From Victivallales bacterium (GTDB lineage: Bacteria > Verrucomicrobiota > Lentisphaeria > Oligosphaerales > Oligosphaeraceae): a stretch of DNA of 34,507 nt. Below the pieces are notes generated by a model. The model saw only the letters and a list, made by a program, of their open reading frames with translations. It ran no database searches and was not told the origin of the DNA. The position numbers and the translations under genes were made by a program. Within the stretch, counting starts at the first letter, position 1. Each line of letters starts with the position of its first letter. Below are positions 1 through 34,507 of the stretch, piece after piece. The DNA is taken from contig JAFXUD010000027.1 in assembly GCA_017535315.1 (NCBI GenBank), forward strand, positions 1 to 34,507, given 5' to 3'.

Positions 1-60
1 AACGAGCGTGGCTTGACATCGTCGTTCCTGACCTCTGACTCGGCATGTATCACGGCCTTG

Positions 61-87
61 TGACAGGGGACGGGGGACAGGGGACAT
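61..87. repeat. G-rich left arm of an inverted nonamer repeat
   Basis: The stretch alternates gacagggg and gacggggg units. It is the reverse-complement type of the gtccctcct/gtccctccc units found at 168-317, so the two form a loose inverted pair around the promoter at 127-155. Bases 1-60 show no recognisable gene; they could be the tail of a neighbouring intergenic region. Confidence 0.55.
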
Positions 88-126
88 AGGAATCCAAAGA
101 CCAAAGATGACAAGCATTCCTCTTGC

Positions 127-155
127 TTGACAGAGTTTGCAAACCATATTATATT
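127..155 (+). promoter_or_regulatory. sigma-70-like promoter before membrane protein gene
   Basis: A consensus -35 TTGACA (127-132) is followed after 17 bp by TATATT (150-155). Transcription would start near 162, just ahead of the in-frame repeat array, so the repeat is probably transcribed as the leader of the downstream gene. Confidence 0.6.
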
Positions 156-167
156 TTTGTAAGTTTT

Positions 168-317
168 ATGCCCCTTGCGTCGCTCCCGTCGCTCCCGTCC
201 CTCCTGTCGCTTGGGGCCATGCCCCTTGGACCCATGCCCCTTGCGTCCCTCCCGTCTCTCCCGTCCCTCCCGTCCCTTGGGGCCATGCCCCTTGCGTCCC
301 TCCTGTCCCTTGGAATC
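168..317 (+). repeat. in-frame nonamer minisatellite at the 5' end of a gene
   Basis: The array consists of 9-bp units of the type cgtccctcc, grouped into blocks that each begin with ATGCCCCTT. All blocks are in the same frame and open into the downstream CDS, so they could encode an N-terminal extension of MPLASLPSLPSL-type blocks. Related gacgggagg units occur in inverted form at 12301-12363 and 14393-14475, which marks this as a genome repeat rather than a normal protein domain. Confidence 0.7.
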
Positions 318-1532
318 ATGCTCCCCAAAACCGCAATCATAGCCACGCTGGTTTTTCTTCTGCTTTGCACGGCGGCCTTCATGTACTGGCATCCAGGCGT
401 ATTTCCCATGCATGGCTTCACAGGGCCTGAAGACTACGTGCCCTCCCCTGCACACGTCCGCCTGACGGGCGATTCCTGGCGCTACATCTCTGGAGGCAAG
501 GCGGTCATGGAGGGCGAGCCACTAGATTCTGTGCAGCACTCCTATTCGGGCTACTGCCTTGTCTATGGCCTGGCGCGCTCCTGCATCGTGCTTTTCCAGG
601 TGGCCGTCGCGGTATTGGCTCTGCTGGCCATTACCTCCCTCGCAGGACAGGCCTGGCGGGAAATGAAGGGCAATGAGCAGTGGGAATGGCTCCCATGCCT
701 CCTGACTGGCGGACTTTTCGCGCTCAATCCCGAATACGCCGCGTGGCACTGTGCCATCATGACGGAATCGCTCTACATCTCCGTTGTTTGCATCAACGCC
801 TGGCTGGCACACTGGGCGCTCGGGGGCCCCCGTCGCCAGCGGATGTTTCTCGTATTCACCATCGTCTTCATCACCGCTTTTTTGCGTCCGACTGGCTGGA
901 TACAACTGCCTGCGGTGGTCTGCTACTGGATTTACGCAAGCATACTCACACCTAGGCGCAAGTTGGGCTTCATGCTCCTGACGGCAGTGCTTTTCTTCCT
1001 GTTTGCGGTTTGCTTTGCCTCACGCGGCATCAGCAACCAGGGACCGACGATGAAGCTCTACACAGGCGAGGTGGTCTGGCAGGAGGATCTGTGGCGTGTC
1101 AACATGCCCGCGCCCAAGGACATCACACGCACTGGCATAGCCGATGGTCTGCTGTACGGGCTGCGGCATCCACTGGCCTCCGCCTGGCTGGTTGCAAAGC
1201 GGCTTTTTGTGATGTTCCTGCGCATTCGACCCTCGTACTCCCGCCTGCACAACCTGGCCCTCCTCGCCTATCATCTGCCCATTGCGCTGCTGGGGCTGGC
1301 GGCACTGGTTCTGCTCCGCAGGCATCCTGCCGTCTCCGTCATCACCGCGATGGTCGCAGCGCATGCGCTTGTGGTGGCGCTGACCTTCAATGACAACGAC
1401 GGACGCTTCACGCTATATTTCACACCGCTCCTTGCTACCGCCGCCGTACTGTTGATATGTGCAGGATGTAGCAAGATCGTCGCGCTTCGCACGACGCAGG
1501 AGTCGTCCCGTCCTGCTCCTCACCCCCCATAA
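318..1532 (+). CDS. polytopic membrane protein, probable GT-C-type glycosyltransferase
   Basis: This encodes a 404-residue multi-pass inner-membrane protein. After a short N-terminal hydrophobic segment there is a lumenal/periplasmic-looking loop with a GDSWRYI motif, then several transmembrane helices, an MTESLY motif and a late FNDNDGRFTLYFTPLL segment. Acidic residues after the first helix plus a C-terminal basic/tyrosine element are typical of GT39/ArnT-like enzymes that use polyprenyl-phosphate sugars. No family signature is decisive, so the substrate is unknown. I chose the ATG at 318 because everything upstream in frame (from 168) is minisatellite. That start has only a weak GGA ribosome site, so one of the ATGs inside the repeat (168, 219, 234, 285) could be used instead. 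Confidence 0.65.
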   Translation: MLPKTAIIATLVFLLLCTAAFMYWHPGVFPMHGFTGPEDYVPSPAHVRLTGDSWRYISGGKAVMEGEPLDSVQHSYSGYCLVYGLARSCIVLFQVAVAVLALLAITSLAGQAWREMKGNEQWEWLPCLLTGGLFALNPEYAAWHCAIMTESLYISVVCINAWLAHWALGGPRRQRMFLVFTIVFITAFLRPTGWIQLPAVVCYWIYASILTPRRKLGFMLLTAVLFFLFAVCFASRGISNQGPTMKLYTGEVVWQEDLWRVNMPAPKDITRTGIADGLLYGLRHPLASAWLVAKRLFVMFLRIRPSYSRLHNLALLAYHLPIALLGLAALVLLRRHPAVSVITAMVAAHALVVALTFNDNDGRFTLYFTPLLATAAVLLICAGCSKIVALRTTQESSRPAPHPP

Positions 1533-1534
1533 CT

Positions 1535-1625
1535 CTAATCACTAACCACTACCCACTAATCACTACCCCCTAACCACTACCCCCTAACCACTAATCCCTA
1601 ACCACTAATCCCTAATCACTAACCA
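1535..1625. repeat. heptanucleotide tandem repeat (13 units)
   Basis: There are thirteen consecutive 7-bp units of the pattern CTAAYCM/CTACCCM (for example ctaatca, ctaacca, ctacccc) with no indels, filling the whole gap between two genes. The array ends directly at the AAGGA ribosome site of the next gene. It is the only content of this intergenic space. Confidence 0.85.
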
Positions 1626-1636
1626 AGGACACACGC

Positions 1637-2899
1637 ATGAACAATGTCAGAGACTTTGGTGCAAAAGGCGATGGAATCACCAATGACACCGCCGCCATCC
1701 AACGAGCAATCGACGCAGGTGGAGCCGTCTATATTCCAGGCGGAACATATATAACGGGCAGCCTATACCTCCGCAGCAACGGTGGCCTGGAGCTTGCGCC
1801 AAACGCCACCCTCGTCGCCAGCCTTGATTCCGTCGACTACAACCAAAAGGACTTCTGCCAACAGGACACCAACAACCGATGCTGTGGAGGTAGCGGGCAG
1901 CATCTTATCATCGCACTGGAGCAGGAGAACATCTTCATTCGCGGAGGACGTTTCGACGGCAATGCGCGGAACATCCTCAAGGACCATTCGTTCATCTATA
2001 CGGCTCTGGGCGGTCAGCCCATATGGAACTGCAAGGGCTGGCGCCCTTCGCAGCTGATGTTTATCTGCGAATGCACGAATGTGCGCCTTGCTGACTTCTC
2101 CATCGAGGACTCCTCTGGCTGGTCCTGCTTCCTGTATGGTTGCGAAAACGTGACCATCCAAGGCATCACCATCAAAACCAGCCCGTATGTGGGGGAAGAC
2201 GACGGCATCGACGTCGATTGCTGCAGCAAAGTGGTCGTCACCAATTGCAACATCAGCACAGGAGATGACGCCTTCACGCTACGCGCCTGCCCGAAAAAAC
2301 TGAAGAACCCTCGTCCGTGCGAATGGGTGACCATCTCCAACTGCATCTTCCACAGTGACTACGCCCACGCCATCAGGGTAGGCGTTGGCAGTGGGGAGAT
2401 ACGCCACTGCCAGTTCAGCAACATCTCCTGCTACGACAGCCATATGGCCATCCATATCAACTCGAAGTACAGCGATCTCAGCGAAGGCGTTGAAATCCAC
2501 GACCTTGCCTTCTGCAATTTCCACGTTGAGGTGGAGCAGCTCGCCTTCCTGCGGTTGGACTACAAGTTCGTGAAAGAGGCACCATGCCCCAAGTCCATCC
2601 ATGACATTGTCATCGAGAATGTCGATGGGCATGTGCGGCATCCCTCCATGCTGCGCGGAAACGGCGTCGGCTCCATATACGACATCCATTTCAACAACGT
2701 CCGCCTGAATGTCGATGGAAAACTCGACATACCCGAAACCTCCCGCAAGTTCTGCATGATTGAAGGGACGGACGGGGTATTCGAACTCAACCAGGCCCGT
2801 GACGTGACCTTTACCAACCTCAACCTCAAATACGAGCATCCCGAAGCCTGGAAAACTGACATTGCCCAGCAGAATTGCACGGGCGTCACTCGAAACTGA
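1637..2899 (+). CDS. GH28-like pectin-lyase-fold protein (polygalacturonase family)
   Basis: The protein has 420 residues. The N-terminus (NNVRDFGAKGDGITNDTAAIQ) is the classic start of GH28/pectate-lyase-3 right-handed beta-helices. Later it has DGIDVD (189-194), GDDAF (209-213) and YAHAIRVG (242-249), which correspond to the acidic and GHG-type catalytic positions of GH28. Asp192/194 and Asp210/211 are present, but the usual GHG is AHA (His244 retained) and RxK is not obvious, so activity or specificity may differ from polygalacturonases. No signal peptide is visible, suggesting a cytoplasmic oligosaccharide hydrolase. Start at 1637 follows AAGGA. It is followed by a hairpin at 2925-2962. 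Confidence 0.85.
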   Translation: MNNVRDFGAKGDGITNDTAAIQRAIDAGGAVYIPGGTYITGSLYLRSNGGLELAPNATLVASLDSVDYNQKDFCQQDTNNRCCGGSGQHLIIALEQENIFIRGGRFDGNARNILKDHSFIYTALGGQPIWNCKGWRPSQLMFICECTNVRLADFSIEDSSGWSCFLYGCENVTIQGITIKTSPYVGEDDGIDVDCCSKVVVTNCNISTGDDAFTLRACPKKLKNPRPCEWVTISNCIFHSDYAHAIRVGVGSGEIRHCQFSNISCYDSHMAIHINSKYSDLSEGVEIHDLAFCNFHVEVEQLAFLRLDYKFVKEAPCPKSIHDIVIENVDGHVRHPSMLRGNGVGSIYDIHFNNVRLNVDGKLDIPETSRKFCMIEGTDGVFELNQARDVTFTNLNLKYEHPEAWKTDIAQQNCTGVTRN

Positions 2900-2924
2900 T
2901 CCGACACGTTTCTCTTTTTGCTAT

Positions 2925-2962
2925 ACGCCCTGTTCCCCAAAAAAACTTAGGGGACAGGGCGT
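2925..2962 (+). terminator. hairpin after GH28-like gene
   Basis: The arms acgccctgttcccc (2925-2938) and ggggacagggcgt (2950-2962) pair with one bulge around an A-rich loop. No U-tract follows, so termination efficiency is uncertain. Confidence 0.5.
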
Positions 2963-2988
2963 TGCCATAAGATTTTTCAGCGTTGGGG

Positions 2989-3017
2989 TTGTTTTATCAT
3001 AAGATGTATGGTATAAT
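2989..3017 (+). promoter_or_regulatory. promoter of the pseudopilin cluster
   Basis: TTGTTT (2989-2994), a 17-bp spacer and a perfect TATAAT (3012-3017) precede the first of three tandem pseudopilin-like genes, leaving a leader of roughly 40 nt. Confidence 0.65.
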
Positions 3018-3061
3018 TATAATAGGAATGATATTTTTATACCACTACTGGAACAACCGAT

Positions 3062-3790
3062 ATGAAACGCACATTCACCCTTATTGAGCTTCTGGTCGTC
3101 ATCGCCATCATCGCCATTCTGGCGGCCATGCTGTTGCCCGCGTTGAGCAAGGCACGGGAGAAGGCACGTACCATTTCCTGCACCAACAACTCCAAGCAGA
3201 TTATGCTGGGCATCCTGCAATATACAATGGATTTCGAGGACGACCTTCCACTGATGTACTACAAGGTGTCTGACTCCCAGACCATCTACTATGAGACAGG
3301 CAACAGCAATTTCAGGGGTATATACTGGCCATATGCGGTCTATGTGTATGTCAATGACACAAAGCCGTTCATGTGCCCGTCCAATATCGGCTACCACACC
3401 AAATTCTCCTACAGGGGTAATTTCAATTCCGTTGCGGGAATGCCTTATAAAGGATACAACAAGGAAAATGAGAGGAGCGGTCCCGAACGACAATCGCTAA
3501 TCCACCACAAAACCCCCAGCAAAACCTTCTATTTTGGCTGTGGCGACGACTATACCCGCAAGGATATGCCTTTTTGCTACAATCTCAAATCATCCACCTA
3601 CTGGAAGCCCGACGAGAATGGCCGCCAGATATACGGATGCCTCACGCTTGTGCATGGAAACGGTTCCCTCTTCGCCATGCTGGACGGACACGTCGAACCC
3701 CGCAAGGTCGATTTCTTCCGTCAGAATGTGACTCTGAACTCCACTAACGAGGTCAGCCGCTTCTGGGCTTACTACGATCCAGGGAAATAA
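3062..3790 (+). CDS. pseudopilin-like protein (H-X9-DG type), copy 1
   Basis: The protein has 242 residues. MKRT precedes [20 protein letters not shown], a type IV/type II prepilin N-terminal helix with Glu at +5, followed by [15 protein letters not shown]. The remainder is a globular domain with several aromatic residues and cysteines, ending with [15 protein letters not shown]. That segment is the H-X9-DG 'prepilin processing-associated' motif common in Lentisphaerota and Planctomycetes. The residue before the cleavage site is Thr rather than the canonical Gly. It is probably anchored in the inner membrane as a minor pseudopilin of a type II-like secretion system, or retained there unprocessed. 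First gene of a three-gene (+) cluster. No clear Shine-Dalgarno precedes this ATG. Confidence 0.88.
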
Positions 3791-3841
3791 ACAATAATTT
3801 GAGGTAAAAATCACCCCATTATTCAAAGGAGACCTATAGTC

Positions 3842-4567
3842 ATGAAACGCCGATTTACTTTGATTGAGCTTCTAGTTGTCATCGCCATCATCGCCATTCT
3901 GGCGGCTATGTTGCTGCCCGCGTTGAGCAAGGCACGCGAGAAGGCACGCGCCATTTCCTGCACCAATAACTCCAAGCAGATCATGCTCGGAATCCTGCAG
4001 TACGCGATGGACTTCGAGGATAATCTCCCATGCCTTCAGTATAAGCTCTCCAAAGACGATAATCTTTACTACAACGTTGACAACACTAATTTCAACACCA
4101 TTTATTGGTTTAGTGCCGCCTATCTGTATGTCGGCGACGTGAAGCCCTTCATCTGCCCGTCCTGCAGCAGCTACCACACTAAATGCTCCTACCGAGGCGC
4201 CTATTCCACCAAAGCAGCAGGGATGCCATATGTGGCATATCCCAACTTAGAGTATATCAAGCTGATTCCCCAGAGCGCCCACAAAACTCCTTCCCAGACC
4301 TTCTACTTCGGCTGCGGAAACGACTATATCAACAAGGATTTCCCGTTCGCCTACAACATTACCGACTCCACCGCCTACTGGGAGAACGACGCCAATGGCA
4401 GACCCAAGAACGGCTGCCTTACCGTGATGCACAACAACGGCTCCAACTTCGCCATGCTGGATGGCCACGTCGAGGCACGCAAACTCGAATTCTTCAGGCA
4501 GCCTCCGACCCTGAACAGCTCCAACGAGATCAGCCGTTTCTGGGCATATTACAATGCAGGGAAATAA
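3842..4567 (+). CDS. pseudopilin-like protein (H-X9-DG type), copy 2
   Basis: The protein has 241 residues and is a close paralogue of its neighbours. MKRR precedes the FTLIELLVV helix, so Arg sits at -1. [19 protein letters not shown] segment follows, and the C-terminal motif is [15 protein letters not shown] with exactly nine residues between His and DG. A strong AAAGGAG lies 10 bp upstream in the 51-bp gap from copy 1, suggesting co-transcription with independent translation. The first ~40 codons are nearly identical in DNA to copies 1 and 3 while the middle third diverges. This fits a conserved export/assembly head joined to a variable body. Confidence 0.88.
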
Positions 4568-4593
4568 CCCGCACTATCTGAAAGACTACCACC

Positions 4594-5322
4594 ATGAAAC
4601 GCAGATTCACCCTTATTGAGCTTTTGGTCGTCATCGCCATTATCGCCATTCTGGCGGCGATGCTACTTCCCGCCCTCAGCAAGGCACGGGAAAAAGCGCG
4701 TTCCATCGCCTGCACGAACAACTCCAAGCAGATTATGCTTGGCCTTCTGCAATATGCGATGGACCACGAGGACAGCTGGCCCTACACCTCGTACACTCTT
4801 TCTGCTGGCAATTCTCTTTATTACCCCACAGGCAACAACAATTTCATAGGCGCCTACTGGCCCTTTGCCGCCTACATCTATGTAGGGGATGCAAAGCCCT
4901 TCATCTGCCCCTCCAATGACGACGGCTACCACAAGTACTGCTCATACCGCGGATGCTATGGAGGCAAGGGCGGCATGCCATACGTTCCATACGGCGCAGC
5001 CAACGGCTCAGCATACGCGCCGCAAAGCGCGCACAAGACCCCTTCGCAGACCTTCTATTTCGGTTGTGGCAACAACTACTCCAGGAAGAATATGCCCTTT
5101 GCCTATTCCCCAAATTATTATGAAACCACCTACTGGATAGACGATGACGAGGGACGCCCCATCAATGGCTGCCTGACAAACAGGCACGGAGGCGGCTCCA
5201 ACTTCGGAATGCTCGACGGACATGTCGAAAACAGGAAGGTCGAATTCTACCGCCAGAAATCCACCATGGACTCCAATACAGAGGCTGCCCGCTTCTGGGC
5301 ACACTACACGGCAGGCAAATAA
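4594..5322 (+). CDS. pseudopilin-like protein (H-X9-DG type), copy 3
   Basis: The protein has 242 residues: MKRR plus the [20 protein letters not shown] helix, then [17 protein letters not shown], a Tyr/Gly-rich body and [15 protein letters not shown] near the end. Architecture and length match copies 1 and 2, from which it is separated by only 26 bp with no strong ribosome site. A good intrinsic terminator (5344-5373) follows, closing the three-gene unit. Function beyond a predicted pseudopilin role is unknown. Confidence 0.88.
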
Positions 5323-5343
5323 CCCTGTTAAATCCCTTCCTCG

Positions 5344-5373
5344 GCCCCTTGCTTAAGGCAAGGGGCTTTTTTT
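5344..5373 (+). terminator. intrinsic terminator of the (+) pseudopilin cluster
   Basis: A 9-bp perfect stem, gccccttgc (5344-5352) with gcaaggggc (5358-5366), has a 5-nt loop and seven Ts immediately after. Confidence 0.92.
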
Positions 5374-5439
5374 CTAGGAGGAGAAGGATAAACGAACTAA
5401 ATGACGCTAGAAGAAAAAAAACGTATCCTGTATTCTGCT

Positions 5440-5480
5440 CTAGTCAATCTAGTCAATCTAGTTAATCTAGTCAATCTAGA
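5440..5480. repeat. CTAG nonamer repeat overlapping a gene end
   Basis: There are four and a half 9-bp units (ctagtcaat, ctagtcaat, ctagttaat, ctagtcaat, ctaga). The array includes the stop codon of the minus-strand HAD gene (5471-5473). Reverse-complemented units match the ctagattgc units at 21345-21395. Confidence 0.85.
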
Positions 5481-6034
5481 CCTTGAATTACCCCCTCCAG
5501 CCACTCCGCGTTCTGGAACATTTGTGCGTTCCAGCCATGCTTCTGGGCTGCCTCGACCAAATCGAGGCGGTCATCGACATAGATGTCGGGCTTGCCAAAG
5601 CGCTGTTCAAAGGCCTCGAACATTTTCGGGGATGGCTTCCAGGCGCCGACGTCAAAGCTGTAGATGCCTGGGTAGTTTGCCGCAGAGGGGAAACGCTGCC
5701 TAAAACCCTTCAGATGGGCGGGCGATATGTCCGAAAAAAAGGCAACCTGAACGCCGCTGGCTGAGAGTTTTGCCAGCAACGACTCCATGCCAGGCACGGG
5801 TTGAAGGAGGATTGAATCAAAGACTGCGCGGATATGTTCTTCGCTCCAACCTGGAGTGAATGCCTTGAGGTCATGGAAAAACATCTCGTCGCTGACTTCG
5901 CCCCATTCGACACGACGCTGGAGCTCGCGCATTTCAGGCGTGAAACCATCGGTGAGCCCCAAGGCACGCGGAAAGGCGAGGGTATCTATGAAGACTGAGA
6001 CGTTTCCAATGTCAACGGCTATCGTTTTTATCAT
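5471..6034 (-). CDS. HAD-superfamily hydrolase (subfamily IA-like)
   Basis: The 187-residue cytosolic phosphatase-like protein shows the four HAD motifs: nucleophile Asp8 in VDIGNVSVF, Ser101 in FFSDIS, Lys133 in WKPSPK, and Asp154-Asp155 in IYVDDRLD. In motif I the usual second Asp of DxD is replaced (DIGNV). The same variant occurs in the 'DLGNV' YihX-type sugar-phosphatase branch. The helical cap between motifs I and II is short. The last codons and stop lie inside the CTAG nonamer repeat at 5440-5480, so the C-terminus may vary. It lies downstream of three minus-strand pseudopilin-type genes, 16 bp after the nearest. Substrate unknown. Confidence 0.85.
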   Translation of the reverse strand: MIKTIAVDIGNVSVFIDTLAFPRALGLTDGFTPEMRELQRRVEWGEVSDEMFFHDLKAFTPGWSEEHIRAVFDSILLQPVPGMESLLAKLSASGVQVAFFSDISPAHLKGFRQRFPSAANYPGIYSFDVGAWKPSPKMFEAFEQRFGKPDIYVDDRLDLVEAAQKHGWNAQMFQNAEWLEGVIQGLD

Positions 6035-6050
6035 CTACCACTCAGTCAAA

Positions 6051-6791
6051 CTACTTGTTCCAGTTGATAAAGGCTTCATTCACCACATGCCAGGGGTATG
6101 ATGTGCTCGAACGGTCGGCCGCTTGCCAGACCTGCCCCGTCATACCCGCGACTTCAACGGGGCCAATATCGGAATCGACAACCTTCCAGTTTGCGACATG
6201 GCCATCGATATAGCCGCAGTTGGCGGTATCGTTATGCACTTTCTTCATGCAATAGTATTGCCTGCTGAGGATGTAAGGGGTTCCACCGCCGCCCCACTTG
6301 CTGCCAAGGACCAACGTATCGGACGGATGCTTGAAAAGAGCGCGGGATTTGGGGTTGTAAAACATGCTGCCGTAGTCTTTCGAGAGGTTAAAGCCAACAG
6401 GGGTACCATAGTTGGTGCCATAAATATCCGTTTGATTGGACGGGCACTTGTACGGTGCGAAATCGCCTACGTATGGGTAGATGAAGTTTGGCCAGCCGTA
6501 GTACCAACGTCCATTAGAGGGATGCTTGCAGAAAGCGGTGTTGGATGAGATGGGGGCTTCGCTGTTGTTGACCCACGAGCAGTTTGTCCCAATGAACATG
6601 TCGTCATACTCGTCGGCATACATCACTTCCGCCAGACAAAGCTGTTTGAGGTTGGAGGCGCAGGAGATGGAGCGTGCCTTCTCGCGCGCCTTGCTCAGGG
6701 CAGGCAACAGCATTGCAGCCAAAATGGCGATAATGGCTATCACCACCAGCAGTTCAATCAATGTAAATGTAAATTCCACTAGTTTTTTCAT
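6051..6791 (-). CDS. pseudopilin-like protein (H-X9-DG type), copy 4
   Basis: The protein has 246 residues. MKKLVEFT precedes the FTLIELLVV helix (Thr at -1), followed by [31 protein letters not shown]. The C-terminal motif is [14 protein letters not shown] (nine residues between His and DG). The conserved cysteines in [19 protein letters not shown] and NCGY could form disulphides if the body is periplasmic. The ATG at 6791 is preferred over an in-frame one at 6821 because AAGGAG sits 9 bp upstream. This belongs to the second subgroup (with copies 5 and 6), distinct from copies 1-3. Confidence 0.88.
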
Positions 6792-6829
6792 ATACGAGTT
6801 CTCCTTGGAATATGAAATCACCTCTGAAT

Positions 6830-7378
6830 TCAGAGTCCAACCGCCTTTCCAGCAATCATCTCGGCCATGTCGGCGATGGCCTTATCGTAGAGACCGATGA
6901 GTTCATCCACATCATTTCCACCCCAGGCATACTTTTGTGAAAATACGAAGGTTTTACAAGGGCCATTAGCCCCCTTGGAAGAGCTGTTCAGGATGCAATT
7001 CGCATTGACATTGAGGGTGTTGTCCGCATCCAGTTCAAACTGATGAATCTGCACATAAACGGAATAATTCGGAGCCTCCTTGCTTCCTGTGGAACGCAAC
7101 TGAAGGTCTGCTGACAGGGAGTTCTGAATCATCCTCCTAAAATTCTGCGCCCATTGATGCCCTTTCAGCGAACCGATGGTGTGCTTGTTGACACGCACCG
7201 TGATGCTGTGCCTGTCCAGATACTCTGGCAACTCGATGCCCGAAACGCTCACCAGGGCATTGTACTGCTTGGAGGCACTCGCATCAGGACATAGAATGTA
7301 GGTGGAGGTGACCGAACGGGACACAGAGATACAGCCCACTAGCAAAGCCATCCAGATGTAACAGAAAACTTTCTTCAT
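6830..7378 (-). CDS. PqiC/YmbA-like lipoprotein (ABC-transport auxiliary, DUF330 type)
   Basis: The 182-residue protein starts [16 protein letters not shown], a lipoprotein signal with the lipobox LVGC. The mature part has [37 protein letters not shown] and LSADL. These match the PqiC/YmbA family (outer-membrane lipoproteins working with MCE proteins in lipid transport) in order and spacing. No PqiA/PqiB/MCE gene is in the window; the gene sits alone between two pseudopilin genes. The ATG at 7378 lacks a Shine-Dalgarno and lies 15 bp after the upstream stop, so translation is probably coupled; an in-frame TTG at 7393 is less likely. The family call is from motif pattern and is moderately sure. 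Confidence 0.7.
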
Positions 7379-7393
7379 AACAGTGTAAAACAA

Positions 7394-8128
7394 CTACCGA
7401 GCCCAGTTGATGAAGGCTTCATCAACAACGTGTACGGAATAGGAGGGGTCATCTTGGTTAGGAGCAGGCCAGGTGGCATCGTCCCGTCCTGCAATCTTGA
7501 TGGTTCCGATGGGGCCCGAAACCACCTTCCAGTTCGCGACATGCCCATCCACATATCCGCAGTTGGCGGTATCGTTGTGGACTTTCTTCATGGCATAATA
7601 TTGGGTCGAAAGAATATAAGGGGTACCGCCACCGCCACCCTTCTCGCTGAGAAGCAGCGTCTCAGCAGGATGCTTCAGAAGAGCACGGGCCTTGGGCGTA
7701 AAGAAGAGCTTGCCATATTCAGACGTGGTGTGGCCGACAGTCGTCCCGTAGTTGGTTCCATACCAGTCCAGCTGATTAGAGGGGCACCTATACGGACCGA
7801 AATCCCCTACGTAAGGGTAGATGAAATTGGGCCAGCCGTAAAACCAGGTGTCCCTCGAACCCCATTTGCAAAATGTCGTGTTAGACGAGATGGGTGCCAC
7901 ATCGTTGTTGACCCAGCCCTTGCAGTTAGTCCCGATGAACATGTCGTCATACTCGTCAGCATACATCACTTCCGCCAGGCAGAGTTGCTTTAGGTTAGAA
8001 GCGCAGGAGATGCTGCGCGCCTTCTCGCGAGCCTTGCTCAACGCTGGCAACAGCATCGCCGCCAAGATGGCAATGATGGCAATAACCACCAGCAATTCAA
8101 TGAGAGTAAATACCACTAGCTTTTTCAT
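7394..8128 (-). CDS. pseudopilin-like protein (H-X9-DG type), copy 5
   Basis: The protein has 244 residues. MKKLVV precedes [16 protein letters not shown] (Val at -1), then [31 protein letters not shown], a [23 protein letters not shown] segment shared with copies 4 and 6, and [24 protein letters not shown] lies 8 bp before the ATG. It is about as similar to copy 6 as a recent duplicate, sharing GPIGTIK and DDPSY near the C-terminus. Confidence 0.88.
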
Positions 8129-8155
8129 GGTTGTGCTCCTAAGATATTAAACTCG

Positions 8156-8905
8156 TTACCGATTCCAGTTGATGAAAGCATCATCGACGACGTGTACGGC
8201 ATAGGAAGGATCATCTTGGTTGGGAGCAGACCAGGTGGCATCCTCGCGCCCTGCAACCTTGATGGTTCCGATGGGACCCGAAACCACCTTCCAGTTTGCA
8301 ACGTGTCCATCCACGTAGCCGCAGTTGGCGGTGTCGTTGTGTACTTTCTTCATGCAATAGTATGTGGGTTGGAGGATATAAGGCGTACCGCCCCCGCCGC
8401 CCTTCTCGCTGAGAATCAAGGTGTCCGCAGGATGCTTCAGAAGCGCACGGGCCTTGGGAGTGTAAAACAACTTGCCAAATTCAGACCAGGGATGGTGGCC
8501 GACAGCCGTCCCGTAATTGGTTCCATACCAGTCCTGCTGATTGGAGGGGCACTTGTAGGGGCCGAAGTCACCAACATAGGGGTAGATGAAGTTGGGCCAG
8601 CCGTAGAACCAGGTATTTTCCTTTGCTTGCCATTTGCAAAACTTCGTGTTGGACGGGATGGGGGCCACATTGCTGTTGACCCAACCACTGCAGTTGGTGC
8701 CGATGAACATGTCGTCCATTTCATCCGCATACATCACCTCCGCCAGGCAGAGCTGCTTCAGATTGGAGGCACAGGAGATGCTACGCGCCTTCTCGCGCGC
8801 CTTGCTCAACGCTGGCAACAGCATCGCCGCCAGAATGGCGATAATCGCTATCACCACCAGCAGTTCTATGAGAGTAAACATCACCAGATTCTTTATATTT
8901 TTCAT
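8156..8905 (-). CDS. pseudopilin-like protein (H-X9-DG type), copy 6
   Basis: The protein has 249 residues and is the first gene of the minus-strand cluster. MKNIKNLVM precedes the FTLIELLVV helix (Met at -1); the body and [14 protein letters not shown] motif are nearly the same as in copy 5. AAGGAG precedes the ATG. It is transcribed divergently from the His/Pro-rich gene at 9105, probably from a promoter in the AT-rich gap 8906-9104. Confidence 0.88.
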
Positions 8906-8972
8906 ATCAGTCTCCTTGATTTCTAGATTTCTTCAAGCATCAAATAATAACCCACTTACAATAATATATATC

Positions 8973-8978
8973 ATTATA
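8973..8978 (-). promoter_or_regulatory. -10 element for minus-strand pseudopilin cluster
   Basis: Read on the minus strand this is a perfect TATAAT, about 70 bp before the ATG at 8905. No convincing -35 lies 17 bp further upstream (the region is poly-A/T), so it may need an activator or an UP-like element. Confidence 0.45.
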
Positions 8979-9050
8979 ACACAAAAAAAAGTTTTTTAAA
9001 GTTTTTTCTTAAAAAACCATAGAAAAAAGATAAAAAACGCTCTATCTGCT

Positions 9051-9078
9051 TTGTGACAGAACAAAAGAATGATACATT
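9051..9078 (+). promoter_or_regulatory. putative promoter of the His/Pro-rich protein gene
   Basis: TTGTGA (9051-9056), a 16-bp spacer and TACATT (9073-9078) lie ahead of an AAAGGAGG ribosome site and the ATG at 9105. The element is weak but positioned correctly, which would make 8906-9104 a divergent promoter region. Confidence 0.4.
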
Positions 9079-9104
9079 ATAAACCAAATCCAAAGGAGGC
9101 CAAC

Positions 9105-9713
9105 ATGAAAAAGCACAACTCTCTTATCGCCGCATTCGCCATTCTGGGCATCACCTGCGCCACCGCACAGGCTGGTCATCATCACGGCCCGCCCCACCGC
9201 GACCTGTACACCGTCCTTGACATCATCTCCGTCGTCAGCGATGTCTGCAGAACGGCGGCCATCATCAACCCAAGACCTGTCGAAATCCGCACAACCTCCA
9301 CCTACGTCCAGCCGACCGCGACTTATGTGCAGCCCACCGCGACCTACGTGCAGCCAAGCACGGTGGTTCAGCCAACCACCACGTATGTTCAGCCGAGCAC
9401 GGTGGTTCAGCCGATGACCACCTACGTTCAGCCAAGTACCGTTGTCCAGCCAGTCGTTACGGCGCCTACTGTTGTCCAGCCAGTCGTCACAGCGCCCACT
9501 GTGGTCCAGCCAGTCGTCACGGCGCCCACCGTCATCTACGGCAGTGGCTACTACTATCCATCCAGCCGCTGGTACTATGGCAGCCATTATCACCACTACC
9601 GCCCTGCTCCCCCGCCTGTTCATCGCGGGTTCCGTCCTGCGCCAATGCCGCACCATCCAGGCGTCCACCATGGCCCTGGCCTTGGCCCCCGACCTGGCGG
9701 CCCTAGACATTAA
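9105..9713 (+). CDS. secreted His/Pro/Tyr-rich repeat protein
   Basis: The protein has 202 residues. MKKHNSLIAAFAILGITCATAQA is a clear Sec signal peptide. The mature protein begins with a histidine-rich GHHHGPPHRD segment, then a repeat region of TYVQPTA/TYVQPSTVVQP units and three copies of TVVQPVVTAP. It ends in a Tyr-, His- and Pro-rich tail (YYYPSSRWYYGSHYHHYRP, MPHHPGVHHGPG). This looks like an extended cell-envelope or matrix protein; the histidines could bind metal ions, which is inference. The ATG at 9105 is chosen over one 36 bp upstream because of the AAAGGAGG ribosome site 6 bp ahead. Repeat units are conserved in DNA and likely vary in number. No named family recognised. Confidence 0.8.
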   Translation: MKKHNSLIAAFAILGITCATAQAGHHHGPPHRDLYTVLDIISVVSDVCRTAAIINPRPVEIRTTSTYVQPTATYVQPTATYVQPSTVVQPTTTYVQPSTVVQPMTTYVQPSTVVQPVVTAPTVVQPVVTAPTVVQPVVTAPTVIYGSGYYYPSSRWYYGSHYHHYRPAPPPVHRGFRPAPMPHHPGVHHGPGLGPRPGGPRH

Positions 9714-9736
9714 GCAAACAAGATTCTAACAACGTT

Positions 9737-9800
9737 CTAAACGGCTTAAACGACGCAAGAGGCATGAAGTGTTGCCTCTTGCGTCGTTTAAGCCGTTTAG
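9737..9800. terminator. perfect 28-bp hairpin after the His/Pro-rich gene
   Basis: The arms 9737-9764 and 9773-9800 are exact reverse complements with an 8-nt loop (tgaagtgt). No U-tract follows, so it may act as a bidirectional stem barrier or as a repeat element. The arms contain ctaaacgg/cttaaacgacg units that also appear near 12590 and 14570. Confidence 0.75.
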
Positions 9801-9828
9801 GTCGTTTAATTCCAAATCCTTAACTCAA

Positions 9829-12267
9829 ATGAAACACACAAGAATGCATCTTTGGAATTGTTCCAAGACTTTAGCCTTTTTCGTTTTCCTTTTTTCCTGC
9901 ACTGTGTTTCTTTCCGCAGGGCAGATGCGACTGGCCTCTGACGGTAAGGCACTCTTCAAGATAGCCACTTCAGAACAGCCAAACAAATTCGATGTCTTCG
10001 CTGCGGAGGATTTGCAGAGTTACCTGGGACGCATGTCAGGCGCAGCGTTCCAAGTCGTCAAGGAGTCGGAACTTGCATCGGGCGAGGCAGCCATCTATCT
10101 CGGGCAGACAAAGGCCGCCGCAAGACTTGGTCTCTCTTCCGAACAGTTCTCACGCGAGGAGTGGCGCATCAAATGCGATGGCGACCAGTCGCTGGTCATC
10201 ACGGGCGGGCTGCCCATTGGCACCTTTTACGGCACGTGGGCGCTCCTCAACCACCTCGGCTGCTATGCACTCACCTGGGACCAGGACGCCATCCCGCATC
10301 AGCCCGAACTGCTCTATGACGGCTTCGAGGAACAGCGCAAACCCGCCTTCGGCGGACGTATGATCTACGACCACCAGTCGGGTGCCATCCTGCGGGCGGG
10401 CTGCAACCAGTCCGTGCTCGACACCTACTACCGCTGGATTCTGCGCAACTACGTCAATGGACGGCAGGACAACACCCCGATGCCCTACTACGTCAGCGGC
10501 GTCTTCCACATCCCGCACCCGCGCCAATACCACTCCCTAGAGAGTTATCTCCCAGCAGACAAATACTTCAAGGAACACCCTGAATACTACTGGATGACGG
10601 ACAGCGGAAAGCGGGAACCGCCGCCCCGCCCTGGCTACAATGGCGGCCTCTGCATGTCCAACCCAGAGGTGATGAAGCTGGTTCTTGAAAGGCTGCGCGA
10701 AATGATAAGGGAAGACCGCGAACGCTTCCCGAAGGAGGAGTGGCCGACCGTCTATGACATCTCACGGATGGACGGCTCCAAGTATTTCTGCAAATGCCCG
10801 AAATGCCTTGAAATCGCAGAGGAAGAGGGCTCCCAGCAATCCCTTTTCTACCGCTTTCTCAACCAGATTGCAGGCCCCATCCATGAGGAATACCCCGAAA
10901 TTGTCATCCGCACCTTTGGCGACCTGAACGAAAGCGAAAATCCAAACCATACAAAGCCGCTGGACAATGTCCTGCTCTGGATTTCTGACAAATACACCCT
11001 CTCCGACTGCTTCCGTCCCCTCGTCCACCCCATCAACGACGAAGCGCGCGACCTGCTCACACGTCGCCAGCAGGACGGCAAGCGCTTCATGATCTGGGAC
11101 TACTGGAACCTGGGCGGAAGAGTCTATTTCACGCCGCCACGCGTGGAAACCAATTTCGACGCCATCCAGCCAGATATCCAGTACTTCAAGAAAATCGGGG
11201 CAACCGACTTTTTCATCGAAGCCTCCATGGACGGCGGTTCGCCGCAGAACTTCATTCCCCTGTGCTATTTTGTAGCCAATCAGTTGATGATTGACCCCGA
11301 AAGAGATGCGGAAAAGTTGGCCAACATCTTCATCGACCACTACTTCGGTCCCAATGCAGCCCTCATGCGCGAGTGGTTCCAAGAGATTCGCGCGGGTGTC
11401 GCAAAAGAGACGAGGAGACAACCGTCGTATGGTGCTGTCCGCTGGAGTTTCTGCAACGATGAGTTTCTGCTTCGCTCATACAAGAATTTAAAGGCGGCTG
11501 CCAACACTTTGCCTAAAGGGAACCCCTTCCGCACACATATTGAAAACGAGATGATTTCGCTTGTCTGGGCCATCATCGCCGAATGGAAGCTCTGGGCAGA
11601 TAAGTTTGAGGCAAATGGCGTCAAAATGGAGGCTTTGGCGGAGGAGTGCCGCCAATATGCCAAGGCATTCGTCTCCCGCTATGGCGGTAAACAGGGAAGC
11701 CTCCACAACATCTATGTCAGCGACTTCGAGGACAGGTTCAACCTCTATGCCCAAAAGCAGCCCGTCCCCGAAAAGTTCAAGGATATTCCCGAGGACCATC
11801 TGCTCATTTTAGGCTACGCGGGATTCATTACCAAGCCTGGATATGGTGCTAGAATCATTTCAGATAAAGAGGCCATCTGCGGCAGAGCCTTCGCAGGCAT
11901 GCACAAGTCTGACGATTACCACGGCGCGAACAAAATCATCGAGGCGACGGGAAAATACAAGTTCAAGACTACCTATTTCGAGGCGGCTGGTGCAAAGCTG
12001 CTCGTTGAAACTGTGCCCGATGATGAAAAATACCACTGGTACAAAATGGAGGGAAAGGCCACCATCAAGCCAGAGCACAGCTGTGTCTGGAGCCAGGGAT
12101 GGGCCATCCATGCCAACCTGAACCGATTCCACGATCCAAAGGCGTCTGAAAACAACATCTGGGACGAGGTCTGGTTAAGGGTTAAATTCACGGGGCCAGC
12201 CTACGTCCCAACCTCCACGCAACAGAACGCCATTATCATCGACCAGGTGGTCTTCGTCAGGAATTAG
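9829..12267 (+). CDS. DUF4838 protein with alpha-glucuronidase-like N-terminal domain
   Basis: The 812-residue secreted protein has a hydrophobic signal segment (LAFFVFLFSCTVFLSAG) after MKHTRMHLWNCSK. Next is a GH67-N-like domain (AAIYLGQTKAA, LVITGGLPIGTFYGTWALLNHLG). A DUF4838 domain follows, with KYFKEHPEYYWM, the CKCPKC motif, IVIRTFGDLNESENPNHTKP and FMIWDYWNLGG. The C-terminal 200 residues (GRAFAGMHKSDDYHGANK onward) resemble a beta-sandwich carbohydrate module. The family is common in polysaccharide-degrading Bacteroidota and Lentisphaerota, but its reaction is not established. No Shine-Dalgarno is visible at 9829; ATG 9844 is an alternative. An in-frame ATG at 9769 is rejected because it lies inside the 9737-9800 hairpin. 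Confidence 0.88.
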   Translation: MKHTRMHLWNCSKTLAFFVFLFSCTVFLSAGQMRLASDGKALFKIATSEQPNKFDVFAAEDLQSYLGRMSGAAFQVVKESELASGEAAIYLGQTKAAARLGLSSEQFSREEWRIKCDGDQSLVITGGLPIGTFYGTWALLNHLGCYALTWDQDAIPHQPELLYDGFEEQRKPAFGGRMIYDHQSGAILRAGCNQSVLDTYYRWILRNYVNGRQDNTPMPYYVSGVFHIPHPRQYHSLESYLPADKYFKEHPEYYWMTDSGKREPPPRPGYNGGLCMSNPEVMKLVLERLREMIREDRERFPKEEWPTVYDISRMDGSKYFCKCPKCLEIAEEEGSQQSLFYRFLNQIAGPIHEEYPEIVIRTFGDLNESENPNHTKPLDNVLLWISDKYTLSDCFRPLVHPINDEARDLLTRRQQDGKRFMIWDYWNLGGRVYFTPPRVETNFDAIQPDIQYFKKIGATDFFIEASMDGGSPQNFIPLCYFVANQLMIDPERDAEKLANIFIDHYFGPNAALMREWFQEIRAGVAKETRRQPSYGAVRWSFCNDEFLLRSYKNLKAAANTLPKGNPFRTHIENEMISLVWAIIAEWKLWADKFEANGVKMEALAEECRQYAKAFVSRYGGKQGSLHNIYVSDFEDRFNLYAQKQPVPEKFKDIPEDHLLILGYAGFITKPGYGARIISDKEAICGRAFAGMHKSDDYHGANKIIEATGKYKFKTTYFEAAGAKLLVETVPDDEKYHWYKMEGKATIKPEHSCVWSQGWAIHANLNRFHDPKASENNIWDEVWLRVKFTGPAYVPTSTQQNAIIIDQVVFVRN

Positions 12268-12300
12268 GTGCTATGGACGCCTAACTTAAAAGGGACAAGA

Positions 12301-12371
12301 GGGACGGGAGAGACGGGAGGGACAGCGATATCGCTTTAGGCACTCCACTCTGTCCCTCCCGTCCCTTTTTT
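12301..12371 (+). terminator. repeat-derived hairpin terminator after DUF4838 gene
   Basis: Nonamer-type units gacgggagg form the left arm; a 14-bp perfect stem (12312-12325 with 12350-12363) is followed after two C by six Ts (12366-12371). The arm sequence belongs to the same repeat family as 168-317 and 14393-14475, so here the minisatellite doubles as a terminator. Confidence 0.8.
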
Positions 12372-12383
12372 CGCTATACCTGT

Positions 12384-12412
12384 TTGCACAAATCGCGAAA
12401 TCGGATTATATT
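12384..12412 (+). promoter_or_regulatory. tRNA-Pro promoter
   Basis: TTGCAC (12384-12389), a 17-bp spacer and TATATT (12407-12412) end 28 bp before the tRNA gene. Confidence 0.65.
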
Positions 12413-12440
12413 ATTGATTGTTTTTGCAATGATTCATAAT

Positions 12441-12518
12441 CGGGGCGTGGCTCAGTCTGGCTAGAGCGCTGCGTTCGGGACGCAGAGGCCGGAGGTTCAA
12501 ATCCTCTCGCCCCGACCA
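12441..12518 (+). tRNA. tRNA-Pro (anticodon CGG)
   Basis: A full cloverleaf is visible. The acceptor stem cggggcg pairs with cgccccg, and the anticodon arm is ctgcg-ttcggga-cgcag with anticodon CGG (reads CCG). The T-arm contains ggttcaaatcc, and the 3' end is A plus an encoded CCA. Its own promoter lies upstream and an intrinsic terminator follows at 12530-12567, so it is a single-gene transcription unit. Confidence 0.95.
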
Positions 12519-12529
12519 TTTTTTAGCAC

Positions 12530-12567
12530 AAATCCCATGGAAAACACGTGATTCCATGGGATTTTTT
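12530..12567 (+). terminator. intrinsic terminator of tRNA-Pro
   Basis: A 13-bp perfect stem (12530-12542 with 12552-12564) with a 9-nt loop runs into a T-tract at 12562-12567. Confidence 0.92.
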
Positions 12568-12612
12568 ATAATGGCGACGATTATTGGCAAAGGACCTAAA
12601 CGATACAAGTGG

Positions 12613-12618
12613 TATAAT
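12613..12618 (+). promoter_or_regulatory. -10 element before DUF5696-like gene
   Basis: A perfect TATAAT is 21 bp upstream of the ATG at 12640. The position 17 bp upstream is not a recognisable -35; a TTGGCA lies 23 bp away, which is too far for standard sigma-70. Confidence 0.4.
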
Positions 12619-12639
12619 GAATAATCAAAGGAGTATTCA

Positions 12640-14367
12640 ATGAGTTTCATTCGTTTTGTCGCACAAGATGATTCGATGCAAGAGATACCGCTCGTTGCGG
12701 AGGGCAATCTTTTCCGACTCCCCAAAAATCGCATTCCCGCGAATACAAGGGATGTCGAGTTCCATTTCGATGAGTTCATAGCGCCAGTCGGTGCAGATGG
12801 ATACTTCGTAATTCCCTCGATTCCAGACAGAAACCATCCGACTGGCCTTTGCCGTTTCCATCCTCGCGAAGAGCAGGAGACTGTCTGCCGCCGCAGCGAC
12901 CTGCCGATTTTCGGCATTCGCAATGGTGAAAACGCCATTCTCGCCGTCGTCTCTGGAATGGCTCTGACCTATTCCATCGTCTTCGGCGTCAAGGACGGCA
13001 GATACTACATGTACCCACGCTTCCACTGCGAGGACGGTATCGCCTACGACGACCCTGAAGTTGTCCTGATTCCGTTACGTGGTTCTGAGGCAACGTGGAG
13101 CGGAATGGCTCGTGCCTATCGCGCATACCAGTTGGGGCGTGGCGCCTGCACACCGCTCCGCGAGCGTGTAAAAGAATATCCTGTCGTCGGAGAGACCGTC
13201 AACGCCGTCCCAATCCGCATTCGCCACGCATGGAAGCCGATGCCGACACCTGCACTGGACCAGATTCCTGGCGTCAATGAACCCATCCCGCATGTTGCCG
13301 TCACCTTCAAACGCGCCTGCGAGATTCTCGAGCGACTGCACGCCGCTGGCGTGGAACACGTGGACCTCTGTCTTGTCGGCTGGAACATCGGTGGCCATGA
13401 TGGACGATTTCCAGACATCTTCCCGCCCGACCCGCGCGTCGGCACATGGGACGACCTCAAGGCACTTATCGCCAAGGCGAAATCCTACGGCTATCTCATC
13501 TCCGTCCATACGTGTCCCCATGACTCCTACTCCATATCAAAGCGTCTCGACAAGGACGACTATCTCATCGACGCTGACGGCCGTCCGCACTACTATCGCG
13601 CATTCAGCGGCGGACAGTGCATCCTCCTCTGCCCTAAGCAGGCGCATCTCCACTATGTCACGGAGGACATCGAGCAACTTGCGGCCCTTGGCTTCAGGGG
13701 CAACCACTATTTCGACGTGCTGAGCATCAATCCACCATCCGCCTGCCACCACCGTCTTCATCCGCTCAACGAACGCGAGGCGGGCGAATGGCGCTGCCGC
13801 ACCCTGCAATATGGACGTGAGCTGATCGGGGCCTCCTCTTCCGAAGGAGGCCTGGACTACTGCATTGGCTCGCTAGATTATGTTCTCTACACCTTCTGGT
13901 CGCTGTTCCCGAAGAAAATACAGCCGCTTATCGATGAACTCATCCCGTTTTGGTTCATCGTCTATCACGGCATCGTCACCTACAACAGCAGTTGCGAGAC
14001 GATGAACTCCATGGTAAAGGAGCCAAACAGCTTCCTGCTCAACACGCTCTATGGTGGACGCCCCGCCGCATATTTCTACGCCAAATATCGCACCAACTCC
14101 TTCAACTGGATGGGCGAAGAAGACCTTACATGCGCCACCGACGAAGCCCTCGAACATTCCGTCGCGTGTATCGCAAAGGCATACCGCAGATTCTCGCAGA
14201 CCGCAGACCTCCAGTACGAGTTCATCGACGACATCTTCGATCTCTCTCCGACCCTCCGCGTCGCGCGCTATTCCGACGGCACCCGCATCGTCTGCAACTT
14301 CTCCGACGAATCCGCCACCTACGACGACAGAACCGTCCCGCCGCACGATTTCATTAGAATCAATTAG
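12640..14367 (+). CDS. putative TIM-barrel glycoside hydrolase (DUF5696/GH101-like)
   Basis: The 575-residue protein has no signal peptide. The N-terminal ~180 residues look like a beta-sandwich (VSGMALTYSIVFGVKDGRYYMYPRF). A barrel follows, with VEHVDLCLVGWNIGGHDGRFPDIFPPDP, YGYLISVHTCPHDSY, NHYFDVLSINPP and IGASSSEGGLDYCIGSLDY. Asp359 (YFDV) and Glu402 (SSEGG) are in the positions expected of nucleophile and acid/base in GH101-like enzymes, and the order of strands fits DUF5696 proteins from Firmicutes and Lentisphaerota. Substrate is unknown; an intracellular galactosaminide or glycan hydrolase is plausible. AAAGGAG lies 7 bp before the ATG. The last 70 bp are duplicated downstream (14474-14543). 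Confidence 0.7.
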   Translation: MSFIRFVAQDDSMQEIPLVAEGNLFRLPKNRIPANTRDVEFHFDEFIAPVGADGYFVIPSIPDRNHPTGLCRFHPREEQETVCRRSDLPIFGIRNGENAILAVVSGMALTYSIVFGVKDGRYYMYPRFHCEDGIAYDDPEVVLIPLRGSEATWSGMARAYRAYQLGRGACTPLRERVKEYPVVGETVNAVPIRIRHAWKPMPTPALDQIPGVNEPIPHVAVTFKRACEILERLHAAGVEHVDLCLVGWNIGGHDGRFPDIFPPDPRVGTWDDLKALIAKAKSYGYLISVHTCPHDSYSISKRLDKDDYLIDADGRPHYYRAFSGGQCILLCPKQAHLHYVTEDIEQLAALGFRGNHYFDVLSINPPSACHHRLHPLNEREAGEWRCRTLQYGRELIGASSSEGGLDYCIGSLDYVLYTFWSLFPKKIQPLIDELIPFWFIVYHGIVTYNSSCETMNSMVKEPNSFLLNTLYGGRPAAYFYAKYRTNSFNWMGEEDLTCATDEALEHSVACIAKAYRRFSQTADLQYEFIDDIFDLSPTLRVARYSDGTRIVCNFSDESATYDDRTVPPHDFIRIN

Positions 14368-14392
14368 GTCATTCAGACGAAACTATTCGGGA

Positions 14393-14475
14393 CGGGAGGG
14401 ACAGCCCAATTGCGTTATGTCTTTTGCTCTGTCGCTCCTGTCTCTCCCGTCCCTCCTGTCCCTCCTGTCCCTGTC
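14393..14475. repeat. inverted gacgggagg/gtccctcct nonamer array
   Basis: A short left arm (gacgggagggacag, from 14393) and a longer right arm of gtctctccc/gtccctcct units flank a ~25-nt loop. Same family as 168-317 and 12301-12363. The right arm abuts the duplicated gene fragment at 14474. Confidence 0.75.
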
Positions 14476-14543
14476 TGCAGCTTCTCCGACGAATCCGCCA
14501 CATACGACGGCAGAACCATCCCGCCGCACGATTTCATTAGAAT
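14474..14543 (+). pseudogene. duplicated 3'-end fragment of the DUF5696-like gene
   Basis: These 70 bp match 14291-14360, the codons for the C-terminal end of the upstream protein, without gaps and with only four substitutions. The original reading frame continues through ...DFIRI then runs into aaaa instead of the original stop context. The fragment has no start and no upstream coding sequence, so it is a remnant: either a deleted tandem paralogue or a copy moved by recombination between the flanking nonamer repeats. Confidence 0.85.
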
Positions 14544-14575
14544 AAAAACAGCGAGTTAAGCATTCCCAAAGACCT

Positions 14576-14602
14576 AAACGACATTTTATGTCGTTTGTTT
14601 TA
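14576..14602. terminator. short hairpin between convergent genes
   Basis: The stem aaacgacat (14576-14584) pairs with atgtcgttt (14588-14596), followed by gttttatt. It could terminate transcription from the plus side. The stem sequence echoes the ctaaacgac unit of the hairpin at 9737-9800. Confidence 0.55.
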
Positions 14603-14607
14603 TTCTC

Positions 14608-15723
14608 TCACTCAAGGGTGAAGGTGAACTCGTTGAGTTCATCCTGCTTCCAGGCCAGATGGCGTGTGGAAGGGGAAATGCCGAAGAGCGGGGAGAAGGT
14701 CTTCGCCTTGACCGTCTTGCGGTCGGGCATAAACTCAAGCAGCCTCAGCCAGCCATCGCCGCCGCTGCCATGGAAGCCACCGCCGATGGCCTGCGTGTTG
14801 AACGCCATCTGGGCAACGCTTTTGCCCGATGAATTTTGAGCCATGGAAAAAGCCACGCCATACTCCCATGCATCGGCCCTGGCGATATGCCCGCAGACGA
14901 CCAGACGAATGTTCTTGGCAGGATAGACCAGTTTCTGGAAAATCGCCTCTCCTGCGTTGCCACCCTCCTGGTTCAGCTGGTATTTTTCCGTTTCCATGCG
15001 TTCGCCAGTATAGCGGAGATAGGAGTGGGTCAGGACAACTCCAATGTGTTCCGCGAAGCGAGGCTGGTCAACGAGCTTCTTCGCCCAATCCAAGTCGGAA
15101 TTGGTCGGCGCAAACGGCAGCGTGATGAAGAGAAATTTGCGGTTGTCAGGTACAGGAGCAGTGAATTCGTATGCGGATGCCTCCAGCGTGGTGACATCAA
15201 ACGAATTATAGGCGCACGCCACCAGGTGCTTGCGCGTCTGAGGATTGCGGTCGGTCGGGAAGAACTCATTGAACCAGGTGCGACGGTCTTCGGATGAGAG
15301 GTGGCCGTAGTCATGGTTGCCCGTGCAGAGGATATACGGTATCCTGCCGTCCATGCGCTCCATCAGCCGAGAAAAGGCCTTCCATTGTTCCTTGCCTAGC
15401 AGCGAATTACGGTTTGGGGTGAGGTCCTTCTGGTCATTGCGATAGACCAGGTCGCCCGTATAGAGGACTTGCTGGATGCGAAGCGGCTCCTGGTTGTCGA
15501 GAATCCAGGTGTGCATAATATCGACGATGCCATGGTTGCAGGGGCGTTCCACGTATGCCTGAACATCGGGGATGACAACCATCGTCCACGAATCTGCATC
15601 ACTGAGCTGCGGTGGCTGGTAGGGCGCTGGCTGTTGTTCCCCAGTTGCAGATGTGACATTTTGCGAGACGCACGCAGTAATGCCGCACATCATTGCCAAA
15701 ATGAGAAGAAATCTTTTGTTCAT
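14608..15723 (-). CDS. metallophosphoesterase lipoprotein (calcineurin-like)
   Basis: The 371-residue protein begins MNKRFLLILAMMCGITAC, a lipoprotein signal with lipobox ITAC. The catalytic domain carries the dimetal phosphoesterase motifs in order: IPDVQ (D-x-H variant with Gln), GDLV, GNHDYGH, LTHSYLR and CGHI. The first motif has Gln in place of His, as in a subset of surface phosphoesterases. Likely a periplasmic or surface-attached phosphatase or phosphodiesterase; substrate unknown. The start at 15723 is supported by AAGGA 10 bp upstream; an ATG 24 bp earlier lacks this. It is the last gene of the minus-strand run starting at 21301, 27 bp after the YdjY-like gene. Confidence 0.85.
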   Translation of the reverse strand: MNKRFLLILAMMCGITACVSQNVTSATGEQQPAPYQPPQLSDADSWTMVVIPDVQAYVERPCNHGIVDIMHTWILDNQEPLRIQQVLYTGDLVYRNDQKDLTPNRNSLLGKEQWKAFSRLMERMDGRIPYILCTGNHDYGHLSSEDRRTWFNEFFPTDRNPQTRKHLVACAYNSFDVTTLEASAYEFTAPVPDNRKFLFITLPFAPTNSDLDWAKKLVDQPRFAEHIGVVLTHSYLRYTGERMETEKYQLNQEGGNAGEAIFQKLVYPAKNIRLVVCGHIARADAWEYGVAFSMAQNSSGKSVAQMAFNTQAIGGGFHGSGGDGWLRLLEFMPDRKTVKAKTFSPLFGISPSTRHLAWKQDELNEFTFTLE

Positions 15724-15750
15724 TGGTTTTATTCCTTTTTCTATCATTCT

Positions 15751-16383
15751 CTACAATCTTGGCTTGAAGACAACAGTAACCTCATCAGGTTGCTTGAGGT
15801 CTGTATTGACAGTATGGAGGGTGTCATCCTCCAGGCTTTCCTTGTCGGGGATGTCGAGGATGGTGGAACCGACAGAGTAGTTCAGCACTACATTGCCCTC
15901 TGCATCGGCCAGGAATCGCCCTTCCTTGACGACGGAGCCGACAAACGTCCACCCCTGGCGGTCGGCAGGTTTGCCCGTGCGCCTGTCCAGCATCCATTCC
16001 TCAACAGGTTTCCGCTGGAGAAGGCCCTTTTCATCCTTCCATTCGATAAAGATATCGACAAGGGTTCCCTGGGCCGTGGCCTGTCCAGGCAACCTGCTTC
16101 CGTTCTTTGCACCCAATGCGTAGAGCATCGCCTGAATCTGGAGGGCGGAAATCTTCGTGACCAGCAACGCCTCGTGGACGCGTCCATGCGGCTGTGCGAT
16201 GATGACCTCAAGAGCACCTGCCTCCAGGTTGAACTCCGCAGGGAAAGCCAATTCCTTCGCCTCGGGACGTATAGTGATACCCGCCACCAACAGCGTCCCG
16301 TCTGGCATCTTCTTCACGCCAGCGGGCATATCAGCGGCCCTTAGCATCAGGGCCAGAAAAAGGATTGCAAGGGTGCCTTTCAT
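15751..16383 (-). CDS. YdjY-domain secreted protein
   Basis: The 210-residue protein has a short signal peptide (MKGTLAILFLALMLRAADM). The body contains GALEVIIAQPHGRVHEALLVTKISALQIQAMLYALGAKNG, VDIFIEWKDEKG, EEWMLDRRTGKPA and WTFVGSVVKEGRFLADAEG. This run is typical of the YdjY domain found in Planctomycetota and Lentisphaerota periplasmic proteins. No enzymatic role is established. The ATG overlaps the plsY stop by 4 bp (ATGA), so translation is coupled. Confidence 0.8.
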   Translation of the reverse strand: MKGTLAILFLALMLRAADMPAGVKKMPDGTLLVAGITIRPEAKELAFPAEFNLEAGALEVIIAQPHGRVHEALLVTKISALQIQAMLYALGAKNGSRLPGQATAQGTLVDIFIEWKDEKGLLQRKPVEEWMLDRRTGKPADRQGWTFVGSVVKEGRFLADAEGNVVLNYSVGSTILDIPDKESLEDDTLHTVNTDLKQPDEVTVVFKPRL

Positions 16384-17045
16384 TTGCTTTCCTTGGCCTC
16401 GCCCTTGTTTTCGTTGGATTTCTTCTCAAACTTGCCCTCTGTTCCGTTGCGGATGCGTTTAATGTTGTCCTTATGGCGGATGATGACCAAGGCCGCGATG
16501 ATGGCAAGCAAAATGACGCCTGGCCAGCCAATTGCGCCACTGGCAAACTGCATTCCCAACGCAACCAAGGCAATGACCGTTACAGCCACCATGCTTGCCA
16601 GCGAGACCATTCTGCTAAAATGGAAGACAACAAGCCAGGCGATGCCGCCAATCAAAACTGGGATGAAGGCGATGCCAGAGACGACGCCTAGACTGGTAGC
16701 AACCCCTTTGCCCCCCTTGAACTTCAGCCAAATCGGGAAAATGTGCCCCAGCACGGCGGCGATAGCCGCTATGATACCGCCCCAACTGGCTCCGATGGCA
16801 AGACGCCCCCCCAGCGAATGGCCGATGAAAACCACGGGCAGCAGCCCCTTGAGAAAATCCATTGCAAAGCAGATGAAACTCCAGTCCCGCCCCAGGACGC
16901 GCCGCACATTCGTTGCGCCTATGTTGTGGCTTCCGTACTGACGAATGTCAACGCCGTTGAACTTGCCAATGAGGTAGCCGCTGGGCAGGCTGCCGCAGAG
17001 GTAGGAGAGCACGAAAACGAGAAGGCCACTGGTCAGTTCATTCAT
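16380..17045 (-). CDS. plsY: glycerol-3-phosphate acyltransferase PlsY
   Basis: The 221-residue inner-membrane enzyme transfers the acyl group of acyl-phosphate to glycerol-3-phosphate, making lysophosphatidate at the start of phospholipid synthesis. The signature SYLCGSLPSGYLIGKFNGVDIRQYGSHNIGATNVRRVLG is the PlsY motif 1. The second motif FKGGKGVAT is at ~residues 113-121, and the phosphate-binding loop GHIFPIWLKFKGGKG precedes it. Five to six transmembrane helices alternate with these loops. The C-terminus has an extra basic, Lys/Glu-rich tail. AAGGAT lies 9 bp before the ATG. PlsX is not in the window. Confidence 0.95.
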   Translation of the reverse strand: MNELTSGLLVFVLSYLCGSLPSGYLIGKFNGVDIRQYGSHNIGATNVRRVLGRDWSFICFAMDFLKGLLPVVFIGHSLGGRLAIGASWGGIIAAIAAVLGHIFPIWLKFKGGKGVATSLGVVSGIAFIPVLIGGIAWLVVFHFSRMVSLASMVAVTVIALVALGMQFASGAIGWPGVILLAIIAALVIIRHKDNIKRIRNGTEGKFEKKSNENKGEAKESK

Positions 17046-17098
17046 TGTTTTTTATCCTTGCGTTTGAGTAGAAAAGCAGTTGCAGATCTGAGAAATCC

Positions 17099-17854
17099 TC
17101 AATGGACGCCGTTTTTGCGTAGATCATAGCAATCCACGCAGCGGAAAATCTCCAGTCCATAAAGCGGAGTGGTGTTTTGTTTGGCGTGGACGGTGAAGGT
17201 ATCGCCAGACTGAAGGGGAATCAGCCTGGAGTCGTTGTCGGCTCCCATCACGGCAGGGCCGCGAAGAAGCTCAACGGTGATTTGGGAGGCCTCGCCAATG
17301 ACGGCGAAGCCCATCAGGTCCATGGCGTTGTTGAAGGCAAGCCCGAGGCCCGTGGTGAAGTTTCCGCGTGAGATGCTCTGGAAGTATCCCGTGCTGCCGA
17401 ATGGCGTTGAGATCACGAGGGAATCAGCCACGACCTGTGGTCTGAACAACTCGCCGTCAACCCAGATCCTGTAGCGGATGGCACTGGCTTTTTGGGTGCG
17501 GTCCAGCAGAATCTCATTGATGCCGCTGATGCTCTCGCCGCTGGCCTTCTTCGCCACGACCTTCAAAAGCATGACGGGCTTCAGTTGCCCTGCAAAGAGC
17601 TTCTGCAAGGTGCTGATTTCCGAATGACGTGGGCATTTGGGGTTTTCGCGGTGGTCGCGAATCGGGCATTTCGGCACGCCTGGATAGTTGCGCTCCGCCC
17701 CCAGCAAGGCACCGTCCCCACCATGCGAGATGACCAGGTCTGGCGATTCCTCGACAATCTTGCAAGGAAACATCTTCAGCATAGGGAGCAAATCCTCTAG
17801 ATTGCGCCCTACGACCGCCACGCGGATTTCTTTTTTCTGGAAGATGCTGTCCAT
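17099..17854 (-). CDS. nadK: NAD kinase
   Basis: The 251-residue cytosolic enzyme phosphorylates NAD to NADP using ATP or polyphosphate. It has the GGDG motif (45-48, ISHGGDGALLGAE), NE (113-114, INEILLDR) and the STPFGSTGY motif (149-157). After the GGDG motif most NAD kinases have G-x-N-x-G-x-LGFL; here the sequence is YPGVPKCPIRDHRENPKCPRHSE, with two CP pairs in place of the glycine-rich strand. That region normally contacts the substrate, so substrate handling may differ. GAGGAG precedes the ATG; the gene follows the FAD oxidoreductase by 9 bp. Confidence 0.88.
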   Translation of the reverse strand: MDSIFQKKEIRVAVVGRNLEDLLPMLKMFPCKIVEESPDLVISHGGDGALLGAERNYPGVPKCPIRDHRENPKCPRHSEISTLQKLFAGQLKPVMLLKVVAKKASGESISGINEILLDRTQKASAIRYRIWVDGELFRPQVVADSLVISTPFGSTGYFQSISRGNFTTGLGLAFNNAMDLMGFAVIGEASQITVELLRGPAVMGADNDSRLIPLQSGDTFTVHAKQNTTPLYGLEIFRCVDCYDLRKNGVH

Positions 17855-17863
17855 AAATGCTCC

Positions 17864-19132
17864 TCAAGGGGCGGGGGTGATGATCTGCGGGGGCAGGATT
17901 TTTCCCGTAGCCGCGAAATAGCCCGCGCCTTCGCCCATGGCAACGGCGTTGCCCGTTACGCGATAGCTGGAGTGGGCGAGGAAGTCGCCGCTGATGCAAC
18001 GCCCCGCCATCAGGAGGTTATCGACATCCGCCGCCTGCATTGAGCGCATCGGGATGTCGTATGGCTTGGAGTGCCAGGCTTGCTGGACGACACCTTTGCC
18101 CTCCTCCTTGGATGGCGCATGCACATCGACGCCAAAGTTCACATGGCAGACGGCATCTTCGAAGCTCGCACCGTTGCGAATGTCGTCGTCGGAAATCATG
18201 TATCTCCCCGTCAGGCGACGCCCTTCACGGACGCCGATCTGTTCGGGCGTGGCCACAAGGCGCACGTTCTTCCAGACACCGCCCTGGCTGCGGAGCGCCT
18301 GCGTGATTTTCATCAGTTCGCGGCGTCCCTCCAAGGTGGCTTTCGTCACGTCGGTCTCCTTGAAGCCACAGAAACCATATTCGTGGTTGGTCTGGATGAG
18401 GAAGAGGTCTTCGCGCACAGGCATAAGGGTGGGGTTGGCATAAGAGGGGGAGTGGCCGCCCGCTTCCATCACTGCGCGGAAACGGATTTTGGGCTCATGC
18501 CAAGAAACTTCCGCTACGCGGTCGGTGGGGCGCATGAAGGGCTCCATATCCTGGAGATGCAGGCCCGTCAGCATGCCCGTGAAGGACATGGGCTGCACGC
18601 GCCCCGTCCCGCGTTCCGCATAGTCGTAGCGGTTGCCCGCCTGCACGCCAAAGTCGCCGTTGCCCGTGCAGTCGATGAAGGTTTTGGCTCCGAAAGCAAG
18701 CCGCCCCGAGGGGTTTTCCACGATGGCGTGGCAGATGATGCGCCCGTCCATGTCGGCGGCAACAACCCGCGTGTGGAGATGGATATCGACTCCCGCCTCA
18801 AGGCACATATCCTCCAGCAGGAGCTTGAGTTCCTCCACGTCGGCTGCGTGGTTGTAGGTGCCAGAAGGGTTGCGTCCGCGCGCGTCTCGCTCCTCCAGCT
18901 TGTCAAGCAGCTCTTTCATGATGCCGCCCTTCTGCTTGTAGTCGAGGAACCATGCAAGAAGCCCCGAGGTCCAGATGCCACCCAGGCAGCCTGTCGATTC
19001 CAGCAGGCAGCATTTCGCGCCGTTTCTGGCCGCAGACAATGCGGCGGCAACCCCCGCTGGACCAGCGCCGCAGACGCATACATCGTAGTTTCCGAATACT
19101 TCTGTGTTTCGAGGCTTCTCTTGTATAAACAT
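17864..19132 (-). CDS. FAD-dependent oxidoreductase (FAD-binding, PF12831 type)
   Basis: The protein has 422 residues. The N-terminal Rossmann motif GAGPAGVAAALSAARNG (22-38) with Glu45 at the end of beta2 binds FAD. The rest includes STGCLGGIWTSGLL, typical of the 'FAD-dependent oxidoreductase' family abundant beside glycoside genes in Lentisphaerota and Bacteroidota, the ATG-like FIDCTGNGDFG, and a closing second FAD motif (ADVDNLLMAGRCISGDF). No signal peptide. It is encoded next to a LarA-like enzyme and an SGNH hydrolase, suggesting a shared hydroxyacid or sugar-acid pathway, which is inference. AGGAG precedes the ATG. Confidence 0.88.
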   Translation of the reverse strand: MFIQEKPRNTEVFGNYDVCVCGAGPAGVAAALSAARNGAKCCLLESTGCLGGIWTSGLLAWFLDYKQKGGIMKELLDKLEERDARGRNPSGTYNHAADVEELKLLLEDMCLEAGVDIHLHTRVVAADMDGRIICHAIVENPSGRLAFGAKTFIDCTGNGDFGVQAGNRYDYAERGTGRVQPMSFTGMLTGLHLQDMEPFMRPTDRVAEVSWHEPKIRFRAVMEAGGHSPSYANPTLMPVREDLFLIQTNHEYGFCGFKETDVTKATLEGRRELMKITQALRSQGGVWKNVRLVATPEQIGVREGRRLTGRYMISDDDIRNGASFEDAVCHVNFGVDVHAPSKEEGKGVVQQAWHSKPYDIPMRSMQAADVDNLLMAGRCISGDFLAHSSYRVTGNAVAMGEGAGYFAATGKILPPQIITPAP

Positions 19133-19150
19133 CGTTTCGCTCCTATGGAA

Positions 19151-20002
19151 TCAAATTCCCTTATCGACAGCTTCCTGGGCGATGCCCTTGAGGAACTCTA
19201 TGTCATCGTCGGCTATCATGTCAGGCTTGAAGGTGACTTCCGAGACAGGCCTGCCGTAGAGCTTGGCAAACCAGACACACGCCTGCAGGAACTCGCCGCG
19301 CTTGTTCAGGTGGATGCAGTCGCGTCTGATGTAGAGCTTGCCCTCGGCATCCTTTGCCCAAGAGGCGGCGCCGACCAACGCGCCCGCCTGCGGTGGCAGA
19401 TCGGGCCAGCGCAGTGTGTTCAGCAAGGAGGGCGAGTAGTTTTCAAAGGGCTTCTCCTGCTTGGCACGCGCCATCTGCACTGCCAGCCCCACAGGGACGA
19501 TGCGCAGGCCGCCCAGGTCGGCGGAAAGCCGTTTATAAGCGTCCGTCAGCCGTTCGTACATCTCCGTCTGGTTGATGCCCCACAAACCGCTGGTCAGAAG
19601 GCGTGGGTCGTCTGCACGGTAGGCCCAGGTCTGCTGGATAACGACTTCCGCGTTCGGTGCGAAGCGCTTGATGTAGTCGTAGATGTTCTTGGCGTATGGC
19701 TGGTAGGTCTCGTATTTCCAGCTGTAATGGCTTGCCTGCTGGATGGAAACAATGTCCCACTGCTCGCGGGCCAGGATTTCGCGCAGCTTGAAGCGCCTGT
19801 CCTGATACATGCTATAGACGCCGTCGCTCTCCTCGTCCGAAATGTATTTCCAGTGTCGGTGGAGTTCGCAGCCGCCGTGGCTAGCGCCCTCTAGGTAAAG
19901 CTCGCAGCCTGCGGAAGCGACGACATCGGGGAAGAAGACTTTCAGGCTGTTGCTGAAACTGTTTCCGATATTCAGGACTTTCAGTGATTTCTTTGCGTCC
20001 AT
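19151..20002 (-). CDS. SGNH/GDSL-like hydrolase (DUF4886-type)
   Basis: The 283-residue protein has block I GNSFS (13-17, candidate nucleophile Ser15), the following block ASHGGCELHRHW, DIVSIQQASHYS, VVIQQTWAYR and the C-terminal DCIHLNKRGEF. The last contains the Asp-x-x-His pair of the SGNH triad. Lack of a signal peptide suggests a cytosolic esterase; the substrate could be an acetylated or acylated sugar. It sits 6 bp after the LarA-like gene and 18 bp before the FAD oxidoreductase, so all three are almost certainly co-transcribed. Confidence 0.8.
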   Translation of the reverse strand: MDAKKSLKVLNIGNSFSNSLKVFFPDVVASAGCELYLEGASHGGCELHRHWKYISDEESDGVYSMYQDRRFKLREILAREQWDIVSIQQASHYSWKYETYQPYAKNIYDYIKRFAPNAEVVIQQTWAYRADDPRLLTSGLWGINQTEMYERLTDAYKRLSADLGGLRIVPVGLAVQMARAKQEKPFENYSPSLLNTLRWPDLPPQAGALVGAASWAKDAEGKLYIRRDCIHLNKRGEFLQACVWFAKLYGRPVSEVTFKPDMIADDDIEFLKGIAQEAVDKGI

Positions 20003-20008
20003 GATGGT

Positions 20009-21301
20009 TCAATCCTTGAAGAACTTGGATTTAAGGGCCCAGAGGCCGAGGGCTGGGTTACTGATGTAGAAGATTTCCTCGCCGTCGGGCAGCGTGTTGA
20101 AGCCGTCCTTGAGCTTGGCGGGGTCATAACGCTTGCTCATTTCGTCGTAGTCGCCGCAAAGGAAGCCGACCGCTTCCACCTCCTTGTGGTCGATGTCATG
20201 GCCAGGGCAATAGGTGATTCTGAAGCGGCCTTCGCTGGAACCGTGGATGAGGTGCGCTGCCGCACCGAGGTTGTTGCGTAGGTCTTCGTTCTCTTCAACG
20301 GCTTTCAGTGTTGCGGGCGTGCCCTTGTAGCCGTATTTGCGGATGAGCTTGTCGTTGGTCGGATCTTCGCCAAACTGCTTGAGGCCAGGAGCGAGCACAA
20401 TCAAATCACCGTCATCGGCAATCATCATGCGCGTGCGGTAAACGGCCTTGTTACCCAACCAGGTGCTCCTGAACTCCTCGGGATCCAGATAGACAACCAC
20501 TTTTTTCACAGGCTTGTCCATCAGGTCCAGGTTGACCTTCTGGCAGAGCTCCACGCCCTGCGCAAAGGTGGCGTCGTCATCGCCGATGAAGAGCCCGCGC
20601 ATCTCCATCTTGTTGGTGGCGAAATTCTTCTGCATGACCGTCATGATAAAGACGAGCGGCAGTTCATTCAGGAAAGTATGGACGGCATAGTTGTAGAGCT
20701 TGCGGACAGGCGTCTCATTCACGCCCATGAGGTTCTCCAGGCCAGCCGTCGCGCCGAGGAAGTGCGACTTGTTGATCATGTCCGAGCCGCCAACGCCAAC
20801 CATGATGTTCTTCGTGTAGTTCGCCATACCCACGACTTCGTGCGGGACAATCTGGCCAACGGAGAGAATCAGGTCATAGCCGTTAAAGAGAATCTTGTTG
20901 CACTGCGCCTTGACGGAGTAGCTCAGCTTGCCATCCGACCACTTCTTGATGAGCTCGGAGGGGACTTCGCCCAGCGTGACGACATCGTTGCGCCAGTCGT
21001 GGACGATAAAGCGGTCCAGCGGTATCTTGTCACCGAACATCGTGCGGATTTCTGATTCGGTCATGGGGAAGTGCGTGCCCAGCGCGGGGATGATATCAAC
21101 CTGCGCGGTCGGGGCAATCAAATCGTACAGCATGGCGGTCAGTACGCCCGCGTTGGAGTTGAAGCGCGTGAAGTCAGGCGGGATGATAAGCACCTTCTTC
21201 AACGGCTTGTTTATCTTCGCAATGGCTTCCTTCAGAAGAGCCCTCTTGTCGTCATCCGTCAGGGCAAGGTTGATTCCTGAACGAGAGGCAAATGTCGTCA
21301 T
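20009..21301 (-). CDS. LarA-like nickel-dependent hydroxyacid racemase/epimerase family enzyme
   Basis: The 430-residue protein has the LarA (DUF2088) fold signatures PPDFTRFNS (41-49), ALGTHFPMTESE (73-84), GQIVPHEVVGMANYTKN (149-165) and NKSHFLGA (177-184). Asp43, Arg46, His77, His154, Lys164 and His180 line up with the LarA substrate, catalytic, cofactor-lysine and nickel positions. The spacing 154-164-180 equals the 174-184-200 spacing of Lactiplantibacillus LarA (from memory). Such enzymes need the nickel-pincer nucleotide cofactor made by LarB/LarC/LarE, none of which are in this window. The substrate may be lactate or another 2-hydroxyacid or sugar acid. AAGGA precedes the ATG. First gene of the 21301-to-14608 run. 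Confidence 0.82.
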   Translation of the reverse strand: MTTFASRSGINLALTDDDKRALLKEAIAKINKPLKKVLIIPPDFTRFNSNAGVLTAMLYDLIAPTAQVDIIPALGTHFPMTESEIRTMFGDKIPLDRFIVHDWRNDVVTLGEVPSELIKKWSDGKLSYSVKAQCNKILFNGYDLILSVGQIVPHEVVGMANYTKNIMVGVGGSDMINKSHFLGATAGLENLMGVNETPVRKLYNYAVHTFLNELPLVFIMTVMQKNFATNKMEMRGLFIGDDDATFAQGVELCQKVNLDLMDKPVKKVVVYLDPEEFRSTWLGNKAVYRTRMMIADDGDLIVLAPGLKQFGEDPTNDKLIRKYGYKGTPATLKAVEENEDLRNNLGAAAHLIHGSSEGRFRITYCPGHDIDHKEVEAVGFLCGDYDEMSKRYDPAKLKDGFNTLPDGEEIFYISNPALGLWALKSKFFKD

Positions 21302-21344
21302 AGTTGAATGCTTCCTTGGTTATGTTTGGTTTTGGGAATTGTTT

Positions 21345-21395
21345 CTAGATTGCCTAGATTGCCTTGATATTGCCTTGATTGTCTAGATTATCTAG
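21345..21395. repeat. CTAG nonamer repeat
   Basis: The units are ctagattgc, ctagattgc, cttgatattgc, cttgattgt, ctagattat and ctag, placed between two minus-strand genes. It is the same family as 5440-5480 in the other orientation, and occupies the space where the promoter of the LarA-like gene would be sought. Confidence 0.8.
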
Positions 21396-21398
21396 TTT

Positions 21399-22052
21399 TT
21401 ATTCAAAAGGCTTCATGATTTCGTTGCCGAACTCCACACTACCTGGCTTTTTCTCAAAGTCGAGAAGCATGACGAAGCGCTGCGGACGCTTGTCATTGCC
21501 GAGGTATGCGATGCCCGCATGGACTTTGGAGCGCGCCTTCAGGGTATCCGTGTCCAACTTGATTTGCGTCAGCTCATTCTTCAGTGCATTGACCTTGACG
21601 AAGCTGAGGACACTCACGATAAGTAAGATGGCGTTGAGCGCAAGCAAAACAAACAGCAGGGGACTGGTGCCGCCACTGGAAGCAGGGGCTCCAGCCGCCA
21701 CAAAAGCGGGCGCGGGCGCAGGAGTGGCTGGCTTTGCCGCCGCTGGCTGCGCAGGGGCTTTTGCCGCAGCAGGTTGTGCGGCGGGCTTCGCCGCCCCCAC
21801 TGGTGGACGCGGCCCCGTCATACCAGGCTTGCCAAGGCCAGGTTTGCCCATTCCAGGTTTGCCAAGGCCAGGCTTGCCCATCCCTGGCTTGCCAAGGCCA
21901 GGCTTCGGAGCCGCTGGCTTGGCGACCTCTTCTGCTGGCGGATTCTCGACAGGGGCCTCCTCTTGCTGAGCGTTATTCTCCGCATTCTCCTGGGCCTTTT
22001 CCTGGGGTTCGTCAAAAATCGACAAGACATCATCCAAGTTGTTGTCAGCCAT
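21399..22052 (-). CDS. GKPG-repeat single-pass membrane protein, unknown function
   Basis: The 217-residue protein starts with an acidic Gln/Glu-rich segment (DVLSIFDEPQEKAQENAENN). It continues with GLGKPGM/GMGKPGL repeats, six in a row from about residue 52, and then an Ala/Pro-rich linker. One transmembrane helix follows (SPLLFVLLALNAILLIVSVLSFV) and then a short coiled-coil-like segment (ALKNELTQIKLDTDTLKARS) before a ~40-residue C-terminal domain. The architecture is cytoplasmic low-complexity arm, TM, periplasmic tail. I do not recognise a family. AGGAG is 8 bp before the ATG; a structured 162-bp element lies just upstream. Confidence 0.75.
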   Translation of the reverse strand: MADNNLDDVLSIFDEPQEKAQENAENNAQQEEAPVENPPAEEVAKPAAPKPGLGKPGMGKPGLGKPGMGKPGLGKPGMTGPRPPVGAAKPAAQPAAAKAPAQPAAAKPATPAPAPAFVAAGAPASSGGTSPLLFVLLALNAILLIVSVLSFVKVNALKNELTQIKLDTDTLKARSKVHAGIAYLGNDKRPQRFVMLLDFEKKPGSVEFGNEIMKPFE

Positions 22053-22110
22053 AATCTTCTACTCCTATCAGTCTATGAGGTTCTCTTGGTGGATTCAAAC
22101 ACTTGTTTCC

Positions 22111-22272
22111 TTAAGAGGCAATTTCAAAACTAACGCGAAATGCGCTAAAAGATGGGCGCAGTGGCTAAGGCAACGGCTCGAAGCCGCACTTTCGTGCGGC
22201 GAGAGGTGTTGCCAACGCCAATGTGTTCATGTTGACGCGCATTTCGATGATAGTTTTGAAATTGCCTCTTAA
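22111..22272. mobile_element. 162-bp nested inverted-repeat element (MITE or structured RNA)
   Basis: The perfect 22-bp terminal inverted repeats 22111-22132 and 22251-22272 begin and end with TTAA. Inside, 22136-22145 pairs with 22237-22246, ggcaac (22169-22174) with gttgcc (22208-22213), and a central stem 22183-22189 pairs with 22194-22200 around a TTTC loop. No open reading frame of note is inside. The nesting would make one long hairpin. The element lies in the 338-bp gap upstream of the GKPG-repeat gene. Confidence 0.65.
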
Positions 22273-22320
22273 TGTAACATCGTTTTCGTTTTTTACCATT
22301 GATAGTACCTAAAGTAATAG

Positions 22321-22371
22321 CAAAACGAGCGCGTAACCAGGTGCTTTATGCCTGATTACGCGCTCGTTTTG
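22321..22371 (-). terminator. 21-bp hairpin after pseudopilin copy 7
   Basis: The arms 22321-22341 and 22351-22371 pair over 21 bp with one mismatch around a 9-nt loop. It follows the stop of the minus-strand pseudopilin by 19 bp. No strong U-tract is present. Confidence 0.6.
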
Positions 22372-22390
22372 AAATTAAATACCTATTTGT

Positions 22391-23122
22391 TCAAGGCGAC
22401 ACTGCAATCTCTGCCCCGTCCTTGCAGGCATAGATGGCTCTTTTATTCTCATTCCAGGCAACGTACTCGACCCACCATATTTCCGCCAGTTCGCTAACAG
22501 ACTTGATGGACTGGACATGGCCGTCCAGCATCATCAAATTGCAGGCGCCATTGCCGTGGGCATTCATGTTGAAATACCCTTTATCACTATTGACTGCGGT
22601 GCGCGCAACTTCGAATTGATAATTAAATCCGATACGCCAACTGTCCCCCAGAAGGACAAAACTGGCAGGGGCCTTCGTCAGCTTCGTAGGCAGAAAGTAA
22701 TCTACTTTGGAACTCGAATCATCGGGATTGTGCGGGGCACGTAAACCTACTTGTCCAAAGCCGTTGGGACGGCCATTACTCTGAGGGGAGCCGTACACCC
22801 TCTGCTTATTAATGAGAGCATAGGGTTCATTTGCTGGGCAGAAGGTCTCCTTGCACTCCAATACACTCTTGCTGGAAAGATACCCATCCTGAACAAAGGC
22901 GTCTGTCCAGCAGGTACTCTGCTTATAGCACTCGCAGAGAATGCCATGGTAGTCATCAATGTAGAGGGTATGAGCAAGGGAACATTGCTTAAGGTTGTTG
23001 GTGCAGGTAATGGCACGCGCCTTCGCTCGAGCCTTGGCCAGCGCGGGCAATAGCATGGCCGCCAGAATGGCAATGATGGCGATAACGACCAGTAATTCAA
23101 TCAGTGTAAACAAGCGTTTCAT
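22391..23122 (-). CDS. pseudopilin-like protein, copy 7 (divergent, H-X10-DG)
   Basis: The protein has 243 residues. MKRL precedes the [20 protein letters not shown] helix (Leu at -1), then [35 protein letters not shown]. The body differs from copies 1-6, with a Cys-rich segment ([21 protein letters not shown]). The C-terminal motif reads [15 protein letters not shown], with ten rather than nine residues between His and DG. A GGGAG lies 8 bp before the ATG. It stands alone, far from the clusters at 3-9 kb, and probably belongs to a separate subfamily. Likely inner-membrane anchored pseudopilin-like protein. Confidence 0.85.
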
Positions 23123-23250
23123 CGTTCTATCTCCCTGTTCGTTCCAAGGGCGTTAGTTGATTTTCAATCAGTTATGCTTTTTCATATTATACTACCCCCA
23201 AAAGAGGATTTCAAGTATTCCCAATTATTTTTTCTCTGCCTCACCGATTT

Positions 23251-23437
23251 AATAAGCAATAAGCAATAAGCAATTAGTAATTAGCAATTGACAATTGGAA
23301 CGATTCACCTATGGAAAACAGCCTTCACTCCCTTTTTCCTGCGCAATTGCTAATTGCTGAGGTAATTGCTAATTACTAATTGCTAATTGCTAATTACTAA
23401 TTGCTAATTACTAATTGCTAATTACTAATTGCTAATT
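23251..23437. repeat. inverted heptamer arrays around a ~54-bp loop
   Basis: The left arm (23251-23290) consists of agcaata/agcaatt/agtaatt units and the right arm (23344-23437) of about 13 aattgct/aattact 7-bp units, which are their reverse complement. The loop 23291-23343 is unique sequence. With the hairpin at 23463-23477 this is all that fills the 355-bp gap 23123-23477. Confidence 0.85.
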
Positions 23438-23462
23438 CAATCGGTGGATTCAAAAGGGAATT

Positions 23463-23477
23463 GGCTCCTAAGGAGCC
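23463..23477 (-). terminator. short hairpin directly after the pyrD-operon end
   Basis: ggctcct and aggagcc form a 7-bp stem with a one-base loop (effectively six pairs and a TAA loop) immediately beyond the last stop of the operon. It is followed on the minus strand by aattccctttt. Confidence 0.45.
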
Positions 23478-24062
23478 TCATATTCTATCAATCCCTTCTC
23501 TATAGTGCATCGTATATTCTGAAAGGGCTTTTTCGTACCGTCGGTTGTCATCTGCGGAGAAGAACTGGCGGCGAATCTCCGTGTTTCGCTGCACCATCTC
23601 CTTGCCGATTTTCATGGTGCTTTGCAAAACCTGCTGCGCCATCTGCTCATGCTGTTCAAAGTCCTCGCACGTTGTCTGGAGGATGGAATAGGTTTCGGCG
23701 CCAAGCATCTCGGAAAGAAGCTCTGCCTCATTCATCACGGACCCGACATGCTCCGCAAGCAGCTTTAGCATGTTAAGAAGCTGGTCAAGCATTTTCAGAA
23801 AGTGAATCAGTGGCTTGTCTCCCAAGGCCTGTTTGGGATTGCTGAACAACAATGTGGATTTATTCGTGGCTTCAAGCGCCTGTTCTACAAGCACAAGACA
23901 CCTGGCATAGAGCTTAGCCCGCTCTTCACGGTCTTCTGGCCATTTTTCCCGTTCAATGATTTCGCCAAGCCTCTGGCAAGCGGCATCCCGTCTGGCTGTC
24001 CCGACGCAGTGGTTCAGTTCAGCCAGGGTCTGCGCATGTATTCTTGGGGTGCTCTGATCCAT
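23478..24062 (-). CDS. uncharacterised alpha-helical protein
   Basis: The 194-residue protein is predicted to be almost wholly helical and rich in Glu, Gln, Leu and Met, with stretches such as RLGEIIEREKWPEDREERAKLYARCLVLVEQALEA and LLNMLKLLAEHVGSVMNEAELLSEMLGAETYSILQ that look like a helical bundle or coiled coil. No signal peptide or transmembrane segment, so probably cytosolic. I do not recognise a family. It lies 17 bp downstream of the secreted tandem-domain gene and is the last gene of the lexA-to-here run. An AGAGG sits close to the ATG. Confidence 0.7.
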   Translation of the reverse strand: MDQSTPRIHAQTLAELNHCVGTARRDAACQRLGEIIEREKWPEDREERAKLYARCLVLVEQALEATNKSTLLFSNPKQALGDKPLIHFLKMLDQLLNMLKLLAEHVGSVMNEAELLSEMLGAETYSILQTTCEDFEQHEQMAQQVLQSTMKIGKEMVQRNTEIRRQFFSADDNRRYEKALSEYTMHYREGIDRI

Positions 24063-24079
24063 TATCCTCTGAAGAAAAA

Positions 24080-24787
24080 TCAGTTGCCAGAAGCGTTCTC
24101 GTCCACATCAATAACAAGGTCCCACCTTGTCCCGATGGAACTGCATAGGATGGTAAACTCCCCCTGCGCATAAATCCAAGATTCGGATTCCCCTTCTGAA
24201 AGCCTGTGGTTGGAGATAATTCTATCACCATCTGCATTCAGTACCTCATATTTCAGACGTCCTGTCTGGTAGGATTTCGCGGTAATCCGCCAGCGTCTCG
24301 CCTGAATTGTAACCTTTTGTTGCATCTCCTCGCTGGCCTCTCCAGTCCACATTCCGTATCGGGAAAGCCGTTTCTGGGTCTCGGCAGCATTGTCCCTACG
24401 CCATTTGAAGAGCTTCCAACTCGCGATTTCGTCAGTGAACTGCTCGACGACGACCGTCCAGCCGTTGACATCGCCCTCCACACGAAATGCAACCTTTTCC
24501 ATCCCTGGTGTAACATTCCAGGATTCGGTGTATGGTCCTTGTTGGCTGATGGAATTGAATACATGGGAGAGAATCTGACCATCAGGCGTCAATACGTCAA
24601 TGCTCACACCAGAGTGTGTTTTGGCCTGATACTTGATGCGCCACTTTTCGCCTAGCATGGGCATGAGCGTGGTCTGTGTCGTCCCATACCCACTGAACTC
24701 CATCGTCTTTTCCCATTTGTTTGCCTGGGCACTCACCATGACAGCACCCGCAAATAACACCACAATAAGATTTCTCAACAGCTTCAT
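24080..24787 (-). CDS. secreted protein with two tandem beta-rich domains
   Basis: The 235-residue protein has signal peptide MKLLRNLIVVLFAGAVMVSAQA. The mature part is two copies of one module. The first (~residues 45-115) has KWRIKYQAKTHSGVSIDVLTPDGQILSH, TESWNV and GWTVVVEQF. The second (~165-232) has RWRITAKSYQTGRLKYEVLNADGDRIISN, SESWIYAQGEFTILCSS and RWDLVIDV. The pattern of aromatic and hydrophobic residues suggests a jelly-roll/CBM-like sandwich. Function unknown. AGGAG lies ahead of the ATG and the gene follows pyrD by 8 bp. Confidence 0.78.
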   Translation of the reverse strand: MKLLRNLIVVLFAGAVMVSAQANKWEKTMEFSGYGTTQTTLMPMLGEKWRIKYQAKTHSGVSIDVLTPDGQILSHVFNSISQQGPYTESWNVTPGMEKVAFRVEGDVNGWTVVVEQFTDEIASWKLFKWRRDNAAETQKRLSRYGMWTGEASEEMQQKVTIQARRWRITAKSYQTGRLKYEVLNADGDRIISNHRLSEGESESWIYAQGEFTILCSSIGTRWDLVIDVDENASGN

Positions 24788-24795
24788 AACAACTC

Positions 24796-25713
24796 CTATT
24801 TGACAACGCCGACTATTTCCGAAACAGAGGCAACCCCGTGGCTATCCAACCATTCGTTGATGCCCTCTACAATTTTCAACGGTGCGGCAGGAGACGAGAA
24901 GATGGCCGTTCCTACGCCAACGGCATTAGCCCCTGCCATGATAAACTCGATTGCGTCCTCCGCCGTGCTGATTCCCCCCATGCCGATTATCGGAACATCC
25001 ACAGCCTGCCTGGCCTCATAGACCATCCGCACGGCAACAGGCTTGATGGCGGGACCGCTGAGGCCGCCAGTCTTGTTGGCCAGCTTGAAACTGCGCCTTT
25101 CAATGTCAATCGCCATCGCGGGAATGGTATTGATGAGCGAGATGATATCGCTGCCCGCATCGACGACGCTTCTGGCAAAATCTCCGATTCTCGTCACATT
25201 GGGGCTGAGCTTGGTAATCAGCGGGAGGGAGGTGGCATTCCGCACAGCGGAGACTACTTTCGCCGCCAGATTTCTGTCCGTCCCAAATGCGATGCCTCCC
25301 TCCTTGACATTTGGGCAGGAGATGTTGATTTCCAGCGCGGCAATGCCCTCCTTACTGGCTTCCAAACGCGATGCCACTTCCGCATACTGCTCGATGCTCT
25401 TTCCCCAAATGTTCACGAACAGCGCGCAGGGAATCGTGCGCAGGAACGGGAGATAGTGCTCGTCCGCAATGAACTTGTCAATGCCAGGGTTCTGAAGGCC
25501 AATGGCGTTCATCATGCCTCCAAAGACCTCGACGGCCCTGGGCATTGGATTGCCGTGCGACGGAAAGGGCGAGACGCCCTTCACGGTAATCGCCCCTAAC
25601 CGTTCAAAGGGCAGCAAATCCATGTATTCGCGCCCATAGCCGAATGTCCCCGAGGCCGTGACCACGGGATTGCGCAGGGTGATATCCTTCAGTTTTACCG
25701 TTAAATCTGCCAT
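24796..25713 (-). CDS. pyrD: dihydroorotate dehydrogenase, class 1B catalytic subunit
   Basis: The 305-residue flavoenzyme oxidises dihydroorotate to orotate in pyrimidine synthesis. Signatures: PVVTASGTFGYGREY (FMN site), VKGVSPFP, RAVEVFGGMMNAIGLQNPG, and INISCPNVKEGG with catalytic Cys133 as in class 1 enzymes. IDIERRSFKLANKTGGLSGPAIKP and VPIIGMGGISTAEDAIEFIMAGA are the class 1B pattern. Class 1B works with the iron-sulfur/FAD subunit PyrK, which is not in the window. The ATG at 25713 is taken as the start; an upstream in-frame TTG is less likely. Ribosome site weak. Confidence 0.93.
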   Translation of the reverse strand: MADLTVKLKDITLRNPVVTASGTFGYGREYMDLLPFERLGAITVKGVSPFPSHGNPMPRAVEVFGGMMNAIGLQNPGIDKFIADEHYLPFLRTIPCALFVNIWGKSIEQYAEVASRLEASKEGIAALEINISCPNVKEGGIAFGTDRNLAAKVVSAVRNATSLPLITKLSPNVTRIGDFARSVVDAGSDIISLINTIPAMAIDIERRSFKLANKTGGLSGPAIKPVAVRMVYEARQAVDVPIIGMGGISTAEDAIEFIMAGANAVGVGTAIFSSPAAPLKIVEGINEWLDSHGVASVSEIVGVVK

Positions 25714-25762
25714 CTTGTCTTTCAATTAGGGTGTTTTTTCGCCGTGCTGAAGCGCAGGGGAA

Positions 25763-26788
25763 TCAGAACAGCGTAAGCTGTTTCTGGAAGCCAGGGTTCT
25801 TCTTTCCAAAGCGGTTTTCCGCCTTGGCGGTGACAACGCGTCCCGCAGGAGTCCTCAAGAGGTAGCCTTCCTGGATAAGATAGGGCTCATAGACCTCCTC
25901 GATGGTCCCCTCCTCCTCGCCAACGGCAACCGCCAGGCTCTTGAGGCCGACAGGCCGCCCCTTGAACTTGACAATCATGGTCTCCAGTATCTTGTTGTCC
26001 ATCTCGTCGAGGCCATCATCGTCAATGTCAAGCAAGGCGAGAGCTTCGGAGGCAATCTCCTTGCGTATGGAATCAGCCTTATGGACTTGAGCAAAATCCC
26101 GTACCCAACGGAGAAGGTTGTTGGCGATACGCGGCGTTCCGCGGCTTCTCCGCGCAATCTCCTCCATGCCGTCTGGTTCTGCCTGACACCCCAGGACGCG
26201 TGAGCTGCGCGTGAGGATTTTCACCAAATCCTCTGTGCTGTAATAGTCCAGACGGCAAGTCATGGTGAAACGGGAGCGCAGGGGGCTGGAAAGCTTGCCC
26301 TGGCGGGTAGTCGCCCCAATCAAGCAGAATTTCGGAAGAGGCAGGCGCACAGACCGTGCGCCTGCGCCCTGTTCGAGCATGATGTCGATGACAAAATCCT
26401 CCATCGCGCTGTAGAGGTATTCCTCTATCTGCATGGGAAGCCTGTGGATTTCGTCAATGAAAAGAATATCCCCCTCGTTGAGGGTGGTCAGCAATCCCGC
26501 CAGATCCCCTGGCTTCTCAATGACGGGCCCCGACGTAGCCTTGAGACCAGCCCCCAAAGAGTTGGCGATGATGGAGGCAAGCGTGGTTTTTCCAAGGCCA
26601 GGCGGTCCACAAAGCAGTACATGTGAGAGGGATTCCTTCCGCTCCAGGGCCGCCCCGACCAAAATCTTCAGGCGCTCCTTGACGCGTTCCTGTCCTGGAA
26701 AGTCGTCAAAGCACTGTGGTCTCAGGCATTCCTCGACCTTTTCATCCCTTGTATTGAGTTCTGATGTGATGAGGCGTTCTTTAGGCAT
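25763..26788 (-). CDS. ruvB: Holliday junction branch migration ATPase RuvB
   Basis: The 341-residue protein is the AAA+ motor of RuvAB that moves Holliday junctions during recombination and repair. Walker A GPPGLGKTT (61-69), Walker B DILFIDEIH (107-115), sensor-1 CLIGATTRQGKLSSPLRSRF and the arginine finger region are present. The C-terminal winged helix contains GRPVGLKSLAVAVGEEEGTIEEVYEPYLIQEGYL. Length is normal for the family. It follows ruvA by 40 bp; no clear Shine-Dalgarno precedes the ATG. Confidence 0.97.
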   Translation of the reverse strand: MPKERLITSELNTRDEKVEECLRPQCFDDFPGQERVKERLKILVGAALERKESLSHVLLCGPPGLGKTTLASIIANSLGAGLKATSGPVIEKPGDLAGLLTTLNEGDILFIDEIHRLPMQIEEYLYSAMEDFVIDIMLEQGAGARSVRLPLPKFCLIGATTRQGKLSSPLRSRFTMTCRLDYYSTEDLVKILTRSSRVLGCQAEPDGMEEIARRSRGTPRIANNLLRWVRDFAQVHKADSIRKEIASEALALLDIDDDGLDEMDNKILETMIVKFKGRPVGLKSLAVAVGEEEGTIEEVYEPYLIQEGYLLRTPAGRVVTAKAENRFGKKNPGFQKQLTLF

Positions 26789-26828
26789 ATCAATAATGGA
26801 GGGGCATGCCCCTGTGTCTTTTGTCCCT

Positions 26829-27440
26829 TCAAGAGTTCAGCAGCGCAAGGGCCTTGCGGATGAGCTGCTCGGCGGAGGCGTCTGGTTCCTTCGCCACAAG
26901 CTCCTTGACCGCCTTTTCGGCGACATCGCGCTTGTAGCCGAGGGATTCCAAAGCCGCCTTCGCATCGGCGACAGCCTGCGTCTCGTGGAGGACAGTCGCC
27001 GTACCGCCAGCCGTCTCAGCAGAAAGAACCGAAAGGCCGCTCAGCTTGTCCTTCAGTTCAAGCACTATGCGCTCCGCCGTGCGCTTGCCAATGCCGTTGA
27101 TTTTGCTAAGGGACTTGACATCCCCGCTGGAGACCGCACGCAGAAAACTGTCAATCGAAATGCCGCTGAGCACGCTCAGCGCCAATTTCGGACCGATGCC
27201 GCTGACGGCATCCACCAAGAGGTTGTAAAGCGTGCGCTCCTCACGCGTGAAGAAGCCGAAAAGCTGCATGTTGTCCTCGCGGACGGCCAGCACCGTGAAC
27301 AACGTGACCTCTGCGTTCAGCGGAGGCAGCTTGTCATACGTTGAAAGCGGAATGGAGACACTGTACCCCACCCCATTGACGTCTATCACAACTTCGGTGA
27401 AATCCCTTTCAACGAGTATTCCGTGCAGTCTGGAAATCAT
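26829..27440 (-). CDS. ruvA: Holliday junction DNA helicase subunit RuvA
   Basis: The 203-residue protein forms the tetramer that holds the Holliday junction for RuvB. The N-terminal OB fold is MISRLHGILVERDFTEVVIDVNGVGYSV; two helix-hairpin-helix motifs follow (LVDAVSGIGPKLALSVLSGI and LSKINGIGKRTAERIVLELKDKL). Domain III (KAALESLGYKRDVAEKAVKEL) binds RuvB. I place the start at 27440 rather than further upstream because MISRLHG is the conserved beginning and AAAAAGG sits 7 bp ahead. The gene begins 13 bp after the lexA stop. Confidence 0.96.
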   Translation of the reverse strand: MISRLHGILVERDFTEVVIDVNGVGYSVSIPLSTYDKLPPLNAEVTLFTVLAVREDNMQLFGFFTREERTLYNLLVDAVSGIGPKLALSVLSGISIDSFLRAVSSGDVKSLSKINGIGKRTAERIVLELKDKLSGLSVLSAETAGGTATVLHETQAVADAKAALESLGYKRDVAEKAVKELVAKEPDASAEQLIRKALALLNS

Positions 27441-27453
27441 GTCGTAACCTTTT

Positions 27454-28074
27454 TCAGAATGTCCTCTGGAGCGCGACAATGACACCCTGGATGACCAACT
27501 TGTCCAAAGGCACAAAACGCGACTTGTAATCTTTATTGGCAGGCCTCAGTTCCCACATGTCATTATTGAGATAAAGGGATTTAACAGTGGTTTCTCCGTC
27601 AATCATGGCAACGACCACATCGCCGATGGAGGCTTCATCGGTTTGCTTGGCGATGAGCAAATCACCGTCCAGAATGCCCAGATCCCGCATGCTTTCTCCC
27701 TGCACCTGAAGACCAAAGAGCTTCTGTCCACCGATTTTCGAGGGAAGGGTCTTGGGGTCAATCTGTATCCTGCGTTCGATATGCTCTTCAGAAAGAAGCG
27801 GGGCTCCTGCAGATATGCGCCCAAGCACTGGCACGCTGAGCGTCAATGAAAAGTGCCTGGGCTTCTCACCCTGCGAAAGCGTCAGGCTACGCGCCTTCGA
27901 GGAACGGTTGACAAAGCCTTTTCGCTGCAACGCACGCACATGGGCAAATGCCGTCGCGGATTTAATCTTGAAACGCTCGCTGATTTCAAAAATAGTGGGC
28001 GCCATACCTTCGCGCCTGGAGAATTCCGATATGAAATCCAGAATCTCTTTCTGCTTGTCTGTCAATCCTTTCAT
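27454..28074 (-). CDS. lexA: LexA repressor (SOS regulator)
   Basis: The 206-residue protein has an N-terminal winged helix-turn-helix (~residues 1-65). The C-terminal S24 peptidase domain has the self-cleavage site Ala89-Gly90 in GRISAGAP, Ser128 in QGESM and Lys165 in TTVKSL. RecA-stimulated self-cleavage would release repression during DNA damage. The recognition-helix region (IKSATAFAHVRALQRKG) differs from that of E. coli LexA, so the operator is probably different. Being first in an operon with ruvA and ruvB, it would control recombination genes together with itself. AAGGAG lies 8 bp before the ATG. Confidence 0.93.
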   Translation of the reverse strand: MKGLTDKQKEILDFISEFSRREGMAPTIFEISERFKIKSATAFAHVRALQRKGFVNRSSKARSLTLSQGEKPRHFSLTLSVPVLGRISAGAPLLSEEHIERRIQIDPKTLPSKIGGQKLFGLQVQGESMRDLGILDGDLLIAKQTDEASIGDVVVAMIDGETTVKSLYLNNDMWELRPANKDYKSRFVPLDKLVIQGVIVALQRTF

Positions 28075-28134
28075 GTAGGCTCCTTCAATGATACCTTTTT
28101 TCTTAAAGTAATCTTATTTTCTTTATTGTATATT

Positions 28135-28163
28135 ATATTAGCGTATATTTATTTGATTGTCAA
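28135..28163 (-). promoter_or_regulatory. promoter of the lexA operon, possible autoregulatory operator
   Basis: On the minus strand TTGACA (28163-28158), 17 bp and TAATAT (28140-28135) form a strong promoter. Two direct AATATAC copies overlap the spacer and the -10 region and could be a LexA-binding direct repeat; no E. coli- or Bacillus-type SOS box is seen. Confidence 0.7.
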
Positions 28164-28189
28164 GTCGCTCTTTGCATTTTTCTGCTTTT

Positions 28190-28267
28190 TCCGACGCGCT
28201 GAAGCGCCGCGCACAGGACAGGTATTGTGCCGCCTGTAGCCTGCGGGGAGGCCCCCCGTGGCCCCTG
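28190..28267 (-). other. GC-rich intergenic region with weak stem structure
   Basis: Between the GmhB-like gene and the lexA promoter lies a GC-rich stretch with aggaca/tgtcct and ggcc/gggg pairs that could form a terminator for the upstream run. No U-tract and no open reading frame; I see no further feature. Confidence 0.35.
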
Positions 28268-28804
28268 CTATTGTCCTTTGAGGCAGGCCAGTGCAAAATC
28301 AACCATTTCAGGCAGAGAGGAGACAAGGAAATCGGCTTGAAAGTCCTCCTTGTCACTCCCTTCCAGGCGCAACTGAACGGTATGGAGGCCAAAATTCCTG
28401 CCCATCTGGATGTCCTGCAGTGAATCCCCCACCATAATCGAGCGCGTCAAGTCAATCCTGTGGTCGTGACAGGCCTGCTCCAACATGCCTGTCTTGGGCT
28501 TGCGACAATTGCATTCCTGAGTTGGGGCATGGGGACAGTAGTAGAGCCCATCAAGCACAACCTTAAAAGAGGATAAAAGCTGCCTTAGCTTGTCATGAAC
28601 CGCATTGAGCTGCTCGACGTTAAAATAACCGCGGCCAATACCAGACTGGTTGGTTATCACGATTATCAGAAACCCCGCATTGGCAAGTAATGCAAGCGTC
28701 TCCCCCGCGCCAGGCGTCAATACCACCTTTTCAGGGTCTGAAAGATAGGGAACATTGTAAATGAGGGTGTCATCCCTGTCAATGAAAATCGCGGGCTTCA
28801 TCAT
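28268..28804 (-). CDS. HAD phosphatase, GmhB-like (heptose-1,7-bisphosphate type)
   Basis: The 178-residue cytosolic phosphatase has the HAD nucleophile motif FIDRDDTLI and ITNQSGIGRGYF. The cysteine/histidine zinc loop is CPHAPTQECNCRKPKTGML, and MVGDSLQDIQMG supplies the final Asp pair. This zinc loop is diagnostic of GmhB/histidinol-phosphatase-type enzymes. D-glycero-D-manno-heptose-1,7-bisphosphate dephosphorylation for LPS core is the likely role, though no heptose neighbours are present. ATG 28804 (or 28801) is preferred because it lies right after the upstream stop at 28806; an in-frame start further upstream would overlap the PHP gene. Confidence 0.85.
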   Translation of the reverse strand: MMKPAIFIDRDDTLIYNVPYLSDPEKVVLTPGAGETLALLANAGFLIIVITNQSGIGRGYFNVEQLNAVHDKLRQLLSSFKVVLDGLYYCPHAPTQECNCRKPKTGMLEQACHDHRIDLTRSIMVGDSLQDIQMGRNFGLHTVQLRLEGSDKEDFQADFLVSSLPEMVDFALACLKGQ

Positions 28805-28805
28805 T

Positions 28806-29678
28806 TCAGGAACGTTTTTGGCGGGCTTTCTTGATGGCATCCAGAAAACTGTCGGGAACGCAAATAGAGTTCTGTCCATAGCCAAAGCCGATTTGGATGC
28901 CTTTTCTTACGTTGGGGCCATGAAAATCGGTGCCGCCACTTTCTAGCAGCATTCTGTTCTTTGCCAAAGCCCGACCATACTTGATATCCGCTGGTGTGTA
29001 GTCAGGGTAGATGGTCTCCAGCCCATCAAGCCCCCCATACGCCAGCTCTTTGATTGCGTGCGTAACCTTGTTGTGCCTGGACATGGTGACAAATGGGTGC
29101 GCCCAAATGACAACAGCCCCCGCTTCGTGCAGAAGCCTGATACCCTCTTTAGCCTCCAGTTTGCGTCGATTCACGTATGCAGGGCGGTCGTTCTTGAGAA
29201 ACTGCTCGAAAGCATCACGAACATCCTTGCAATATCCATATTGGCATAATGCCTTGGCAATATGGGGGCGACCAATGACGACTTTGCCTGAGCCGTCATT
29301 CTCCTTGTCCGCAATCTCCAGAACGTCATTGAAACTCACGGGCATTCCAAGTTCCCTCAACTTTTCCAGAATGGCAAGATTGCGTTCATCACGCCAGGAA
29401 CGAATCTGCGCAAGCCCCTCCTGAAGCGCAGAGTTATCCTTATTGACATAAAGTCCGACGATATGGATTGCGTTGCTTCCCGCCAGGCAGCAGGAAAGCT
29501 CCACTCCAGGAATGCGCTCGACGGTCGAATCGACAGCGAGAAACTCCTCTATTCCTTCTGTGGTGTCATGATCAGTCAAGGCCAAAGCAGAAAGACCATT
29601 CTGCGCAGCCAGTGCAAGCAGCTCAGCAGGCGTACATTCCCCATCGGAAGCGGTGCTGTGACAATGCAAATCTATCAT
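28806..29678 (-). CDS. PHP-domain phosphoesterase (RNase AM/TrpH-like)
   Basis: The 290-residue metal-dependent phosphoesterase has PHP motifs IDLHCHSTASDG, ALTDHDTTEG, IPGVELSC, VIWAHPF, GLDGLETIY and SGGTDFHGPN. Together these supply the His, Asp and Glu ligands of the trinuclear metal site. The insert with RPHIAKAL and RPAYV is typical of the 3',5'-nucleotide bisphosphatase/5'-3' exoribonuclease (RNase AM, YciV) branch. Its ATG overlaps the stop of the FHA gene by 1 bp (TGATG), so it is translationally coupled. Confidence 0.88.
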   Translation of the reverse strand: MIDLHCHSTASDGECTPAELLALAAQNGLSALALTDHDTTEGIEEFLAVDSTVERIPGVELSCCLAGSNAIHIVGLYVNKDNSALQEGLAQIRSWRDERNLAILEKLRELGMPVSFNDVLEIADKENDGSGKVVIGRPHIAKALCQYGYCKDVRDAFEQFLKNDRPAYVNRRKLEAKEGIRLLHEAGAVVIWAHPFVTMSRHNKVTHAIKELAYGGLDGLETIYPDYTPADIKYGRALAKNRMLLESGGTDFHGPNVRKGIQIGFGYGQNSICVPDSFLDAIKKARQKRS

Positions 29679-31639
29679 CAATCGGCCACCAGAATGCAGT
29701 TCTTCAAGGTGACGACATCATTGGCCTTCCCACTGCAAACTCCACGGATGGTAATGCTATTGCCTTCCCCTTTCGCATCGGACATGGCGTCGTAGTCGGA
29801 CTGGGGAGTTCCCTGCGAGAAAACACACTTGACCTTCATGCCGAACATCACCGTGTAGAGGCCACCCTCTTTCATCATCATAGAGGGCTTTCCCGTAATA
29901 GTCAACTGCCTGTTCTGATAGATTTGGTTGAAGGACTGCGATGAGATGGATTCCGCCTTGCCAGCCAAATCCTCGGCTGTAAGCACATTGGAATCGGCAC
30001 GCGCAGAACTTCCTGCTACGCTGCGATTCGCCTTGCTGTACTTTTCGACAACCTCCTTGGCCTCTTCCGCATCCATCACATCAAGACTGTCTATCTGAGG
30101 TTTCAAATAGCGTTCAGGACGACGGGTGGGCAATTCCATCACAATATCTCCTTGTTCGTTCTTCTCCAGCAACATCCCAATGATAACGCTGCCGTCAAGT
30201 AGTTTAAGCTTGTGCGTTGGCACCCACAGCATGGCCCTTTGGACACAATTGGAGTGCTTGGGTACTGTGATGTTGCCGTTGACGTACGCGCCGCTTGGAT
30301 GTTCTATCTTCAGAACATAGTTTCCAGCCATGATATTGGGAATCACCAACTGTTCAGAATAAACTGGATTGTCCTCCCTTTCTTTGGTTTTCCCAAGAAG
30401 CACACCATTCAGGTAGATATTGCAATCTGCGGGGCGCGTGATGACCTCTAGACCACCTAACGCGCTCTTCAAGGTGATATTCAACTCTTCGCCTTTGGCG
30501 GGAGTAATCTCCACAGTCTCCTTGTGTACATCACACCCTGGGCCGTAAATGAGAAGTTCGTGGCTTCCCTCCATCATGTTTTCAATAAGCAATGGGGTAA
30601 CCCCTTTGAACTGCCTGCCTTCCCAAACCCAGGCGCCCGCTGGTTCCGTGACAACAGAGACAATCCCCTGCTTTAAGGTCAGCTTATACGGCTTTTCAGG
30701 CGGTTCATCTGGCACGTCAATCTGCGTGACCAGCTTTTCATAACCAGGCAAGGAGAGTTCCAAGGTGTGCCGCCCCGTTTCAGCGTCGCGAATGACGGCG
30801 GGTGTCTTTCCACACGCTACCTTGTCAATCAGAATCTCAGCTCCCGCTGGTTCACTCTCAACCAGAATAAGCGCAGGAGCCTCTGCATCGTCTTGTTGAC
30901 GACGGGAAGCCCTTATGTTTCCCCTGGCCTCGTCTTTCTGTTGTGACATCCACTCTCCAGCGTTACCATTCTTCTGTGTCACAGGTTGCTGTGGCTCGGC
31001 CTTCAGCTCCTTCAAATCCTCTTCTGAAAGTAAGGTGCTGGCATTTCCACCGACGTTCTCCTTTTCACCAGCAGCTGGGGGTTCGGCCTGCTCAACCGTC
31101 TGCGCTTGCTGAACACCGCCACCTTTGTCGTTTTTCTTTGCAAGAATCTGAATCAGCATCCAAACACACCCGCCAAGAATTACCGCCAAGAGCACGGATT
31201 TGAAGATGATGCCTGCTTTCCCTGATGATTCTTCCTCATCAGCAACAATCGGCGCGGAGGCAGAAGCAAGCGAAGCATCTGGGGTGATTTTCACCTGCGG
31301 TTTCGGAGGAATGATTATCTGCTTTGGAGCCTCTTGTTTTTTTTCGTCAACGACCTGCAGCAAGACATCATGCACTTTAATGATGTCACCATTGAAGATT
31401 TCGGAGGCGCCGTCAATCTTCTTGTCGTTGATCGAGAAGCCATTCATGCTATGGTTGTCCTCCACAATCCATGAATCGCCCTCCTTGCGGAAGATGCAAT
31501 GCTTGCGAGAAACACTGGCATCCGAGATGACCAGGTCGTTCTCCGTTTCGCGCCCTATTGAAAAAGGAGCATCTGACAGCTGGTATTCCATCCCTGTCTT
31601 CAGCCCATATTCACTACCATTTAGAACTCGAAGTTTCAT
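29678..31639 (-). CDS. FHA-TM-PEGA-OB multidomain membrane protein
   Basis: The protein has 653 residues. An N-terminal FHA domain (~1-97; SIGR, NDLVISDASVSRKHC) would bind phosphothreonine peptides in the cytosol. An acidic linker leads to one transmembrane helix (~143-166) and a second disordered linker. Three PEGA-type repeats follow (~258-325, ~330-395, ~400-470; for example VESEPAGAEILIDKVACGKTP, VTEPAGAWVWEG). The C-terminus (~560-653) ends in GEGNSITIRGVCSGKANDVVTLKNCILVAD, resembling the tRNA_anti-like OB-fold. This looks like a signalling/envelope sensor linking cytosolic phosphorylation to the periplasm. AAAGGAG precedes the ATG. Divergent from htrA. Confidence 0.82.
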   Translation of the reverse strand: MKLRVLNGSEYGLKTGMEYQLSDAPFSIGRETENDLVISDASVSRKHCIFRKEGDSWIVEDNHSMNGFSINDKKIDGASEIFNGDIIKVHDVLLQVVDEKKQEAPKQIIIPPKPQVKITPDASLASASAPIVADEEESSGKAGIIFKSVLLAVILGGCVWMLIQILAKKNDKGGGVQQAQTVEQAEPPAAGEKENVGGNASTLLSEEDLKELKAEPQQPVTQKNGNAGEWMSQQKDEARGNIRASRRQQDDAEAPALILVESEPAGAEILIDKVACGKTPAVIRDAETGRHTLELSLPGYEKLVTQIDVPDEPPEKPYKLTLKQGIVSVVTEPAGAWVWEGRQFKGVTPLLIENMMEGSHELLIYGPGCDVHKETVEITPAKGEELNITLKSALGGLEVITRPADCNIYLNGVLLGKTKEREDNPVYSEQLVIPNIMAGNYVLKIEHPSGAYVNGNITVPKHSNCVQRAMLWVPTHKLKLLDGSVIIGMLLEKNEQGDIVMELPTRRPERYLKPQIDSLDVMDAEEAKEVVEKYSKANRSVAGSSARADSNVLTAEDLAGKAESISSQSFNQIYQNRQLTITGKPSMMMKEGGLYTVMFGMKVKCVFSQGTPQSDYDAMSDAKGEGNSITIRGVCSGKANDVVTLKNCILVAD

Positions 31640-31856
31640 TGTATTCTTAACTCCTTTTGTTCTGTAAAGAGGCTACCTCTTAAATATACTGTCATTTAAT
31701 AATGTACGTTACTTTTGCCAATTTGCACTATGACAAATTAAAAAAAGTTGAGATTATGGAACAATCTTTTGAATCCAATGTCATAAGCCTATGTCGTTTT
31801 CTAGATAACGAGAGACAGAATAAAGAGATAAATTCTAAACAAAGGAGATAATGAAC
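31640..31856. promoter_or_regulatory. divergent intergenic region between FHA/PEGA gene and htrA
   Basis: The 217-bp AT-rich gap carries ribosome sites AAAGGAG on both sides (for 31639 minus and 31857 plus). A short inverted repeat, agaggctacctct, lies near 31669-31681, and a TATATT on the minus strand could serve as -10. Clear -35 elements are not visible, so stress-sigma control is possible. Confidence 0.45.
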
Positions 31857-33359
31857 ATGAAAGACTATTTTAAGAAAAGTGCAATCGTCCTGGCTGCGGC
31901 ACTTGTCCTGGCCCCCGTATATGCAAAGGAAAGCCCTGCCATTTCGGCAGCCATTCAGGTCCAGGACGCCTTTGCCGAAGTCGTCGATTCCTCTAAAGCA
32001 GCCGTGGTGGTCATCACAAACAAACAGACTCGCCGAAACATGGGCTTCTGGCAACAGAACAATGACATGGAGGACTTCTTCAACTTCTTCAACATCCCAC
32101 GTGAATATCGTCGTCGCGGACGCCGTCGCGACCAGGAAAACCGCCTGCCCGAAGTCGCAGGAAAAGGCTCTGGCGTCCTTATCCGTAAAGACGGCTACAT
32201 TCTCACTAATTTCCATGTCATCAAAGACTATGAATACCTCGAAGTAAAGACCTCTGATGGAACCATATTTGACAATATGACCGACGCAAAGGCCGTCGAG
32301 GTCGTGGGTGTCGATGAGGAATCCGACCTCGCCGTTCTGAAAATCGGAAACGACAAGAAGAAAGAATTCCCTTTTTTAACGTTTGCGGATTCCGATAAGC
32401 TCCGCGTCGGCCAGTGGTCCATCGCCATCGGCGCACCGTTTGACCTGGACTATTCTGTGACCATCGGATGCGTCAGCCAGAAGGGGCGTACTGACCTCGG
32501 CATGTCCACCTTTGACAACTACATCCAGACAGACGCCTCCATCAACCCAGGCAACTCTGGCGGCCCCCTGCTTGACATCCACGGCAATATCATCGGTATC
32601 AATCAATTCATTGTCACGGGCGGCAACGGTAGCCGCGGCAGTGTCGGCATCGGCTTCGCCATTGCCAGCAACCTGGCGAAAACCATATCCGATGAGCTGA
32701 TTAAAAACGGTGAGATCGCCAGGCCATTCTTGGGGATAACCATGCAGGAACTCAACCGTGCCATCAAGGAAGAACTTGAGATTAACTTTGGGGTGTTGGT
32801 TCGCGATGTCGTCCCCGATTGCGCAGCGGAAAAGGCAGGTGTGCAGCCTGGAGATGTCATTCTCACCATCAACGGCCACCGCGTCAAAACCAGCCACGAC
32901 CTCCTGATGGAAGTAACAAAATACAAACCAGGCGATGTCCTTGAACTCGGTATCCGCCGTGGCACAAAGGAGATTACCTTCAAAATCAAAACGGCGCGCC
33001 GAGATGACTATGTGGGCAAAAACAGTGACAATGGCAAAAAAAGCAATGGCGAGTCCTCGAATGGACAAAGCCTCCAAAAACGCCTTGGGCTTGAATTGGC
33101 CGAAGAAAACGGACAGGTCATTGTCCAGGATGTCGTCCCTGGCGGTGCAGCCGACCGCGCTGGCAATGACAATGAAGACAAAATCATGCCCGATGACATT
33201 ATCATCGACATCAACCGTATCCCTGTCAAATCCATCGCTGATGTCCGCAAGGCACTGGCTGAAGTGAAGAAAAATACGGTCATCATCTATCTCCAGCGCA
33301 AAAACCAACGCGGAGACGACTATAAGTACTTCATCGCCGTGAACATGAGCGAAAAATAA
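31857..33359 (+). CDS. HtrA/DegP-type periplasmic serine protease
   Basis: The 500-residue protein has signal peptide MKDYFKKSAIVLAAALVLAPVYA. The trypsin-like domain carries His120 (TNFHVI), Asp157 (ESDLAVLKI) and Ser234 (GNSGGPLL), the full catalytic triad. Two PDZ domains follow (ITMQELNRAIKEELEINFGVLVRDVVPDCAAEKAGVQPGDVI, and LGLELAEENGQVIVQDVVPGGAADRAGN). A basic, Arg-rich loop (RREYRRRGRRRDQENR) precedes the protease. It would degrade or refold misfolded envelope proteins. The ATG at 31857 is taken as start since AAAGGAG ends 9 bp before it; the ATG at 31851 would be only 3 bp away. Confidence 0.93.
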   Translation: MKDYFKKSAIVLAAALVLAPVYAKESPAISAAIQVQDAFAEVVDSSKAAVVVITNKQTRRNMGFWQQNNDMEDFFNFFNIPREYRRRGRRRDQENRLPEVAGKGSGVLIRKDGYILTNFHVIKDYEYLEVKTSDGTIFDNMTDAKAVEVVGVDEESDLAVLKIGNDKKKEFPFLTFADSDKLRVGQWSIAIGAPFDLDYSVTIGCVSQKGRTDLGMSTFDNYIQTDASINPGNSGGPLLDIHGNIIGINQFIVTGGNGSRGSVGIGFAIASNLAKTISDELIKNGEIARPFLGITMQELNRAIKEELEINFGVLVRDVVPDCAAEKAGVQPGDVILTINGHRVKTSHDLLMEVTKYKPGDVLELGIRRGTKEITFKIKTARRDDYVGKNSDNGKKSNGESSNGQSLQKRLGLELAEENGQVIVQDVVPGGAADRAGNDNEDKIMPDDIIIDINRIPVKSIADVRKALAEVKKNTVIIYLQRKNQRGDDYKYFIAVNMSEK

Positions 33360-33407
33360 GGGAATTATGTACTTTAGTTGCCGATTAGACTTCACCAACA
33401 GAGAAGA

Positions 33408-33514
33408 GCCGCGTAGCGGCGGCAGGAGCATAGCCGTGGGTGGAACGAAGCCGCGATAGCGGCGGCAGGAGCATAGCCGTGGGTGGAGCGAAGCCGCGAT
33501 AGCGGCGAAGCGAA
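33408..33514. repeat. 42/43-bp direct repeat (two and a half copies)
   Basis: Copies 33408-33449 and 33450-33492 each run from gccgcg through gccgtgggtgga(a/g)cgaa. A third partial copy (33493-33514) is followed by acccacgg, which is the reverse complement of ccgtgggt. The repeat is GC-rich and could also fold. It lies just after htrA. Confidence 0.8.
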
Positions 33515-33545
33515 ACCCACGGTCAGATGACCACCCCAGTCCCTG

Positions 33546-33584
33546 TGCGCCTTGCCGCGTAGCTGCGCTACGCGGCAAGGCGCA
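33546..33584. terminator. 18-bp perfect hairpin
   Basis: The arms 33546-33563 and 33567-33584 are exact reverse complements with a 3-nt loop; gatgacca/tggtcatc flank it as an outer, less perfect pair. Position and stability suggest a transcription barrier after htrA, though no U-tract follows. Confidence 0.6.
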
Positions 33585-33617
33585 TCTTGGTCATCGACCA
33601 GTGAGGGACAATGTCAT

Positions 33618-33675
33618 CAGGAAACTCAAGTATATAATTCCCAAAAATAAGGGTATTTTATACTTGAGTTTCCTG
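33618..33675. repeat. 17-bp inverted repeat with AT-rich loop
   Basis: The arms 33618-33634 and 33659-33675 match perfectly around a 24-nt loop. A structure like a small MITE or an attenuator is possible; it is not associated with a nearby open reading frame. Confidence 0.6.
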
Positions 33676-33686
33676 GGTACTCTCCA

Positions 33687-33866
33687 CTAGGTCGTCTAGG
33701 GTAGGTCGTCTAGGGTAGGTCGTCTAGGGTAAGTCCTCTAGGGCTGCTAGGGTAAGTCCTCTAGGGCTACTAGGGTAGGTCTGCTAAGTCATCTAGGTCT
33801 TCTAGGTGGTATGTCTTCTAGGGTATGTCTTCTAGGGTAGGTCTTCTAGGTGGTAAGTCCTCTACG
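33687..33866. repeat. CTAG nonamer/14-mer array, left arm
   Basis: About 14 CTAG-started units, either 9 bp (ctaggtcgt, ctaggtctt, ctagggctg) or 14-16 bp with a GTAGG-type insert (ctagggtaggtcgt). The same family reads in reverse at 34010-34093, so the two form a long imperfect inverted pair. Confidence 0.85.
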
Positions 33867-33913
33867 AAACTGATGTAAATAATTCTTTTTATTATCTATC
33901 TTGCAAACTAGTT

Positions 33914-33941
33914 GTATTGTGTCAGCTAGATGACACAATAC
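33914..33941 (-). terminator. hairpin in the rRNA-operon 3' region
   Basis: gtattgtgtca pairs with tgacacaatac (33914-33924, 33931-33941) with a 6-nt loop. It lies next to the bidirectional terminator at 33943-33989. Confidence 0.65.
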
Positions 33942-33942
33942 T

Positions 33943-33989
33943 AAAAAAGGGCATCTAACGTAAAGTAATTCAGTCAGATGCCCTTTTTT
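33943..33989. terminator. bidirectional intrinsic terminator
   Basis: A 14-bp perfect stem (33943-33956 with 33976-33989) has six A on the left and six T on the right, so a U-tract follows in either direction. It would stop both rRNA read-through on the minus strand and htrA transcription on the plus strand. Confidence 0.88.
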
Positions 33990-34009
33990 CGTTTCCCAGA
34001 GGATGCAAC

Positions 34010-34093
34010 CTAGAGGACTTATCCCTAGAAGAACTAGAAGACCTACCCTAGAAGACCTACCCTAGAAGACATACCCTAGAAGACATACCCTAT
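34010..34093. repeat. CTAG nonamer/14-mer array, right arm (inverted)
   Basis: Units such as ctagaagac and ctagaagacctacc are the reverse complement of the array at 33687-33866. Together with it they flank the terminators of the rRNA operon. Confidence 0.85.
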
Positions 34094-34151
34094 CGAAAGG
34101 GCGCGGTTCTGCACGGCGCGCTCCGCGCGCCGCAGGGGCTGGTTCGCGCGC

Positions 34152-34187
34152 GAAAAAGCCCCCTGCGCGGAAGACGCGCAGGGGGCT
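34152..34187 (-). terminator. primary rRNA operon terminator
   Basis: A 13-bp perfect GC-rich stem (34157-34169 with 34175-34187), loop gaaga, is followed on the minus strand by a T-tract (34153-34157). It begins about 10 bp after the 5S gene end. Confidence 0.93.
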
Positions 34188-34197
34188 GTGAAAGGGA

Positions 34198-34313
34198 GGT
34201 TGGCGACGCGCTACTTTCCCGCGCTCCTGGGCGCAGTATCATCGCCGCGCGGGCCCTTAACGGCCGTGTTCGGGATGGGAACGGGTGTTTCAGCCCGGCA
34301 AGGGTTGCCAACC
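34198..34313 (-). rRNA. rrf: 5S ribosomal RNA
   Basis: The minus strand carries the conserved 5S core: cccgttcccatcccgaac, then the loop and the terminal helix ggttggc (5' end) with gccaacc (3' end). Length is ~116 nt. It follows 23S after a ~124-bp spacer (34314-34437) that contains no tRNA. Confidence 0.95.
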
Positions 34314-34437
34314 AAGGGGTTTCGGCAGGAAAACACACGGGAGGTCCAGCCGTCTCGCAGGCGCCAACGCATCGCGCCTGCCTGTCTTGAATGCGCCCCG
34401 CCGTCGCGCCCGCTGGAGCGGACACCGCGGCGGGATG

Positions 34438-34507
34438 CAGCGGACAAGCCTCACGGCCCATCAGAACCCCTCGGCTGAGCGTGTCGCCACGCTTGCGCCT
34501 GGGGCCT
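34438..34507 (-). rRNA. rrl: 23S ribosomal RNA, 3' end (partial)
   Basis: The minus strand ends with ...gggccgtgaggctt, the conserved 3' terminus of 23S, and the helix before it (aagcgtggcgacacgctcag) matches the last domain VI hairpin pattern. The gene runs off the window edge. The 3' boundary is approximate to within a few bases. Confidence 0.9.

Follow-up and report, generated by a model that had tools for sequence, protein, structure and literature searches.

Type II prokaryotic MITEs, such as QMITE1 and QMITE2 of Coxiella and Chunjie of Geobacter, grade from full-length to strongly deleted copies (PMC10969869). The palindromic element described here shares with these families its short, non-coding form, terminal repeats, target duplications and intergenic location, as well as a deletion gradient, stable stem-loops and a similarity to insertion sequences that is confined to the ends (PMC10969869); unlike them, it belongs to a set in which the ends are common to several unrelated hairpin cores, in genera of one class. 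ERIC and Correia elements are likewise intergenic and imperfectly palindromic, 100-200 bp in length, and also occur in internally deleted forms (PMC10969869 and general knowledge), although their ends and target appear to be different. The closest resemblance on the side of a probable parent is to IS1182/IS5-like insertion sequences encoding DUF772 and DDE_Tnp_1 domains, which have the ends GAGGTAATTTCAAAAG and GAGCCAATTTCAAAAG and generate 4-bp duplications, whereas the MITE has no gene. A literature search, with most subscription journals outside its scope, returned no description of MITEs in Lentisphaerae or Victivallales, nor of a family with these ends. The element represents a new family within a familiar kind, the type II MITEs, and it comes with both an empty site and a probable parent. 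A palindrome that had lacked an explanation can now be read as an insertion whose empty site is known, and a transposase family can be named as its candidate mobiliser.

The element lies in a contig of a gut Victivallales genome (4.9 Mb in 96 contigs, 95.6% completeness), of which the whole stretch analysed, 34,507 nucleotides in length, is referred to as the window. The complete MITE occupies positions 22115-22268 on the plus strand (154 bp), its ends being the points at which 30 aligned copies diverge; the same boundaries are fixed by duplications around 69 copies and by the empty site. The left terminal inverted repeat (GAGGCAATTTCAAAACTA; 22115-22132, plus strand) is the perfect reverse complement of the right (22251-22268, minus strand), so that 18 bp are perfectly paired in the window copy, the family consensus being 16 bp (GAGGTAATTTCAAAAC). 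Reading inward, most copies have CTATCATC at the right end and CTAGCGC at the left. Between the repeats lies a nested inverted-repeat core (22136-22246, plus strand; arms 22136-22179 and 22203-22246). TTAA flanks the element at 22111-22114 and 22269-22272, and this is a 4-bp target duplication, palindromic by chance and not a specific target, which adds 4 bp to the 18-bp inverted repeat and makes it read as 22 bp. Hence the perfect 22-bp terminal repeats reported in an earlier note on this DNA are present (TTAAGAGGCAATTTCAAAACTA at 22111-22132 and its complement at 22251-22272), but its element of 162 bp with TTAA ends is too long, the outermost 4 bp being duplication. The note also placed the element upstream of a GKPG-repeat membrane protein gene and saw no coding potential in it, and both observations agree with ours: both neighbouring genes are on the minus strand, the element lying upstream of the GKPG-repeat gene (21399-22052) at a distance of 62 bp from its start codon, and the window's ORF list, from which coding potential was judged, contains no ORF of at least 80 aa inside the 154 bp, the sole ORF of that size touching the element covering just its left 19 bp.

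Direct evidence of insertion in the window genome comes from a second genome of the same genus (G001, RGIG3631), in which the orthologous site is empty and retains one TTAA (L340). Upstream of the GKPG-repeat orthologue this genome reads ...GGCTTAATGTAACAT..., where the window reads CTTAA-element-TTAATGTAACAT; the right-hand TTAA is further identified by a survey of flanking duplications. Exact 4-bp direct repeats surround 36 of the 69 copies with paired ends, compared with about 1 in shifted controls, and 67 of 133 copies when all core types are pooled. The reconstructed targets have the symmetrical consensus WnWY-TnnA-RWnW. The TTAA or TA target proposed earlier does not apply to the family: what is duplicated is 4 bp of variable sequence with a TnnA bias, and TTAA is simply the version at the window copy.

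Copy counts rest on sequence searches of the host genome, which recovered about 39 near-full-length copies, mostly 84-94% identical. When aligned, these match across exactly 154 bp and have unrelated flanks, and the 154-bp copies diverge from their consensus by 5.4% on average. The end motif GAGGCAATTTCAAAAC occurs 228 times with up to two mismatches, against once for its reversed control, and internally deleted forms, 33-112 bp long, account for many of these occurrences. Under a simple ORF rule, the 63 testable copies include 55 that are located between ORFs, against 14% of random positions. The family is what a MITE is expected to be: non-coding and shorter than 500 bp, bounded by terminal inverted repeats, dispersed in many copies and flanked by duplications of fixed length. 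The search of the genome and its relatives suggested by the earlier note, for multiple copies with target duplications, thus yielded both. There is one local cluster, three full-length and one 48-bp copy lying inside 1.3 kb at G000:C22:6600-7950 (L128 2620-3950). Within the window, a second hairpin at about 22313 or 22315 to 22377, downstream of the gene at 22391-23122, contains an inverted repeat and aligns in matching orientation with a 53-bp derivative (score 22.5; shuffle maximum 14.5); it is probably a decayed, deleted family member, older than the intact copy, that has lost its outer GAGG.

Autonomous elements of 1.36-1.40 kb, with the GAGGTAATTTCAAAAG and GAGCCAATTTCAAAAG ends and 4-bp duplications, are present in other Lentisphaeria genomes and encode an IS1182/IS5-like DUF772+DDE transposase of about 377 aa. 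In G026, an element of 1390 bp is bounded by perfect 19-bp ends (GAGGTAATTTCAAAAGTCT) and codes for a 377-aa protein in which DUF772 and DDE_Tnp_1 domains are combined, and a protein search found relatives of this protein in 45 of 198 genomes of the class. In six of these (G187, G009, G189, G059, G105 and G077) the ends are GAGGTAATTTCAAAAG and GAGCCAATTTCAAAA[G/C/A] or near variants, the relative in G077 carrying GAGGCAATTGCAAAAG, and copies in G187 and G105 are flanked by exact 4-bp duplications. G055 holds nine copies of a more distant relative, which has GAGCCTTTTGCAAAAG ends; seven of the nine have exact 4-bp duplications, and the exact duplication is missing at the remaining two and at the G026 element. 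The MITE agrees with the autonomous elements at 15 of 16 terminal bases and differs from them in subterminal sequence. Ends and duplication length are common to the MITE and to autonomous elements of other genomes, and the interior is not. The NCBIfam families nearest to the transposase are IS1182 and IS5, and it falls below the cut-off of both, with 101.4 bits against the IS1182 model (NF033551; cut-off 270) and 77 against IS5_4 (cut-off 140), so it is labelled only IS1182/IS5-like and the parent is placed in a group of its own.

The reading of the element as a MITE, one of two offered by the earlier note, is upheld by multiple copies, 4-bp duplications, an empty orthologous site and insertion sequences with the same ends. 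The number of copies and their ends, the length of the duplication, the bias of the target, the empty site, and the autonomous elements of relatives, with the same ends and duplication length, are all observed, and we consider it highly probable that this is a type II MITE which retains of an insertion sequence nothing but the ends that transposase binds, and which is moved in trans by an IS1182/IS5-like DDE transposase. Acting in trans, such a transposase would bring the two GAGGTAATTTCAAAAC ends together and cut them, and the MITE would then insert into AT-rich intergenic DNA at WnWY-TnnA-RWnW, so that 4 bp of target, in the window TTAA, would be duplicated on both sides. Palindromic structure, intergenic location and about 100 or more ends per genome might instead recall REP-like hairpins, which a REP-associated tyrosine (Y1) transposase would move. 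Such transposases are not known to leave target duplications; here the 4-bp duplications are clear, and the enzyme encoded between matching ends is a DDE enzyme rather than Y1, which makes that origin scarcely credible.

Among the 198 genomes searched, no copy of the transposase was found in the host genome (G000), its two same-genus relatives (G001, G002) or G012, so the mobiliser of the 154-bp MITE is inferred, by comparison of sequences, from ends and duplication length and not from co-occurrence. The family looks orphaned in these four draft assemblies, of a kind that can lose insertion sequences, and this fits the mean divergence of its copies. Searches around unpaired or selected ends revealed no transposon at about 56 further loci in G000, G001, G002 and G071, and 20 loci in G012 contained MITEs only. 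DDE_Tnp_1 matches in G000 and G002 were rejected as the mobiliser, being IS1634- or IS4-like, and the one with measurable ends has different ends. Another DDE transposase with similar ends might still be present, unassembled, in the host genome, since insertion sequences often fall into assembly gaps and this assembly is fragmented and incomplete; a single 152-bp element of the type found in G012, with an AATT duplication, could also be taken in its favour. However, searches with DDE_Tnp_1 and with the identified transposase detected nothing with these ends in G000-G002, and copies lying on average about 5% from consensus suggest an old burst, so we think this unlikely. The transposase-coding elements that most probably move the MITE seem to remain only in other genomes of the class; the enzyme may have been present in an ancestor, or gained by transfer, and later lost.

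The 154-bp form is found in the host genome and in both same-genus genomes, RGIG3631 and RGIG3456 (G002), each from goat rumen, and is absent from the 57 other genomes of the class that were searched. Ends of the form GAGGTAATT[T/G]CAAAAC also frame unrelated cores in other Victivallales and in more distant Lentisphaeria. RGIG2574 (G012; Victivallales, goat jejunum) has about 400 end motifs, and at the loci read these mostly enclose a core of 152 bp or 191 bp; G071, of another family, has about 20, of a third core type, and further cores with the shared ends are present in G002, G011, G024 and G028. The named genomes that match an extended end motif are all Victivallales assemblies, from the gut of goat and buffalo, and elements with the shared ends are concentrated in Victivallales of the ruminant gut. 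The 152-bp core of the G012 type, noted above in the host genome, occurs there once (G000:C66:20643-20794; L336 2144-2295), which suggests that it arrived by transfer between gut species. Carriage by phage is unsupported, the 23-bp end having no match among viral contigs and the 16-bp end 49, approximately the chance level by our own estimate. Non-standard cores are possible, as at L333 2411-2607 (G002:C734), where the same ends frame a tandem array of CTATCGAAGCCGCTGG units. Near 2489 of L335 (G002:C835), and at L145 and L148, cores or neighbouring sequence consist of hairpins of the CCACAGATTATCGCAGATTAGCACAG type, which may be an independent repeat that was enclosed by MITE ends or taken up next to them.

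The nested stem pairs perceived in the earlier note resolve into one nested hairpin. As DNA, the window element folds at -63.5 kcal/mol, where shuffled sequences average -25.0 (z -12.1) and none of 200 is equally good, and its core stripped of the terminal repeats still gives z -8.8. As RNA, it gives z -14.0 on the plus strand (-106 kcal/mol) and z -12.1 on the minus strand (-89 kcal/mol). A fold of this stability, stronger on the plus strand, on which all four fixed G-U pairs of the consensus also lie, would be consistent with the note's second proposal of a structured RNA, that is, a regulatory RNA or attenuator upstream of the GKPG-repeat gene with its pairing under selection. Yet copies occur at many unrelated loci, the element is missing from the orthologous site in the sister genome, and the flanking genes are on the minus strand, whose transcript folds less well. 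An Rfam search with the window element returned no match. When 42 copies of the 154-bp form are aligned and the four positions with consensus G-T left out, single changes giving G-U number 47 on the plus strand and 48 on the minus strand (the latter being changes to A-C on the plus strand), so pairs are preferentially kept on neither, where a selected transcript should unbalance the two. We therefore judge an RNA function very improbable. End position 10 changes from T to G on both arms jointly in nine copies, as for an end subfamily. The surroundings of the window element yielded no pattern of a sigma-70 promoter or an intrinsic terminator; from its position 62 bp upstream, the element could alter expression of the GKPG-repeat gene.

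For the type II MITE, the long hairpin is probably a trace of how cores are born and shrink, by inverted duplication and snap-back template switching, and not of an RNA function. Of 12 core types folded without their ends, 11 surpass shuffled sequence in stability (z -3.8 to -13.4), and one, from G002, does not (z 0.3). The small derivatives include near-perfect snap-backs of the left arm, for example GAGGTAATTTCAAAACTAGCGCGAAATGCGCTAGTTTTGAAATTACCTC, and these could arise by template switching at GCGC. An identical 50-bp derivative is present at different sites in two genomes, at one of them with an exact duplication, which indicates that internally deleted forms are probably mobile themselves. 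It is conceivable, though doubtful, that one set of 16-bp ends was repeatedly fitted, in separate lineages, to new and unrelated hairpin cores because long self-complementarity is needed or favoured, for instance if a single-stranded hairpin or a snap-back intermediate of replication gives rise to new elements and helps them to spread. Shared ends over varied hairpin cores across the Lentisphaeria offer a natural series in which the birth and shrinkage of hairpin MITEs can be followed.

Elsewhere in the window, positions 3062-8905 encode a group of clustered paralogues, type IV pilin-like proteins whose N-terminal segments (32 protein letters) are almost the same, and the DNA of the pilin-like N-terminal segment in the 22391-23122 gene has dozens of matches in relatives.
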